Assembly: GCA_023150615.1 (NCBI GenBank)
Contig: JAKLKO010000018.1
Span: forward strand, 1-64,000
Source: Phycisphaerae bacterium
GTDB taxonomy: Bacteria; Planctomycetota; Phycisphaerae; UBA1845; UTPLA1
Direction of reading: 5' to 3'
Length of the DNA: 64,000 nucleotides
Below, one piece after another: positions 1 through 64,000 of the stretch. The translations under genes were made by a program, and so were the position numbers. Positions within the stretch are counted from its first letter, which is position 1; every line of letters starts with the position of its first letter. The notes beneath the pieces are model-generated. The model saw nothing but the letters and a program-made list of their open reading frames with translations, searched no databases and was not told the DNA's origin.

Positions 1-2
1 AG

Positions 3-119
3 CACCAGGAGCGCTATGAGCGCTTGTTGTCTCGGTGGGAGGAACAGGCAGACCGGATCGATGTTCTGATTTCACGATTGGAGGGAGCAATTAAGAAAGA
101 CAGTGGAGCGCGGCGCTGA
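3..119 (+). CDS. C-terminal fragment of a charged, probably coiled-coil protein
   Basis: Only the last 38 codons lie in the window; the start is upstream of base 1. The tail (HQERYERLLSRWEEQ, then ADRIDVLISRLEGAIKK) has leucine/isoleucine at heptad-like spacing among Glu, Arg and Lys, which suggests a coiled coil. It stops at 117-119. No family can be named from this piece. It may belong to the Rhs cluster that follows or to an unrelated upstream gene. Confidence 0.4.
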   Translation, partial: HQERYERLLSRWEEQADRIDVLISRLEGAIKKDSGARR

Positions 120-124
120 ATATC

Positions 125-334
125 GTGCGCCTCTGTGTATCGGAGCGCACGTTCCATCTCCTGGGTTCGAGGTATCGGTCGGGCAAGGTCGCCGCGTCAC
201 CCCGGCGCGTCATCGCGGATCCCGCCACGGCTACGACGCCGCGCTGCGGCTATAATCTCATCGGAAATACCAGCGGCATCTGCCCGGAGTGTGGTACGCG
301 CGTGGCCGAGCAGAACCGCATTCGTGCGTCGTAG
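125..334 (+). pseudogene. Zinc-ribbon remnant
   Basis: A 69-codon open frame from a GTG whose second half reads RCGYNL...GICPECGT. This is the zinc ribbon CRxCGYxLxG...CPECG common in planctomycete membrane proteins, but the first Cys of the leading CxxC pair is missing (TTPRCGY). The N-terminal half resembles nothing and has no clear ribosome site. A degraded fragment of a gene like 4721-5581 is the simplest reading. Rhs-core sequence begins within 50 bases downstream, so this may be a deletion junction. Confidence 0.3.
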
Positions 335-382
335 CGGCGGAGGCGACGCGGGCCATCCCGGCGGACGACGGGCACGACGCTT

Positions 383-1540
383 TTGGTCTATAATTTCGCG
401 TGGCAGCTCCTGGAGGTCCGGGACGTGTCCGGCCAGTCGCAGACCGTCCGCCAGATGTTCATCCATGCCGGTCCGGGGACGGCGCAGATGTCGAATCTCC
501 GCTCCAACCAGTCGAGTGCGGCCTACGTCGATGACCACGTGGCGATGCTGGTCCGCGATGGCCAATCGTGGGACACGTACTACTACCACGCCGATGCGCT
601 GTTCAACGTCCTGGCGCTGACGGATGCGAACGCGGCCCTCGCCGAGCGGGCGATGCTCGATCCGTACGGCACGGCCTACCTGTCGGATGGCGCGGGTGAT
701 CCGCTCGCGGTCTCGGCGGTGGGCAATCCGTTCCTACGTCAAGGACAAGTGATCAACTGCGAAGTCATGCACTATCAAAGTCGAGCTCGGGAATACGTGC
801 CAACGCTTGGCCGATTTGCGCAGCGCGCCTCCGCTAAGTATCACGACGAACAGAACATGTACCAATACTCGCAATCGGGAGACAGCACGGCAACAGCGGC
901 GCCAGGACTGATGGCGATTAGTTACGGGGAGGCATGTGTAGGTGGGAATACAGTTCGAGGTGGAACTCAAGGGCGCTGCGGAACAGCAGTGCCGGGTGTT
1001 GATCCCGGCGAAGACTGCCCTGACGGCCCTCCCGACAGGTTAGCCTGCTACAGCAAGTGTAACGAGCTTGACGAACAGTGTGGACGCGTTGTAGCTCAGG
1101 GTGCTGCCGGTTCTATACTAAACTGCGATCGATGTGGCCCATGTGAAGCAAGCTGTTACGACTACTGCGATCGAATTGCGAGCTATCCAGAGTGCCGTGC
1201 ACCCACCGCCGATAACGCCATTTTCAGCTACCAGCGCTCAACCTGCGGACAAGAAATCACTCCCCTGGGTGGCGCGCATCCACTGTGCGAGCGCCCATGG
1301 GACTTCTCGTGTGATTTGGCCGGTCTAATGCAGTGCGTGGGATTGATCGTCTACGTTGACAATCCAGCTGAAGTAAACTTCTGCCTGGCCATGTGTGTAT
1401 ACGGCAACACTCCCGCGTGCGCCGCTTGTCTTATCGCAGCCGGAGTCGTGACGGCGGGCTGCGTGTATGAGAATTGTGAGTATATTCCTAGCGAGATTTT
1501 CCGTGTCCGGACGCATGTCCGTAATCGGTCGGACCCGTGA
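383..1540 (+). CDS. Truncated Rhs core with Cys-rich C-terminal domain
   Basis: Residues about 5-160 are Rhs/YD-repeat core sequence: LLEVRDVSGQ, WDTYYYHADALFNVLALTD, then YGTAYLSDG and REYVPTLGRFAQRAS, a degenerate form of the GRFxQRDP end-of-core motif. The roughly 220-residue tail has over 20 cysteines, many in CxxC or CxxxC spacing (NCDRCGPCEASCYDYC), and looks like a separate tip domain, perhaps disulfide- or metal-stabilised. Full Rhs proteins exceed 1000 residues, so the N-terminal shell is missing; the listed TTG is only the first possible codon after the break. The tail could be a polymorphic-toxin tip (inference). The gene at 1554 follows after 13 bases. Confidence 0.6.
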   Translation: MVYNFAWQLLEVRDVSGQSQTVRQMFIHAGPGTAQMSNLRSNQSSAAYVDDHVAMLVRDGQSWDTYYYHADALFNVLALTDANAALAERAMLDPYGTAYLSDGAGDPLAVSAVGNPFLRQGQVINCEVMHYQSRAREYVPTLGRFAQRASAKYHDEQNMYQYSQSGDSTATAAPGLMAISYGEACVGGNTVRGGTQGRCGTAVPGVDPGEDCPDGPPDRLACYSKCNELDEQCGRVVAQGAAGSILNCDRCGPCEASCYDYCDRIASYPECRAPTADNAIFSYQRSTCGQEITPLGGAHPLCERPWDFSCDLAGLMQCVGLIVYVDNPAEVNFCLAMCVYGNTPACAACLIAAGVVTAGCVYENCEYIPSEIFRVRTHVRNRSDP

Positions 1541-1553
1541 TCGGAGCAAAGAA

Positions 1554-2294
1554 ATGCCGATAGCGAGAGATTCCTATGGCCATGAGTTTGAGAAACTGGC
1601 CGCCGCGGTGCGCGAGATGCGGGAACATGTCACCAACTGCGAGGGTCGCGCGATGCGGCAACGTCGGCTTTTCGCGGGGGTTCTTTTTGTATTGGGATTC
1701 GTCGCACTTGCGCCGTACGGCTCGAAGGCATGGAGCGGTGCCTTGGTCTTTGCAACCCATCGCAGGGAGGTCGGTTCGAATGCTGCACGAATGGTCGCCG
1801 CTCATGAATTCCAACTCGTCGATGATAGGGGTCGCCGGGTTGCGGAGTTCGCGTTTGACGGCCGGTTCAAGGGGCCCAGTATTCGGCTTTATGACGCGAA
1901 GGGCGCCCTGCGTGGTCGATTAGCGCTACTTGCCGATGGATCGCCGGCCTTGACTTTTTGGGACGAAGGCGGCGTAGAGCGGGCCGCCATGCTAGTAAAC
2001 CTCCAGGCAATTGCGCGTTCAGCTGGGTTTCTTCGTCTCGAGGGCCTGGACGGCTCCAATATCTTGCTCGCGGGTGGAGACAAAGGCTCGCCGGGAGGAT
2101 CACTCCAGTTCACCAACGTATCAGTGAAGGCCTCCCTGGATCTTTCCCTAAAGCCGGTTCGGAACACCATCATACCATGGCTTCGGATGTTTGATGATAC
2201 TGGAGCTGAGCGCGCCGTGCTTGGTATTGAGCCGAGTGGGGTGGCGTCGCTTCGACTGGCGCGCGAGCCAGGTAACCGCCTGAAGTCCGAATAG
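1554..2294 (+). CDS. Single-pass membrane protein with repetitive beta-rich ectodomain
   Basis: ATG at 1554 follows an AGCAAAGAA stretch; the frame is also open upstream but there it overlaps the preceding gene. Residues 1-35 are charged, about 38-60 form one hydrophobic segment (LFAGVLFVLGFVALAPYG), and the rest is a soluble domain with a recurring pattern of the type LYDAKGALRGRLALLADGSP, FWDEGGVERAAML and FDDTGAERAVLG. That D-x-x-G-x-x-R-A repeat suggests a repetitive beta fold. Function unknown. It sits directly behind the Cys-rich Rhs tip, the position of an immunity or partner gene, which is only suggestive. Confidence 0.55.
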   Translation: MPIARDSYGHEFEKLAAAVREMREHVTNCEGRAMRQRRLFAGVLFVLGFVALAPYGSKAWSGALVFATHRREVGSNAARMVAAHEFQLVDDRGRRVAEFAFDGRFKGPSIRLYDAKGALRGRLALLADGSPALTFWDEGGVERAAMLVNLQAIARSAGFLRLEGLDGSNILLAGGDKGSPGGSLQFTNVSVKASLDLSLKPVRNTIIPWLRMFDDTGAERAVLGIEPSGVASLRLAREPGNRLKSE

Positions 2295-2322
2295 AAACGT
2301 CATTAATTCGGTCTCCGCACTC

Positions 2323-2982
2323 ATGATCCGTGACGAAGTTGGCACGTACCTGTACGACTACGACTGCGAGAACCGCCTCACGCGGGTGCGCCGCGCGGGC
2401 GACTGGGGCTACGAGACGGGTCTGCTGGCGGTCGGGCCGGAGACGCTGGCCCCGCCCTCGGCCGGCTGGCAGCACGTCGGCGAGCGCTGGTACGACCCGG
2501 CGACCGGGCGGTTCTTGCAGCGGGATCCGATCGGGATTGTCGGCGGAACGAACCGTTTCCTTTATGCCAGACTAAAGCCGGTCCTCGCTGTCGATCCACT
2601 TGGCCTTTGGACCTTCGGCGTTGGGATTCAGCTTCAGATTAACCTGTTCGGATTGGATGTTTCTGTCAATATCGGCATACATGTCGATCAGGACCTTAAC
2701 GTGAAGGTCATACGGACCCGGGGAGCTGGAGTGTCGGGGGGGTCTTCCGTTTCAGGCGGAGTTACATGCACTGCGACGACCGCACCAGGTGTGAGCGATC
2801 TCGTCGGTGCTGGATCCGAGATTGGAGCGAATGTAGGGTTGTTCAATGGCGCAGTAGTCTCTGGGGGGCCGACAAGCATCGAGGAGCCCGGGAACCCTTT
2901 TGTAGGCTTACAGCTTGGAGTTGGCTTTGGGTGTGGGAATTCGGGGTACGCTGAGGTCACGGTGTCGGACGAGATCCAATGA
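2323..2982 (+). CDS. Truncated Rhs core with Gly-rich tip domain
   Basis: It starts within an Rhs repeat (EVGTYLYDYDCENRLTRVRR), jumps to the end of the core (ERWYDPATGRFLQRDPIGI) and ends the core with VDPLGLW, the usual boundary before a variable tip. The tip is about 130 residues, glycine- and valine-rich, with alternating hydrophobic pattern (FGVGIQLQINLFGLDVSVNI) and no recognised nuclease motif. A 23-nt stretch at 2516-2538 is identical to 4234-4256 in the third Rhs fragment. The stop overlaps the ATG of the next gene (ATGA), so the two are translationally coupled. The N-terminal shell is absent; the ATG may be incidental. Confidence 0.65.
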   Translation: MIRDEVGTYLYDYDCENRLTRVRRAGDWGYETGLLAVGPETLAPPSAGWQHVGERWYDPATGRFLQRDPIGIVGGTNRFLYARLKPVLAVDPLGLWTFGVGIQLQINLFGLDVSVNIGIHVDQDLNVKVIRTRGAGVSGGSSVSGGVTCTATTAPGVSDLVGAGSEIGANVGLFNGAVVSGGPTSIEEPGNPFVGLQLGVGFGCGNSGYAEVTVSDEIQ

Positions 2983-3464
2983 GCTCAGACGTTCCGAACG
3001 TGACCGCGCCGACCTCTCATCGGGACATTCGGGCTTTGCGCAGCACGGTCCCCTTGTTCCTGTTCTATTCAGGCTTGACGTTCGCGTGCTTTATCGCGAC
3101 TGCTGAGTTTAGCCGGTACTTGGGCATCGCAAAGCCGATTCCTGAGGCGATCGTCCTGTTCGCTGGTGGATTCGTTGTTTTCCGGCACATGCTTCGAAAC
3201 GGCCTTCGATGTTGCCCGAAGTGCGGCGAGCGATTCTTCGTTCGAGAAGATTTCTTCGTGTCGCCGTTTACCCGCACCTGCTGGAACTGCGGCCTGCGAC
3301 TGGATGATCCCGCCGATCGCGCCCGGCTGCGATGGATCTGGCTCGGAAATGCTCTGCTATTTCTCACGTTCCTAACGATCCTTGCGAGAGGCATCCACCA
3401 TACGTACTTCCAATCACCTCAGTTTCGATCGGCCGGCTCGTCGTCGGCCCGCATCGAGGGGTGA
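2979..3464 (+). CDS. Membrane zinc-ribbon protein, possible partner of the Rhs tip
   Basis: 161 residues. Hydrophobic segments at about 25-45 (LFLFYSGLTFACFIATAEF) and 55-70, then a zinc ribbon CCPKCGERFF...TCWNCGLRLDDP at about 80-110, then a last membrane segment (IWLGNALLFLTFLTILARG). The start overlaps the preceding Rhs stop by 4 bp. The ribbon matches the one encoded at 5820-6128 (CPxCGxxFFxR...CxxCGxR), so the two are likely paralogues. In polymorphic toxin loci the gene overlapping the tip is normally the immunity protein; that role is inferred here from position only. Confidence 0.6.
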   Translation: MSSDVPNVTAPTSHRDIRALRSTVPLFLFYSGLTFACFIATAEFSRYLGIAKPIPEAIVLFAGGFVVFRHMLRNGLRCCPKCGERFFVREDFFVSPFTRTCWNCGLRLDDPADRARLRWIWLGNALLFLTFLTILARGIHHTYFQSPQFRSAGSSSARIEG

Positions 3465-3618
3465 CCGCTTCGACGCTACGTAATGCCGTGAAGAAGTTCA
3501 ATTACAGGAGGTACTTTCTGCTGGGGCGTAACTGTCGAACTGTCGCGAGCAAGCTATTTCACGATAAGCCGCCAATTATCCCTCGATATTAACAATGTAG
3601 AATCGAGCTGAGTGTGCG

Positions 3619-3915
3619 ATGAACGAGCCGGACATAATGTGGGGCAAAACTGTTTGAACATGGCTGCTGTCGCTTTCGGCGGCATGCCCGATCGTCGCCT
3701 TGGGCTTTGCGGTAGTGTGGATCCGTAAGTCTGTGCTAGAGAAGCTGGTCCCTGCTCTGATAGTTCTGGTCGTCTACTATTTTCTGCTCGCAGCCGTGTA
3801 TGAATTCAACGGGATTTCAGCTTGGGGCCTCGGCCTCCTCATGTCCTATTGCCTTTCTGGCGTCCCGCTGGCGTTTGCCCTGCTGCGGTGGTGTGTCAAG
3901 AACAGGGAGGAATAA
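3619..3915 (+). pseudogene. Small membrane protein, start broken or uncertain
   Basis: The frame from ATG 3619 (MNEPDIMWGKTV) meets TGA at 3655-3657 and then runs open to 3915. The open part can start at TTG 3700 and encodes two or three hydrophobic segments (LVPALIVLVVYYFLLAAVY; GLGLLMSYCLSGVPLAFALL). No good ribosome site precedes TTG 3700. Either the gene starts at a weak codon after the TGA, or a TGG has mutated to TGA and the gene is dying. No stem-loop of the kind seen at the two Sec codons follows this TGA. The surrounding 3470-3960 is AT-richer than the rest of the window. Confidence 0.35.
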
Positions 3916-3965
3916 TGGAATAGTAGGGACAGTCGTCGACTTGTCACCACCGCCGCAACCGGCTT

Positions 3966-4432
3966 ATGGGCTACGAGAGCCGGGATGGCCAGGACGAACT
4001 TGTCCGGCGCGTCGACTTCGCCTACGACCTGGCCGGCCACGCGAGCTACATGCTGGTGGCCGACGCGGGCGAACCGGTCCGCGTGATCCGCCATCCGGTC
4101 GGGACGGACGACTACGCCGCCAGCGTGCTGTACTACGACTCGGCCGGGCGCGTCTGGCCCATCGGGATCGTCGGATCGTGAACCGCAGACGCCAGCCGCG
4201 TAGGATGTGCGATGCCCGCGCCGGGCCGTTTCGTGCAGCGGGATCCGATCGGGATTCGGGGCGGGCTGAACTGTTACTCATACACGCTCCGCCCGGCAGC
4301 TTCGATCGACCCGATGGGGTTGCGGGTCTGGACCGAAACCGTTGGTGGTCTGGCTTCGAATACGACGAGGAAACTGATACGCTATACTATGTTGAGTATG
4401 AGATTCAGATCACTTTCGACGATGGCGGATGA
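3966..4432 (+). pseudogene. Rhs core remnant with in-frame stop and frameshift
   Basis: Reads Rhs sequence in one frame (YESRDGQDELVRRVDFAYDL, then VLYYDSAGRVW), hits TGA at 4179-4181, and continues in that frame with PGRFVQRDPIGIRGGLNCYSY and SIDPMGLRVW, the end of the core. After about 4330 the plausible tail moves to another frame (RWWSGFEYDEETDTLYYVEY) and stops at 4432, seven bases before the next ATG. One stop and one frameshift in a shortened core make this a decayed third Rhs copy. Bases 4234-4256 are identical to 2516-2538. Confidence 0.6.
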
Positions 4433-4438
4433 GCTGAC

Positions 4439-4660
4439 ATGTCTAATTTCTTTGGAGGGTTGAGCCTCGGCTGGGGTGTTCCAATCGGTATCGCTGGCGG
4501 CCTTGGCCTGGGCCCACCTGGATGGATAGCCCTCGTGACCGGGCTCTCATTCGGATTCGGAGGACTCTCTTTGTACCTGAATACAGTTCCGCCGACCGAG
4601 TTATACCACTGTGAGCAAGAAGTGTGGCGTGAGCCAATCCTGTTGGAGTGTACTCAATGA
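4439..4660 (+). CDS. Small glycine-rich membrane protein
   Basis: 73 residues starting six bases after the stop of the Rhs remnant. Residues 1-45 are glycine-rich and hydrophobic (GWGVPIGIAGGLGLGPPGW; IALVTGLSFGFGGLSLYL), consistent with two short membrane helices or a glycine-zipper pair. The C-terminal 25 residues are polar with two Cys (CEQEVWREPILLEC). Not recognised. Position directly after the Rhs tip resembles the gene pair 2323/2979. Confidence 0.4.
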   Translation: MSNFFGGLSLGWGVPIGIAGGLGLGPPGWIALVTGLSFGFGGLSLYLNTVPPTELYHCEQEVWREPILLECTQ

Positions 4661-4720
4661 CTTACGGCGTGGAGAATCAATGAAAGGCGTGAGCGCATCC
4701 TGGCGATCTGGATCGCACAA

Positions 4721-5581
4721 TTGTCTGACAAAGCGACGAACCCATGGTACTGCTCTGCACTCGCACCACCGGAATGCGATGAGCCGATAAAACGGACGTC
4801 CACAATGCGAACCTCGTGGCGCATACAGGCCGGGCCGCTGCGAACGCAGTATCGGCGGCTCGCCGTCGCGTACGTCCTGGCGGGCGCGCTGTACATTGCA
4901 CAGCCCTTCCTGCCAGGCGAATATCAGCGGACGGTGACACTGGTCATTGCGTGGGCGGCGGTGATCCTGGCGCTGCTGGGCGTGTTGCTTCCGATTCGAA
5001 TGCGCATCCGCGTCGCCGCGATGTCTTATCGCGTCTGCCACAACTGCGGATACTACCTCCGCGGCCTGCCGGCGTCGGGTCGTTGCCCGGAGTGCGGCGA
5101 GGCGTATGAGCTGGCGGCCCTTCGGCGGCGTTGGACCGGTGAAATCGACGAGCGGTGTTCACCCGGCGATCGCGAGGCCGACGTTGCGACGCGCCCTCAT
5201 GTCCCGGACCAGTCGCCGATCCATCGATGGGCCGCGCCACTTCTCGTGTTCTCCGCGTGCCTGACTATGGTGAGCGTCGCGGCGTTCTGGGTGTGGGTGG
5301 AACAAACACATACGGATGTCGTGTACGGACCATCAACGGGCGGATCACCGGCCGCCACCGGGGGCGCCGGACTTCGCCCAGTCGCCTGCGTGGTGGCGAC
5401 CCGAGTGCTGGTCATGTTGGTCTTTGGGGCGGCGGCCTTGGCGCTGGGCTGCCTGTGCGTGAACGCACGGCATTCCCCCGCGCTGCATGCGCGGCGCGTG
5501 TGGATCGGTGGAGGTCTGTTGGCCGGAAGCTGGTTGCTGTTCGCAATCGCGGCGGTGCTGATCAGGTGCGCGCGTCGGTGA
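4721..5581 (+). CDS. Multi-pass membrane protein with CPECG zinc ribbon
   Basis: Membrane segments at the start (LAVAYVLAGALYIAQPFL; LVIAWAAVILALLGVLL), then a zinc ribbon CHNCGYYLRGL...GRCPECGEAYEL, a polar stretch, and three more hydrophobic segments, the last being GGLLAGSWLLFAIAAVLI. ATG 4805 (MRTSWRIQ) is a credible alternative start, leaving out a polar leader. The last 32 codons lie inside the 222-bp repeat that recurs at 6135-6356. Function unknown; such ribbons may bind zinc or contact partner proteins (inference). The last member before larE of the accessory zone's larger membrane genes. Confidence 0.55.
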   Translation: MSDKATNPWYCSALAPPECDEPIKRTSTMRTSWRIQAGPLRTQYRRLAVAYVLAGALYIAQPFLPGEYQRTVTLVIAWAAVILALLGVLLPIRMRIRVAAMSYRVCHNCGYYLRGLPASGRCPECGEAYELAALRRRWTGEIDERCSPGDREADVATRPHVPDQSPIHRWAAPLLVFSACLTMVSVAAFWVWVEQTHTDVVYGPSTGGSPAATGGAGLRPVACVVATRVLVMLVFGAAALALGCLCVNARHSPALHARRVWIGGGLLAGSWLLFAIAAVLIRCARR

Positions 5582-5708
5582 TGTGCGATCGCCGGTCGTC
5601 ACCGATTGCCGGGTGGCAGGATCGTGCGTGCCGCGAGATGCGCGGCCGCACGCGGAACAACGGGGCGTGATCGTACCCTTGCCGACGCTATAATGGCGCT
5701 TGCGGGAC
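5487..5708 (+). repeat. 222-bp direct repeat, copy A
   Basis: Matches 6135-6356 at a constant offset of 648 bp with scattered substitutions and no indel. It covers the last 32 codons of the zinc-ribbon membrane gene, its stop, and an intergenic stretch with TATAAT at 5689-5694. Both ends are sharp: the sequence diverges before ATGCGCGGCG and after GCTTGCGGGAC. Confidence 0.9.
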
Positions 5709-5819
5709 GGAGCACCGCCGGCCTGTACCTGTGCGTTCCGTGCGATTCAAGGACCTCAGAGGAGCCGGGAAGACCAGAAATTGATTCCATAATCGGCGTT
5801 TTCACTTCCAAGGAGGCTC

Positions 5820-6128
5820 TTGTTGCGGCACCGGTCTGATTGGCAACGCCGCGCCAATCGCCTACGGTGGTCGGCGTTCCTGATCGCCGCGGCGCCATGG
5901 CCGGTCTGCCTTGCGATTGTGCGCCTGTGGCCTGCTGGTTGGTGGTCCGGCGTATTGGCGCTCGGGTTGATGTCTCTGGGCGCGATCGGATTCGCGATCC
6001 AGCTGATCCGGCTGTACGCGATTCGATGCCCGGCTTGCGGCCGGTCGTTTTTTCGTCGGGGGTTGCTTTTCAACGGGCTTTCCGTGCGTTGCCTGCATTG
6101 TGGAGCGCGCTTCGAAACACTGGAGTAA
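5820..6128 (+). CDS. Small membrane protein with C-terminal zinc ribbon
   Basis: 102 residues from TTG. A strong AAGGAGG at 5811-5817 supports TTG 5820 or TTG 5823; there is no nearby ATG. Two hydrophobic segments (WSAFLIAAAPWPVCLAIVRL; SGVLALGLMSLGAIGFAIQL) precede a zinc ribbon RCPACGRSFFRRG...RCLHCGARFE. The ribbon aligns with that of 2979-3464, so this is a paralogue with a different topology. It lies between the two copies of the 222-bp repeat, as if the module had been inserted between them, and copy A supplies a TATAAT 126 bp upstream. Confidence 0.65.
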   Translation: MLRHRSDWQRRANRLRWSAFLIAAAPWPVCLAIVRLWPAGWWSGVLALGLMSLGAIGFAIQLIRLYAIRCPACGRSFFRRGLLFNGLSVRCLHCGARFETLE

Positions 6129-6134
6129 TTGCCG

Positions 6135-6229
6135 ATGCGCGGCGCGTGTGGATCGGTGGAGGTTTGTTGGCCGGAAGCTGGCTGCTGTTCGCAATCGCGG
6201 CGGTGCTGATCGGGTGCGCGCTTCGGTGA
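6135..6229 (+). pseudogene. Orphan C-terminus of the zinc-ribbon membrane gene
   Basis: Inside copy B, the frame reads RVWIGGGLLAGSWLLFAIAA and stops at 6227-6229, repeating the C-terminus of 4721-5581. It has no start or upstream body. It is probably the displaced 3' end of an ancestral gene that once ran into the larE promoter region. Confidence 0.7.
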
Positions 6230-6336
6230 CGTGCGATCGCCGGTCGTCACCGATTCCCGGGTGGCGCGATCGTGCGTGCCGCGAGATGCTCGGCCGCACG
6301 CGGAACAACGGGGCGTGATCGTACCCTTGCCGACGC

Positions 6337-6342
6337 TATAAT
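6337..6342 (+). promoter_or_regulatory. Minus-10 box of larE
   Basis: Perfect TATAAT 21 bases before the larE ATG. A minus-35 hexamer is not obvious. The same box occurs at 5689-5694 in the other repeat copy, where it could drive 5820-6128. Confidence 0.5.
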
Positions 6343-6363
6343 GTCGCTTGCGGGACCGGCGAC

Positions 6364-7227
6364 ATGGCGAAGGCGACGATCGATCAACCCAATGCAACGC
6401 TCGATGAGAAGCTCGAACGCATGCGCGGCATTCTCCGCGAGCTGAGGCGCGTCGCGGTGGCGTTTTCGGCCGGTGTGGATTCGACCTTCGTGCTCAAGGT
6501 CGCCCTCGACACGCTGGGGGCGGAGAACGTCCTGGCCGTCACGGGGCGGAGCGACAGCCTGGCCGGCGACGAGTACGTGCAGGCGGCGGAGTTGGCGCGG
6601 CGGCTCAGTGCGCGGCACGTCGTGATCGAGACGCAGGAGTTCTCCGATCCGAACTACCTCGCGAACCCGACGAATCGCTGCTACTACTGCAAGACTGAAC
6701 TCTACGAGAAGATGGGGCCGGTGCTCGTGGCGCACGGACTGAGCGCGACGATCAGCGGCGTCAACGCGGACGACCTCGGCGACTATCGCCCGGGACTGGC
6801 CGCGGCGAGCGAGCATCGCGTCCGCGCGCCGGCGGCCGAGGCGGGCCTGACGAAGGCGGAGATCCGCGAGCTGTCGCAGCGCCTCGGCCTGCCGACGTTC
6901 GACAAGCCGGCCAGCCCGTGCCTGTCGAGCCGCGTTCAGTACGGCGAGACGATCACGCCGGAGAAGCTCCGCCGCATCGAGCGGGCCGAGGCGTTCCTGC
7001 GCGAGCTGGGGTATCGTGAGTGCCGCGTCCGGCACCACGACACACTGGCGCGGATCGAGGTCCCGGCCGAGCGCGTCGCGGAGCTGGCCGATCCGGCGTT
7101 GCGGGCGAAGATCGACGCGGCGTTTCGCGAGTTCGGCTATCAGTACGTCACGCTCGACCTGCGCGGCTTCCGCTCCGGAAGCATGAACGAAGTCATCGCG
7201 TTCGGCCGGCGCCAGCCGGCGTTGTAG
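6364..7227 (+). CDS. larE: LarE-type ATP-dependent sacrificial sulfur transferase
   Basis: LarE adenylates and sulfurises pyridinium biscarboxylate mononucleotide during synthesis of the nickel-pincer nucleotide cofactor of lactate racemase-type enzymes (known for the family). Here: the PP-loop FSAGVDST at about 36-43, RCYYCKTELY at about 103, and KPASPCLSSRVQYG with Cys186, the position of the sacrificial cysteine in single-Cys LarE proteins. At 287 residues it has family length. larB and larC are not nearby, so the partner genes must be elsewhere, or this copy works in another sulfur transfer. The short leader lacks a clear ribosome site. Confidence 0.9.
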   Translation: MAKATIDQPNATLDEKLERMRGILRELRRVAVAFSAGVDSTFVLKVALDTLGAENVLAVTGRSDSLAGDEYVQAAELARRLSARHVVIETQEFSDPNYLANPTNRCYYCKTELYEKMGPVLVAHGLSATISGVNADDLGDYRPGLAAASEHRVRAPAAEAGLTKAEIRELSQRLGLPTFDKPASPCLSSRVQYGETITPEKLRRIERAEAFLRELGYRECRVRHHDTLARIEVPAERVAELADPALRAKIDAAFREFGYQYVTLDLRGFRSGSMNEVIAFGRRQPAL

Positions 7228-7255
7228 CAGGCGGCGCGGCCGCATTCCATCCGGC

Positions 7256-7283
7256 TTGACCGGCCGGGCGTAGCCGATACGAT
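7256..7283 (+). promoter_or_regulatory. Sigma-70-type promoter of the Cys-rich lipoprotein gene
   Basis: TTGACC (7256-7261), 16-bp spacer, TACGAT (7278-7283). The lipoprotein ATG is at 7326 behind AAAGGAG. Confidence 0.55.
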
Positions 7284-7325
7284 CGTCCGCGAGCGCCTGT
7301 CGCGGCGAGTTTGAAAGGAGAAGCC

Positions 7326-7742
7326 ATGTCGAGATCCCTGATTGCCCTCGGGATGCTGGTGTCGATGGCGGGTCTGCTGGTCGTCGGGTGCGAAGGCGGC
7401 GGCATGAAGGAGTCGGCGATGATGCAATGCGCCGGCTGCGGCAAGCAGATGGCGGAAGGCGACTATTGCAAGCACTGCCAGATGCTGGCGGTCCGCTCGA
7501 CGCAGAAGATGGTGCACTGCGACAAATGCAACATGGACGTGCCGGCCGGGAAGTACTGCAAGATGTGCAACCAGTTCATGTTGGTGGGCGATGCGAAGTG
7601 TCCGGGCTGCGGCATGACGGCGAAGGCCGGGACGCTTTGTTCGTCGTGCAAGATGTACGCGGGCTGTCCGAAGGTGAAGTACTGCGAGGGCTGCAAGAGT
7701 CCGTGCCCGAAGGACGGCTGCGGCGATTGCAAGAAGGGCTGA
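7326..7742 (+). CDS. Cysteine-rich lipoprotein with tandem CxxC units
   Basis: ATG 7326 has AAAGGAG (7314-7320) at good spacing. Residues 1-22 form a lipoprotein signal ending LLVVGC, so the mature protein should be lipid-anchored. The rest is nearly all CxxC units: CAGCGKQM, YCKHCQML, CDKCNMDV, YCKMCNQF, CPGCGMT, CSSCKMYAGC, YCEGCKSPC and DGCGDCKKG, interspersed with Lys and Met. This should bind several metal ions (zinc, copper or iron; inference). No named family was recognised. Transcribed alone, with its own promoter and terminator. Confidence 0.75.
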   Translation: MSRSLIALGMLVSMAGLLVVGCEGGGMKESAMMQCAGCGKQMAEGDYCKHCQMLAVRSTQKMVHCDKCNMDVPAGKYCKMCNQFMLVGDAKCPGCGMTAKAGTLCSSCKMYAGCPKVKYCEGCKSPCPKDGCGDCKKG

Positions 7743-7769
7743 GCGGTCGCGCCAGACTCGGATTGACTT

Positions 7770-7808
7770 CGGAGCGCGTCGGTGGCAGAGACCGGCGCGC
7801 TCCGTTTT
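7770..7808 (+). terminator. Rho-independent terminator after the Cys-rich lipoprotein
   Basis: Inverted repeat CGGAGCGCG (7770-7778) and CGCGCTCCG (7796-7804), nine perfect pairs, followed by TTTT. Confidence 0.6.
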
Positions 7809-8015
7809 CTTGCGCGGGGGATTCGGCCGGCGCTGAGCGAGCGCGGCCGCGCGCGTCGGATCGCGGCTGAGTCGGTCGAGGCCGCGATTATGGGAGCCTT
7901 GCGTCGATCCGGTGCGGCGCGGGACCTTGATCCTGAAGCGGAGCTGCGTGCGGAACGATAGTGAGGGCGAGGCCCGGCGTGCGGATTCCGCGCGGCCGGG
8001 GCGTGGGGGTTTCGC

Positions 8016-8171
8016 ATGTGGCATTCGCGAAAGCACCTGTACCTGGCGATGGGCGCGTGGGTTGCGGCGATTCTGATCGGCATGGGGATGCTGGCGACGT
8101 CGCCGTGGGGCTCGCGCGAGGTCCACGCGCCGCGGAATGAATCATCGCCCGGCGGCGCGATGACGCCTTAG
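8016..8171 (+). CDS. 51-residue single-pass membrane peptide
   Basis: ATG TGG CAT TCG... to TAG 8169-8171. A positively charged start (MWHSRKHLY) is followed by one membrane helix (AAILIGMGMLA) and a polar tail with ESSPGG. Topology suggests N-in. No family recognised. The next gene starts eight bases later. Confidence 0.4.
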   Translation: MWHSRKHLYLAMGAWVAAILIGMGMLATSPWGSREVHAPRNESSPGGAMTP

Positions 8172-8178
8172 GAACACG

Positions 8179-8571
8179 ATGAGATTTGTCGTCGGGCGGC
8201 GGTACAGCGTCGCCGGCGATGATCGAGCAGGAATCGACCGCATGGACCCGATCGGACCCGAGCCGGATTCGACGCAGCCGGAGCCCATCGACATCGAGCC
8301 GGCGATCCCGACGGCGGAGATTGCGGAGGAACTTCCACAGCGGCTGGAGGCGATCGAGCGGGCGCTGCGAGCGCGGTTTGTGGAACTGTCGCCATCGGTC
8401 GAGGCGCCCGGCGGCGCGGAGCCCGTCGGCATGCCGGGATCGACCGGCGAGGCCGCGGCGCGGCTCGGCGAGCTGCATCGGCTCCGCGGCGAGCTGGAGT
8501 CGCTGACGGCGGAACTGCGGGAACTGACCATCCTGTGTCGCCGCGCGACGCGCAGCGCGCGGACGTCTTGA
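8179..8571 (+). CDS. Hypothetical acidic protein with C-terminal coiled coil
   Basis: 130 residues. The first third is rich in Pro, Glu and Asp (GPEPDSTQPEPIDIEPA); two helices follow with heptad-like leucines (LPQRLEAIERALRARF; LHRLRGELESLTAELREL). ATG 8242 (MDPIGPEP) with AGGAA upstream is an equally good start. Possibly co-transcribed with 8016-8171. Not recognised. Confidence 0.4.
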   Translation: MRFVVGRRYSVAGDDRAGIDRMDPIGPEPDSTQPEPIDIEPAIPTAEIAEELPQRLEAIERALRARFVELSPSVEAPGGAEPVGMPGSTGEAAARLGELHRLRGELESLTAELRELTILCRRATRSARTS

Positions 8572-8655
8572 CTTTCACACCTTGCGGCCGCAGTGTGCCG
8601 ACGCAGGTCCGACGCCCGTTTGGGCGCGTCGGACGGCGACTGGCGCGGACGGCCC

Positions 8656-9711
8656 ATGCTCGACATCTTCCGTGCGAAAGAGACCGGCCTTCTGGCGGTC
8701 GTCGTGCTGTTGGGCGGACTGCTGGCGGTCTTCGGCGGGAGCGTGACGATCAAGCAGCGTGATCCGGCGACGGGCCGCGTGACCGGACAGGTCGAGGTCA
8801 ACAAGTTTCTCCAGCGGGCAAACTTCGACAACATTCTTAAGAGCTGCTCGTGGACGGCGGTGATGGCCGTCGGCGCGACGGTGCTGATCATCGCGGGTGG
8901 GATCGACCTATCGGTGGGGTCGATCTACTGCCTCGCGGCGGTCAGCGGCGCGATGTTGCTGCGAGCGTTCGGACCGACGGGACCGTGGGACGGGGCATCG
9001 GCGGTGTGGGGCGGCATCGCGGGCGTGCTGTTGACGATCGGCGTCGGGTTGGCGTGCGGCATCGCGAACGGGCTGATGGTCGTGCTGCTCCGCGTGCATC
9101 CGTTCATCATCACGCTTGGGACGATGTCGATCTTCCGCGGCATCGCGTTCGTCACGACGCGCGCGCAGGCGATTACGGATTATCCGCCGGCGTTCGGAGA
9201 GTTTTTCCGCTACAGCGCCGGCGACCTGACGATCGTGCCGATCGTCATCGTCGTGCTCGTGGTCGCGGCCGGGCATCTGTTCCTGCGGCACACGGTGCCG
9301 GGACGGCAGGTTCACGCCATCGGCGGCAACGAGACGGCGAGCCTGTTCTCGGGGCTGCCGGTCGGCCGGATCAAGGTGCTCGTCTTTGGGCTGGGCGGAC
9401 TGGCGGCGGGGATCGCGGCGGTGATCAGCATCGGCGTGTTCGGGGCAGCGGATTCCTCGACCGGGCGCGGGTACGAGCTGGACGTGATCGCGGCGGCGGT
9501 CGTCGGTGGCGCGAGCCTGTCGGGCGGGCGTGGTTCGGCGATCGGCGCGTTGCTCGGCGCGCTGGTGATCCAGTTGATCGCGAACGGCATCGTGATCCTC
9601 GAAATCGACCAGAACTACACGGAGATCATCAAGGGCGCGGTCATCATCGCGGCGGTGGTGCTGGATCGCATGAGCGCAACGCTCGGCGAGCGGCGGATGC
9701 TTCGGCCGTAG
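8656..9711 (+). CDS. Sugar ABC transporter permease, RbsC type
   Basis: Permease of a ribose/xylose-type importer (BPD_transp_2 family). At 351 residues it has family length, with about nine hydrophobic segments and the conserved stretches VLIIAGGIDLSVGSIYCLAA, GLMVVLLRVHPFIITLGTMS and VVGGASLSGGRGSAIGALLG. ATG 8656 (MLDIFRAKETGLL) gives the usual short cytosolic start. The binding protein at 9839 and the double ATPase at 11567 complete the importer. The substrate cannot be told from sequence. Confidence 0.9.
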   Translation: MLDIFRAKETGLLAVVVLLGGLLAVFGGSVTIKQRDPATGRVTGQVEVNKFLQRANFDNILKSCSWTAVMAVGATVLIIAGGIDLSVGSIYCLAAVSGAMLLRAFGPTGPWDGASAVWGGIAGVLLTIGVGLACGIANGLMVVLLRVHPFIITLGTMSIFRGIAFVTTRAQAITDYPPAFGEFFRYSAGDLTIVPIVIVVLVVAAGHLFLRHTVPGRQVHAIGGNETASLFSGLPVGRIKVLVFGLGGLAAGIAAVISIGVFGAADSSTGRGYELDVIAAAVVGGASLSGGRGSAIGALLGALVIQLIANGIVILEIDQNYTEIIKGAVIIAAVVLDRMSATLGERRMLRP

Positions 9712-9838
9712 CCCCGGCGTCGCGTCGCGCGGCGTCGATTCATCCGTTGCGTGCGGGCGGAGGATACGCGGCGCGGTTGCGGCCCATGATGCGGGGGGCG
9801 ACAATCGTTGCGTCACGATCGTACGGAGGGTGCTGTTC

Positions 9839-10804
9839 ATGTTTCGGCGCGTGCTGTTCCCGGCGGCGAGTGTCTGTGTCGCGTTGCAATCCGCGTTCGC
9901 GGCGGATCCGACCCGGTACAAGATCGGCCTGATCGCCAAGAGCGAGAGCAACCCGATCTTTCTGGCGGCGCGGGTTGGCGCGGAGGATGCCGCGCGCGAA
10001 CTGGGCCGCAAGTACGGGATCGAGGTCGAGATCCTGTGGCGCACGCCCGCGGACGAGGATGCACAGAAGCAGTCCGGCTTCGTCGAGCAGCTTACGGTCG
10101 TCGGCGTGGACGCGATCGCGATCAGTTGCACGGACGCGGCGAAGGTCACGCCGGCCATCGACAAGGCGGTTGCGCGCGGCATCCTCGTGACGTGCTTCGA
10201 CTCCGATGCGCCGAACAGCAAGCGCTTCGTCTATCACGGAATCGACGACGAGGAGTGCGGCCGCGCCGTGCTGCGCGAACTGTCGAAGGCGCTCGGGCCG
10301 GGCGGCGGCCGGATTGCGATCTTGGCCGGCAATCAGACTGCGCCCAATCTCCAGGCGCGGGTCCGCGGCGTGCGCGCGGAACTGGCGAGACACGCGGAGC
10401 TGAAGCTGGCGGACGTGTACTATCACAAGGAGACGGCGCAGGACGCAGCGGCCAAGGTGCAGGAGGTGCAGACGGCGCACCCGGACATCGCCGGGTGGGC
10501 GATGGTCGGGGGCTGGCCGCTGTTCTCCGATGCGCTGATGAACTGGGAGCCGGGGCGGGTGAAGATCGTGGCCGTCGATGCGCTTCCGGCGCAGTTGAAG
10601 TACGTGGAAAAGGGGGTCGTTCAGGCGCTGCTGGCGCAGCGGGTATACGACTGGGGGCACCGCAGCGTCGAACTCATCATTGAGAAGCTGCATCTCGGGC
10701 AATCCCCGTCCGGAGCGCGAGATATGGCGCAGCTCGATCGCGTGACGCGCGAGAACGTGGCGGCGTACGGCCGGAATTGGGAGCGCTGGCTGGGCAAGCG
10801 TTGA
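9839..10804 (+). CDS. Periplasmic sugar-binding protein, RbsB type
   Basis: Signal peptide at residues 1-21 (MFRRVLFPAASVCVALQSAF, AA cleavage site), then a type I periplasmic binding fold: YKIGLIAKSESNPIFLAARV, VDAIAISCTDA, GILVTCFDSDAPNSKR and IAILAGNQTAPN. ATG 9839 has ACGGAGGG eight bases upstream and fits better than GTG 9830. It delivers substrate to the permease encoded upstream. The downstream GH31 enzyme suggests an oligosaccharide-derived sugar (inference). Confidence 0.88.
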   Translation: MFRRVLFPAASVCVALQSAFAADPTRYKIGLIAKSESNPIFLAARVGAEDAARELGRKYGIEVEILWRTPADEDAQKQSGFVEQLTVVGVDAIAISCTDAAKVTPAIDKAVARGILVTCFDSDAPNSKRFVYHGIDDEECGRAVLRELSKALGPGGGRIAILAGNQTAPNLQARVRGVRAELARHAELKLADVYYHKETAQDAAAKVQEVQTAHPDIAGWAMVGGWPLFSDALMNWEPGRVKIVAVDALPAQLKYVEKGVVQALLAQRVYDWGHRSVELIIEKLHLGQSPSGARDMAQLDRVTRENVAAYGRNWERWLGKR

Positions 10805-10991
10805 CGGCGGGGGGCAAATCGCCGCTGGTAAAACGCTTCACGCTGCGTGCAACGGCGGTTCGCGTCGCGTACACTGGCCGGACGCGATGCGAGCGGCCGG
10901 CGGGTGCGGGCGCGTCGTATGCGACCTGCGCGCCGAGCTCGGGCGAAGTCCGGATTTGCGATCCGGCGTCCCGTCTGAAGGAGGTGCCCCA

Positions 10992-11528
10992 GTGGACAAG
11001 AACGAGTTTCTGCGCGAGCAGTTCATCACGTTGCGCGCGGAAATCAAGGCCACCAAGCAGCGCGCGTTCCTCATCGTCCTGCTCGGGTTGATCTCGATTC
11101 CGATCATCGCCTTTCTGGCCGAGCAGCAGCAGCTCGGCAACGTCGCGCCGATGCTTCCGTTCCTGGTCATGGTGCTGGCAATCCTGTTCGTGGCGGAGCA
11201 GAATGCGCTGATGCGCTGCGGCCATTTCATCCGCGAGAACATCGAGCCGAAGATCGAGGGCGCGTCGGGCTGGGAGGCGTGGCTGGAATCGAATCAGCAG
11301 TTGCGGCTGCTCGACAAGAACTTTGTCGGCTGCTTCATGGTGGTCTTCTTCGTGTTCTATTTCATCTCGGTGGGTGTGGCGATCGACCACCTTTGGACGG
11401 TCGATGCGCAGTTTGCGCCGGCGCAGTGGCGCGGCATCCTCGGCGGCGTCACCTACGGCATCGGCGCGGTGTGGATGGTCATCACGACGCTGCACCACTG
11501 GAAGTCGTACACGACGACGCAGGTCTAG
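10992..11528 (+). CDS. Four-helix membrane protein inside the sugar ABC cluster
   Basis: GTG 10992 has AAGGAGG at 10978-10984 with seven-base spacing, which fixes the start. 178 residues with four hydrophobic segments: AFLIVLLGLISIPIIAFLA, APMLPFLVMVLAILFVAE, GCFMVVFFVFYFISVGVAI and ILGGVTYGIGAVWMVITTL, and a charged N-terminus (MDKNEFLREQFITLRAEIK). No family recognised. It lies between the binding-protein and ATPase genes, so it may be co-transcribed, but gaps of 187 and 38 bp and the lack of a role in known importers leave its link to sugar uptake open. Confidence 0.65.
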   Translation: MDKNEFLREQFITLRAEIKATKQRAFLIVLLGLISIPIIAFLAEQQQLGNVAPMLPFLVMVLAILFVAEQNALMRCGHFIRENIEPKIEGASGWEAWLESNQQLRLLDKNFVGCFMVVFFVFYFISVGVAIDHLWTVDAQFAPAQWRGILGGVTYGIGAVWMVITTLHHWKSYTTTQV

Positions 11529-11566
11529 ACGGCGTCGGTCGCCGGCATTTTTTCTCGGGCAACTTC

Positions 11567-13081
11567 GTGACCACGACGTCCCCGCCGATCCTTTGTTTCG
11601 AGGGCGTTACCAAACGGTTTCCGGGCGTGATGGCGCTGGACGGCGTGACGTTCGACGTCGCGCCGGGCGAATGTCACGCGCTCATGGGCGAGAACGGCGC
11701 CGGCAAAAGTACCCTCGGGAAGATCGTCGCGGGCGTGCTGCGGCCCGACGGCGGCGTGCTGCGGCTCGACGGCCGGGCGATTCGGTTCCGCACGCCGTCG
11801 GATGCGGCGGCAGCGGGCATCAGCATCGTGCATCAGGAGTTGGCGTTCTGCCCGAACCTCTCGATCGCGGAGAATCTGTTCCTGTCGCGGCTTCCCTCGC
11901 GGCGCGGCTGGGTCCGCTGGCGCGACATGCAGCAGCAGGCCCGCGGGATGCTCGCGCGCGTCGGGCTGGAGGTCGATCCGCGGATTCCGATCGAACGGCT
12001 GTCGACCGCGCAGGAGCAGCTCGTGCAGATCGCCGAAGCCGTCGGGCGCGGCGCGCGGATCATCGTCATGGATGAGCCGACCAGCTCGCTCTCGCAGGTC
12101 GAGTCGCAGCGCTTGTTCGAGATCATCGCCGATCTGCGCTCGCGCGGCGTGACGATCCTGTACGTATCGCACCGCATGGACGAGGTGCTGCGGCTCTGCG
12201 ACCGGATCACGGTCCTGCGCGACGGACAGCACGTTCGGACGCGGCGCGCGAGCGAGACGACGACGGATGAGATTGTGCAGCTCATGATCGGCCGGCCCAT
12301 CGGCGAGTGCTTCCCCGCGCACAAAGCCGAACCGCGCGGCGCGGTACGACTCGACGTTCAGCATTTGACGGCAGCCGGCCGGTTCGAGGACGTCACGCTG
12401 ACGATTCACGGCGGCGAAATCGTCGGGCTCGCGGGACTGGTCGGCGCGGGCCGCAGCGAGCTGGCGCGGGCGATCTTCGGCATCGACCGGTTCGATCGCG
12501 GCGCGATCCGCGTCGATGGTCGGCCGGTGACGATCCGCTCGCCGCGCGACGCGATCGATCTGGGGATCGGGCTTCTTCCGGAGGACCGCAAGCGGCAGGG
12601 CCTGGTGCTTTCGATGACGTGCCGTGAAAACGTCTCGCTGGCGATGCTGCCAACGCTGTCGCGCGGCGGATGGCTGAACCAGCGGCGCGAGCGGGGCATG
12701 GCGGGCGAGCTGTTCGGGCAACTCCGCGTCAAGGCGCCGCACGCGGATACGCCGACGGCCAGCCTGTCCGGCGGGAATCAGCAGAAGGTGGCGCTGGCGA
12801 AGTGGCTGGCGCGGCGCTGTCCGATCCTGATCCTCGACGAGCCGACGCGCGGCGTCGATGTCGGCGCGAAGGCGGAGATTCACGCCCTGATCGATCGCCT
12901 TGCTGCCGAGGGCCGCGCCGTGTTGCTCATCAGCTCCGAACTGCCGGAGCTGCTACACTTGAGCACGCGCATCGTCGTCCTGGCGGGCGGTCGGATCGTC
13001 GGCGAGGTCGCGCGCGGCGCGGCGTCGCAGGACGTCGTGATGCGGTTGATGGCCGGAATCGCTTCCGAGCGGTTGAACTGA
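11567..13081 (+). CDS. Sugar ABC transporter ATPase with two ABC domains, RbsA/MglA type
   Basis: Two ATPase halves as in RbsA, MglA and XylG. First half: Walker A GENGAGKST, signature-like LSTAQEQLVQIAEAV, Walker B IIVMDEPTSSL. Second half: degenerate Walker A GLVGAGRSE, signature LSGGNQQKVALAKWL, Walker B ILILDEPTRGVDVG. The degenerate second P-loop is normal for the family. GTG 11567 opens the protein just before ILCFEGVTKRFPGV; no strong ribosome site is visible. 504 residues, usual length. One base separates its stop from the ATG of the GH31 gene, so the two are one transcript. Confidence 0.9.
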   Translation: MTTTSPPILCFEGVTKRFPGVMALDGVTFDVAPGECHALMGENGAGKSTLGKIVAGVLRPDGGVLRLDGRAIRFRTPSDAAAAGISIVHQELAFCPNLSIAENLFLSRLPSRRGWVRWRDMQQQARGMLARVGLEVDPRIPIERLSTAQEQLVQIAEAVGRGARIIVMDEPTSSLSQVESQRLFEIIADLRSRGVTILYVSHRMDEVLRLCDRITVLRDGQHVRTRRASETTTDEIVQLMIGRPIGECFPAHKAEPRGAVRLDVQHLTAAGRFEDVTLTIHGGEIVGLAGLVGAGRSELARAIFGIDRFDRGAIRVDGRPVTIRSPRDAIDLGIGLLPEDRKRQGLVLSMTCRENVSLAMLPTLSRGGWLNQRRERGMAGELFGQLRVKAPHADTPTASLSGGNQQKVALAKWLARRCPILILDEPTRGVDVGAKAEIHALIDRLAAEGRAVLLISSELPELLHLSTRIVVLAGGRIVGEVARGAASQDVVMRLMAGIASERLN

Positions 13082-13082
13082 G

Positions 13083-16000
13083 ATGCGGGACCGCGCGGCG
13101 CCGGCGCGGGCGCGAATGGGAAAGGGCCGTATGCGGCCTCGGAACTGGAATGTTGTCATCATGTTGATGCTCTCGAGCGGGGCGTGTGCGCTCGGCGCGG
13201 AGCGCGCCGAGCCGAAGGCCGATCCGAAGGCGCAGGTCGTCGCAGGCAACGCCCGATTCACGGTCTTGACGCCGGCGATGATCCGCATGGAGTGGTCGGC
13301 GTCCGGGCGGTTCGAGGATCGCGCATCGCTGGCGTTCGTCCATCGTCGAACGCCGGTGCCGCGGTTCTCGTCGACGCGCGACGGCGGCTGGGTCACGATC
13401 GAGACCGACGAGTTGACGCTTCGCTACCGGCCCGACGCAGGGCGGTTTGCGAAGGGCAACCTCTCGGTCGCGCTGCGCGGAAGCGGGCCGAACTTCACAT
13501 GGGACCCGTCGCAGCGCGACTCCGGCAACCTGCTCGGCACCACGCGGACGCTCGACAGCATCTCCGGCAGTTGCCCGCTCGAGCCCGGATTGCTGTCGCG
13601 TGATGGATGGGTGGTCGTCGATGATTCGCAGCGGCCGCTGCTGACCGACGCCGACCCGCCGTGGGTCGCGCCGCGGCGCGATGCGAAGGCGCTCGACTGG
13701 TACTTCTTCGGCTACGGCCGCGACTACACGCGGGCGCTGCGCGACTTTACGGCAGTGGCCGGGCGGATTCCGCTCCCGCCGCGCTTCGTGTTCGGCGCGT
13801 GGTGGTCGCGCTACTGGGCCTACAGCGACTCGGAGTTGCGCGACCTGGTGCGGCAGTTCCGCGAGCACGACGTGCCGCTCGACGTGCTGGTCGTCGACAT
13901 GGACTGGCATCTCGATGGGTGGACGGGCTACACGTGGAATCCGCAGTACTTTCCCGATCCGGCGGGATTCCTCCGCTGGGCGCACGAGCAGGGGCTGCGG
14001 GTGACGCTGAACCTGCACCCGGCCGACGGCGTCGCGAAGCACGAGAAGGCGTTCCCGGAGTTCGCGCGGGCGTTGGGACTCGATCCGGAGACGGTCGAGG
14101 CTGTTCCGTTCGACTGCACCGATCCACGCTACATGGAGGCGTACTTTCGGCTGCTGCACCATCCGCTGGAGCGCGACGGCGTCGACTTCTGGTGGATCGA
14201 CTGGCAGCAGGGGACGCAGACGAAGATCGCGAACCTCGATCCGCTGACGTGGCTGAACCACCTGCACTGGGTCGACATGGAGCGCAACCCGGAGCGCGGC
14301 GGGCGGCGTCCGCTGATCTTCAGTCGCTGGGGCGGACTGGGGAACCACCGCTACCAGATCGGGTTTTCCGGCGATACCTATTGCAACTGGGCCTCGCTGG
14401 CGTTTCAGCCGTACTTCACCTCGACGGCGGGCAATGTCGGCTACGCGTACTGGAGCCACGATATCGGCGGGCATCAGCCCGGCGCGGTCGAACCGGAACT
14501 GTACGCGCGGTGGATCCAGTGGGGCGGCTTCAGCCCGATCCTGCGGACCCACACGACCAAGAACCCGGAGGCGGAGCGACGGATCTGGGCCTTTCCCGAC
14601 GATGTGTTCCGTGCGGCGCGGACCGCATTCCACCTTCGCTACGAGCTGCTGCCGTACATCTACACCGCGGCGCGGCAATGCTACGACACGGCGATGCCGC
14701 TCTGTCGGCCGCTCTACTACGCGTGGCCAGAGATCGAGGAGGCGTATCGCCGGCCGGACGAGTACCTGTTCGGCGATGAACTGCTCGTTGCGCCGGTGCT
14801 TCGCCGTCGGAACCGCATCTCCGGGCGGGCGTTGACGCGGGTCTGGATTCCACCCGGCGAGTGGACGCACTGGTTCAGCGGGCGGACCTATCGCGGGCCG
14901 TCGGAGGCGATTGTCCTCTCCTCACTCGATGAGTTGCCGCTGTTCGTGCGCGGCGGCGGGATCGTGGCGGCCGGTCCGCGGCGAATGACGTCAGCGACGG
15001 CTCCGACCGATCCGCTCATCCTGCATATCTTCCCCGGCGAATCGGGCGAGACGCGCGTCTATGACGACGACGGCGGCACGATCGGTTATCAGGCAGACCA
15101 GTTCGCGTGGCTGCCGGTTCGACACGCGATGGAAGGCGACACGCGCCGCATCGTGATCGGGCCGGTGCAGGGCCGCTTCCCGGGGATGCGGAGCGAGCGG
15201 CCGATCGAGATTCGCCTGCGCGATGTCTGGCCGGCCGAGACCGTGATCGTCGGCGGTCAGCCGCTGGCGGTGGCGGCGGATTCCTCCCGGCCGGGCTGGC
15301 ACTACGACTCGGCGACTCTCTCGCTTGTGGTTCGGTTGGACGCCGTTCGAACCGGCGAAGTGACCGAGGTCTCGATCCGTTTCAGCGCGGCCGCGCAGCG
15401 GACGGAGCTGTTGCGGGATGGACTGCGAGGCCAGTTGGAACGTCTCGCGGTGGCCGCGGATCGGTTGGGAGCGAAAGTGCCGGGCGCGGTTCGCAATGCG
15501 CTGGCGTTGCGTGCGCAATTCGGCGCCGAGGCAGCGAAGACGATGGCCGCGGCGAGCGCGTTCGGGGCGGCGTGGCCGGACGTGATCGCATCGATTTCCC
15601 AGGCGGGAATCGATGCGAGTCTGAGGACATCGGTCGCTGCGTCGCTGCTCGGCGTCGCGTTTGAGATGGAGGCGGCGCCGATCGAGGGCGATGAGTCGGG
15701 CCTGCGCGCGACGCTGGGCGCGAGCCTGTGCGACGCCGCGCGATTCTGCGGTGAGCTGGACGCGGACGTCGAGTTCGCGCTTCCGGGCGGGTGGAGCGCG
15801 CGCGAGCGGGCGACAAAGCAATCGGGGCGATTAACGCCGACGCAGCCGCTCCGCGCCGAGGCGACCATGCGCTTGAACGGCCCGCCGCAGACCGCGGTCC
15901 TGACCGGGAGCATCGACTTGCGGCGCGACGGCGTTGCGCTGCGGGTGCCGGCCGACCTGACGCTGCTGCCGTCAATCGGCGCGTGGCGGGTCATCGGCCC

Positions 16001-16493
16001 GTTCCACAATCCGTTCGCCAACGGCCTGAAGACCGTGTTTCCACCGGAGACCGAGCTTAAGGCAGGCGCGAGCTATTTGGGCAAGGACGACCGATTTATC
16101 CGGTGGCGGACGGTGACGCGCCCCATCGATGGCCGGCTGAGCCTGTCGGACGAGTTCCGGGTCGACCTGCACGCGCTGTTCGGCGCTCGGGTGTACGAGG
16201 CCGTCGCATACGCGTGGACCGAGTTGCACGCGCCGCGGGCCATGTCCGTGCACCTCGCGGTCGGAAGCGATGATGGATTCGCGTGCTGGGTCAACGGCCG
16301 GGAGGTCCATCGCGTCGCCGTCGGCCGGGCGTACATGTCTCGGCAGGACCGTGTGCCGATCGAGTTGCGGGAAGGCGCAAACACCGTGCTGCTGAAGATC
16401 CAGCAGGGCGGCGGAGACTGGAGCTTTGCCGCGCATGTCGAGACGCCCGATGGCCGGCCGATCCCGGAGGTCGAGACGCGCCTGCGACCGTAG
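13083..16493 (+). CDS. Secreted GH31 glycosidase with long C-terminal extension
   Basis: GH31 enzymes hydrolyse alpha-glucosides or alpha-xylosides. Here: DGVDFWWIDWQQG with nucleophile Asp373, FSGDTYCNW with likely acid/base Asp431, and GNVGYAYWSHDIGGHQPG. A signal peptide begins at the internal Met at 13131 (MRPRNWNVVIMLMLSSGACA), probably the true start. After the GH31 domain and its beta-sandwich (to about residue 770) come about 360 residues: a helical stretch, then a domain starting GAWRVIGPFHNPF with VGSDDGFACWVNG, typical of a planctomycete beta-sandwich appended to secreted enzymes and perhaps carbohydrate-binding. At 1136 residues it exceeds usual family size. Placed behind the sugar importer, it should feed it. 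Confidence 0.85.
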   Translation: MRDRAAPARARMGKGRMRPRNWNVVIMLMLSSGACALGAERAEPKADPKAQVVAGNARFTVLTPAMIRMEWSASGRFEDRASLAFVHRRTPVPRFSSTRDGGWVTIETDELTLRYRPDAGRFAKGNLSVALRGSGPNFTWDPSQRDSGNLLGTTRTLDSISGSCPLEPGLLSRDGWVVVDDSQRPLLTDADPPWVAPRRDAKALDWYFFGYGRDYTRALRDFTAVAGRIPLPPRFVFGAWWSRYWAYSDSELRDLVRQFREHDVPLDVLVVDMDWHLDGWTGYTWNPQYFPDPAGFLRWAHEQGLRVTLNLHPADGVAKHEKAFPEFARALGLDPETVEAVPFDCTDPRYMEAYFRLLHHPLERDGVDFWWIDWQQGTQTKIANLDPLTWLNHLHWVDMERNPERGGRRPLIFSRWGGLGNHRYQIGFSGDTYCNWASLAFQPYFTSTAGNVGYAYWSHDIGGHQPGAVEPELYARWIQWGGFSPILRTHTTKNPEAERRIWAFPDDVFRAARTAFHLRYELLPYIYTAARQCYDTAMPLCRPLYYAWPEIEEAYRRPDEYLFGDELLVAPVLRRRNRISGRALTRVWIPPGEWTHWFSGRTYRGPSEAIVLSSLDELPLFVRGGGIVAAGPRRMTSATAPTDPLILHIFPGESGETRVYDDDGGTIGYQADQFAWLPVRHAMEGDTRRIVIGPVQGRFPGMRSERPIEIRLRDVWPAETVIVGGQPLAVAADSSRPGWHYDSATLSLVVRLDAVRTGEVTEVSIRFSAAAQRTELLRDGLRGQLERLAVAADRLGAKVPGAVRNALALRAQFGAEAAKTMAAASAFGAAWPDVIASISQAGIDASLRTSVAASLLGVAFEMEAAPIEGDESGLRATLGASLCDAARFCGELDADVEFALPGGWSARERATKQSGRLTPTQPLRAEATMRLNGPPQTAVLTGSIDLRRDGVALRVPADLTLLPSIGAWRVIGPFHNPFANGLKTVFPPETELKAGASYLGKDDRFIRWRTVTRPIDGRLSLSDEFRVDLHALFGARVYEAVAYAWTELHAPRAMSVHLAVGSDDGFACWVNGREVHRVAVGRAYMSRQDRVPIELREGANTVLLKIQQGGGDWSFAAHVETPDGRPIPEVETRLRP

Positions 16494-16560
16494 CGCGGGG
16501 GTTTGACGGGCTGGGCCGGCGACGGCACACTTCGCAGCGACTTTGGATTCGGGCCGCCGC

Positions 16561-17340
16561 ATGAACGAACAAACTCTCCGCACCGCACCGGGCACGCGTC
16601 AGTGGACGATCCTCGCGGTGCTCGGCCTGGTGATCGTCCTCGCGAGTCCGTTTCTTTACTTCCTGCTCATCGACATTCCGTCGATCCGCTCGACGGCATG
16701 GCCGACGTTCGTTGTCATGGTGGACGGCATTGCGATCGGCGTGCTGGCCGTCACACGCGATCGTCGCTGGCGGAACCGGGGGCTGCTCATTGCGAGCACG
16801 CTGCTGTCAGCGACGTTCGCGCTCATGTTCTTCATTGGGGGACGGCTGCCGGCGGCTACGATGTCGGAGGAGCTGGCCACCGCGCCGGATTTCACGCTGC
16901 CCGATCCCGGCGGCAAGCCGGTCGCGCTCAGCGATGCGCTCGCACGCGGACCGGTGCTGCTGGTGTTCTATCGCGGGCACTGGTGAGTGGCGTGTCGGTC
17001 GGAGCTCCGAGGTCTCGGAGCGGCAGCGACGGAGATCGAAAAACTGGGCGGCCGGTTGCTGGCCGTCTCGGTGGATTCGCCGGCTGAGAATCAGCGCGTC
17101 GCGAACCAGTTGCGTTTGCCGTTCGCGATCCTCAGCGATGAATCGCGGAAGGTGACGAAGGCGTACGGATTGCTTCACAGCGGCGGGGGTCCGGGCGGGA
17201 CGGATATCCCGATTCCCGCACATTTGCTCATCCAGCCGGACGGCCGCGTCCGATGGAAACACGTTTCGCGCCTCGTGCAGGACCGGCCTCACCCGGACGA
17301 GGTGGTCGCGCGGATTCGGGAGTTGTCGGCGTCGCAGTGA
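16561..17340 (+). CDS. Membrane-anchored selenocysteine peroxiredoxin-like protein, TGA as Sec142
   Basis: Residues 1-100 hold three membrane segments (ILAVLGLVIVLASPFLYFLL; FVVMVDGIAIGVLAV; LLIASTLLSATFALMFFIG). An AhpC/TSA redoxin domain follows: APDFTLPDPGG, LLVFYRGHW, in-frame TGA at 16984-16986, then VACRSELRGL, LLAVSVDSPAENQRVA, FAILSDESRKVTKAYG, PAHLLIQPDGRVRW. Relatives read FYRGHWCPxCR, so TGA replaces the peroxidatic Cys and gives U-V-A-C. Both halves share one frame and conserved sequence spans the TGA. A stem-loop with apical AGGUCU begins 18 bases after it. The domain probably faces the periplasm and reduces peroxides or disulfides (inference). Total 259 residues. Automatic annotation would split it at 16986. 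Confidence 0.88.
16984..17020 (+). promoter_or_regulatory. Sec UGA codon and bacterial SECIS-like hairpin
   Basis: TGA at 16984-16986. Six-bp stem CTCCGA (17005-17010) and TCGGAG (17015-17020) around GGTC; if the outer A-T pair opens, the loop reads AGGUCU, which as I remember it is also the apical loop of the E. coli fdhF SECIS that SelB binds. The loop starts 23-24 nt after the TGA, inside the range reported for bacterial elements. Confidence 0.75.
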
Positions 17341-17394
17341 GTTTGCTGCGGAGCGCCGGTCGACCTTTCGATCCGGACATGCCCTCGGGCTTCG

Positions 17395-19191
17395 ATGGAC
17401 ACGAGTGACAAGCGTACCATGCCGTCGGGTCTGACGGCCGGGGTTCAGCCTGCCGTCGCGCTTCGCGAGTCGTTCCGCGCCGGGTACCGCTGGCGCGATC
17501 TTCGCGCCGATGTGCTTGCGGGACTCGTCGTCGGCGTCGTGGCGCTGCCGCTGTCGATGGCGCTCGGGATCGCATCGGGCGTCGCGCCGCAGCATGGTCT
17601 GTATACCGCCATCGTTGCCGGCGCGGTGACGGCGCTGCTCGGCGGGTCGCGGGTTCAGGTCACCGGTCCGACAGCGGCGTTCGTCATCATCCTCGCACCG
17701 ATTTCGGCGACGTACGGAGTCGGCGGCCTCATGCTGGCGACGCTCATGGCCGGCCTGCTCCTGATCGCCATGGGTCTGGCGCGGCTCGGGCGCCTGATCG
17801 AGTTCATACCGTATCCGGTCACGACGGGCTTCACGGCCGGAATCAGTGTGGTGATTGCATCGCTTCAGGTGAAAGACTTTCTCGGGTTGTCGCTGCCGGG
17901 AACTCCGGAGCATTTCGTCGAGCGGCTGGCAGCGCTATACCTCGCGCTGCCGACGTATCACGCGCCGGATGTGATCATCGGGCTGTTCACGCTCGCGGTG
18001 CTGGTGGTGCTGCCACGGTTGACGCGCCGCGTGCCATCGCCGCTGGTGGCGTTGCCGGCGGCGGCGGTGGTGGCTGCGATCGTGGCGTCGGTTCGCCCGG
18101 ATTTCTCGGTGGCGACGATTCACTCGCGGTTCAGCCACATGATCCGCGGCGTGACGCACGCGGGCATTCCGCACCTGCCGCCCCTGCCGATCCTGCCCTG
18201 GAACATGCCCGCGGCGGACGGCCAGCCGCTCGGTTTGTCGTTCGACATGATCCGCGGACTGACGACGGCCGCGTTCGCGATCGCGATGCTGGGGGCCATC
18301 GAGTCGCTGCTCTCGGCGGTCGTGGCCGACGGGATCACGGGCCACCGGCACAACCCGGACACGGAGTTGTTTGCGCAGGGGGTCGGCAACGTCGTCGCAC
18401 CGTTTTTCGGCGGGATCGCGGCGACGGGCGCGATCGCGCGGACGGCGACGAACATCCGCTCGGGCGCGCGCTCGCCGATTTCGGCGGCGGTGCATTCGCT
18501 CTTTGTGCTGGCGACGATGCTGCTGTTCGCGCGGTGGTTGGGCTACCTGCCGATGGCGTCGCTGGCGGCGTTGCTGCTGGTCGTGGCGTGGAACATGAGC
18601 GAGGCGCGGCACTTCGTGCACGTGCTCGCGGTCGCGCCGCGGGGCGACTCGCTGGTGCTCGTGACCTGTTTCGTGCTGACGGTGCTGTTCGACATGGTGA
18701 TCGCGGTGAGCGTGGGCGTCGTGCTGGCGGCGCTGATGTTCATGCAGCGCATGGCGGAACTCGCGGAAGTGCGTCTGGTGTCCGGGGAGCATCCCGCGCT
18801 GAGTGAGCCGCTGCCCGAGGGCGTGCTCCTCTATGAAGTGGCCGGGCCGCTGTTTTTCGGCGCGGCGCAGAAGGCGATGAGCGAGCTGCGGGTTGTGGGG
18901 CGTGGCGTGCGGGCGGTCGTGATCGACCTGAGCGACGTACCGACGATCGACGCGACCGGGCTCGTGAACCTCGAATCGGCGATCGAGCGGTTGGTGAAGG
19001 CGAACGTGTTTGTCACGGTCGGCGGCGTCCAGGCGCAGCCGCTTCGCCTGTTCGCACGCGCAGGGTGGGCGAAGAAGGCGCGTCGATTCGTCGTGCGGCG
19101 CTCGCTGGACGACGCGATCCGGCTCGTGCGGGAATACGCTGCGACGATGCCGCAGCCGCGCGGCGGTTCCGGAATCCTGCGAGCGCGGTAA
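17395..19191 (+). CDS. SulP/SLC26-type anion transporter with STAS domain
   Basis: SulP proteins move sulfate, bicarbonate or dicarboxylates across the inner membrane. 598 residues. Conserved points: LRADVLAGLVVGVVALPLSM, QHGLYTAIVAGAVTALLGGS and VTGPTAAFVIIL near the substrate site, and about 12-14 hydrophobic segments. The STAS domain occupies about 450-560, with VVIDLSDVPTIDATGLVNLE; the Asp-Ala-Thr-Gly site has Thr where regulated STAS proteins have Ser. The start at 17395 follows no strong ribosome site. Substrate not predictable; DauA-like C4-dicarboxylate transport is one option. Confidence 0.88.
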   Translation: MDTSDKRTMPSGLTAGVQPAVALRESFRAGYRWRDLRADVLAGLVVGVVALPLSMALGIASGVAPQHGLYTAIVAGAVTALLGGSRVQVTGPTAAFVIILAPISATYGVGGLMLATLMAGLLLIAMGLARLGRLIEFIPYPVTTGFTAGISVVIASLQVKDFLGLSLPGTPEHFVERLAALYLALPTYHAPDVIIGLFTLAVLVVLPRLTRRVPSPLVALPAAAVVAAIVASVRPDFSVATIHSRFSHMIRGVTHAGIPHLPPLPILPWNMPAADGQPLGLSFDMIRGLTTAAFAIAMLGAIESLLSAVVADGITGHRHNPDTELFAQGVGNVVAPFFGGIAATGAIARTATNIRSGARSPISAAVHSLFVLATMLLFARWLGYLPMASLAALLLVVAWNMSEARHFVHVLAVAPRGDSLVLVTCFVLTVLFDMVIAVSVGVVLAALMFMQRMAELAEVRLVSGEHPALSEPLPEGVLLYEVAGPLFFGAAQKAMSELRVVGRGVRAVVIDLSDVPTIDATGLVNLESAIERLVKANVFVTVGGVQAQPLRLFARAGWAKKARRFVVRRSLDDAIRLVREYAATMPQPRGGSGILRAR

Positions 19192-19471
19192 TCCGCCAGG
19201 TTTCGGCGGCGCCGAGCGATTCGACCGTGGCGCAAATATGAAACGTAATCGAGTGCCGCGGCGAGTCGATAAACGGGTGTGCGGCGGTCCGTCTGATGTG
19301 GTCGTGCGCCGGATCGGATGCTATCATTTGAATGCCCGTCGCAGGACGAGATGGAGCGTGCGCGGACCGCGATCGATCGAGGCATGAGATGAGCACATCG
19401 CCGGCGGACGGCCACTTGCGCGCGTCGCGGCGGACCCCGATCGACCCCGCGGCGACGCGGCCGGAATCACC

Positions 19472-21385
19472 GTGATCAGGAACTGGCGCGATCAGTGCAA
19501 AGGCAAGCTGACGACGCTGCGCGAGGCGATCTCGCGGATTCGTCGCGGCGAACGCATTCACCTGTCGGACGGCTCGGCGACGCCGCTCGGCATGATGCCC
19601 GGGCTGGTGGCGGAGGACAACGGGCTGGCCGACAACGAGATCGTGCACCTGCTGACGCTAGGCGATGCGCCATACGTCCGTCCCGAGTTCGCGACGCGGT
19701 TCCGGCACAACGCGTTGTTCATCGGCGCGAACGTCCGCGAGGCGGTCACGGATGGCCGTGCGGACTACACGCCCGTCTTCCTGTCGGAGATCCCGGGGCT
19801 GATCCGGTCGCGGCGGATTCCGATCGACGTGTCGATCGTGTCGGTCACGCCGCCGGATTCGGAGGGCTGGTGCAGCTTCGGAACGCACGTCGACATCTCG
19901 CCCGCGACGACCGACGTCGCGCGGCTGGTGATCGCGCAGGTCAATCCGCGGATGCCGCGGACGTTCGGTCCGTGCCGCCTGCATGTCGACAACATTCATG
20001 CCATGGTGGAGATCGAGCATCCGCTGCCCGAGCTGCGCCCGCCGCCGATGCGGGCCGAAACGGAGAGCATCGCGCGGGCGATTGCCGAGCTGATCACCGA
20101 TGGCGCCACGCTGCAACTGGGCATCGGGGCGATTCCGGACGCGGTGCTGCGGTTCCTCGAGCATCACAACGACCTGGGGATCCACACCGAGATGTTCAGC
20201 GACGGCGTGGTGCATCTCGTGCAGCGGGGCGTAATCACCGGCCGGCGCAAGACGCTGCGACCGGGCAAGATCGTGGCGAGCTTTCTCATGGGGTCGCAAT
20301 CGACTTACGAGTTTGCGCACGAGAATCCGATGGTTGAGCTGCACCCGGTGGACTACAGCAATGACCCGTTCGTCATCGCGCAGAATGACAACATGGTCGC
20401 GATCAACACCTGTCTCGAGATCGACCTGACCGGGCAGGTGTGCTCCGACTCGATCGGCACGCAGTTCTACAGCGGGATCGGCGGGCAGGTGGATTTCATC
20501 CGCGGCGCGGCCCGCAGCAAGGGCGGCCGGCCGGTGATCGCGCTGCCGTCAACGGCGTGCGACGGGACGGTCTCGCGGATCGTGCCGCGCCTGAGCGACG
20601 GCGCGGGCGTCGTGACGACGCGCGGCGACGTGCATTACGTCGTGACCGAGTACGGCGTGGCCAATCTGCACGGAAAGAACGTGCGCGAGCGCGCCATGGC
20701 GCTGATCTCGATCGCCCATCCGAAGTTCCGCCCGTGGCTCCTCGCCGAGGCCAAGCAGCGCCGCTTCGTCTATTCCGATCAGGTCGAGCCGCCGGTGCAC
20801 ACCCCGCTTTACCCGAAGCAACTCGAAACACGGACGCGCACCAGTGACGGCCGGCCGCTGGTGATCCGGCCGATCAAGCCGACCGACGAGTCGTTGCTGC
20901 ACGACATGTTCTACCGATTCAGCCAGGAGACGATCTACCAGCGGTTCTTCGCCGTGAAGAACTACATGCCGCACAAACGCCTTCAGCAATTCTGCACGAT
21001 CGACTACGACCGCGACATCACGCTGGTGGCCGTCATCCATGAAGGCGAGGTCGAGACCATCTGCGGCATGGCGCTGTACGCCCTCGATCCGAAGGCCGGC
21101 TACGGCGAGGCGGCGTTCGTCGTGGCCGACCAGTACCAGGGCCGCGGCATCGGGACGCTGCTCATGCGGCGCCTGACCGAGATCGCCGAGGCGCGGAACA
21201 TCCGCGGATTCACCGCCGACGTGCTGGCCGACAACACGCGGATGTTGCGGGTCTTCGAGAAGTGCGGTTACCCGGTGCGGACAACGCAGAAGGGTGACGT
21301 GGTCTCGCTCAAAATCTCGTTCGACGACGTCCCGCGCGAATCGTGGGCCGAGCAGGACCGCTCCGCGGGGCCCGTACGCCGCTGA
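19472..21385 (+). CDS. Acetyl-CoA hydrolase/transferase fused to a GNAT acetyltransferase
   Basis: Residues 1-445 form a class I CoA-transferase (acetyl-CoA hydrolase / 4-hydroxybutyrate CoA-transferase type): LQLGIGAIPDAVL, GLHTEM-like GIHTEMFSDGVV, IGTQFYSGIGGQVDFIRGA, and VTEYGVANLHGKNVRERA. Residues about 455-625 form a GNAT domain: LVIRPIKPTDESLLHDMFY, AAFVVADQYQGRGIGTLLMR with the acetyl-CoA loop QGRGIG, and VLADNTRMLRVFEKCGY. Both modules use acyl-CoA, so the GNAT half may acetylate a target, possibly an acyl-CoA enzyme, in response to acetyl-CoA (inference). GTG 19472 is the chosen start. It stands alone. Confidence 0.85.
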   Translation: MIRNWRDQCKGKLTTLREAISRIRRGERIHLSDGSATPLGMMPGLVAEDNGLADNEIVHLLTLGDAPYVRPEFATRFRHNALFIGANVREAVTDGRADYTPVFLSEIPGLIRSRRIPIDVSIVSVTPPDSEGWCSFGTHVDISPATTDVARLVIAQVNPRMPRTFGPCRLHVDNIHAMVEIEHPLPELRPPPMRAETESIARAIAELITDGATLQLGIGAIPDAVLRFLEHHNDLGIHTEMFSDGVVHLVQRGVITGRRKTLRPGKIVASFLMGSQSTYEFAHENPMVELHPVDYSNDPFVIAQNDNMVAINTCLEIDLTGQVCSDSIGTQFYSGIGGQVDFIRGAARSKGGRPVIALPSTACDGTVSRIVPRLSDGAGVVTTRGDVHYVVTEYGVANLHGKNVRERAMALISIAHPKFRPWLLAEAKQRRFVYSDQVEPPVHTPLYPKQLETRTRTSDGRPLVIRPIKPTDESLLHDMFYRFSQETIYQRFFAVKNYMPHKRLQQFCTIDYDRDITLVAVIHEGEVETICGMALYALDPKAGYGEAAFVVADQYQGRGIGTLLMRRLTEIAEARNIRGFTADVLADNTRMLRVFEKCGYPVRTTQKGDVVSLKISFDDVPRESWAEQDRSAGPVRR

Positions 21386-21716
21386 ACCGGGACGAGCGCA
21401 CGCCGATTCGATCGCCGCAGACCATCGGGCGCGCGGCCGGACGGCCGCGGACGTGACCCGCTTCGCCGCCATTTCCTTTCTTTCGAATGACGGATTTTCC
21501 GGTGTCCGGCCGGTCGGGCGCCGCGTCTTCCTTCGGGAGAGTGCCGTCGGAGGCGTTTCGAGACCTCCGGCGCGGCGCGCTCGACGAGACGCGGCCTGCA
21601 AGCGGCCGGATGGACGAGGACCCGACCGTCGCCGACCGGACGCAGGCGCTGTTGCGGAGGAGGTTCGATCTGCGGGCCTCCTCCGTCCCTACTTCCGCAC
21701 ACGATCCGCCACGACG
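21386..21716 (+). other. Intergenic region without recognised gene
   Basis: About 330 bases between the CoA-transferase fusion and the enolase promoter. Short open frames here show no motif, no ribosome site and no family resemblance. I see no RNA gene or clear terminator. Confidence 0.5.
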
Positions 21717-21744
21717 TTGACCCGCCGAGACCGCAAGCTATAGT
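21717..21744 (+). promoter_or_regulatory. Sigma-70-type promoter of enolase
   Basis: TTGACC (21717-21722), 16-bp spacer, TATAGT (21739-21744). Downstream, GGAGGTGAT (21772-21780) is a near-perfect Shine-Dalgarno before ATG 21789, consistent with strong expression. Confidence 0.7.
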
Positions 21745-21779
21745 GCGATGCGACGATGGCCCGCATCGTCCGGAGGTGA

Positions 21780-23072
<1,293 letters not shown>

Positions 23073-23302
23073 GGGGCCGTGCGCCGCCGCTTGCCAGGTT
23101 GTCCGGGCGCGCGTCGCGAACGGGGCACCTTCATTCCACCCGTGCAAGTTGGCCCTTCACGCCCGATAATCACGGATTCGACGCCGTCGGCCCGGGGACG
23201 CGTGCGAGTCGCGTCGATATAGCTCGAGTGGCGCGGGGCGTCCGTCGCCCGCGGCCTGAGCGGACGCGCGGGCCCGGCGTGCAGCGTCATGGGGACGATC
23301 GG

Positions 23303-23902
23303 ATGAGCCCCGGATCAAAGCAAGCAGCGAACCGGCCCGCGGACGATGCGCCGATCGGGGCGATCGTGCCGGCCGCACGATCGCCGTGGGGGCATCGCAT
23401 CATGTTCCTGCTGCTCACGACGATGGCGTTTGTGCTCTTCGCGCCGGGCGTGCTGCTGCCGCTGCTTCGGGATCACGCGGACGTGTTGGTGGAGGAGCAG
23501 CGACTCGCAGAGCAGGTTCGAACGCTTCACGAGGAGATCCGCCGGCAGGAGCGTCTGGTGCAGGAATTTCAGAACGACCCGGACGTCAATGAACGTCTGG
23601 CTCAACTGGACCTGAACTACCAGCGTCCCGGAGAGGAGATCGTGCGGGTTGCGCCGCCGCCAACCATGTCATCCGGTCGGGACGAGCCGGAATCGATGGA
23701 GCCGCCGCTCGTCCCGAAGGACTGGCCCGCCTGGACGCATCGCGTCGAGGCCTGGTCGCGTCAGAAGGGGCTGATCGCGATGTACCTTGATTCGGGGATC
23801 CGGGCGGTGCTGCTCCTGATGGCGGGCGGGCTGGTGACGGCCGCGTTCGTGCTCTATCCGCCGCGGCCGCAGCGGTTCGTTCGCACGGGACGCAGCCGGT
23901 AG
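23303..23902 (+). CDS. FtsB/DivIC-like septum formation protein
   Basis: FtsB-type proteins are bitopic and link divisome parts in the periplasm. Here: an N-terminal cytosolic stretch, a membrane helix at about 33-55 (IMFLLLTTMAFVLFAPGVLL), then a coiled coil LVEEQRLAEQVRTLHEEIRR and ERLVQEFQNDPDVNERLAQL, the QNDPxxxERLAR-like pattern of planctomycete FtsB relatives. Unusually, a second membrane segment follows at about 170-190 (AVLLLMAGGLVTAAFVLYP), so the protein is longer (199 residues) and has both ends inside. Its place after eno supports the call. The start at 23303 is the first ATG that gives a clean N-terminus. Confidence 0.65.
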   Translation: MSPGSKQAANRPADDAPIGAIVPAARSPWGHRIMFLLLTTMAFVLFAPGVLLPLLRDHADVLVEEQRLAEQVRTLHEEIRRQERLVQEFQNDPDVNERLAQLDLNYQRPGEEIVRVAPPPTMSSGRDEPESMEPPLVPKDWPAWTHRVEAWSRQKGLIAMYLDSGIRAVLLLMAGGLVTAAFVLYPPRPQRFVRTGRSR

Positions 23903-23935
23903 GATGATGCCGCGGGTTCGCAGGCGAACGGAGCG

Positions 23936-24925
23936 ATGGCGAAAAAGCGCGCGCTGATCACGGGTATCAACGGTCAGGACGGCTCGTACCTGTCGGAGCT
24001 TCTGCTCGAACAGGGCTACGAGGTCTGGGGCATTCTGCGGCGCAACAGCGTCGCCGAGACGCAGACGTCGCGGATTCAGCACCTGCGAGAGCGGGATCTG
24101 CTGCGGCTCGAATACGGCGACATGCTGGACATGGCTTCGCTGGTGCGCGTCCTGAAGGCGTCGCGGCCGGATGAGATCTACAACCTCGCGGCGCAGTCGC
24201 ACGTGCGGATCAGCTTCGACCAGCCGATCTACACCGCCGAGAGCGCCGGCATGGGCACACTGCTGTTGCTGGAGGCGTTCCGGCTGACGTGCCCGGGCGC
24301 GCGGTTCTACCAGGCCGGGTCGTCGGAGATGTTCGGCGAACCGGCGGAATCGCCGCAGAACGAGCGCACTCCGCTGAACCCGGTATCGCCTTACGGCTGC
24401 GCGAAGACGTTTGCGCATCACCTCGCGCGGCAGTACCGCCAGTCCTACGGCCTGTTCATCTCCAACGGCATCCTGTTCAACCATGAGTCGCCGCGGCGCG
24501 GTGAGAATTTCGTGACCGCCAAGGTCGTGATCGGCGCGCTGGAGATCCGGCACGGACTGCGCAGGTCGCTGGCGCTGGGGAATCTCGATGCGCGGCGCGA
24601 CTGGGGCCACGCGAAGGACTACGTCCGCGCGATGTGGCGGATGCTCCAGCACGCCGCGCCGGACGATTTCGTGATCGCCACCGGCCAGGACCGGTCGGTC
24701 CGCGAGCTGGTCGAGTTCGTCTTCGCCCGGCTGGGCCTCGGCGATTGGCGCCCGTACATCACCAGCGATCCGCGCTACCTGCGGCCGACCGAAATTACGC
24801 ACCTCCGTGGCGACGCGTCGAAGGCCCGCACGCTGCTGGGCTGGATGCCGACGATCGGGTTCGAGCAGCTCCTCGACGAGATGATCGCGCACTTCGAGCC
24901 GATCGTGGCCGGCCGCCGCCGCTGA
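23936..24925 (+). CDS. gmd: GDP-mannose 4,6-dehydratase
   Basis: Makes GDP-4-keto-6-deoxymannose, precursor of GDP-fucose, rhamnose and related sugars; cytosolic SDR enzyme. Rossmann motif ALITGINGQDGSYLSELLLE at the N-terminus, YGDMLDMASL, IYNLAAQSHVRISFDQP, AGSSEMFGEP, the catalytic YGCAK (SPYGCAKTFAHHLARQYR), and NHESPRRGENFVTAK. 329 residues, family length. No GDP-fucose synthase or other deoxysugar gene follows directly, so the pathway partners lie elsewhere. Confidence 0.93.
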   Translation: MAKKRALITGINGQDGSYLSELLLEQGYEVWGILRRNSVAETQTSRIQHLRERDLLRLEYGDMLDMASLVRVLKASRPDEIYNLAAQSHVRISFDQPIYTAESAGMGTLLLLEAFRLTCPGARFYQAGSSEMFGEPAESPQNERTPLNPVSPYGCAKTFAHHLARQYRQSYGLFISNGILFNHESPRRGENFVTAKVVIGALEIRHGLRRSLALGNLDARRDWGHAKDYVRAMWRMLQHAAPDDFVIATGQDRSVRELVEFVFARLGLGDWRPYITSDPRYLRPTEITHLRGDASKARTLLGWMPTIGFEQLLDEMIAHFEPIVAGRRR

Positions 24926-25040
24926 GCGGTCGTCGCTGATCGCAACCGCCCCACTCGCATCGCGCCTCCGCGGGCCGGCCGCGCCTGTGCCTCCGCACGC
25001 CGTCGGTTAGAATGCCCGGCTCGATCTGCGTGCGAGTCGC

Positions 25041-25916
25041 ATGGCCAGCAACAACGTCATTATTTCGGTGCGGGACCTTCGCAAGTACTTCGATGCGCCC
25101 GGCGGCGCGCGCGTGCCGGTGCTGAGCGGGATCACGTTCGACGTCTACCGCGGCGAGACGCTGGTCATCATGGGTGGATCGGGCTGCGGCAAGTCGACGC
25201 TGCTGAACTGCCTGATCGGCGAATATCAGGTCGATGGCGGACGGATCGTCTACCACACGAAGGACATGCCGCAGCCGCGCGACATCGTCGGCATGCCCGA
25301 GCGCGAGTTGAACGAGATCCGCAAGAAGTTCGGCATCCTGTTCCAGAGCGGGGCCCTGTTCAATTCGCTGACCGTGGCCGAGAATGTCGCCCTGCCGCTG
25401 CGCGAGCACAGCGTCGTCGATCCGGCGATCGTCGACATCGTCGTCACGCTGAAGCTCCAGCAGGTGCACATGCTCGAGCACCGCGACAAGCTGCCGGCGC
25501 AGCTCTCGGGCGGACAGAAGAAGCGCGCCGGACTGGCGCGGGCGACCGTGCTCGATCCCGAAATCCTGTACTACGACGAGCCGTCGGCCGGACTCGATCC
25601 CGTCACGTCGGCCGCGATCGACGAACTGATCATGGACCTCTCGAAAAAGCTGAACGTGACGAGCATCGTCGTGACGCACGAGATGGACTCGGCGTTCCGC
25701 ATCGCCGACCGCATGGTCATGCTCGAGAAGGGCCGCGTGCTGCGGATGGGAACGCGGGCCGAATTCGAGGCGCTGCGCTCGACGCCGCCGGAGCGGATCG
25801 AGGACGACACCGAGCGGCTCATCAACCAGTTCCTCAACGGATACACCACCGGTCCGCTGACCGATGCGCAGGGCATGAGCCAGTACGAGAAGCTCCTGGT
25901 GGCGGGCGAGGAGTAA
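25041..25916 (+). CDS. MCE/Mla-type ABC transporter ATPase (MlaF-like)
   Basis: Energises retrograde or anterograde phospholipid transport between membranes in Mla-type systems. Walker A GGSGCGKST, Q-loop FGILFQSGALFNSLTVAENV (typical of MlaF), signature LSGGQKKRAGLARATVLDPE, Walker B ILYYDEPSAGLDPVT, and switch His in VTHEMDSAF. 291 residues, somewhat longer than MlaF because of an insertion in the first half (VYHTKDMPQPRDIVGMPERE). The MCE gene begins six bases after its stop; the permease is probably 31267-32142 or an unlinked copy. A TAGAAT lies 26 bases before the start. Confidence 0.88.
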   Translation: MASNNVIISVRDLRKYFDAPGGARVPVLSGITFDVYRGETLVIMGGSGCGKSTLLNCLIGEYQVDGGRIVYHTKDMPQPRDIVGMPERELNEIRKKFGILFQSGALFNSLTVAENVALPLREHSVVDPAIVDIVVTLKLQQVHMLEHRDKLPAQLSGGQKKRAGLARATVLDPEILYYDEPSAGLDPVTSAAIDELIMDLSKKLNVTSIVVTHEMDSAFRIADRMVMLEKGRVLRMGTRAEFEALRSTPPERIEDDTERLINQFLNGYTTGPLTDAQGMSQYEKLLVAGEE

Positions 25917-25922
25917 GCCCCG

Positions 25923-27275
25923 ATGGCCGACCGACGAAACGAGTTCAAGCTGGGCGCCGTGCTGATCGTCGTCTTCCTGCTCTTCTTCATCATCCTGCTC
26001 TGGCTGCCGCAGACGATCGTCGGCGGTCCGTCGCGCCTCATTCGCATCCGCTTCCCGCAGTCCATGCCGCTGCCGACGCTGGCCGTCGGGAGCAAGGTGC
26101 TCGTGGCCGGGCGGCCGGCGGGCCACGTGAGCGCCGTGGCGCTGGAGGAGATGCCGATCCGCGACGAGAAGGATCCGGCGAAGGATCTGTACCTCGTCGT
26201 CACGGCGAAGCTGGACGAGTCGATCGCGCTACGGCGCGATTGCCGCATCCGCGCTGTGGGCGAGGTGCTCGGCGGCGCGGGGAGCCTTGTCGTCGACGTT
26301 GGCTCCGAGCGCGAGCTGGCGAAGCTCGACGGCGTGCTTGAGGGCGCTGCGCCCGGCGGGTTCGGCGCGTACCTGGAGTCGCTCGGCAAGGAGCTGGACG
26401 GCAGCAATCCGCGCTCGCTGATGGGCCAGATCAAGACGCAGCTCGATCCGGACGTTTCGTCGTCGATGCTCGCGAAGCTGCATCACACGATGGACGACCT
26501 GAACTCGATCTCGAACAGCCTGGCCGTGCAGCTCAACGCCGAGCAGAAGCGCTCGATGCTCGCGAAGCTGCACCAGACCATGGACGCCATCAACGCCACG
26601 ACGGCGACGCTCCGCGACCAGATGAAGCCGGACCAGCCGGCCGCGGCGCTGGGCAAGGTCCACGCCGCGCTCGATTCGCTGAACACCGGCCTGCGGACGA
26701 CCGTGGCGATGCTGGAGGAGAACCGCAAGCCGCTGAACGAAACGCTGCGGCACGTGCGATCGACGGCCGAGAAGCTCGATGCGCGAATTGCCGAATCGAT
26801 CGCCGAGCAGATCGACGAGCGCAACGAAGCCGGGCTGATGGCCAAGATGCATCGCGCGATGGACGACTTGAACAAATCGCTGTCCAACATCCGCGAGGTC
26901 AGCGAGACGACCCGCGACGTCGTCGTGCTGAACAAGGACAACCTCAACAAGCTGCTGATCAACTTCAAACAAACGTCGGACCATCTGAATTCGGCGGCGA
27001 AATACGTCCTGCGGCACCCGTGGCGGCTCTTCAAGGCGCCCGACGACATGGAGACCCGCCAACAGGCCATCTTCGACGCCGCGAGAAACTTCACCGAGGC
27101 CGCCACGCGGCTCGACGACGCCGCGGCGCAGCTCAAGGCCCTGCACGAGCTTTACGACGGGCGGATTCCGCCCGACAACGACGACCTGCAGCGCATCCAG
27201 GCCGATCTTCAGAACACGTTCAAGAAGTTCAACGAGGCCGAGGCCGCGCTCTGGAAACAACTCGACGTTCGCTGA
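25923..27275 (+). CDS. MCE-domain substrate-binding protein (MlaD-like) with long helical tail
   Basis: An N-terminal membrane anchor (LGAVLIVVFLLFFIILLWL) precedes one MCE domain at about 38-130, with VGSKVLVAGRPAGHVSAV and LVVTAKLDESIALRRDCRIR. MCE proteins form hexameric lipid channels in the periplasm. The C-terminal 300 residues are helical with repeated units (MLAKLHHTMDDLNSISNSL; MLAKLHQTMDAINATTATL; LMAKMHRAMDDLNKSLSNI), suggesting a tubular or coiled-coil extension that could bridge the periplasm. At 450 residues it is far longer than E. coli MlaD (183). Coupled to the ATPase gene upstream. Confidence 0.88.
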   Translation: MADRRNEFKLGAVLIVVFLLFFIILLWLPQTIVGGPSRLIRIRFPQSMPLPTLAVGSKVLVAGRPAGHVSAVALEEMPIRDEKDPAKDLYLVVTAKLDESIALRRDCRIRAVGEVLGGAGSLVVDVGSERELAKLDGVLEGAAPGGFGAYLESLGKELDGSNPRSLMGQIKTQLDPDVSSSMLAKLHHTMDDLNSISNSLAVQLNAEQKRSMLAKLHQTMDAINATTATLRDQMKPDQPAAALGKVHAALDSLNTGLRTTVAMLEENRKPLNETLRHVRSTAEKLDARIAESIAEQIDERNEAGLMAKMHRAMDDLNKSLSNIREVSETTRDVVVLNKDNLNKLLINFKQTSDHLNSAAKYVLRHPWRLFKAPDDMETRQQAIFDAARNFTEAATRLDDAAAQLKALHELYDGRIPPDNDDLQRIQADLQNTFKKFNEAEAALWKQLDVR

Positions 27276-27307
27276 TCGTCTCCCCGCCGCCCGGTACAAT
27301 TCGCGGG

Positions 27308-27904
27308 ATGAAGCTCCCGAAGCAAGCCGTTCCGCCGAGTCTGACGAAGCGCGCGGCGGCGCTCGACGCCGCGCTGACGGCCGGGGATGCCGCCGCCGGC
27401 GCGCGGGCTTGGCTGATGGAGCTGATGCAGCGCGACGGGCCGTCGATCGTCCGGCTTCTCTGGCGGACGCTGGGGAATCAGCAGGACGTGCTCGACGCGT
27501 ATCAGGAGATGTTCTGCCGCCTGCTCGCGGCCGATCGCGCGTCGGGCCGCCCGCCGTTCCGAAAGTACGCGTACCAGGTCGCGCTGAACATCGCGATCGA
27601 CATGCGCCGCCGGCGGCAGGTGCAGCGGCACCACTTCGAGCCGATGGCGCGGCAGCGTCAGCCCGGTCCGCTGATGTCTCAGACGCCGAGGCCTTCGTAC
27701 GTGGAGCTGATGGACCTGCTGCGCGCGGCGGTGGATGCCTTGCCGAATCGCCTGCGCGAGGTGGTGATCCTGCGGGACCTGGGCGAGATGAGCTACAAGG
27801 ACGTGGGCGAGATCCTCGGCCTGACCATCGGCACGGCGCGGGTCTATCGCCGCGACGCGATCGTGCAACTCTCGCAGATGCTGCGGGAACTGAAGGACCT
27901 GTGA
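27308..27904 (+). CDS. ECF-like RNA polymerase sigma factor
   Basis: 198 residues. Region 2: IVRLLWRTLGNQQDVLDAYQ and RKYAYQVALNIAIDMRRRRQ; region 4: LPNRLREVVILRDLGEMSYK followed by DVGEILGLTIGTARVYRRDA, a helix-turn-helix. The ATG at 27308 lies seven bases after TACAAT (27295-27300), so the transcript could be leaderless. No anti-sigma gene is adjacent. It is nine bases upstream of archease and rtcB, so it may control RNA repair in place of the RtcR activator of enterobacteria (inference). Confidence 0.8.
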   Translation: MKLPKQAVPPSLTKRAAALDAALTAGDAAAGARAWLMELMQRDGPSIVRLLWRTLGNQQDVLDAYQEMFCRLLAADRASGRPPFRKYAYQVALNIAIDMRRRRQVQRHHFEPMARQRQPGPLMSQTPRPSYVELMDLLRAAVDALPNRLREVVILRDLGEMSYKDVGEILGLTIGTARVYRRDAIVQLSQMLRELKDL

Positions 27905-27913
27905 GGCTCTATC

Positions 27914-28384
27914 GTGCACGGGACGGACGAGTCCGACAGGGGGGAGTCGATCCGCTTCGGCGCTGTGCAGTGCGAGATGTTCGCGCACACGGCCGACATC
28001 GGACTGCGGGTCACGGCCCCCGAAGAGACGTCGCTGCTGGAGGGCGCGGCCCGCGGCATGCTCTGGTGCATCGGCGACCTGATTGCGGCGCCCGGCGCCG
28101 AACTCCGGACGCGCCGCGTCGAGTTGAGCGCGGCCGATCGCGCGGAACTGCTTCGAGACTGGCTGGCCGAGCTGCTGTATTTTGTCGATCACGATCGCGT
28201 GACCCTGGAGCGGATCGAGTTTCGCGAGCTATCGCCCGGTCGCGTCCGCGCCGACTGGATCGTCGCGCCCTACGATCCTGAAGCGAGCCGCCTGCGTCGC
28301 GAGATCAAGGCGGTGACGTACCACGCGCTGCGAGTCGAGCCGACGCGCGAGGGCTGGTGCGCGGAGGTCATCTTCGACATCTGA
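27914..28384 (+). CDS. Archease, RtcB ligase cofactor protein
   Basis: Archease speeds guanylylation and turnover of RtcB. 156 residues. Family hallmarks: FAHTADIGLRVTA near the N-terminus, LFEAA-like LLEGAARGMLWC, LLRDWLAELLYFVDHDRV, and the end EIKAVTYHALRVEPTREGW. GTG 27914 is the best upstream start; the conserved fold only begins at about residue 20 (CEMFAHTAD). Directly followed by rtcB, the usual partner arrangement. Confidence 0.88.
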   Translation: MHGTDESDRGESIRFGAVQCEMFAHTADIGLRVTAPEETSLLEGAARGMLWCIGDLIAAPGAELRTRRVELSAADRAELLRDWLAELLYFVDHDRVTLERIEFRELSPGRVRADWIVAPYDPEASRLRREIKAVTYHALRVEPTREGWCAEVIFDI

Positions 28385-28433
28385 TCGCGCCGGCCTCCGG
28401 CGAGCGGCCGCGCGTGCGAGGAGTTCCGATCGA

Positions 28434-29900
28434 ATGCCCGGCGGCGGCCCGATTCATGTCGAACTGGAGCGCATCGATCACTGTCGCTGGCGGATTCCGC
28501 GCGCGTATCGCCCCGACATGCGCGTCGACGGGCTGGTCTACGCCGACGACGTGCTCATCGAGGCGATTCGTTCGGATCAGAGCCTCGTGCAGGTGGCGAA
28601 CGTCGCGACGCTTCCGGGCATCGTTGGCCACAGCCTGGCGATGCCAGACATCCACTGGGGCTACGGCTTCTGCATCGGCGGCGTGGCCGCGACCGATCCC
28701 GACGTCGGCGGCGTCATCAGCCCCGGCGGCGTGGGTTACGACATCAACTGCGGCGTGCGGCTCATCCGCACCGACCTGACCGAGGCGGACGTCCGCCCGC
28801 GGCTCGAGACGCTCGTCAACACGCTGTTCGCGACCGTGCCGTGCGGCGTCGGACAGGGCGGCCGCTTCAAGTTCAAGAAGCCCGACCTGCGGCGCATCTT
28901 GACAAGCGGCAGCCGCTGGGTCGTCGAACGCGACCTCGGCGATCCGGAGGATGTCGACGTGACCGAGGGCGGCGGCCGGATCGACGGCGCCGACGCCGAC
29001 GCGGTCTCTGACCGGGCGCTGGAGCGCGGCGAGGACCAGTGCGGCACACTGGGTTCGGGGAATCACTTTCTCGAGGTGCAGGTTATCGACGAGGTCTTCT
29101 ATCCCGAGGCGGCGACGGTGCTCGGACTGCAGCGCGGGCAGGTCACGGTGATGATCCACTCCGGCTCGCGCGGGCTTGGGTACCAGGTCTGCGAGGACGC
29201 GCTGAAACTGCTGCGCGGCGTCCCGGATCGGCTGGGCATCCGGTTGCCCGATCGGCAACTGGCCTGCGCCCCGGTCCATTCGAGCGAAGGACGGCAGTAC
29301 CTCGCCGCGATGCGCGCCGCCGCAAACTTCGCGTGGACGAATCGCCAGATCATGACGCATCTGGCGCGGGAGGCCTTCTCGAAGGTCTTCGAGCGATCGC
29401 CGAACGCGCTGGGGATGCGGCTGATCTACGACGTGGCGCACAACATCGCCAAGATCGAGCGGCACCAGGTCGGCGGCGAGCTCCGCGACGTCTGCGTCCA
29501 CCGCAAGGGCGCGACGCGCGCTTTTCCGCCTGGACATCCCGAAATCCCGCCGGCTTACCGCGAGATCGGCCAGCCCGTGCTGATCCCCGGCGACATGGGC
29601 CGCGCGAGTTACGTCCTCGTCGGCCAGCCGGGGGCGATGGCGCAGACCTTTGGCAGCACCTGCCACGGCGCGGGGCGGCGGATGTCGCGCAGCGCCGCGA
29701 TCAAGGCGGCCCGCGGACGGTCGATCCAGCGCGAACTGGCGGATCGCGGCATCATCGCGCGGGCGCGCGGCCGGACCGGACTCGAGGAAGAGCAACCGGA
29801 CGCCTACAAGGACGTGAACGACGTGACGCGGGTGGTGGAGGAGGCGGGGCTGAGCCGCCGCGTCTGCCGGCTGCGGCCCATCGGGGTGATCAAGGGCTGA
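28434..29900 (+). CDS. rtcB: RtcB RNA-splicing ligase
   Basis: Joins 2',3'-cyclic phosphate and 5'-OH RNA ends using GTP and Mn; roles in RNA repair. 488 residues. Landmarks: AMPDIHWGYGFCIGGVAA, PGGVGYDINCGVRLIRTDL with the metal-binding Asp and Cys, LGSGNHFLEVQ, MIHSGSRGLGYQV, the guanylylation site STCHGAGRRMSR (His411), and the terminal IGVIKG. ATG 28434 is preceded by GAGGAG. Archease and a sigma factor upstream make this a three-gene RNA-repair unit. Confidence 0.95.
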   Translation: MPGGGPIHVELERIDHCRWRIPRAYRPDMRVDGLVYADDVLIEAIRSDQSLVQVANVATLPGIVGHSLAMPDIHWGYGFCIGGVAATDPDVGGVISPGGVGYDINCGVRLIRTDLTEADVRPRLETLVNTLFATVPCGVGQGGRFKFKKPDLRRILTSGSRWVVERDLGDPEDVDVTEGGGRIDGADADAVSDRALERGEDQCGTLGSGNHFLEVQVIDEVFYPEAATVLGLQRGQVTVMIHSGSRGLGYQVCEDALKLLRGVPDRLGIRLPDRQLACAPVHSSEGRQYLAAMRAAANFAWTNRQIMTHLAREAFSKVFERSPNALGMRLIYDVAHNIAKIERHQVGGELRDVCVHRKGATRAFPPGHPEIPPAYREIGQPVLIPGDMGRASYVLVGQPGAMAQTFGSTCHGAGRRMSRSAAIKAARGRSIQRELADRGIIARARGRTGLEEEQPDAYKDVNDVTRVVEEAGLSRRVCRLRPIGVIKG

Positions 29901-29922
29901 CGCCGAGGTGGTCGGCGCGCGG

Positions 29923-29950
29923 TTGTGAGCCCGCGCCGCGCGGCTACAAT
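29923..29950 (+). promoter_or_regulatory. Promoter of the lipoprotein/RsbW/STAS/MlaE operon
   Basis: TTGTGA (29923-29928), 16-bp spacer, TACAAT (29945-29950), in the gap after rtcB. Confidence 0.5.
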
Positions 29951-30022
29951 GCCTGCCTGTTGTTCGCGCGAACGAGTCGCCAATCCGAGACCCCGGCGCG
30001 AGGCCGCCGAGCCGCCGGCCGC

Positions 30023-30415
30023 GTGCCGACCGGGCTGCTGCCGGTCGCATGTGTGTTGATCGGCGCCTGCGGCGGACCGGCGCCCCCCGTCAACATCCAG
30101 TCGCCGGACGCGGGCGATCGCATCCGGGCGATCAAGCGGGCCGGTGAGCAGAAGGACCGCAGCGCCGTCCCGCTGTTGGTGGACCGACTGGACGACGAGG
30201 ACGAGGCGGTGCGGTTTTTCGCGATCCTCGCGTTGGAGCGAATCACCGGGACGCGACTCGGGTATGATTACCGTCTGACGGGCGCCGAGCGAACGGCCGC
30301 GGTGGAACGATGGCGGATTCACGTACGACAGGATGGCGCACCCAACGAGCGTGCGATGACGCGAAAGGAGTCGCCGGGCGCGGCCGTACCGAGCGCCCGG
30401 GCATCGTCGCAGTGA
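30023..30415 (+). CDS. Small HEAT-repeat lipoprotein
   Basis: GTG 30023 gives MPTGLLPVACVLIGACGGPA, a lipobox at LIGAC. A longer start at TTG 29960 would add a basic n-region (RTSRQSETPARGRR) and cannot be excluded. The mature part holds one HEAT-like repeat (DRIRAIKRAGEQKDRSAVPL; LVDRLDDEDEAVRFFAILAL) and WRIHVRQ near the end. No enzyme motif. One base separates its stop from the next ATG, so it heads the kinase/STAS/MlaE operon and may be an envelope sensor (inference). Confidence 0.6.
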   Translation: MPTGLLPVACVLIGACGGPAPPVNIQSPDAGDRIRAIKRAGEQKDRSAVPLLVDRLDDEDEAVRFFAILALERITGTRLGYDYRLTGAERTAAVERWRIHVRQDGAPNERAMTRKESPGAAVPSARASSQ

Positions 30416-30416
30416 G

Positions 30417-30923
30417 ATGAACCGAGTCGACCCCACGACACCTTCGACGAAGCGCGAAGACCCGCGACGGATCGAGCTGATGATCAGCAGCGATACGAAG
30501 AGTCTGCCGGTGGTCCGCAGCGCGGTGACGCGCATGGCCGAGCTGGAGGGATTCGGCGAAGCGGACGCGCGCAACGTGACGTGGGCGCTGGACGAGGCGC
30601 TGGCGAACGTGATCAAGCACGGGTACGCCGGCCGGTCGGACCAGCCGATCCGCATCACGCTGGAGTCGGTCGTGTCGGCCGACGGTCGCAGCGGATTGGA
30701 GTTGAGCGTGCGCGACTACGGTCGCCAGGTGGATCCGACGACGATCCGGAGCCGCGATCTGGACGAGGTGCGTCCGGGTGGACTGGGCGTGCACATCATG
30801 CGGTCGGTCATGGACGTCGTCGAGTACTCGTGTCCGCCGGACGGCGGCATGCTGCTGAAGATGGTCAAGTTTGCATCGCGGGTGGAGTCGGTGGAGTCCG
30901 CCGCGACCGAGGCCCTGCCATGA
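30417..30923 (+). CDS. RsbW/SpoIIAB-like anti-sigma serine kinase
   Basis: GHKL ATPase of partner-switching systems: N box VTWALDEALANVIKHGY, G1 box VRDYGRQVDP, G2 box RPGGLGVHIMRSVMDVVEY. Such kinases bind a sigma factor or other target and phosphorylate a STAS antagonist. 168 residues, usual size. Its stop overlaps the STAS gene by four bases (ATGA). No dedicated sigma-B-like gene lies next door; the nearest sigma factor is 27308-27904. Confidence 0.85.
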   Translation: MNRVDPTTPSTKREDPRRIELMISSDTKSLPVVRSAVTRMAELEGFGEADARNVTWALDEALANVIKHGYAGRSDQPIRITLESVVSADGRSGLELSVRDYGRQVDPTTIRSRDLDEVRPGGLGVHIMRSVMDVVEYSCPPDGGMLLKMVKFASRVESVESAATEALP

Positions 30924-31270
30924 GCACGAAACCGATGGGTGTGGTGAAGGAAATCCGCCGTGGCGCGGACTCGACCGTGGTGGTCCTTTCGGGGGACGTC
31001 GATCTGCATCAGTCGCCGACGCTGCACGCGGCGCTGGTCGAGGTCGCGGCCGACCGCCCGAAAAAGCTGATCCTCAATCTCGGGCAGGTGCAGTACATGG
31101 ATTCGTCCGGCGTCGGCACGTTGGTCGAGCTGCTGCGGCGCGTCAACGCCTACAAGGGGAAGCTCGCGCTCGTCGGATTGACCGACCGCGTTCGCAGCGT
31201 CTTCGAGATCACCAAGCTGGACAAGTTCTTCAGCATCCACGCCACCGAGGATGAGGCCCACGCGGCATGA
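30920..31270 (+). CDS. STAS-domain anti-sigma antagonist
   Basis: 116 residues. VVLSGDVDLHQSPTLHAALV and the core LNLGQVQYMDSSGVGTLVEL with the phosphorylatable Ser of the DSSG motif, then LALVGLTDRVRSVFEITKLD. This is the SpoIIAA/RsbV pattern, the expected partner of the kinase just upstream. Overlaps of four bases on both sides bind it to the kinase and to the MlaE-like permease. Because MlaB is also a STAS protein that attaches to the Mla ATPase, a role in the transporter is an alternative. Confidence 0.87.
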   Translation: MSTKPMGVVKEIRRGADSTVVVLSGDVDLHQSPTLHAALVEVAADRPKKLILNLGQVQYMDSSGVGTLVELLRRVNAYKGKLALVGLTDRVRSVFEITKLDKFFSIHATEDEAHAA

Positions 31271-32142
31271 GCGGCACCGCGCCGGCATCCGGAGGTCCCA
31301 CTTCGTCCGCCGCGAACGCGGCGCGGCGCCTTGTCGAGTCGGTCGGACGCGTCGGCTACGAGACGCTCGACCGCGCGCGCGGCACGGTCGCCTTCGTCGG
31401 CGGGCTGGCCGACCTGCTGCGTCAGACCATCGGCTGGATCTACCGCGCCGTGCTCGCCCCGGATGCGCGGCTCGGTCGCTCCAACCTGATCGTGCAGATG
31501 GTCCGCGTCGGCGTCCGCTCCATCCCGATCATTGTGCTCGTGCAGACGTTCGTGGGGATCATCCTCGCCCTGCAACTCGCGCCGACGCTCGAGTCGTACG
31601 GCCAGACGCAGCGCGTCGCCGACGTCGTCGGCATCGCGATGTTCCGCGAGCTCGGTCCGCTGCTCTCGGCCATCGTCCTGTCCGGCTTCGCCGGCGCGAG
31701 CATCGCGGCGGAAATCGGCACCATGGTCGAGGGCGAGGAGATCAAGGCGCTTCGCGCCGCGGCGCTGAACCCGGTTCGCTTCCTCGTCGTCCCGCGTTTC
31801 CTCGCGACCGTTGTCATGCTGACGGCCCTGACCGTCATTGCCGACACCGTCGGCGTCCTCGGCGGACTGATCACGTCGGTCGGCGTGCTCAACATCGGCG
31901 CGCGCGAGTACCTCACGTTCTCGCAGCAGGCGATCAAGCATCAGGATTTTCTGACCGGGCTGCTCAAGGCCGCCGTCTTCGGCGTGCTCATCTCGATGAT
32001 CGCCTGCCGCGAAGGCCTGACCGTCTCCGGCGGCGCCGAGGGTGTCGGCCGGGCCACGACCAACACGGTCATCAAGTCCATCGTCGCGCTGATCACGACC
32101 GACGTCGTTTTCACAAGCCTGTTCTACGCCTACGGTTTCTGA
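31267..32142 (+). CDS. MlaE-like ABC transporter permease
   Basis: MlaE/YrbE family permease, 291 residues with about five membrane segments. Conserved: VGVRSIPIIVLVQTFVGIIL, ELGPLLSAIVLSGFAGASIA followed by EIGTMVEGEEIKALRAAALN (the EQI/E-G-T coupling region), and VFGVLISMIACREGLTVSGG. The ATG overlaps the STAS stop by four bases. No ATPase or MCE gene is adjacent; 25041-27275 may supply them. A full mlaEFD set elsewhere in the window (50702-53515) shows the usual linkage. Confidence 0.88.
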   Translation: MSGTAPASGGPTSSAANAARRLVESVGRVGYETLDRARGTVAFVGGLADLLRQTIGWIYRAVLAPDARLGRSNLIVQMVRVGVRSIPIIVLVQTFVGIILALQLAPTLESYGQTQRVADVVGIAMFRELGPLLSAIVLSGFAGASIAAEIGTMVEGEEIKALRAAALNPVRFLVVPRFLATVVMLTALTVIADTVGVLGGLITSVGVLNIGAREYLTFSQQAIKHQDFLTGLLKAAVFGVLISMIACREGLTVSGGAEGVGRATTNTVIKSIVALITTDVVFTSLFYAYGF

Positions 32143-32161
32143 CCGCCGGCTCGCCGCCCCT

Positions 32162-32191
32162 TTGACAACCCCGCCGCCCGATCGCTAGAAT
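32162..32191 (+). promoter_or_regulatory. Sigma-70 promoter of the GT2 gene
   Basis: TTGACA (32162-32167), 18-bp spacer, TAGAAT (32186-32191); about 63 nt of leader precede ATG 32261. Confidence 0.75.
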
Positions 32192-32260
32192 CCGCCGACC
32201 TCTGGAACGGTTCCGCCGGAGGAATTCCGGCAACACGGACCGGCTGAAAAGTCCCGACCC

Positions 32261-33823
32261 ATGGATACCTGGCTGACCGCGTCGTACGCCGTCCTTCTCC
32301 TCCACACGTTCGCGTGCCTGATGCTCGCGATCTACGGCGTGCATCGCTATCACCTCGTGTATCTCTACTACAAGCACCGCCGCAACAAGCCGCGCCTCAC
32401 CGCCTGCTTCCGCGAGCTGCCGCGCGTCACCATTCAACTCCCCATGTTCAACGAGCGCAGCGTCGCGGCGCGGATCATTGAGGCGACGTGCCAGGTGGAC
32501 TACCCGCGCGACCGGCTCGAAATCCAGGTCCTCGATGATTCGACCGACGAGACCGTCCGGATCGCGCGCAACGCGGTCGAGCGGATGCGCGCGGCCGGTC
32601 ATCCAATCGTCTTTCTGCACCGCGATCAGCGCGAGGGTTTCAAGGCCGGCGCGCTGGCCGAGGGCATGAAGGTCGCGACCGGCGAGTTCATCCTCATCTT
32701 CGACGCCGACTTCATTCCGCCGCCCGACCTGCTGAAGCGGACGATCCACCACTTCACGGATCCGCAGGTGGGCATGGTGCAGGCCCGCTGGGAACACCTG
32801 AACCGCGAGCACTCGCTCCTGACCAAGACGCAGGCCGTCTACCTCGACGGGCACTTCGTCATCGAGCACACGGCGCGGAACCGCTCCGGCCGATTCATGA
32901 GCTTCAACGGCACGGCCGGCATCTGGCGTCGCACGTGCATCGAGGACGCCGGCGGGTGGCACCACGACACGCTGACCGAGGACCTCGACCTCTCGTACCG
33001 GGCGCAGTTGCGCGGCTGGAAGTTCGTGTACCTGCCCGAGATCACGTCCCCGGCCGAGCTGCCGCCCGAGATGAACGCCTTTAAGAGCCAGCAGCGCCGC
33101 TGGTCGAAGGGCGGTGCGCAGACCTGCCGCAAGCTCCTGCCGCGGATCCTCGCGTCGCGCCTGCCGCTGAAGATCAAGACCGAGGCGTTCTTCCACCTGA
33201 CCGGCTGCACGAGCACGATCTACGTCGTCCTGCTGACGCTGCTCCTGTTCCCCGTGCTCTACATGAAGCTGACGTGGCTGCGCGACAGCACGATCAGCCG
33301 AATCCTCGTCGACAGCTCGCTCTTCCTGATCGCCACCTGCTCGGCGAGCACGTTCTACATCGCCAGCCAGCGCGAGGTCTTCCGCACGTGGGGCGAAAGC
33401 CTCAAGTACCTGCCGTTCCTGATGAGCCTCGGCGTCGGAACGTCGCTCAACAACGCCCGCGCGACGATCGAGGGACTGCTCGGCCACGATTCCGAGTTCG
33501 AGCGCACGCCAAAGTTCGGCGACACGCCCGATTCGACCGCCGCGCGCCGGCCAAAGTCCGCCGCCGAGCGCCGCCGATCCCGCGTCCTGCAGGGATACAT
33601 CGAGCTGCTCTTCGGCATCTACCTGACGGCGTGCGTCGTGCTGAGCATCCGCCTCGGCGGCTTCACCTGGGGCCTGCCGTTCCTGATCCTCTTTGCGGTC
33701 GGGTACGTCTACGTCTCCATCCTCACGCTCTACGGACAGTATCTGCCGGTCCTCCAGGCGCGACGGCATCGACCGGCCACGGCGACCGTCGAACGCGTTG
33801 ACCCGATCTCCCCTCCGCGGTAG
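32261..33823 (+). CDS. Membrane GT2 glycosyltransferase, cellulose-synthase-like
   Basis: Processive or polyprenyl-linked glycosyl transfer is likely. One N-terminal membrane helix, a GT-A domain with VQ-like VTIQLPMFNER, VLDDSTDET, IFDADFIPP (DxD), LTEDLDLSYRAQLRGW and QQRRWSKGGAQT, then four or five membrane helices. This is the CESA/CslA order (D, DxD, TED, QxxRW). 520 residues. No PilZ domain and no bcsB-like partner is nearby, so it is closer to CslA-type glucomannan or single-gene synthases (inference). Confidence 0.87.
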   Translation: MDTWLTASYAVLLLHTFACLMLAIYGVHRYHLVYLYYKHRRNKPRLTACFRELPRVTIQLPMFNERSVAARIIEATCQVDYPRDRLEIQVLDDSTDETVRIARNAVERMRAAGHPIVFLHRDQREGFKAGALAEGMKVATGEFILIFDADFIPPPDLLKRTIHHFTDPQVGMVQARWEHLNREHSLLTKTQAVYLDGHFVIEHTARNRSGRFMSFNGTAGIWRRTCIEDAGGWHHDTLTEDLDLSYRAQLRGWKFVYLPEITSPAELPPEMNAFKSQQRRWSKGGAQTCRKLLPRILASRLPLKIKTEAFFHLTGCTSTIYVVLLTLLLFPVLYMKLTWLRDSTISRILVDSSLFLIATCSASTFYIASQREVFRTWGESLKYLPFLMSLGVGTSLNNARATIEGLLGHDSEFERTPKFGDTPDSTAARRPKSAAERRRSRVLQGYIELLFGIYLTACVVLSIRLGGFTWGLPFLILFAVGYVYVSILTLYGQYLPVLQARRHRPATATVERVDPISPPR

Positions 33824-33892
33824 CGTTTCGTCCGATCCGCAATCGAGCGCCCGGCGCGGCGATGCCTGACGCCGGCGAGTGGGAGGACGGTC

Positions 33893-34594
33893 ATGCAGAT
33901 TCGAACGCGTACCGCGGCACGACTCCTCAGGACGATCCCGGCCGTGGCACTGGCGGCCGTGCTGGTCGGCGGATGTTCCTACTTCAAGCGCGACTCGAAG
34001 CCCGCGGCGGACAAGAGCGCCGCGGCGCCCACGGTCTATATCAACCCGATGAAGAACGGCGCGGCCGCCGCGCCGACCGGCCTTGCGTCCGAGCAGCGGC
34101 GCGAGGAGCACGCGCAACTCTCGTTCGTCGTCCAGGCGTCGGCGCACGCGCCCGATGCCGGCTCGCCGCAGGAACGCAAACTCGCCATGTCGCAGGCGGC
34201 GATGGTCGAGGCGCTGGCCGCCGGCGTGATCGAGTCCCGACAGCGCGAAGGGCAGCCGATCGCGGACTTCCAGGCGCAGTTGAGTCCGCAACTGTCGATG
34301 CGGGTCCGTACGACCGGTGATGGCCGTCGCGACATCGAGTTGCGGCTGAAGCGCTCCGGCCGATCGGCCGTGTTCCATGTCATCGGCGGGGTGCTGCAGC
34401 ATCCGCCGTACGATCTCGACAGCGTACGCCGCGTTTTCGACGAGACGCGGGGTCGGTTCGCACTGCTCTCGACCGAGGAGTCGATCGACGGGCGGGAGTG
34501 CTTCGCGTCGGTCGCCTGCTACGGTCCGGCGCCGCAGGCGGCCGCGGCGATGCCGATTCCACCGGGCGGCGCGGATGCGCCGACGTCGCGCTAG
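33893..34594 (+). CDS. Hypothetical lipoprotein
   Basis: Signal with basic start (MQIRTRTAARLLRTI) and lipobox LVGGC at about 25-29. The mature 205 residues contain a low-complexity Ala/Lys linker and a globular part (AQLSFVVQASAH, MSQAAMVEALAAGVIESRQR, DIELRLKRSGRSAVFHVIGG). Not recognised. ATG 33893 follows GGGAGGACGGTC. It is ten bases upstream of the GH20 gene, so the two could be co-transcribed. Confidence 0.7.
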   Translation: MQIRTRTAARLLRTIPAVALAAVLVGGCSYFKRDSKPAADKSAAAPTVYINPMKNGAAAAPTGLASEQRREEHAQLSFVVQASAHAPDAGSPQERKLAMSQAAMVEALAAGVIESRQREGQPIADFQAQLSPQLSMRVRTTGDGRRDIELRLKRSGRSAVFHVIGGVLQHPPYDLDSVRRVFDETRGRFALLSTEESIDGRECFASVACYGPAPQAAAAMPIPPGGADAPTSR

Positions 34595-34603
34595 CCCCAC
34601 TCA

Positions 34604-36559
34604 ATGTCGGGCGCCGCGGCGAACGATCGACGGCCGACCCGACGGCGTATGACCGCGCGCATCGCGACGCTCTATCCTCGTCCACGTCGAGTCATCCCGC
34701 GGCCGGGCGGATGGCTTCCCACGGACGACACGATCGCCATTCCGCGCCCGGCGCCGCCCGAGCTTCTCCGTGCAGCGCGGTGGGTCGCGCGCACGTTGCG
34801 TCCGATCGCGAGGAAACCGCCGCGCATCCGGGCGGTCGACGAGGCGCGTGCAAACGCCCCCGCGGTCCTGATCCGCATCGATGCCGATCGGTTTGAGAAC
34901 GAACAGGCCTATCGGCTGACGGTTTTTCCCCGGCAGATTCGCATCGACGCGGCATCGGCGGTGGGCGCGTGGTATGCGGCGATCACGCTTGCGCAGTGGT
35001 GCGAACGCACGCCGCCGCGCTGTCCGTGCGTTCAGATCGACGATGCACCGCGACTGCGGCATCGCGGCCTGATGCTCGACATCAGCCGCGACAAGGTCCC
35101 GACGATGCGCACGTTGCGGCAGATCGTCGATCTCATGGCGTCGCTCAAGCTCAACGAGCTGCAGCTCTACACCGAGCACACGTTCGCGTATCGTCGGCAC
35201 CGCCGCGTGTGGCGCGACGCGTCGCCGATGACGGCCGCTCAGGTTCGATCGCTCGATCGCTACTGCCGCGAGCGGTTCATCGAGCTCGTGCCGAATCAGA
35301 ACTCGCTCGGGCACATGGAACGCTGGCTCAGGCACCCGCGCTACGCACCACTCGCCGAGGCCACCGGCCCGTATCGCACGCCGTGGGGCGAAGTGCGCAC
35401 GAAACCGACCACACTCGCGCCGACCGATCCGCGATCGCTCAATCTCCTGCGGTCGCTATACGCAGAGCTGCTGCCGAACTTCTCCAGCCGACGATTCAAC
35501 GTCGGCTGCGATGAACCGTTTGAGCTGGGTCAGGGTCGAAGCCGCGCCCGCTGCGATGCGTTGGGCCTCGGACGCGTCTATGTCGATTTCCTCCGCGCGG
35601 TGCATGGACTGCTGCGGCCGCACGGCGTGCGCATGATGTTCTGGAGCGACATCGTCGCGGCGCATCCGGATCAGATACCGCGGCTGCCGCGCGATGCAAT
35701 CCTGCTGGAGTGGGGCTACGAGGCGGACCATCCGTTCGATCAACGATGCCGGCGGTATCGGCGCAGACGTCTGGCGTTCTACGTCTGCCCGGGCACGTCG
35801 AGCTGGTGCAGCTTCGCCGGGCGCACGTCCAACGCGCTCGCCAACATCCGCGCCGCCGCGGCGGCTGCGGTCCGCCACGGCGCGGACGGCCTGCTGCTGA
35901 CGGACTGGGGCGACTTCGGACACCGGCAATACTGGCCCGCCAGCATCGTGCCGCTGACGTTTGCCGCCGGCATGGCGTGGGATGCGAAGGCCAACGGCGC
36001 GGTCGATCCGGCCGACGCGGCGTCGCGGTACGGGTTCGGCGACGTGACGGGACGGGCCGCGCGGCTTTGGATGGACCTCGGGGATGTGCACGAGGCCGGC
36101 GGCGTCCGACTCTCGAATCGCACCGTGCTCTTCTGGTGCATGCAGGCTGCGTTTGATGATGCATCGGCGCTGCGCGGCCTGACGCCCGCGGGCCTGCGGC
36201 GGATGGACGCGTGGCTGCGATCGCTGGCCCGCCGCATGGGCCGCGACGCCGTGCGCTCGGGCTGCGGTCCGCTCACGCGCCGCGAATTGGCCGCGACGCA
36301 CGCCGTTCTCGTGCACGCGGTCCGGCGCGCATCGGCCATGCTCGCTGCGCAGCGCGGCACGAATGTGCGACGCGAAGTGCGGGCGCTGGCCCGCGATATC
36401 GACCGCATCATCGCTCGGCATCGGGAGCTGTGGCTGGCGCGCAATCGGCCGGGCGGACTCCGGGAAAGCCTGGCGAACTACGAGCGATTGAGAGACGAGT
36501 ATCGCAGGCGGCTTCGGAGGGGAGAGCGCGGCGGAAGGGGCAGATCAGCGGCCCGATGA
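34604..36559 (+). CDS. GH20-like beta-N-acetylhexosaminidase
   Basis: GH20 enzymes release terminal GlcNAc or GalNAc by substrate-assisted catalysis. An N-terminal GH20b-like domain is followed by the barrel: RHRGLMLDISRDKVPTMRTL, LMASLKLNELQLYTEHTFAY, and FNVGCDEPFELGQGRSR with the Asp-Glu catalytic pair. The aromatic LLEWGYEADHPFDQ and LLLTDWGDFGHRQYW line the likely pocket. ATG 34649 (MTARIATLYP) is a better start. No signal peptide is seen, so the enzyme may act in the cytosol. The last 70 residues are Arg-rich and helical. It overlaps the convergent anti-sigma gene by 15 bases. Confidence 0.75.
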   Translation: MSGAAANDRRPTRRRMTARIATLYPRPRRVIPRPGGWLPTDDTIAIPRPAPPELLRAARWVARTLRPIARKPPRIRAVDEARANAPAVLIRIDADRFENEQAYRLTVFPRQIRIDAASAVGAWYAAITLAQWCERTPPRCPCVQIDDAPRLRHRGLMLDISRDKVPTMRTLRQIVDLMASLKLNELQLYTEHTFAYRRHRRVWRDASPMTAAQVRSLDRYCRERFIELVPNQNSLGHMERWLRHPRYAPLAEATGPYRTPWGEVRTKPTTLAPTDPRSLNLLRSLYAELLPNFSSRRFNVGCDEPFELGQGRSRARCDALGLGRVYVDFLRAVHGLLRPHGVRMMFWSDIVAAHPDQIPRLPRDAILLEWGYEADHPFDQRCRRYRRRRLAFYVCPGTSSWCSFAGRTSNALANIRAAAAAAVRHGADGLLLTDWGDFGHRQYWPASIVPLTFAAGMAWDAKANGAVDPADAASRYGFGDVTGRAARLWMDLGDVHEAGGVRLSNRTVLFWCMQAAFDDASALRGLTPAGLRRMDAWLRSLARRMGRDAVRSGCGPLTRRELAATHAVLVHAVRRASAMLAAQRGTNVRREVRALARDIDRIIARHRELWLARNRPGGLRESLANYERLRDEYRRRLRRGERGGRGRSAAR

Positions 36560-37471
36560 GGCATCGTGCCAGAGCATGGCATACCCGCCGGCGAAGCGCG
36601 CCATAGCCATGCGGGCGGAGTTGACCATTCGCATCATGTCGCGCGCCGGCAATGTCGCGCAGCAGACGTACGTGGTCTCGTCGTCGTGCCAGGCAACGAC
36701 GGCGTACTGGTCGTCGCCGTGCTCGACCTCGAACGTGCGCCAGCGATCGCGGCTGGCCAGTGTCAGCTTGGCGTCGGACTGGCCGTCAAGGCTCTGCCAG
36801 CGCGGCACGCTGAAGAAGCTGAAGCGCTGCGCGTTGTCGGCGACGTAGAGGATGTGGCCGCCGGGCTGATCGGGCTGGAGGCCGCAGAAGTTCGCCGATT
36901 CAAAGCGGAAGCCGAACTCGCTGAGGTCCGGGGCGAGGGCCGTGATGCGGTCTTCGTAGTGCCGCGTGAGGGCGGAGGCAACCTGCACGCGGTCGTGCGG
37001 CAGGTCGGGATGCTGGTGCGCATCGGCGCGGCGACAGCACTCGGCGTGAACGTCGACCACGTGGCTCGCCGCCGATCCGCCGCGATTGACGAAGTCGGCG
37101 CTCGGCGGATCCTCCGACGGAATCGGTCGGAGCGACTGCCAGAGGGTAAACGACATCAGCGCGATCGACGCCGCCGCAGCCATGGGGACGGCCCAGGCGA
37201 TCCAGCGCGGTCGCGCGGGCCGGGCCGAGCGGCCGGGGGCGGCGCGCGTCGGGTCAATGGATCGGCGCACGCGCTCGGCGAGTCCGGCCGGGACCGGGGC
37301 GGCGAGGGCGGTGCGGCGCACGGCGGTCCGCAGGTGCTGCTGATCGCTTGCGATCCGCGCGCAGTGCGGACACATCTTGAGGTGGTCGAGCACCTCGCAA
37401 TTGTCCTTCACGGACAGCTCCCCGTCCGCGAAGGCATACAGGTATCGACGTGCGGTCTGGCAGTTGATCAT
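36545..37471 (-). CDS. Transmembrane anti-sigma factor with zinc-finger domain
   Basis: An N-terminal zf-HC2 (ASD) domain, CQTARRYLYAFADGEL...HLKMCPHCAR, carries the HxxxCxxC zinc motif that binds ECF sigma factors. One membrane helix at about 90-110 (WIAWAVPMAAAASIALMSFT) and a periplasmic domain of about 190 residues (GFRFESANFCGLQPDQPGGH; WRTFEVEHGDDQYAVVAWHD) follow. The start overlaps the sigma stop by four bases. Release of the sigma factor probably follows an envelope signal sensed by the outer domain. Confidence 0.85.
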   Translation of the reverse strand: MINCQTARRYLYAFADGELSVKDNCEVLDHLKMCPHCARIASDQQHLRTAVRRTALAAPVPAGLAERVRRSIDPTRAAPGRSARPARPRWIAWAVPMAAAASIALMSFTLWQSLRPIPSEDPPSADFVNRGGSAASHVVDVHAECCRRADAHQHPDLPHDRVQVASALTRHYEDRITALAPDLSEFGFRFESANFCGLQPDQPGGHILYVADNAQRFSFFSVPRWQSLDGQSDAKLTLASRDRWRTFEVEHGDDQYAVVAWHDDETTYVCCATLPARDMMRMVNSARMAMARFAGGYAMLWHDASSGR

Positions 37472-38178
37472 CGTTCGAGCGGCCCGGCCTTGATCCGGCG
37501 TTCAGCCGCGTACTCCGCCAAGTTCTGTCCCAACAGTTGCCGTGCCCGATACAGTCGACTCATCACGGTTCCCAGCGGGCACTCCAGTACGGTTGCGATC
37601 TCCTTGTAGCTCAGTTCGCCGAGGGCCCACAGCAGCAGGACCTCCCGATACTCAGGAACGAGCGAATCGATCGCGCGTTTCAGTTCCTCGTCAAACCCCT
37701 CCCAGTCCATCTGACCCGCCGCCAGTTCCGGCAACGGATCGCGCTCCAGCTCCGCCGCGAAGTGGTCGAAGTCCACGTCGCTCAGCAGCGACGGCTGCCG
37801 TCCCGCCTGCGATCGGCGCGTGTAGAACGCGTTGTGCAGGATCTTCAGCAGCCAGGCCTTCGCCCCGTGTTCGCGAAGATCGAATCGCGAGAACGCACGG
37901 TGCGCCCGCAGAAACGTCTCCTGAACCAGATCGTCGGCTTCTGCCGCGCTCCCCGACAGGCGAAGGGCCATTCGGTAGATCAGATCGAGGTGGCATAGCG
38001 CTACGTCCTCGAAGCGCGCAACCGCAACCGACGAACCAGGGCTCGCACCCCGGAGTGACCCCGAGTCGGACTGGCGCTGCTTTAACCGTCGATTTGCCAC
38101 CGAAATTCCCGCATTCCGGCTGAACGGCCCGATCCGCCGGCCCGGGGACGGATGGGCGGGCTTTTCACACATCGGCAT
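37468..38178 (-). CDS. ECF sigma factor
   Basis: Region 2: YRMALRLSGSAAEADDLVQE and TFLRAHRAFSRF, then KAWLLKILHNAFYTRRS; region 4: SLVPEYREVLLLWALGELSY and KEIATVLECPLGTVMSRLYR. The first 50 residues are polar and unlike the family; internal starts (GTG codons before VANRRLKQ or VAVARFED) are more likely than the listed ATG. It is followed, with a 4-bp overlap, by its transmembrane anti-sigma factor. The promoter region is shared with the divergent lipoprotein at 38464. Confidence 0.88.
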   Translation of the reverse strand: MPMCEKPAHPSPGRRIGPFSRNAGISVANRRLKQRQSDSGSLRGASPGSSVAVARFEDVALCHLDLIYRMALRLSGSAAEADDLVQETFLRAHRAFSRFDLREHGAKAWLLKILHNAFYTRRSQAGRQPSLLSDVDFDHFAAELERDPLPELAAGQMDWEGFDEELKRAIDSLVPEYREVLLLWALGELSYKEIATVLECPLGTVMSRLYRARQLLGQNLAEYAAERRIKAGPLER

Positions 38179-38463
38179 TCTAGCACGTCCGTGGCAGGGT
38201 CCGAAACGAAAACCGGCAGCTCAACGGACCAGCGGGTTGCTTCGTGTGACATCGTCCCGGAGAAGCGCGTCCGATTATGTCGGCCTCTACAGGAAAACAC
38301 GCATGCCATTTGCCTTTCATCCGTCGGGTATGTGACGCTTTGAACAATGTCGGAGCTAGTACGGATTGCGGGCCGGGACCGAGGCGCGCGCGGTTTCGCG
38401 CGGTGCCGTGCCGATCGGCGGGTACGGGAATCCGTCGCGCGCGGCGCGCGGAGCCCCGGGTGC

Positions 38464-39204
38464 GTGAGGATCGCTTTGTCCATCTCGTTTCGGTCGCTTC
38501 CGATGATGGCGTTCGGCCTGCTTCTAGGGTTGGCCGGTTGTGGAACCGAGTCGGGCGGCTCGATTTCATCGATCTTCAACAACAACGGAAACATCTCATT
38601 TCCGGTTCCGGACACCGACGGCGACGGGATTCCGGACGCAATCGATCCGCACCCGACCAATGCCGACGCGGACGGGGACGGGATCATCGACGGCGTCGAT
38701 TCCGACGTCGACGACGACTTCCTCGTCAATCCCGAGGACCCCGCGCCGTGGAACCCGGACATCGACGGCGATGGCATTCTCGACGGGCTTGATGGCGCGC
38801 CGACCGATCCTGACACGAATACCAATGGGTTGAGCGACGGCCTCGAGTCGGACAACGACAGCGACGGCAGCGTCGACTTCATCGATGGCGCTCCGGCCAA
38901 TCCCGACGTCGATCAGAACGGGATCGTCGACGGCTTCCAGAACGACTACGACAACGACGGCATCATCGACGCGATGGACCCCGATCCCACGCTGCCCGAT
39001 GCGAACAACAACGGCATCGTGGACGGCTCCGATCCATCGTACGACCCCGCGCCGTCGCCATATGCACAGGACGGCGAAGGAACCGACGCGGACTCGGACG
39101 GCCTGTTCGTCGGCTTCGACCCGAGCGACGCCGAACCGGACTACGACGGCGACGGCATGCTCGACGGCGAAGATCCGAATCCGCTGGATCCGTCGGTCTT
39201 CTGA
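38464..39204 (+). CDS. Lipoprotein with thrombospondin type 3 calcium-binding repeats
   Basis: GTG 38464 gives VRIALSISFRSLPMMAFGLL with lipobox LGLAGC. The mature protein is a string of Asp-rich units such as DTDGDGIPDAIDPHP, DADGDGIIDGVDSD, DIDGDGILDGLDGAP, DYDNDGIIDAMDPDP and DYDGDGMLDGEDPNP, about ten in all. TSP3 repeats wrap calcium ions and form rigid extracellular rods. No other domain is present. It is divergent from the ECF sigma gene, and could be a member of its regulon (inference). Confidence 0.82.
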   Translation: MRIALSISFRSLPMMAFGLLLGLAGCGTESGGSISSIFNNNGNISFPVPDTDGDGIPDAIDPHPTNADADGDGIIDGVDSDVDDDFLVNPEDPAPWNPDIDGDGILDGLDGAPTDPDTNTNGLSDGLESDNDSDGSVDFIDGAPANPDVDQNGIVDGFQNDYDNDGIIDAMDPDPTLPDANNNGIVDGSDPSYDPAPSPYAQDGEGTDADSDGLFVGFDPSDAEPDYDGDGMLDGEDPNPLDPSVF

Positions 39205-39274
39205 TCTGCGCAGCGCCGCGAAGCTCCGTCGCGCCGATTGACAGCGCGAGCACCGCCGCCGACGATCCTCAACC

Positions 39275-40231
39275 ATGCGTGCAATCGTCTTTGACGGCTC
39301 GCTGCGCTGCGTCGCCGATCGGCCGACGCCGGCGCGCCGCGATGCGGACGTCCTGATCCGCGTCCACCTCGCCGGCCTCTGCGCGACCGATCTCGAGATC
39401 ACCCGGGGCTACATGGACTTCGCCGGCGTGCCCGGCCACGAATTCGTCGGCACGGTGGAAGAGGGTCCGGACGCGCTCCGCGGAAAGCGCGTCGTCGGCG
39501 AGATCAACTGCGTCTGCGGCAAGTGCGACCTCTGCACGGGCGGACTGGCGAACCACTGCCGCTCGCGCACCGTCCTCGGCATCGCCGGGCGCGATGGCGC
39601 ATTCGCCGATTTCCTCGCCCTGCCTGCCGTCAACTGCCACATCGTCCCGCCGGAACTCTCCGACGAGGAGGCTGTCTTCGTCGAGCCGCTCGCCGCGGCG
39701 ATCCAGATCACACGGCAAGTCAAGCTGGAGCCGAAGCTGCGCGTGACGGTCCTCGGATCCGGCCGGCTCGGCACGCTCGTGGCGCAGGTGCTCGCGTCCC
39801 GCGGATGCCGGCCCGTCGTCGTCGGCCGCAATCCCGAGACGCTCGGCCGATTGGACCGCAGGGGCATTCAGACGGCGCTGGTGCGCGACGTACAGCGCTT
39901 TGGCGATCAGGACCTCGTCGTCGATTGCACCGGCTCGCCGGAAGGTGCATCGCTGGCGCTGAAGTTCGTGCGGCCGCGCGGCACGATTGTCATGAAGTCC
40001 ACGTGCGCCGCGGCCGTGCCGCTCGATCTTGCGCCGCTCGTGGTCAACGAAGTGACGCTGCTCGGCAGTCGATGCGGTCCGTTTCCGGAAGCGATCGCGG
40101 CACTAGTGCGCCGCGAAGTCGAGGTCCGTTCGATGATTCAGCGCCAGTTCCCGCTGTCGCGCGGCCTCGAGGCATTCGAGACCGCGAGCAAGCCGGGTTC
40201 GCTCAAGATTCTCGTGAAGGCGGGCGCGTGA
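39275..40231 (+). CDS. Zinc-dependent medium-chain alcohol dehydrogenase
   Basis: MDR family. Catalytic zinc ligands in LAGLCATDLEI (Cys) and VPGHEFVG (His-Glu); structural zinc loop CVCGKCDLCTGGLANHC; NAD(P)-binding LGSGRLGTLVAQVL. At 318 residues it is slightly short for the family (about 340-350). The substrate is not clear; polyol or threonine dehydrogenase-like proteins are closest in pattern. The stop overlaps the next gene by four bases (GTGA). Confidence 0.87.
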   Translation: MRAIVFDGSLRCVADRPTPARRDADVLIRVHLAGLCATDLEITRGYMDFAGVPGHEFVGTVEEGPDALRGKRVVGEINCVCGKCDLCTGGLANHCRSRTVLGIAGRDGAFADFLALPAVNCHIVPPELSDEEAVFVEPLAAAIQITRQVKLEPKLRVTVLGSGRLGTLVAQVLASRGCRPVVVGRNPETLGRLDRRGIQTALVRDVQRFGDQDLVVDCTGSPEGASLALKFVRPRGTIVMKSTCAAAVPLDLAPLVVNEVTLLGSRCGPFPEAIAALVRREVEVRSMIQRQFPLSRGLEAFETASKPGSLKILVKAGA

Positions 40232-41025
40232 ACGAGTTCCCCACGGTCCAGCTTTCCAGCGAACCGTTCGAGGATGCTGCGCTGCTGCGGTTTCCGGCGC
40301 TGTCGCGGGTCGATGGACTCGTCCACGCCGTGACGACCCAGCCGTGGAACATGGCGCCGCATCGCGGTCCGCACGCGGCCCAGGCCATCGAACGGCGCCG
40401 GCGCATTTGCGAGCATCTGGGCGTTCCGTTCCAGCGCCTGACCGCGGCGGAGCAGATTCATAGTCACCACGTCGTTCGCGTGCGGCCATCGGACGTCGGC
40501 GCGGGCCGGATGCGTCGTGATGACGCGGTGCGCTTCGTCGATGGCCTGGTCTGCGACCTTGCGCAGACGCCGCTCCTGCAACTGTCGGCCGATTGCCCGC
40601 TGCTGCTGGTGGTCGATCCGCCGCACCGCGCGCTGGGCGTTGCGCACGCGAGCTGGCGTGGGACCGTCAGCCGAATCGCAGAGCACCTCGTGGCGTTGAT
40701 GCAGCGCGAATTCGCCAGCCGGCCCGACGCGCTCCGCGCGGGGATCTGCCCCTGCGCAGGCGCTTCCTGTTACGAGGTCGGCGAGGAAGTGGCCCGGATC
40801 GCGCGGAACCTGCTTCCCGACGCCGATCAATTCCTGCCGCGGCTCGGGGGAAAGTACGCGTTTGATCTTCGCGCCGCGAACGCCGCGCAGCTCCAGCGCG
40901 CCGGCGTGCCGGCCGCTTACATCGAGGTCGCCGGCGAGTGCACCATCACGGACCCACGGTTCTTCTCCCACCGGCGCGAGGGCGCTCAGACGGGCCGGTT
41001 CGCACTCATTGCCGCGTGGCACTGA
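40228..41025 (+). CDS. YfiH/LACC1-family purine nucleoside phosphorylase-like protein
   Basis: The family (formerly polyphenol oxidase) includes multicopper/zinc enzymes that phosphorolyse or deaminate purine nucleosides. Motifs: AAEQIHSHHVVRV, LQLSADCPLLLVVD, and GVAHASWRGTVSRI (usually HAGWRG), with later CAGASCYEVGEEVA and FFSHRREGAQTGRFA. GTG 40228 overlaps the dehydrogenase stop. 265 residues, usual length. Confidence 0.87.
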   Translation: MNEFPTVQLSSEPFEDAALLRFPALSRVDGLVHAVTTQPWNMAPHRGPHAAQAIERRRRICEHLGVPFQRLTAAEQIHSHHVVRVRPSDVGAGRMRRDDAVRFVDGLVCDLAQTPLLQLSADCPLLLVVDPPHRALGVAHASWRGTVSRIAEHLVALMQREFASRPDALRAGICPCAGASCYEVGEEVARIARNLLPDADQFLPRLGGKYAFDLRAANAAQLQRAGVPAAYIEVAGECTITDPRFFSHRREGAQTGRFALIAAWH

Positions 41026-41158
41026 CGCGCATCGGCGCGACCGATAACGCGAGCGGGCCGCAATCCTGTGATGATCTTCAACCGCCGTCGACCTGAAACG
41101 ACGGTCGACGCCGCTCTGCGCCGATATCGATGCGGAGTCACCGCACGAGGAATCGGAC

Positions 41159-41857
41159 ATGGAAAAGTCGATCGTACTGTGTTCCGGGGGGCTGAACTCG
41201 GCTGTCGTGCTGGCGCTGGCGAAGCAGTCGGGCGGCGTTGCGGCGGTGCACGCCGCGCTGCCGACGCGCGCTGCGGTCCGCGAGGCGGAGGCGTTCGAGA
41301 AGCTCGCGAGCCACTTCGGCGTGCGCGAGCGGCTCGTGCTGGAAATGCCATGGTTCGGCAAAGTCGGCGGCAATGCGCGCGTCGACCGGCGGATCGAGAT
41401 GGAGGACGCGCTGGCGATCACGCGCACGCCGTCGCGCTGCCACGTGCCGGGGCTGATCGGATCGCTGCTGCATGCGGCCTTCGCGGCGGCGCAGACCCTG
41501 CGGATCCAGCGCATCTGGCTCGGCGTCAGCGAGAACCTCGGTCCGCCCGCGCCGCCGACCTCCGAGCTCTACCCGGACTACTCCCGCGAGTACATCGCCA
41601 TGGTCCAGGACGCGCTCCAGCTCGCGAGCGGCGACGGGAACATCAGGGTCGAGACCCCGCTGGTCGACCTGTCGCGCGGCGACGTGATACGGCTGGGGGC
41701 GCGCCTCGAAGTGCCCTTCAAGCTCACGTGGTCGTGCGTCGCCGCGGCCGATGCGCCGTGCCAGCGCTGCCCGGCCTGCGCGACGCGCGGGCGAGGGTTC
41801 ATCGACGCCGCCATGCCCGATCCACTGTACGGTCCCGCGACGGCCGCGTCGGTCTGA
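41159..41857 (+). CDS. queC: 7-cyano-7-deazaguanine synthase
   Basis: Converts 7-carboxy-7-deazaguanine to preQ0 with ATP and ammonia. PP-loop at the N-terminus, here LCSGGLNSAVVLALA with Asn at the usual Asp of SGGxDS; YPDYSREYIAMVQDALQLAS; and the zinc-binding tail SCVAAADAPCQRCPACATRG with four Cys. 232 residues, usual size. queD, queE and queF are not nearby. The Asn change in the PP-loop also occurs in divergent members, but activity is less certain than the fold. Confidence 0.82.
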   Translation: MEKSIVLCSGGLNSAVVLALAKQSGGVAAVHAALPTRAAVREAEAFEKLASHFGVRERLVLEMPWFGKVGGNARVDRRIEMEDALAITRTPSRCHVPGLIGSLLHAAFAAAQTLRIQRIWLGVSENLGPPAPPTSELYPDYSREYIAMVQDALQLASGDGNIRVETPLVDLSRGDVIRLGARLEVPFKLTWSCVAAADAPCQRCPACATRGRGFIDAAMPDPLYGPATAASV

Positions 41858-41859
41858 CG

Positions 41860-43989
41860 TCACATCCGTTCAAGGACGTCGATCCCGAGCAGTTCGAGTC
41901 CGATCCGCAGCGCCCGCGCCGTCAGTCCGCACAGGCGCTCTCGCGACGCGCGAACCTCGGCGTTCTCGGCTTTCAACACCGGGCAGTGTTCGTAAAACGC
42001 CATCAGCCGCGCGGAAAGTTCATACAGGTACTCGCACAGCAGGTGCGGCAGCAGCGATTCACCCACCGCGTCGAGCGTCTCGGGGAGCTGGAGGATCTTC
42101 AGCCCCAGCGCGACCTCGGCCGGGTGCGACAGCCGGATCGGCGCGGCATCGACGGCCGCATGGGAGTCCGTGCCCGCCTTACGCGCGATGCTCCGCAGCC
42201 GGGCATAGGCGTACATCAGGTACGGCGCGGTGTTGCCCTGCATCGCGAGCATCTTGGGCCAACTGAACACGTAGTCGCTGGACCGGTTTTGGCTGAGGTC
42301 CGCATACTTCACCGCACCGACGCCGACGGCGTGCGCGATCCGTCGCTTGTGGTCCTCGCTCAGCGGATCGAGGCCCATCTCGGCCCGCTTCGGTTCGTTT
42401 TCGTCGACCAGCGCGCGGGCCCGTCGCTCAGCCTCATCGAGCAGATCGACGAGCAGGACGCTGTCGCCGCTCCGTGTCCGCAGCATCTTGCGATCTTCGC
42501 CGAGCACCGAACCGAACATGACGTGCTCGAGCCGCACGCCGTCGGCCCAGCCCAGCGCGCGGAGCGCTGAGAAGAGCATCTCGAAGTGCAGCTTCTGCGG
42601 GGCGCCGACGACGTAGGCGATGCGGTCGGCGCCCAGCCCGCCGCCCTTGGCGCTCAGTCCGGCCGCCAGCGCTGCGGAGCGCAGCCGGATCGGCCGACGC
42701 GTCGGGTGGGCGATGCGGAACAGCGCCGCGGCGAGATCGGTCGTTGAATAGAGGTATGCGCCGTCCGACTTGCGAATGATCATCGGCAGCGAGTCGCCTT
42801 GGGGTCCCTTGAACGCGGGAGTTCCGTCGGGCTTCTCAAAGAAAATGCACAGCGCGCCGCGATCGACGCGACACACGGCGCGGATCGCGCTCGTGTCGCC
42901 GGCGCGCGGCTCGGCCAGCGCGGCCGACAGCTCCTCAGCGACGCCCGGCAGCAGGTCGTGGTAGAAACTCTCGCCGCGGACGTCCGAGTCGCGCAGCAGC
43001 ACGCCGAGCCGCTCGTAGATCTCAGTGCACCGCCGCAGACTCGATTGCACCGCCGTCCGCCACGCGAACAGTTCCTGCTCGTCGGCGTCGCTGCCGCGCT
43101 GAAGCATCGCAACCACGTGGTTCGACACCGACGCCAGCGGCACGGCCTGTCCGTTCCGCGGATCGACGATCCGCAGGTCCGATCCTTCCGCCGCGGACTC
43201 AACCGCATTCACGTACTGGTAGGCCGGAAGCAGTTCGTCGTACTGGAATCGCTGCGCGCGGAGGAACTCGTAGAACTCCCGGCCATCCACGTCGCGATCC
43301 AGCTCCGCCTGGTGCTCCGCGGCGATCTGGGCCAGCGTGGCGGCGCGCTGCAGCGGGTTTGACAGCTCGGTCGTGCGGCGCACGAACGTTTCGGTGGATT
43401 CGCCGCGCCGCCGCAGCGCGAACAGGTGCCACAGCGCGAGGATGATCATGCCGAACTGCGTCCCCCAGTCGCCGATGTGGTTCTGCCGGGTGACTTCGTG
43501 ACCGGCGAACGAGAGCACGCGCACGAGGCAGTCGCCGATGATCGTCGATCGCAGATGCCCGACGTGCATCGGCTTCGCCACGTTCGGCGACGAGTAGTCC
43601 ACGACGATCGTCTGTCGCCGCCCAGTCGGGACGGTGGCGATGCCCAGCCGGTCCGACGGCTGCTCCGGCGGCGTGGCGTTCAGACACGATTCGAGGTACT
43701 CGCGCTTGAGACGGATGTTGATGAAGCCCGGACCGGCTACCTGCAGAACGAACGGCGCCGGACCGCGCTGCAGGAGCATCGACAACGCCTCGACAAGGCG
43801 GTCGGCGACCTCGCGCGGCGTCAAGCCCAGCCGCTTCGCCAGGCTCATCGCGACGTTGCACTGGTAGTCGCCGAGCGCCGGATCGGCCGTGTGCTTGATG
43901 AGCGGATCGATGCCGCGCCCGTGCTCCGCGAACGCGGACTCCAGCGCGGCGGAGAAGACCTCACGCAGTTCGCCGAGCAGGCTATTCAC
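41860..43989 (-). CDS. argS: Arginyl-tRNA synthetase
   Basis: Charges tRNA-Arg. N-terminal Arg_tRNA_synt_N domain (DYQCNVAMSLAKRLG), HIGH-type motif YSSPNVAKPMHVGHLRSTII, QNHIGDWGTQFGMII, KMSK-type loop EDRKMLRTRSGDSV, and a DALR anticodon domain ending SRERLCGLTARALRIGLELL. 709 residues, about 130 more than E. coli ArgS; the extra sequence lies mainly between GDWGTQFGM and GESFYHDLLP. Its promoter and start follow rsfS with 30 bases between. Confidence 0.95.
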   Translation of the reverse strand: MNSLLGELREVFSAALESAFAEHGRGIDPLIKHTADPALGDYQCNVAMSLAKRLGLTPREVADRLVEALSMLLQRGPAPFVLQVAGPGFINIRLKREYLESCLNATPPEQPSDRLGIATVPTGRRQTIVVDYSSPNVAKPMHVGHLRSTIIGDCLVRVLSFAGHEVTRQNHIGDWGTQFGMIILALWHLFALRRRGESTETFVRRTTELSNPLQRAATLAQIAAEHQAELDRDVDGREFYEFLRAQRFQYDELLPAYQYVNAVESAAEGSDLRIVDPRNGQAVPLASVSNHVVAMLQRGSDADEQELFAWRTAVQSSLRRCTEIYERLGVLLRDSDVRGESFYHDLLPGVAEELSAALAEPRAGDTSAIRAVCRVDRGALCIFFEKPDGTPAFKGPQGDSLPMIIRKSDGAYLYSTTDLAAALFRIAHPTRRPIRLRSAALAAGLSAKGGGLGADRIAYVVGAPQKLHFEMLFSALRALGWADGVRLEHVMFGSVLGEDRKMLRTRSGDSVLLVDLLDEAERRARALVDENEPKRAEMGLDPLSEDHKRRIAHAVGVGAVKYADLSQNRSSDYVFSWPKMLAMQGNTAPYLMYAYARLRSIARKAGTDSHAAVDAAPIRLSHPAEVALGLKILQLPETLDAVGESLLPHLLCEYLYELSARLMAFYEHCPVLKAENAEVRASRERLCGLTARALRIGLELLGIDVLERM

Positions 43990-44019
43990 GATTTCTCCCC
44001 GGCGGGCGACGGGTGCCGA

Positions 44020-44478
44020 TCACCAGGCCACGCGCGGCGCATCGCCCCAGAGGCTCTCCAATTCGTAGTATTGCCGGTGCGCGGCGTCGAACAGGTGCAC
44101 CACCACGTCCACGAAGTCCAGCACGATCCAGCTCGTGCCTTCCAGCCCGCTCCGCGTGAACGGCCGCTCGCCGCGCGACGCCGCCATTTTTTCCATGTGA
44201 TCGGCGACGGCCCGCATCTGCCGATCTGACGTGCCGGTGGCGATCACGAAGAAGTCGCACACCGCGGACAGCTCGTGCAGGTCAAGCACCAGTACGTCCT
44301 CGCACCGGTCGTCGCCTGCCATCCGCGCCAGATCGACCGCGAACGCCTTCGCGATCGGCAGTCGCGGCGAAACCACCCCGCGTCGCGCCGGACGCGCGGC
44401 GACGGCCGTACCGCCGCGCGTGACGGAGGCGGCGCCGGCCGGGCGCTTGCGACCTGAAGCGGATGCCTTTCGAGCCAC
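44020..44478 (-). CDS. rsfS: Ribosomal silencing factor RsfS
   Basis: Binds L14 on the large subunit and blocks subunit joining in starvation. Conserved LDLHELSAVCDFFVIATGTS, DRQMRAVADHMEKM, and DFVDVVVHLFDAAHRQYYEL followed by ESLWGDAP. GTG 44478 (VARKASASGRK) sits behind GGGAGAGGG and replaces a longer, unlikely upstream start. An Ala/Arg-rich basic N-terminal extension of about 30 residues precedes the domain. Followed by argS on the same strand. Confidence 0.88.
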   Translation of the reverse strand: MARKASASGRKRPAGAASVTRGGTAVAARPARRGVVSPRLPIAKAFAVDLARMAGDDRCEDVLVLDLHELSAVCDFFVIATGTSDRQMRAVADHMEKMAASRGERPFTRSGLEGTSWIVLDFVDVVVHLFDAAHRQYYELESLWGDAPRVAW

Positions 44479-44695
44479 GATTCCCTCTCCCGATGTCGCG
44501 CGGATGATATCAAAAAGACGGCCGCGGCGGGGAACGCCGCGGCGCGCCGATCCAACGATCCGATCTAGTTCACCATTCACCGCCCGATCACGGCGGGCGA
44601 CAATGGCCGCGCCGCGACGTGGCGACGCCGGCACGAATCGCCTACGGCGCCGGGCCCAGGATCACGCGGATTCATCCGACCCGTCCGGCCGCCGC

Positions 44696-47263
<2,568 letters not shown>

Positions 47264-47464
47264 GCTGCGGACTCCAACAATCTCAAGGATCGGCCGCGAG
47301 AATCGTGACGGATTTCACGAACCGATGGATAGGCCAGTCTGGCACGCGCGGCGCGATGTCCTGCCGTGCGTTCTCATCGAAGCGTTCAGTTTACGTGATC
47401 CTGCATCGGCCCCGACGACACCCGCGCCTGGAGAATCGCGGCCGATGGACGGAACCTCACCGAC

Positions 47465-47525
47465 CCGCCGCGAATACGTCCCGCGGCGGGAGCGGACAAT
47501 ATAGCGGCTGGTGCCGCTGGTTCAA
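47465..47525 (-). promoter_or_regulatory. Promoter and leader hairpin of hppA
   Basis: On the minus strand: TTGAAC (47525-47520), 16-bp spacer, TATATT (47503-47498). Just downstream the transcript would form an 8-bp hairpin, CCGCCGCG (47489-47482) with CGCGGCGG (47472-47465). The leader to the hppA ATG is about 228 nt. Confidence 0.6.
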
Positions 47526-47573
47526 CTGGACGGTGGGAGAATGACGCGCGGCGGAGGGGGCGGAGCACCGCGT

Positions 47574-47616
47574 AAAAAAAAAGTCGGGCGGGTTCGCCTC
47601 GCACTCGAACCCGCCC
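47574..47616 (-). terminator. Strong intrinsic terminator of the candidate ncRNA
   Basis: Eleven-bp perfect stem (47586-47596 with 47606-47616; GGGCGGGTTCG and CGAACCCGCCC), nine-nt loop, then nine T residues on the minus strand (47582-47574). Confidence 0.9.
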
Positions 47617-47943
47617 ATACAACCGACCCAACAATGGGCCTGGCACACTCATTTGCCGGGGGCCGACCCCATCGGCCAACCCTCCGGGGCAGTAGTCGTG
47701 TCCCTTCATCGAGTCCCGCATGGGCGGCGGCGTGAGGCGGGTGCCGGAATCGCGTCCCGGCGGCTGCCCGTGGCCCGACGGCCACCTCCCACACAGGTCT
47801 CGGATCCGACCGGCCCATCGGCCGACCGGGGAAACCGCGGTCGGCGTTCCCCGCGTCGCCTTTCGGCACGCAGGTTCGTCAACCGCACTGGTGATAGGGC
47901 ACTTGCCGTGCCAGGCGTCCGCGGAGGGTCGTATTGGAAGCCT
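47574..47943 (-). ncRNA. Candidate structured non-coding RNA, about 370 nt
   Basis: Between chrA and hppA, no credible CDS is present, but the minus strand can fold extensively. A long-range helix joins 47916-47908 to 47646-47638 (GCCUGGCAC with GUGCCAGGC, nine perfect pairs), closing 261 nt. Inside are a GCC-GAAA-GGC hairpin (47867-47858), GUGGCC-GUCG-GGCCAC (47785-47770), others of 5-7 bp, and a loop with tandem GA pairs near 47645-47695 resembling a kink-turn. An AT-rich patch with TATATT (47955-47950) lies just upstream, and an 11-bp terminator ends it. Hallmarks of RNase P RNA, tmRNA and SRP RNA were not found. Family unknown. Confidence 0.6.
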
Positions 47944-48109
47944 GGATCGAATATAAGTATCTAGCTCAAAGCAGTTTATGGAATCACACCCGATCGGGTT
48001 TCAGATTCTGATGTGATCCGGAACATCGGCCGATGTGCGACCTGCTTCCCGAAACTGCGTGAGTTGGGTGGGTTAAATTCCCCAAACGGCGTCCCTTTCG
48101 GCCCCATCG

Positions 48110-49339
48110 CTATCGGAGCCAGAGCGGCCCGGCGGCAGCGCAGGCCAAGACCACGACAATCGGCGGTGCACGCCAGACCTGGAGCAGCCCGAACGCCATC
48201 AGAACCGCGGCGGCGTCGCGCGCGGACCGTACGCCTTCCGTCAGCAGCGGCGAGTAGAGCGCCGAAAGTAGCACGCCCACCACCGCGGCGTTTGCACCGC
48301 GGAGTGCGGCTTGTGCCCAGACCCTCGACCGGAGTCGGTGCCAGAACGGCAGCGTTCCTCCGATCAGCAGCCATGCCGGGAGGAAGATCGCCAACAGGCA
48401 CCATAATCCGCCAAGCCACGCGTTCGGACCTTTGTAGATCGTCGCGCCAAGGTAGCCCGCGAAGGAAAACAACGGCCCGGGCACGGCCTGCGCTGCGCCG
48501 TAGCCGGCGAGAAACTCGCCGTCGGTGACCCAACCCGTCGGAACGACCTCGGCGCGAAGCAACGGAAGGACCACGTGCCCGCCGCCAAAGACGAGCGAAC
48601 CCGATCGATAGAAACTGTCGAAGACGGCGAGGTCACGGCTGTTCAGGCTTCGCGCGAGGACCGGCAGGACCACGAGCAGCGTACCGGATGCCAGCAGCGC
48701 GAAGAGCGCGGCCCGATGGCTGCGGAGGCGCTCCGGCGGATCAGCTACTCGTGGCGGGGATTCCCGTCGGTAGAGCGCCCAGCCGACGATCGCGCCGCCC
48801 GCGATCGCGCCGATCTGCGCCCGGGCGCCTGGTGCGATCATCGCTGCGCTTGCGGCGAGCAGACAGAGCGTGAGACGACGTCGATCGGGACAAAGCCGGG
48901 TTCCCATGAGCCAAACGGCCTGCGCGACCACGGCCACGGCGGCGAGTTTCAGTCCATGAATCCACGCGGCATCCCGCAACGCGCCGAGCGAGGCGACGCC
49001 GTACGCGAATGCGATCGTCATCACGGCCGACGGAAGCAGGAAGCAGATGGACGCGGCGATCGCGCCGGGCAGTCCCGCGCGGCGCATGCCGAGTGCGAAC
49101 ACGACCTGGCTGCTTGCCGGGCCGGGCAGGAACTGGCATAGCGCAACCAGGTCAGCGTAGGCCGCGTCGTCGAGCCAGCGCCGCTTTTGCACGAACTCGG
49201 TGTGGAAATAGCCGAGGTGCGCGATCGGACCGCCGAACGAGATCAGCCCGAGCTTCAGGAACGCCGTCCACGTCTCTCGGAACGCCGGGACGGGTGGCAG
49301 TGGCGTCTGCACGGCCGTGTCATCCGAATCGCTCCGCAT
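48110..49339 (-). CDS. Chromate transporter family protein (ChrA, two-domain)
   Basis: CHR family, long form with two homologous halves; members export chromate, some transport other anions. First half LGLISFGGPIAHLGYFHTEF, ALCQFLPGPASSQVVFALGM; second half GSLVFGGGHVVLPLLRAEVV, GYGAAQAVPGPLFSFAGYLG. The paired GGP/PGP motifs are characteristic. 409 residues and about 10-12 hydrophobic segments. It lies 38 bases downstream of rmuC. No chrB regulator is nearby. Confidence 0.88.
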   Translation of the reverse strand: MRSDSDDTAVQTPLPPVPAFRETWTAFLKLGLISFGGPIAHLGYFHTEFVQKRRWLDDAAYADLVALCQFLPGPASSQVVFALGMRRAGLPGAIAASICFLLPSAVMTIAFAYGVASLGALRDAAWIHGLKLAAVAVVAQAVWLMGTRLCPDRRRLTLCLLAASAAMIAPGARAQIGAIAGGAIVGWALYRRESPPRVADPPERLRSHRAALFALLASGTLLVVLPVLARSLNSRDLAVFDSFYRSGSLVFGGGHVVLPLLRAEVVPTGWVTDGEFLAGYGAAQAVPGPLFSFAGYLGATIYKGPNAWLGGLWCLLAIFLPAWLLIGGTLPFWHRLRSRVWAQAALRGANAAVVGVLLSALYSPLLTEGVRSARDAAAVLMAFGLLQVWRAPPIVVVLACAAAGPLWLR

Positions 49340-49377
49340 CCATCAGGCTCTCGTGGCGCTGGCCCGGGGTCGCGGCA

Positions 49378-50655
49378 TCAGGCCGGGATCTCGCGCGGCG
49401 GGTCGGTCAGGACCAGCGGGGCCGGTTCGTCGCCGACCGCGGTCGGAAGCGCTTCGCCCTGATCGGCCCGGACGATCGACTCGACGACGCGCCGGAAGCC
49501 GGCCATCGATTCGTCCGACTCCGAGTACTTCGCATGGGCGGCCTTGAGGTGCTTGCCGAGGAGGCGGAAGTCCTCACCGAAGGTCTGGAACTCGGTCCCG
49601 AGCTGCGCCACCTGCCGTCGAATCACCTCCGCGTGCTGCTCGAGCTTCAGCCCGCGCAGGGCGTATGCCAGCGCCTTGAGATACGCGTAGAAACTGTTCG
49701 GCGACGCAGGGATGACGTGCAGCGCGAGCAGTTCCTGATGCAGCTCGGGATCGGAGAGGACCTGGTAATAGACCGATTCGGCCGGCACGAACATGAACGC
49801 CATGTCCAGCGTCGTCGGCGGCCGAATGTAGAGATCGCGGATGCGCCGGGCCTGGTTGATCACATCGCGGCGGAACGCGCGGAGCGCCTGTCGGCGCGTT
49901 TCCTCGTCCGCGCCGGGCTCGAGCAGCGGCCGCGCGTTGTCGAGCGGGAACTTCGCATCGACGCAGAGGAGCTGCTCGCGGACCTTGACGACGGCATCCA
50001 CGCGCTCACCGCCGGGGAACGTGTACTGCACTTCGTAGAGGTCGGTTTGGTCGCCGAAGAGATCGGCGAGCATCTGTTCCAGCGTCATCTCGCCGAATGC
50101 CCCGCGGGCCCGCGGCGTTTTCAGAAGCACGTTCAGGTCATTCACGCCCTTCGACAGCTCGACCATCTGCCCGGCCGTTTTCTCGAGCGCCTGGAGCTGC
50201 GTCGCCATCCCCTCGAAGCTCTTCTGGTTCGCCGCGACGGTCTCGCCCAGCTTCTTTTCCACCTCGCCGCGGATCTCGGCCAGCTTCTTCTCCGTCGCGG
50301 CGGCCAACTCGGCAAACTTCCTTTCCAGCGTCGCGGTCGTAACGACCAGCCCTTTCGCCAGCTCCTCGCGTCCTTCGCGCAGCGACGCGCTCACGCGCGT
50401 CGAGAGCGATTCGCTGCCCTGCGCCAGGCGTTCGATGAGACCGGCCTGCAGCGCGGCGTCGGCCTCCTTCATGCGCTCGAGCAGGAGCACCGTTGCGCGC
50501 TGCAGCGCCGCCTGGTAGTCCGCGCTGCCGCGTCGCTGCGCCTCGTCGAGCTGCTGCACCAGTGTCGCGCCGGCGTCGGACCGGTCCCGGCGGAGCGCGA
50601 GGTACGCCAGAAGAGCGACCGAGGCGAAGGACAGCGCCAGCAGGACCCACTGCAT
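49378..50655 (-). CDS. rmuC: RmuC-family DNA recombination protein
   Basis: RmuC limits inversion at short repeats; thought to be a membrane-anchored nuclease-like protein. One N-terminal membrane helix (VLLALSFASVALLAYLAL), a long coiled coil to about residue 165 (LERKFAELAAATEKKLAEIR), then the RmuC domain: ARGAFGEMTLEQMLADLF, YTFPGGERVDAVVKVREQLL, CVDAKFPLDNARPLLE and FMFVPAESVYYQVL. 425 residues, usual length. Confidence 0.92.
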   Translation of the reverse strand: MQWVLLALSFASVALLAYLALRRDRSDAGATLVQQLDEAQRRGSADYQAALQRATVLLLERMKEADAALQAGLIERLAQGSESLSTRVSASLREGREELAKGLVVTTATLERKFAELAAATEKKLAEIRGEVEKKLGETVAANQKSFEGMATQLQALEKTAGQMVELSKGVNDLNVLLKTPRARGAFGEMTLEQMLADLFGDQTDLYEVQYTFPGGERVDAVVKVREQLLCVDAKFPLDNARPLLEPGADEETRRQALRAFRRDVINQARRIRDLYIRPPTTLDMAFMFVPAESVYYQVLSDPELHQELLALHVIPASPNSFYAYLKALAYALRGLKLEQHAEVIRRQVAQLGTEFQTFGEDFRLLGKHLKAAHAKYSESDESMAGFRRVVESIVRADQGEALPTAVGDEPAPLVLTDPPREIPA

Positions 50656-50701
50656 GATGCGGGCAGTTTATCGCGCGCCGCGCGGGCGTGCGACGCGCGG
50701 A

Positions 50702-51793
50702 TTACCAGAGCCGGTAGCGGAGCTCGCCCTTCTTGGCGAGCACCAGCACGTCGCGGAACTCGTCGAGCGTCTTGGTCAGCCGCTCGAACGTGAGCACCAT
50801 GGACTCGTAGAGCCGGTTGTCGTTGAGGAACAGGCCGGCGGTCCCCTGACCCTCGTTCATCAGCAGCGCCGTGCGGTTCAGCTCGCGCAACAGGCTGGCG
50901 GCCGCGTCGGTCGTATCGGCGAACTTGCGGCTGGAGGAGTCGATCGACGTGCGGAACGAGTCGAGCGTCGTGTTGAGATTCGCGTTGGTCTGGCGGACCT
51001 CGCCGCCGAGCGTCCGCGCATCCTTCGCAAAGACCTTGAGGTCCTCCATCGCCAGGTTCGCATTGTCGGTGATCTTCCGCAGGTTCGCGATCGACGCGAC
51101 GAGGTTTTCCTGGTTCGTTGGGTCGGCCAGAACGACGTTGAACGCCTTGAGGGCCTGATCCAGCCGCTGCACCGCGGTCGAGAGGTTGGCGGTCAGGCGC
51201 TGCGTCGCGTCCGAGTCGACCTCCTCGACGCTCCGCGCCTGCAACAACCCGTGCAGATCATCGACCACGGGGGTCAGGCGCGCGGCCAGGTCGCCGATCT
51301 GCTTCGTGGCGACCTCGAGCGTCTGCTGTGTTTCCGGTTTGATGATCTGATCGAGCATCGGGATTTCATACCCGGTGATAAACGCCGAACCGTCCTTCGG
51401 ATGCATCCGGCCGTCGGGCGATGCGCTGTCTACCATGAGCTGCAGCGACGGCCGTCCGAACCCCATGATCGAGGTCTCGATCGTCGCTCGCGTGCCTTCG
51501 AGCGGCAGCGAGTAACGGTTCTCGACCGCGACGACGACGGCCAGTCCTTCGCTCGGCTGGTCAGGAGTGCGGAAGTCGACCTTCACGACCTGGCCGATCC
51601 GCTTTCCGTTCAGCGTCACCGACGTGCCGTCGCGCACCGCCTTGGCGATCTTGGGGAAGTGCACCGTCACGTAGTAGCTGCGCGTGGTGACGAACGTCAG
51701 GACGTCGCCGAACATCATGATCAGCGCGCCGAACACGATCAGGCCCACGAGCGCGAAGGCACCGACGATCAGGTTCTGCCGAGTCTCGTTCAT
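50702..51793 (-). CDS. MCE-domain protein (MlaD-like), last gene of an mla operon
   Basis: A membrane anchor at about 9-30 (IVGAFALVGLIVFGALIMMF), then an MCE domain at about 38-120 (VRDGTSVTLNGKRIGQVVKV) followed by a helical tail with recurring polar heptads (LTANLSTAVQRLDQALKAF; ASIANLRKITDNANLAMEDL) and RLTKTLDEFRDVLVLAKKGE at the end. 363 residues. Operates with the ATPase at 51839 and the permease at 52685 in phospholipid traffic. Confidence 0.88.
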   Translation of the reverse strand: MNETRQNLIVGAFALVGLIVFGALIMMFGDVLTFVTTRSYYVTVHFPKIAKAVRDGTSVTLNGKRIGQVVKVDFRTPDQPSEGLAVVVAVENRYSLPLEGTRATIETSIMGFGRPSLQLMVDSASPDGRMHPKDGSAFITGYEIPMLDQIIKPETQQTLEVATKQIGDLAARLTPVVDDLHGLLQARSVEEVDSDATQRLTANLSTAVQRLDQALKAFNVVLADPTNQENLVASIANLRKITDNANLAMEDLKVFAKDARTLGGEVRQTNANLNTTLDSFRTSIDSSSRKFADTTDAAASLLRELNRTALLMNEGQGTAGLFLNDNRLYESMVLTFERLTKTLDEFRDVLVLAKKGELRYRLW

Positions 51794-51838
51794 CGTTGTG
51801 TCCTCAGGGCCGCCGACCGGACCGGTCGCGCGGCGGGG

Positions 51839-52654
51839 TCATTCATCCAGCGCCGACAGGTCCTCGGGCGATGCGCGGCCATCGACGAACCGCCGTACCC
51901 GCGGATCATCGGTCGTCCGGAAGTCATCGGGCGGGCCGTCGGCGATGATCCGGCCCTTGTCCAGCATCACGATCCGATCGCCGACTTTGTACGCGCTCGT
52001 CATGTCGTGCGTGACGACCACGCCGGTGACGCCGATCCGCCGTTGCAGGCGTCGGATCAGCTCGTTGATGACGTCGGCCCGCACCGGGTCAAGCCCGGTC
52101 GTCGGTTCGTCGTAGAGCACGACCTCGGGGTCCAGCGCGATGGCCCGCGCCAGCGCGACGCGCTTCCGCTGACCGCCGGAGATCTGCGCCGGGCGCTTCG
52201 ACTGCAACCCGTCGAGGCCGACCATGCTGAGCTTTTCGGTCACGATCGCGTCGATCTCGCGCGAGCTCTTGTTCGTGTGTTCGTGGAGCGGAAACGCGAC
52301 GTTTTCCGCCACGGTCAGCGAGTCAAACAGCGCGCCCATCTGAAACAGGAATCCGAATCGCTGCCGGTAGCGCACCAGCTCCATCTCCGACAGGTGGTCG
52401 ATCCGCTCGCCGCGATAATAGACCTCACCCTCGTCCGGCCGGAGCAGGACCACGATGTGCTTGAGCAGCACACTCTTGCCCGTGCCCGATTCGCCGATGA
52501 CGACGGTCGTCTTCCCGCGCTCGAGCCGCAACGACAGCTGCTTGAGCACCTCGAGCGACCCGAAGCGCTTCGAGACGCCGCGGAGTTCGATCTGCGCCGT
52601 CTCCACAGCAGCGCGGCCCGAGTCGCGTTGGACCTGCGCTCTCACCTCGGCCAT
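51839..52654 (-). CDS. MlaF-like ABC ATPase
   Basis: Walker A GESGTGKSVLLKH, Q-loop RFGFLFQMGALFDSLTVAEN, signature ISGGQRKRVALARAIALDPE, Walker B VVLYDEPTTGLDPVR, switch His VTHDMTSAY. 271 residues. The first 20 residues are polar and could be trimmed. It lies 30 bases after mlaE and 45 before the MCE gene, the usual mlaE-mlaF-mlaD order. Confidence 0.9.
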   Translation of the reverse strand: MAEVRAQVQRDSGRAAVETAQIELRGVSKRFGSLEVLKQLSLRLERGKTTVVIGESGTGKSVLLKHIVVLLRPDEGEVYYRGERIDHLSEMELVRYRQRFGFLFQMGALFDSLTVAENVAFPLHEHTNKSSREIDAIVTEKLSMVGLDGLQSKRPAQISGGQRKRVALARAIALDPEVVLYDEPTTGLDPVRADVINELIRRLQRRIGVTGVVVTHDMTSAYKVGDRIVMLDKGRIIADGPPDDFRTTDDPRVRRFVDGRASPEDLSALDE

Positions 52655-52684
52655 GACCTCACCCGTCGCCGCGCTTCGACCCGC

Positions 52685-53515
52685 CTACAGCAGCGGGCGG
52701 AAGCCGTACACGTAATTGGAGACCGCCTGGAGAAAGACGGCCAGGAAGAAGTCGAGCACGAGGATGCTGACAAAGCTCGCCACGAACGCCTCGGTGCACG
52801 CCTGGCCGACGCCCTCGGCCCCGGGACGGCAATGGAATCCCTTGAAGCAACTGATCAGCGCGATCGCCCCGCCGAAGAAGAAGCTCTTGAACAGGCCCGA
52901 CACCAGGTCGAACGCGTCCACCGCGTCGCGGGTGAACTCCCAGTACGGGCCGCTGTCGACGTCCGACAGTCCGACCGACACGAACCAGCCGCCGAGTGAG
53001 CCCATCAGGTCGCAGTAGAGCGTCAGGATCGGCGTCAGCAGGAAGCACGCGAGGAACCGCGGCACGACGAGGTAGCGGATCGGGTCGGTGCCCATGCTCC
53101 GCAGGGCGTCGATCTGCTCGGTCACGTTCATGGTGCCGAGCTCGGCCGTCAACGCGCCGCCGATGCGTCCGGCGATCATCACGCCCGCGAGCACCGGTCC
53201 GAGCTCCCGCACGACCGAGAGGTTGACCACTGCGCCCATCTGCTCTTCGAGGCCGACGGCGCGAAACTGCTCGATTGCCTGCACGGCGAGAACCATACCC
53301 ACGAAGCTGCCGGTGATGAGGATGACCGGGAGGGATCGGACGCCGATCTCCATGCACTCCGGGATGACGAGACGCCACATTCGGCTCGAACCGAGCGTCA
53401 CGCTCAGCCAGCGGAACGTGCGACCCGCGAAGCGCCAGAAGTTCCCGAAGTCGGCCGCGGCCGCGAGCGTGGTCGCGCCGGTGCGGATCAGGACGTCTCT
53501 CGTCGATGCAGCCAC
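52685..53515 (-). CDS. MlaE-like ABC permease
   Basis: 276 residues, about five membrane segments. Conserved: IGVRSLPVILITGSFVGMVL, ELGPVLAGVMIAGRIGGALT followed by AELGTMNVTEQIDALRSMGT (the EQIDAL coupling helix), and CFKGFHCRPGAEGVGQA near the end. A promoter at 53549-53578 drives the three-gene operon. Together the genes form a full Mla-type lipid transporter, independent of the split set at 25041-32142. Confidence 0.92.
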   Translation of the reverse strand: MAASTRDVLIRTGATTLAAAADFGNFWRFAGRTFRWLSVTLGSSRMWRLVIPECMEIGVRSLPVILITGSFVGMVLAVQAIEQFRAVGLEEQMGAVVNLSVVRELGPVLAGVMIAGRIGGALTAELGTMNVTEQIDALRSMGTDPIRYLVVPRFLACFLLTPILTLYCDLMGSLGGWFVSVGLSDVDSGPYWEFTRDAVDAFDLVSGLFKSFFFGGAIALISCFKGFHCRPGAEGVGQACTEAFVASFVSILVLDFFLAVFLQAVSNYVYGFRPLL

Positions 53516-53548
53516 ATCCTTGCCTCTGCAAGACTTGTAACGCCGCGA

Positions 53549-53578
53549 TTTCTACCGGTCGCACGCGGAGGTTGTCAA
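53549..53578 (-). promoter_or_regulatory. Sigma-70 promoter of the mlaE-mlaF-mlaD operon
   Basis: On the minus strand: TTGACA (53578-53573), 18-bp spacer, TAGAAA (53554-53549); about 34 bases before the mlaE start. Confidence 0.75.
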
Positions 53579-54088
53579 ACCGGGTCCGGAATTCACGGGC
53601 GCTTTCGCACGTTCCGGCGGCAAGCAGCACCGAACACCGACCGCGGGGCGTGCCATGCGACCAGCGACCGCGCGGTTCGGCGCCAGCGCGGCACGCTGCG
53701 ACCTGTCCGCTCGAACGCATCGCGCGATGCGCGATGGGGCGTTCGAAGCCATCTCACCACAATTGACTCAGAATCGCGTGATATCGACTCGCGCAGGAAC
53801 CCCCGCGTACGACGTGTACAGCCGTTGGGTCCGGCCAGCGCCACCGGGCATCGGATTGCGCTCTGGACGCCATCCTGCGACCGGACATCGGTTCGTTCGC
53901 CGGGCTGGGTGCAGAGTCCCCAGTGGCGCGCAATATTCACCAGCACCCCGTCGCCTGCCGCGTCCGTGGACCCGCCATCGCGTGTCCTGGTACTGGCACG
54001 CCAATTGCCCCCTGTCGGTCAACTCGCACGCGCGGTCCGCGCCCGCAGTACCTCGCTCTGCCCGGACCCTCGAAAACGGAATGACACC
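53579..54088 (+). other. Intergenic region without recognised gene
   Basis: About 510 bases between the divergent mla operon and the KAS III-like gene. Open frames on both strands are Arg-rich shadows with no motif. No RNA gene, repeat or terminator was recognised; the promoter of the KAS III-like gene must lie here but is not clear. Confidence 0.5.
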
Positions 54089-55204
54089 ATGAGCCATAAG
54101 ACAGTGCGAATCACGGGTACCGGCAGCTTCCTCCCCGGACGCCCCGTTACCAACGATCGACTGGAGGCCGTCCTCGGCCGACTAGAACGCGCGCCGGCCA
54201 AAGTCCTCAGTTTCGTCGAGAGCGTCGGTCCGCGCATGCTGGCCCGCAGCGGCGTGCAGTCGCGGCACCTGGCGATCGATCCCGAGACCGGCGCGCTCAC
54301 GCATACGTTCGCCGATCTCGCGGAGCAGGCCGCGCGTCGGGCGATCGAGGCGGCCGCGATCGATCCCGCGCGGGTCGAGCTGCTCATCCTCTCCTGTGCG
54401 TCGTACGACCAGAGCACGCCGCCGACCAGCGCGCTGCTCCAGGAGCGCCTCGGCATTCAAAACTGCGCCGAGATGGAAATCCACTCCAACTGCAGCGGCG
54501 TCGGCAAGGCCGTGCAGATCGCCTACGACTCGCTGCGGATCGGCCGCTACAAGACGGCGCTGGTCTGTTACAGCCAGCTTTCGTCAGTCTATCTGCGCGG
54601 TTGCTATTTCAAGCAGGAACGCATGGACAAGGTCCACGCCGCGCTGCGGTGGATCCTCGCCGACGGCGCGGGCGCGCTCGTGCTGCAGGCCGATGATTCC
54701 TCCGCGCCGGGACGCGAGATCGTCGGGACGTTCGTCGAGTCGGTCGGCGCCGGTCGCCGCGCGGGCATGACCTGCGGCGGCGCCGCGTCGGATCTGGTCG
54801 ATCCGAAGTCGCAGATCCCCGAACTGTACGACGCGGGGCGGCACCATCTCTGGCAGGATTTCACGGCCGTGAGCGAGAACGCCGCGCCGCTGCTGCTGGA
54901 AGGGCTGCTCGCGTTTGCGAAGCAGATGAACCTCGATCCATCCACCGTGGATCATTACATCGTCTCCATTCCGACGCTTCAGCTCTACGACGAGCACATC
55001 CCCGCCTACCTCGACAAGCTCGGGGTGACGCGCGATCGCATCCAGTTCCGCAGTTCGCGGCTCGGATACACCGGCGGTGCGTCGATCCTCGTGCAGTTCG
55101 ACGACATGGTCCGCTCCGGCGAGCTCAAGAGCGGCCAGCTCGCGATGGTGCACTCCGTCGAGTCGAGCAAATGGATGACCGCGGGCTTCGCGGTCCGCTG
55201 GTAA
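54089..55204 (+). CDS. 3-oxoacyl-ACP synthase III-like protein lacking catalytic His and Asn
   Basis: Thiolase fold of the FabH group: VRITGTGSFLPGRPVTNDRL, LLILSCASYDQSTPPTSALL, and EIHSNCSGVGKAVQIAYDSL with the nucleophile Cys135. FabH also needs His in HQANxR and Asn in GNTSAAS. At the matching places this protein reads IVSIPTLQLYDE and LGYTGGAS, so both are gone. Decarboxylative condensation is therefore doubtful; acyl transfer through Cys alone, as in some KAS III-like acyltransferases, is an alternative. ATG 54089 is chosen over upstream codons because homology begins there. No fatty-acid genes are adjacent. Confidence 0.8.
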   Translation: MSHKTVRITGTGSFLPGRPVTNDRLEAVLGRLERAPAKVLSFVESVGPRMLARSGVQSRHLAIDPETGALTHTFADLAEQAARRAIEAAAIDPARVELLILSCASYDQSTPPTSALLQERLGIQNCAEMEIHSNCSGVGKAVQIAYDSLRIGRYKTALVCYSQLSSVYLRGCYFKQERMDKVHAALRWILADGAGALVLQADDSSAPGREIVGTFVESVGAGRRAGMTCGGAASDLVDPKSQIPELYDAGRHHLWQDFTAVSENAAPLLLEGLLAFAKQMNLDPSTVDHYIVSIPTLQLYDEHIPAYLDKLGVTRDRIQFRSSRLGYTGGASILVQFDDMVRSGELKSGQLAMVHSVESSKWMTAGFAVRW

Positions 55205-55215
55205 GCCGATCGGCG

Positions 55216-56943
55216 CTAGTCCCCGGGGGTATGCGCCGCCGGGCCGTCCCACGCCACCGGTAGCGGCCGGACCCGCCGATAGACATGGAATGCCCCGATC
55301 CGCCGGACGGGCGCGAGCGTCGGCTCGGGCGGAAGCGGTCCTTCCACCAGCAGCCAGTCCCACGCCGTTTCGCCCCCGTCGAGCGATTCAGCGATCGGGC
55401 CGCGTCGCCGATGCACGTCGAGCACGGTCCGCCGCGAGAGATAGCCGGCCGAGAGCAGCGCGCCCTTCGCGGGATGGCGCGGACGCAGCACGAGGAGCAA
55501 CGCCTCGTGCGTCCGCTGCGCATGCGTTTGCCACGCGGCCAGCGATCGCATCAATTCATCGGATTCGCACGCGGCGGCGCGCTCCGCGGGGATGTTCCGG
55601 TACGCAAGCGCCGATGCCACGCCGGCCGGCGCGGCCAGGCAGACGATGATCATCGCCGCGAACGCGCGGAAGACGACCCGCTTCACCATCCCGGCTCTTG
55701 CCAGGCGATGGACCGGCCCGGCGACGAGGCCTAGCAACGACATCCACACGATCGGTACGAGCGGGGCGACGAAGCGCGTGCCTTCGTCCCACGGCCAGAC
55801 GGCCAGGACGGCAAGCGACAGCAGTGCGTATACGGCCGCGGCGTCACGGTGGCGGATCGCGCGCTGCAGCAGCGCGGCGACGATCAGCGCGCCGACGGCC
55901 GTGGGCGCGATCGGCGACAGGGGTGCATTGAACAATCGCCAGCAGACGTGCGGCGGGAAAAGGGTCGCCGCGAACTGCGTCAGCCGCGCCGGGCCGAATT
56001 GCCGCGCCCGCTGCGCGATCAGCCCCGGTCCCGACGCGTCCCGCACGTCGCGTTCGGGCGCGAAGCGGAGCAACTGCTCGACGTACGTGCCGGTGTGCGG
56101 ACCGCTGAATCGACTCTGCCGCAGTTCCCACGCCAGTGGCGAGGCGAGCAGAAGCACGACGAACAGGATCATCCGCGGACCGCGCCGCGCCGCGACATCG
56201 CGCCGCGCCGCCGAATACGCCGCCCACAGCCCGATCGGCCAGAGGCTCGCGCCGATCGCGCGCGTCAGGTACGCCCACGACATCAGGAGCGCCGTGAGGC
56301 CGGTGGCGAAGATCGAAACGCTGGACGAAGGTGCGGCGTCATCGCGGGTGGCCTGCGACGCGTCGGCGCGGCGCGCGGCGAAATGACGATCCGCGACGCA
56401 CAGCGCCGCCAGTGACAGCACGACGAAGAACGGTTCGGTCAGCGTCGGTCGGAACAACTCGACGAAGACCGGGTTCACCGTTACGGCCAGCGCCCCGATT
56501 GCCGCCCAGACGGCCGACAATCGCCGCGACATCAACCAATACGTCAGTCCGATCGACGCGGCGAACAGGAGGCCGTTGACCGCGCGGATCGCCAGCACTG
56601 GTGGATCGCCGAACACCAGCAGCGGCGCGATGAACAGCGGGTAGGCCGGTGATCGAACGAACACGCCCGGTGGATAGCGGCCCTGTTCGTACAGCTCCCG
56701 CGCCGCCGAAAGATATGCCGCGGCGTCGGTCGTCGGCCGCCAGATGCCGTCGATGAACGGCGCGAACGCGATCGCGGCCACTCCGGCGAGCAACAGGGCG
56801 TATTTCACGCGTCGGTCGTCCCGACCGCGCTTGGCGCGGTGCACATCGGCGCATCGCGATGGGCCCGCCGATGCGGTCGCTCCACGTTGCGCCGCGCGCG
56901 CCGCGCGTTGGATCGGCGAAGTTGAACGAGTCAGTGTCGTCAC
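55216..56943 (-). CDS. Multi-pass membrane glycosyltransferase (GT39/83-like)
   Basis: 575 residues with about 11 hydrophobic segments. The first lumenal loop carries DGIWRPTTDAAAYLSAAREL and SPAYPLFIAPLL, the acidic/aromatic pattern of ArnT- and PMT-like enzymes using polyprenyl-phosphate sugars. A basic N-terminus of about 45 residues precedes the first helix, and ATG 56943 overlaps the previous gene's stop by four bases. Acceptor unknown; O-glycosylation of proteins or lipids is possible. Confidence 0.75.
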   Translation of the reverse strand: MTTLTRSTSPIQRAARAAQRGATASAGPSRCADVHRAKRGRDDRRVKYALLLAGVAAIAFAPFIDGIWRPTTDAAAYLSAARELYEQGRYPPGVFVRSPAYPLFIAPLLVFGDPPVLAIRAVNGLLFAASIGLTYWLMSRRLSAVWAAIGALAVTVNPVFVELFRPTLTEPFFVVLSLAALCVADRHFAARRADASQATRDDAAPSSSVSIFATGLTALLMSWAYLTRAIGASLWPIGLWAAYSAARRDVAARRGPRMILFVVLLLASPLAWELRQSRFSGPHTGTYVEQLLRFAPERDVRDASGPGLIAQRARQFGPARLTQFAATLFPPHVCWRLFNAPLSPIAPTAVGALIVAALLQRAIRHRDAAAVYALLSLAVLAVWPWDEGTRFVAPLVPIVWMSLLGLVAGPVHRLARAGMVKRVVFRAFAAMIIVCLAAPAGVASALAYRNIPAERAAACESDELMRSLAAWQTHAQRTHEALLLVLRPRHPAKGALLSAGYLSRRTVLDVHRRRGPIAESLDGGETAWDWLLVEGPLPPEPTLAPVRRIGAFHVYRRVRPLPVAWDGPAAHTPGD

Positions 56944-58736
56944 GATGATGAGTTCCGAGTTTCCGCCCGCAGCTCGCGGACGGCCGATTCAAGCTCCCGC
57001 AGCGGCGGTGTTCCCGGAGGAAACAGCAGCGGTTGTCCGATGCGCCGCGGCGCAAATTCGTAGTCGAAGCGCGGGTCAAACTCGCGAACGTCCAGCGTCC
57101 TCGTCGGAAGTCCGAGCGCGGGCCGCGCGAAGATATCGACGAGCGTCCGTCCGCGATCAGTGACCGTCGCGACGTGCCGAAACTCGCCGCGGAGCTCGGG
57201 CACGCTGTTGCGACACCGCTCGACGACCAGCACGTCGACGCGATCCCGGTAGCGCTCGAACAGTGCCGCCGATTCGTCGGGCGTCAGGTCGCCGAAGCAG
57301 ATGCACGCGCGGCCGACGTAGTACGCCGCCGGCATCCACTCCAGACCCTGCACGTCGTGGAGCGTCGCCACGACGCGCTCAGGCCCCGTGTACCGGCGAA
57401 CGTACCACGCAGCCGACTTGTAGCCGGGGTTGTCACGCGGCGCGCCCCAGCGGGCCGTCACGCCCGTCCACGTCGCCGCGTCCGCCGTGCGGAAGTTCGC
57501 CTCGACCGAGCCGACGGCGAGGACGAGCGCGACGAGGCCCGCGACACTCACGGCCGTAGGCCGACCGATGCGACGCTCGAGCCACGGGATCAGCGCGATC
57601 GCTGCCCAGATCGTCGCTCCCACGGATGCCTGCGTGAGGTATTGCGTCGGTCGACCGGTCGGACAGCCGATGGCGAAGAGCGGCGCGGCAAACACGACCG
57701 GCCACGCCCAGATCGCGAGCATCGGCCCGCGCGTGCGGATGACGGGAATCAGCCCGAACGGAAGCGCGCCGAGGATGAGCGGTCCGCCAAGCCAGCCGAA
57801 GTGCCGGAACCACTCCGCGAGCAGCGCGGCCGGGCCGTGGGCCTGCGTCGCAGCAGCGGCGCCGCTTACCTTCGCCAGCATGCGGCCGATCGGCCCGCCG
57901 CCCGTCGTTGCGTATCCGAAGACGACGAGGCACGCCGCTCCGGCGACAGGAAGCAGCACGCCGGGATGAAACAGCGGCCGGAGCACCTCGGCCCATCTCG
58001 CTGAAATGGATCGGTCGCTCTCCGCAATGCGCGATTGGCCGGAACGATGCGCGATCACGAGCAACACGATGATGATCGGGACTGCGTGCACGAGCAGGTG
58101 CGAAAGCACGTAGGCCGCCAGCAGCGCGCCAAACGTCCACGCGCACCGGCCAAACGGACGATCGAGGTATCGCATCAGGGTCCACAGCGCGGCCACGGCG
58201 CACGTGGCCCCCAGCGTTTCGTACGCCCACAGATATCGCGCATCCGACACGAGCGGCGGAAGCACGACCGTCCACACCGCCGCGGTCCACGCGGCGATGC
58301 GCGAATCGCTCAGCCGACGCACGAGCAGGTATGCGAAGAGGGGAAGGAGGCTGCCGACGAGCGCCATCGGGAAGCGCCACATCGATTCGGTCATGGGTAC
58401 GCTGGCCGTAGTGACGAACAACGCCCAGAGCTTCGTCAGCAGCGGCTGAAGCGGGCCGTAGTTCATCCGCAACAGCCAACCGTAGCCCCACTCGTGCGAG
58501 ACGTGGTAGGCGAGCTGAACCTGGTCGCTGCTGGTGAACTGCGAGTCGTTTCGGATCGTACGGAAGACGAGCGCGGCGAGCGCGATTGCAACGCATCCGG
58601 CGATCGCGAAGCGGTGCTGACGGCGGCCGGTCCATGGCGGCAGAGTGCAGGCCGATCGCGGCACGCGGGGTGCGGACGGTGCGGGCCGCTGAGCCTGTTG
58701 ACGCGCGATGATCGATTGGACTGGAGCGTTAAGCAC
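56940..58736 (-). CDS. Multi-pass membrane glycosyltransferase-like protein
   Basis: 598 residues. About 11 membrane segments to residue 415, with SDQVQLAYHVSHEWGYGWLL and NYGPLQPLLTKLW in the first outer loop (SDQ/E motif of the GT39/83 clan). A soluble C-terminal domain of about 180 residues follows (ARWGAPRDNPGYKSAAWYVR; YYVGRACICFGDLTPDESAA), as in several ArnT-like families. Overlaps the next glycosyltransferase by four bases, so both are made from one transcript, divergent from selD. Confidence 0.73.
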   Translation of the reverse strand: MLNAPVQSIIARQQAQRPAPSAPRVPRSACTLPPWTGRRQHRFAIAGCVAIALAALVFRTIRNDSQFTSSDQVQLAYHVSHEWGYGWLLRMNYGPLQPLLTKLWALFVTTASVPMTESMWRFPMALVGSLLPLFAYLLVRRLSDSRIAAWTAAVWTVVLPPLVSDARYLWAYETLGATCAVAALWTLMRYLDRPFGRCAWTFGALLAAYVLSHLLVHAVPIIIVLLVIAHRSGQSRIAESDRSISARWAEVLRPLFHPGVLLPVAGAACLVVFGYATTGGGPIGRMLAKVSGAAAATQAHGPAALLAEWFRHFGWLGGPLILGALPFGLIPVIRTRGPMLAIWAWPVVFAAPLFAIGCPTGRPTQYLTQASVGATIWAAIALIPWLERRIGRPTAVSVAGLVALVLAVGSVEANFRTADAATWTGVTARWGAPRDNPGYKSAAWYVRRYTGPERVVATLHDVQGLEWMPAAYYVGRACICFGDLTPDESAALFERYRDRVDVLVVERCRNSVPELRGEFRHVATVTDRGRTLVDIFARPALGLPTRTLDVREFDPRFDYEFAPRRIGQPLLFPPGTPPLRELESAVRELRAETRNSSS

Positions 58737-58917
58737 TTTGCACCAAGCGGCTTATCGGCAGTCCGGCGCGTTGCTCGGCATGCAAACGAGCCCGTGGCGC
58801 GGGCGCATCCAAGCCGCGCGTCCGCCGCGACGATCACCGCAACGCGGCCGCGCGGCTCGGGTTAGAATGCGTCGCGGCAGCGGCGGCGCTGCTGAAACGC
58901 CGAAAGGAACGAACGTC

Positions 58918-59967
58918 ATGACTCCATCGCGACAGAAGCGATTGACCGACTACGCGAGCTGCGCGGGTTGAGCCGGCAAGCTCCCGGTGGGAGCGACCGC
59001 GCAAGTGTTGCGCGACCTGCCCGTGCATCGCCATGAAAACCTGCTGATCGGTCCCGAGCACTTCTCCGACGCCGGGGTCTATCGGCTGCGGGACGACCTC
59101 GCGCTCGTCCAGACGACCGACTTCTTCCCGCCCCTCGTCGATGATCCCTACGCCTTCGGTCGCATCGCGGCGACGAACAGTCTCTCGGACGTCTACGCGA
59201 TGGGCGCGCGGCCGGTCACCGCGCTCAACATCGTCGGATTCCCCGATGAAGAACTGCCGCTCAGTGTGCTCGGCGAGATCCTGCGCGGCGGCTCGGACGT
59301 CGTCGCAGCCGCCGGCGCGGTAATCGTCGGCGGACATTCGCTGCGCGACCGCGAGATCAAGTACGGACTGGCGGTCACCGGCGTCGTCGATCCACGAAAG
59401 CTGATCACGAATCGCAGCGCGCGTCCCGGTGATCGGCTGATCCTCACCAAGCCGCTCGGCAGCGGAGTCCTGACGACCGCGGCCAGGAAGGAGCTGATCT
59501 CCGCCGATGCGCTGTCCGAGGCCATCGACTTGATGACGCAGTTGAACGCCGCCGCGTCGGAGGCGATGGTCGCGGCCGGCGCATCCGCCGCGACCGACAT
59601 CACGGGTTTCGGGCTGCTCGGCCACGCGTTCGAGCTGGCGGAAGCATCCGGCGTTTCGCTGCGAATTCGCGCCGGGTCAGTGCCGCTGATGCACCGGGCG
59701 CTCGATCTGGCGCGGCAGGGATGCGTGACGCGCGCCCATCGCGGGACGCGCCAGCACCTCGGTTCGGCGCTGCGGCACGACGGTGTCGAGGATGCGCTGC
59801 TCAATGTCCTCGCCGACGCGCAGACGTCCGGCGGACTCCTGATCGCCGTCGATGCATCGCGCGCCGCCGCGCTGCGCTCGACGATCGAAGCACGCGGCGC
59901 CGGACCAGCGGCCGAGATCGGCGAGGTCCTGGCCCGCGGTCCGCACGTGGTCGTCGTGGACCCATAA
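58918..59967 (+). CDS. selD: Selenophosphate synthetase with TGA as Sec18
   Basis: Makes selenophosphate from selenide and ATP, the Se donor for Sec-tRNA. ATG 58918 (AAAGGA upstream) reads LTDYASCAG, TGA at 58969-58971, then AGKLPVGATAQVL in the same frame. E. coli SelD has Cys17 and Lys20 in GCGCK; here Sec18 and Lys21 hold the same spacing. Further: DDLALVQTTDFFPPLVDDPY, GRIAATNSLSDVYAMGARPV, VVGGHS-like IVGGHSLRDREIKYGLAVTG, TDITGFGLLGHAFELA. 349 residues, family length. A short GGU-loop hairpin follows the TGA. A gene finder would start at GTG 58987 and lose the active site. Confidence 0.95.
58969..58994 (+). promoter_or_regulatory. Sec UGA codon and SECIS-like hairpin of selD
   Basis: TGA at 58969-58971. 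Six-bp stem GCTCCC (58980-58985) and GGGAGC (58989-58994) around GGT (or a CGGTG loop with one pair open). The loop begins 14-15 nt after the TGA. A GGU in the apical loop is shared with the element at 17005-17020. Confidence 0.7.
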
Positions 59968-60109
59968 GTCGTGCCGCATGGTCATCGGGCGTCCGCCGCG
60001 CAGGTGGGGGCGCAAGCCGGAGATTTTCCGTCGCTTCGGCAGTTGCGAACCGCGCGGCGTTCGCTATGCTGGACGGTCTTCGATCACCCGTGAATCAAGG
60101 GCTCGATGA

Positions 60110-61018
60110 ATGGCCAAGTCCCGCAACAAGAAGCTGTCGCTCTTTGAGGCGATCACTCGCACGGGCCCGGCGTCCGTGCCGCCGACGCTGCCGTCGGATC
60201 GTCGCCGCCCGAACGTCGAGTGGGCCCAGCCCGTCGAGCCGATGCCGGAGCCGGGGCCGACGCTGGAGCTTCCGGCGCCGGTGCCGTTCGCAGCGGATAC
60301 CGAACAAGCGACTCATCGGGTCCGAATCAGCGGTCGGCGCATCAGTGTTTCGATGGGGCCGATCGGCTGCATGATGGTCACGGCCTTCGTCGGCGCGCTA
60401 TGCATTGCGAGCTATTCGGCGGGCCGGCGGAGCGAGTCGAAGCCGGCGGAGCTGGCTGCGATTCGAGAGTCGGCACAGCGCACAAATCCTCTTCTGCCAA
60501 GGAGTTCCGGCTCGAAAAAGGCGGACGCGGCCGTGCCGGCCGAACCTGAGGATGTCGATCTCTCGCGGCTCTTGCAGACGCCGCCGGCGCGCGAAGCATC
60601 CGTCATTGCCAGCTCGTCCGATAAGTCGGCCCCGCCGGCGGCTTCGCCGATCCCGGTGCCGGGAAAGGCCGCCGCCAACCGGGGCGGCGTGGCGGCCGAT
60701 CGTCCGTTACAATACCTCCAGATCGAGACGTTTCGCGTCGTTCGCGGCGGAAAGCGCAGCGACGTCCTTGCGGAGATGGAAGACGTCCGGCGTTTTCTCG
60801 CGGCGCGCGGAATCGAGTCCGTGGGGCGCGAAATCAGCAACGGGTATGTGCTGCTCAGCCGTCGCGGGTTTGAACAACCGAACGCGGCCGATGCGCGGTC
60901 GTTTCGCGAGACGGTCGAGCGCCTGGGACAGGAATACCGGCGGTCCGGCGGGCGATACGAATTCAGAGGGTGTGACTACGTGAGCGGGCGAAACCTTCCG
61001 GGCCAGGCCCTGCCGTAG
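60110..61018 (+). CDS. Hypothetical membrane protein with C-terminal globular domain
   Basis: 302 residues. The start is basic (MAKSRNKKLSLFEAI), about 60 Pro-rich residues follow, a membrane helix lies at about 84-103 (GPIGCMMVTAFVGALCIASY), then a low-complexity linker, and a C-terminal domain from about 200: LQIETFRVVRGGKRSDVLAE, MEDVRRFLAARGIESVGREI. That domain's spacing (strand, helix, strand) recalls SPOR folds, and the topology (cytosolic tail, helix, linker, terminal domain) is that of SPOR division proteins, but no SPOR residues can be confirmed. Eighteen bases before the small basic protein. Confidence 0.6.
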   Translation: MAKSRNKKLSLFEAITRTGPASVPPTLPSDRRRPNVEWAQPVEPMPEPGPTLELPAPVPFAADTEQATHRVRISGRRISVSMGPIGCMMVTAFVGALCIASYSAGRRSESKPAELAAIRESAQRTNPLLPRSSGSKKADAAVPAEPEDVDLSRLLQTPPAREASVIASSSDKSAPPAASPIPVPGKAAANRGGVAADRPLQYLQIETFRVVRGGKRSDVLAEMEDVRRFLAARGIESVGREISNGYVLLSRRGFEQPNAADARSFRETVERLGQEYRRSGGRYEFRGCDYVSGRNLPGQALP

Positions 61019-61036
61019 ACCGAGGAGCGAAGTGCA

Positions 61037-61372
61037 ATGTCGTTGGATCGTTCGTTGAAGAGCAAGGCCTCGCTGGCCCGCCATCGAAACGTGTTGTCGC
61101 GCGCCGAACGCCTCAAGGTGTTGCAGGACGAGGAACGCTGGGACGAGTCGAAGCCCGTCTTTGGTCTGCCCAAGGTCGCCAACCGCAAGGTCGCCGTCGG
61201 CAAGAAGGTCAAGGCCGAACCGGGCGCTGCGGAAGGCGAAGCCGCGGCCGCGATCCCGGCGGCGGGTGCCGCGCCGGCCGGTGCTCCGGCGGCGGGTGCA
61301 AAGGCGGCGCCTGCGGCGAAGGCCGCGCCGGCCGCCGCGAAACCGGGCAAGGGCGACAAGGACAAGAAGTAG
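61037..61372 (+). CDS. Small basic protein of the TIGR04137 type
   Basis: The first 55 residues match the small basic protein found across Planctomycetes, Verrucomicrobia and Chlamydiae: MSLDRSLKSKASLARHRNVL, SRAERLKVLQDEERW, FGLPKVANRK. Family role is unknown; a ribosome link has been suggested by its name. Here a 57-residue Ala/Pro/Lys tail follows (AAGAAPAGAPAAGAK to GKGDKDKK), absent from shorter members. GGAGCGAAG precedes ATG 61037. The gene is a useful lineage marker. Confidence 0.8.
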   Translation: MSLDRSLKSKASLARHRNVLSRAERLKVLQDEERWDESKPVFGLPKVANRKVAVGKKVKAEPGAAEGEAAAAIPAAGAAPAGAPAAGAKAAPAAKAAPAAAKPGKGDKDKK

Positions 61373-61488
61373 CACCGGCGCTGCCGCGGCGCACGGGCGC
61401 TCGACCCGCACGTGCCGGTCCTCCGAAACCTCGCCCGCCCGCGCGCAATCGACGCCGCGAGTCGCCCCCGGCCGCACGGAGGTGTCCG

Positions 61489-62616
61489 ATGAATCTCGGT
61501 GAGCGGCTCTCCCAGCGGGCGCGGTCGATCGAATTCTCCGGAATCCGCAAGGCCTACGAACTTGCCTCGCGCCTGAAAGACCCGATCGATCTGTCGATCG
61601 GCCAGCCCGACTACGACGCCCCCGACACGGTCAAGAATGCGGCGATCGAGGCGATCCGCGCCGGTCACAACCGATACACGCTCACGGCCGGACTGCCCGC
61701 ACTGCGCGAGCTGACCCGCGCGCAGCTCAAGGCCGAGTTGTACTGGGACGCCAACGTGCTCATCACGAGCGGCGTGTCGGGCGGACTCCTGCTGGCGCTT
61801 TCCGCGCTGCTCGATCCCGGCGACGAAGTCGTCTTTGCCGATCCCTACTTCGTCTCGTACGTCCAACTTGTCCGCATGGTCGGCGGCAAGCCCGTCGCCG
61901 TGCCGTCGTACCCGGATTTCCGCTTTCCGGCCGACGCCATCCGTGCCGCCATCACGCCGCGGACGCGCGCGCTGATCCTCAACTCGCCCGGCAACCCGAC
62001 CGGCTGCGTCCTGTCGACGGACGATGTCCGCGCTGCGGCCGACATCGCCCGACAGCACGACCTCGCGATTATCTCCGACGAGATCTACAACGAACTATGC
62101 TACGACGCGCCGAACCCCTGTCCGGCGACGTTCGCGCCCGAGCATACGATCCTGCTTCGCGGCCACGGCAAGAGCTTCGGCGTCACGGGCTGGCGATTGG
62201 GCTACCTCGCCGCGGCCGGCACGTTTGTCGATGAAATCGTCCGACTGCAGCAGTACACCTACGTCTGCGCGCCGTCGATGGCCCAGCACGGCATCCTCGC
62301 GGCGCGCGCGGCCGACGTCGCCGGCCATCGACGCGATTATGCGAAAAAGCGGGACCTCGTTTGCGAGTTGCTGGCCGGGACCTTTGAGTTCGTGCGGCCC
62401 TCCGGCGGCTTCTACGTCTTTCCGCGCGTGCCACGCGGATTTGCCGGCGGCGCGGCGTTCGTCGAGGCCGCCGCGAACCGAAGCGTGCTCGTCATCCCCG
62501 GCAACGTGTTTTCGCAACAGGACTCTCATTTCCGGATCAGCTATGCGACGACCGACGACAAGCTCCGGCGCGGCTGCGCGGCGCTCTGCGAGACAGCCCG
62601 CGCGGGATCGCGCTGA
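61489..62616 (+). CDS. Class I/II PLP-dependent aminotransferase
   Basis: Fold type I aminotransferase of the aspartate/aromatic group. NRYTLTAGLPALRELTRAQL, LNSPGNPTGCVL, IISDEIYNELCYD (Asp and Tyr contacting PLP), GHGKSFGVTGWRLGY with the Schiff-base Lys in KSFG (usually SKxxG), and the terminal HFRISYATTDDKLRRG with the substrate Arg. 375 residues. ATG 61489 has GGAGGTGTCCG upstream. Substrate not assigned. Confidence 0.92.
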   Translation: MNLGERLSQRARSIEFSGIRKAYELASRLKDPIDLSIGQPDYDAPDTVKNAAIEAIRAGHNRYTLTAGLPALRELTRAQLKAELYWDANVLITSGVSGGLLLALSALLDPGDEVVFADPYFVSYVQLVRMVGGKPVAVPSYPDFRFPADAIRAAITPRTRALILNSPGNPTGCVLSTDDVRAAADIARQHDLAIISDEIYNELCYDAPNPCPATFAPEHTILLRGHGKSFGVTGWRLGYLAAAGTFVDEIVRLQQYTYVCAPSMAQHGILAARAADVAGHRRDYAKKRDLVCELLAGTFEFVRPSGGFYVFPRVPRGFAGGAAFVEAAANRSVLVIPGNVFSQQDSHFRISYATTDDKLRRGCAALCETARAGSR

Positions 62617-63544
62617 ACCGACGCCGACCGCGCCGGCCGATCGCACCTGCCGGTCCCGACTTCCCGCGCGATGGCTCCTCGCGAGCGTCGTCTCACCGAT
62701 CGTCAACCTGGTCGCCGCGTGCCATCCGCCGTCACCGCCCGCCGTGCATTCCAACGCCCTGCGCGAATCCAGCCCGTTCGTCGCGCCGCCGCCGGAGACG
62801 CCCGCCGATGCCCCGGCCGTGCAGCGCCTGCTCGTCGAACTCAGCGTGCTTCGCGTCGAGACGATCCGCGGCGGACTGGAGCGCGTCCGACGCATCTGGG
62901 ACTTCGTCGACGTCGCGCCGCTGGCCGCCCCGACGCAGGTCGCGATGCGCGACAACGGCTTCCTCATCGGCGTCGGACGCGACGCTGCCCGGTCCGCCGT
63001 TCAAGACCTGCTCGAGTCGCTCCCCGACAAGCGCTCGAAGGTCGACCGTTCCCTCGTCAGCGACGAGCGCCGCGTCGAGCTCCTCCTCGCCGATCACGAG
63101 GCCGATCGCGTCGTCTTCTATGTCGAACCCAATGGACGGTCGTCCGGCCAGAGCTTCGAACGCGGCAAGCCCGTCCTGAACATCGCCTATTCGCTCGTGC
63201 CCGGCCGGCTCGACGACCTGCGGCTCCGACTGGTCCCCGAGATCCGCCAGCCGCCCGGCCCGGTGCAGTACGTCCGCGTCGGCGTCGATTGGTTGCAGCA
63301 GCCGGAGTACCGCGGCCGAGTCTACGAGGAACTGGCGTTCGAGGCCGTCGTTCCGCGGAATGGTTTCGTGATGCTCGGCCCGACGCCCGACGTGCACCGG
63401 CTGCCGCTGCTGGCTCGGCCATACTTCGTCGAGGCCGCCAGCGGCCGCGGGCGCGAGAGCCTGCTCATCATCAGCCCGATTCTCCACTGGACCGGGCCGG
63501 CGCCGGTCGCCGCGCGGTCGGATAGCGGCGGAGCGGCGCCCTAG
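62543..63544 (+). CDS. Hypothetical lipoprotein, start uncertain
   Basis: The body from about 62690 is clear: LASVVSPIVNLVAAC, a lipobox, then LLVELSVLRVETIRGGLERV, RIWDFVDVAPLAAPTQVAMR, VVFYVEPNGRSSGQSF and NIAYSLVPGRLDDLRLRLVP. ATG 62543 is the only normal start upstream of the lipobox; it overlaps the aminotransferase gene by 74 bases and adds a long basic leader, so a rare start nearer 62640 is possible. Similar Phycisphaerae proteins are known only as hypotheticals (memory, unverified). Confidence 0.6.
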   Translation: MRRPTTSSGAAARRSARQPARDRAEPTPTAPADRTCRSRLPARWLLASVVSPIVNLVAACHPPSPPAVHSNALRESSPFVAPPPETPADAPAVQRLLVELSVLRVETIRGGLERVRRIWDFVDVAPLAAPTQVAMRDNGFLIGVGRDAARSAVQDLLESLPDKRSKVDRSLVSDERRVELLLADHEADRVVFYVEPNGRSSGQSFERGKPVLNIAYSLVPGRLDDLRLRLVPEIRQPPGPVQYVRVGVDWLQQPEYRGRVYEELAFEAVVPRNGFVMLGPTPDVHRLPLLARPYFVEAASGRGRESLLIISPILHWTGPAPVAARSDSGGAAP

Positions 63545-63568
63545 GATCAGAAGGGGTCCGGATTCCGA

Positions 63569-64000
63569 ATGGACTCGCTTGGGGAACATTTCTACGAAGC
63601 GGTCTTCCGAAACGTCGGCTTCGTCCTGATCGCCGCCGACGCGGACTTGACCATCCGCGGCTGGAACGAGCAGGCGGCCCGCGTCTTCGGCGGACGGCCG
63701 GAGCGGATGCTCGGCACGCCGCTGCTGGAGGTCTTCCCGGCGGAGTATCGTCCGACGGTGCAGGAACTGCTCCGCGCGGCGCTGGAGCGCGGACTGTCGA
63801 ACGATGTCGAGTTCAAGCACGTCGGCGAACACGGACAGCGGCGGACGTTTGTCGCCGTGTTTTCGCCGGTGCTCGGATCGGAGGGTCGGCCGATCGGCGT
63901 CTCCGTCGCGATGCGAGACATCACGAAGCGCAAACAGCTTTCGCAGCAGCTCGCCGCGTCGCGGCGCATGACCTCGCTCGGCATGATGGCCAACGGCGTG
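63569..64000 (+). CDS. PAS-domain sensor histidine kinase, N-terminal part
   Basis: Open to the end of the window (144 codons seen). PAS domain: HFYEAVFRNVGFVLIAADAD, LTIRGWNEQAARVFGGRPER, LGTPLLEVFPAEYRPTVQEL, and the exit RPIGVSVAMRDITKRKQLSQ. The frame ends in RRMTSLGMMANGV, exactly where histidine kinases continue with AHExNNPL, so the H box should begin with the next codon. No membrane segment precedes the PAS domain; a cytosolic kinase. ATG 63569 is the first in the frame. Confidence 0.85.
   Translation, partial: MDSLGEHFYEAVFRNVGFVLIAADADLTIRGWNEQAARVFGGRPERMLGTPLLEVFPAEYRPTVQELLRAALERGLSNDVEFKHVGEHGQRRTFVAVFSPVLGSEGRPIGVSVAMRDITKRKQLSQQLAASRRMTSLGMMANGV

Follow-up and report, generated by a model that had tools for sequence, protein, structure and literature searches.

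A UGA-interrupted redoxin gene of a Phycisphaerae bacterium very probably encodes a selenoprotein, with a predicted three-helix membrane anchor

The apparent stop codon within the gene at positions 16561-17340 of the window, i.e., the whole 64,000-nucleotide stretch of Phycisphaerae DNA analysed here, very probably encodes selenocysteine (Sec), as comparison with related genes indicates. Read in this way, the gene would yield a protein of 259 residues in which three putative membrane helices precede a redoxin domain bearing Sec142 as the first residue of a UxxC motif (Table 1). The initiating ATG, the internal TGA (codon 142) and the terminal TGA lie in a single frame, and 117 open codons follow the internal TGA; the original prediction was right that the frame stays open, and its figure of 118 codons was one too many. 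The UGA begins the UVAC of the redoxin motif FYRGHW[U]VAC, and the Pfam AhpC-TSA profile (PF00578) matches residues 107-232 continuously across it with 102.5 bits, the gathering score being 26; the Redoxin profile (PF08534) matches with 69.2 bits. This unbroken match confirms that the in-frame TGA falls inside a redoxin domain. Mechanical calling of open reading frames (ORFs) splits the gene into two pieces of 147 and 117 codons, the second of which opens with a GTG within the active-site motif.

Table 1. Features of the putative selenoprotein gene and its product (positions in the window).
Feature	Position	Strand	Basis
Predicted selenoprotein gene, 259 residues with Sec142	16561..17340	+	ATG 16561; terminal stop TGA 17338-17340
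Three predicted membrane helices, residues 17-35, 46-64, 74-92	16609..16836	+	Hydropathy and charge counts; N-terminus predicted inside
Redoxin (AhpC-TSA/Redoxin) domain, residues 107-237	16879..17271	+	PF00578, PF08534, fold search
UGA very probably read as Sec142, UxxC position 1	16984..16986	+	TGA conserved here in 28/28 full-length orthologues
Cys145, second residue of UxxC	16993..16995	+	Invariant in 28; aligned to peroxidatic Cys of peroxiredoxins
Putative SECIS hairpin	17004..17021	+	Arms 17004-17010 / 17015-17021; loop GGUC 17011-17014; UGA-to-loop 24 nt
Pro219, in place of peroxiredoxin catalytic Arg	17215..17217	+	Invariant in 28; A. pernix PrxQ alignment

A search for orthologues in 61 genomes, comprising the genome of origin and 60 relatives, returned full-length matches in 28 of them, namely all 17 genomes of its own family and 11 from three other families of the order (f4, f7 and f8). 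These proteins are 36-48% identical to the window protein, and every one is encoded with a single TGA at the same codon, within F-Y-R-G-[HFY]-W-U-x-x-C, across at least 11 genera; neither TAA nor TAG occurs at this codon in any of the 28. Their invariant residues include Y137, R138, G139, W141, U142, C145, P219, W232 and R242. The original prediction had named homologues ending at the same codon, or pseudogene decay behind the TGA, as signs against it; all 28 full-length orthologues read through the TGA, and conserved residues on both of its sides speak against decay. The genome of origin (70 contigs, 99.6% complete) also possesses the Sec machinery whose absence had been named as a third such sign: selA (528 bits), selB (317 bits, over the cut-off), selD (377 bits) and a tRNA-Sec with anticodon UCA. 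Indeed, selA is present in 27 of the 28 orthologue genomes, the one without it being 75% complete. The selD gene, which sits in the window (58918-59967, +), is a selenoprotein gene too, with an in-frame TGA at 58969-58971 and a hairpin, GCUCCC-GGU-GGGAGC, at 58980-58994 (6 bp, GGU loop), at a UGA-to-loop spacing of 14 nt that is slightly below the published 16-37 range. A formate dehydrogenase was sought in the genome of origin and gave no match above the cut-off.

Sec insertion in bacteria depends on a hairpin behind the UGA, and the 6-bp stem carrying AGGUCU that had been placed 18 nt behind the TGA is indeed found there, as CUCCGA-GGUC-UCGGAG at 17005-17020; it extends to 7 bp around a GGUC loop, AGGUCU being the loop if the stem is drawn one pair shorter. 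AGGUCU may resemble the loop of E. coli fdhF. With its 7 bp, GGUC loop and spacing of 24 nt, the hairpin fits the published bSECIS rules (PMC13188914). When the sequence is folded by itself, the energy does not reach significance (z -0.5 to -0.9); a search of the window against Rfam gave nothing at gathering thresholds, and generic folding energy compared with synonymous shuffles reached a mean z of only -1.2 at the hairpin, ten other positions giving 0 to -0.4. RNAalifold recovered two pairs only from all 28 orthologues, because the register of the stem is shifted in a subgroup with Val for Arg, in which the stem reads GGAGCUC/GGGCUCC with a G-first loop.

Codon use and a test of the stem itself give a clearer picture. 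The hairpin overlaps those for E-L-R-G-L-G, of which the two Leu codons are CTC in 24/28 and 26/27 sequences (21.5% background in the same genes), the Gly codon is GGA in 18/19 (background 12%) and the Arg codon is CGA in 13/22 (background 15%). In three genomes (L033, L037 and L039) a C-G pair has become U-A by a double change that alters the protein from Gly to Glu. Five G-C pairs with both sides changed belong to the shifted, Val-for-Arg register and were not counted as compensation. More distant members, in which Gln replaces Arg, have stems such as CUCCAA-GGUC-UUGGAG and UUGCAA-GGU-UUGCAA. Under criteria that follow the bSECIS consensus of PMC13188914, the best SECIS-compatible stem of 48 Sec homologues averages 6.6 bp, vs. 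4.2 bp under synonymous codon randomisation, with a Fisher-combined p of about 3e-15 over sequences that are not independent; the test is not significant alone for many single genes, and its support comes from the whole set of 48. It is thus the comparative evidence that is significant, whereas folding energy alone is not, and this evidence argues that the hairpin is real.

Beyond the order, a profile search of 392 genomes of the phylum matched 108 at E <= 1e-20, and 107 of these could be classed: 66 have a TGA form and 41 have only forms that lack the TGA. selA was detected in 62 of the former and 15 of the latter (Fisher p 1.5e-10, a value that ignores shared ancestry); of the four TGA-form genomes without detected selA, three are 67-84% complete and one is 90% complete. 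With selA in 246 of the 392 genomes, Sec is in wide but uneven use across the phylum. Nearly all full-length relatives across the phylum have the same recoded codon. Both kinds of homologue that the original prediction had proposed to look for were found: Sec forms and, in four members, Cys at the Sec position (L048, L082, L083 and L097). In two of these (L082 and L083, family f61) the Sec codon is replaced by TGC; they retain the three helices and group with the Sec forms of f61 at full support in the tree; stems downstream of the codon are at most 3 bp long, and selA was not detected in their genomes (79% and 91% complete). They fit what a Sec-to-Cys conversion followed by loss of the SECIS should look like. 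The other two (L048 and L097) are less clear, as a possible SECIS-like stem of 6-7 bp, which may be a remnant or may have arisen by chance from codon choice, lies behind the codon, and the L097 genome has selA. Across 20 loci there are no conserved operon partners beyond proteins common to three related genomes, and none of the neighbouring genes is conserved in a way that hints at a substrate or a reductant. In the three related genomes (L104, L107 and L109), at least one shared gene lies next to the selenoprotein gene, including one for a 497-residue protein of unknown function.

The AlphaFold2 model of the protein (mean pLDDT 95.2) comprises three long helices, at residues 12-35, 47-66 and 70-93, and a redoxin domain. 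In a fold search, residues 100-259 matched AhpE, Bcp and PrxQ at Z 21-23, so that the closest folds are those of 1-Cys and PrxQ-type peroxiredoxins. The active site is another matter. In an alignment to the A. pernix PrxQ, a solved PrxQ/Bcp protein, Cys145 coincides with the peroxidatic Cys, whereas Sec142 takes the place of the Ser in PxxxSxxC (the Ser/Thr of the general motif PxxxT/SxxC), Arg138 that of the motif Pro and Pro219 that of the catalytic Arg. With these three peroxiredoxin residues replaced, the site is thioredoxin-like and combines UxxC with a Pro as in thioredoxins and TlpA/ResA; this Pro is presumably cis. The label of selenoperoxiredoxin that the protein had been given is therefore not supported: it has the fold of a peroxiredoxin sensu stricto but lacks PxxxT/SxxC and the catalytic Arg, with Arg138, Sec142 and Pro219 there instead. 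The same applies to the description of the Sec position as that of a resolving-pair Cys, as Sec142 is the N-terminal residue of UxxC and, by analogy, would be the attacking and not the resolving residue. What holds of the original prediction is Sec insertion into a UxxC selenoenzyme, which the conserved UGA, the hairpin and the Sec machinery support, enzyme activity being predicted.

PF00578 proteins with Sec in UxxC are selenoproteins predicted at high confidence and abundant in ocean metagenomes (PMC13188914, PMC2398784, PMC1088965, PMC1794560). The window protein, a PF00578 protein with Sec in UxxC (UVAC), is of the same kind as the Prx-like thiol:disulfide oxidoreductase selenoproteins (UxxC/UxxU; “Prx-like 1” of ocean metagenomes), in which Sec likewise comes first in a thioredoxin-like UxxC. 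Its family is set apart by the three helices that nearly every full-length member has ahead of the domain, a feature judged against published descriptions that make no mention of an anchor. The best NCBIfam match, to the SelL-related redox protein NF040769, which all 28 orthologues match, covers residues 107-207 and reaches 71 bits, where the curated cut-off is 120; SelL proper has UxxU. Matches to ResA/TlpA families (45 and 35 bits) fall far under the curated cut-offs of NF002854 (170) and NF047696 (230), and the protein was assigned to neither group on these scores. ResA, TlpA and CcmG are membrane-anchored extracytoplasmic redoxins in which CxxC is combined with a Pro ahead of the next strand; in contrast, the window protein has Sec for Cys and three helices where they have one anchor. 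The overall fold is shared with PrxQ/Bcp/AhpE and PrxU, but in PrxU the Sec is peroxidatic (TxxU), whereas that of the window protein lies three residues earlier and is not accompanied by the catalytic Pro, Thr/Ser and Arg. The arrangement had been put forward as one not known for a Sec-peroxiredoxin. This cannot be said of the catalytic domain, as Sec-UxxC Prx-like proteins are catalogued; the conserved membrane tether appears to be undescribed. A search of mostly open literature found no description of a membrane-anchored Prx-like bacterial selenoprotein, although a listing among the planctomycete candidates of PMC4807772 is possible. What appears to be undescribed so far is the conserved three-helix anchor of a Sec redoxin and its spread through the phylum.

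The three-helix tether, already part of the original prediction, is supported by hydropathy in 27 of the 28 orthologues as well as by the AlphaFold2 model; over this part of the protein, no Pfam family matches more than one member. On average, Lys and Arg together number 2.7 in the N-terminal segment and 3.9 in loop 2, as compared with 1.0 in loop 1 and 1.1 in the segment that follows helix 3. By the positive-inside rule, this pattern predicts an N-terminus inside the cell and therefore a redoxin domain, with its Sec site, outside the cytoplasm. One Sec form (L090) appears to begin with a lipoprotein signal in place of the three helices, another route to an extracytoplasmic location.

Taken together, these features would describe an extracytoplasmic, membrane-tethered selenothiol oxidoreductase, a reading that we regard as likely. 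SelB, tRNA-Sec(UCA) and the hairpin would direct Sec insertion at the UGA, and the helices would tether the redoxin domain to the cytoplasmic membrane on its extracytoplasmic side, where the UxxC Sec would serve as the attacking selenolate in thiol-disulfide exchange or in reduction of an oxidised substrate. The resulting selenenylsulfide would be resolved by Cys145, and a dithiol relay in the periplasm would re-reduce the enzyme, for example through the genome's DsbD-type protein (one over the cut-off). The computational evidence covers the gene, its conserved UGA and constrained hairpin, the Sec machinery, the helices and the fold; the topology, the chemistry and the use of DsbD as reductant are what we infer in this scheme.

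Because of the fold, a serious rival, if a distinctly less probable one, is a membrane-bound selenoperoxidase whose UxxC, at the surface of the membrane, reduces H2O2 or lipid hydroperoxides, the intramolecular selenenylsulfide so formed being re-opened by a dithiol donor. Cys145 does lie at the peroxidatic position of the 1-Cys and PrxQ-type proteins that the domain most resembles, and Sec is favoured in peroxidases; however, the peroxide-activating motif Pro, the Thr/Ser and the catalytic Arg are all replaced, the last by an invariant Pro. We consider it improbable that the protein is a genuine selenoprotein with its redoxin domain in the cytoplasm, i.e., a membrane-tethered oxidoreductase working with thioredoxin. 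Such domains usually draw their electrons from thioredoxin and the extracytoplasmic topology is a predicted one, but positive charges gather family-wide in the N-terminal segment and in the loop joining helices 2 and 3, which places the domain outside, and the homologous Sec domain of L090 lies behind an apparent lipoprotein signal. It is hardly credible that translation really stops at the TGA, or that an error or a pseudogene lesion put it there, leaving two separate proteins or none: a GTG directly behind it does open an ORF of 117 codons, but the TGA is shared by all 28 orthologues and is never another stop, domain match and conservation run on across it, the hairpin is constrained, the Sec machinery is present, and a product restarted at the GTG would miss the opening strand as well as the first residue of the active site.

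The preferred reading, that of an extracytoplasmic selenothiol oxidoreductase, extends the Prx-like selenoproteins by a membrane-anchored member that is probably extracytoplasmic, and poses the question of how a Sec site stays reduced outside the cytoplasm. More tentatively, and at somewhat less than even chances, the genes may represent an undescribed phylum-wide family whose Sec site is presented at the outer face of the cytoplasmic membrane by a dedicated anchor of three helices, and which works there as a membrane selenoreductase or selenoperoxidase. As ordinary gene-finding cuts the gene in two and no NCBIfam model matches above its cut-off, a widespread, strongly conserved protein may go unannotated across the phylum. 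The family also offers natural experiments, on the one hand in Cys conversions nested among Sec forms, with hairpin loss and selA not detected, and on the other hand in an RNA pair kept in coincidence with an amino-acid change (Gly to Glu).
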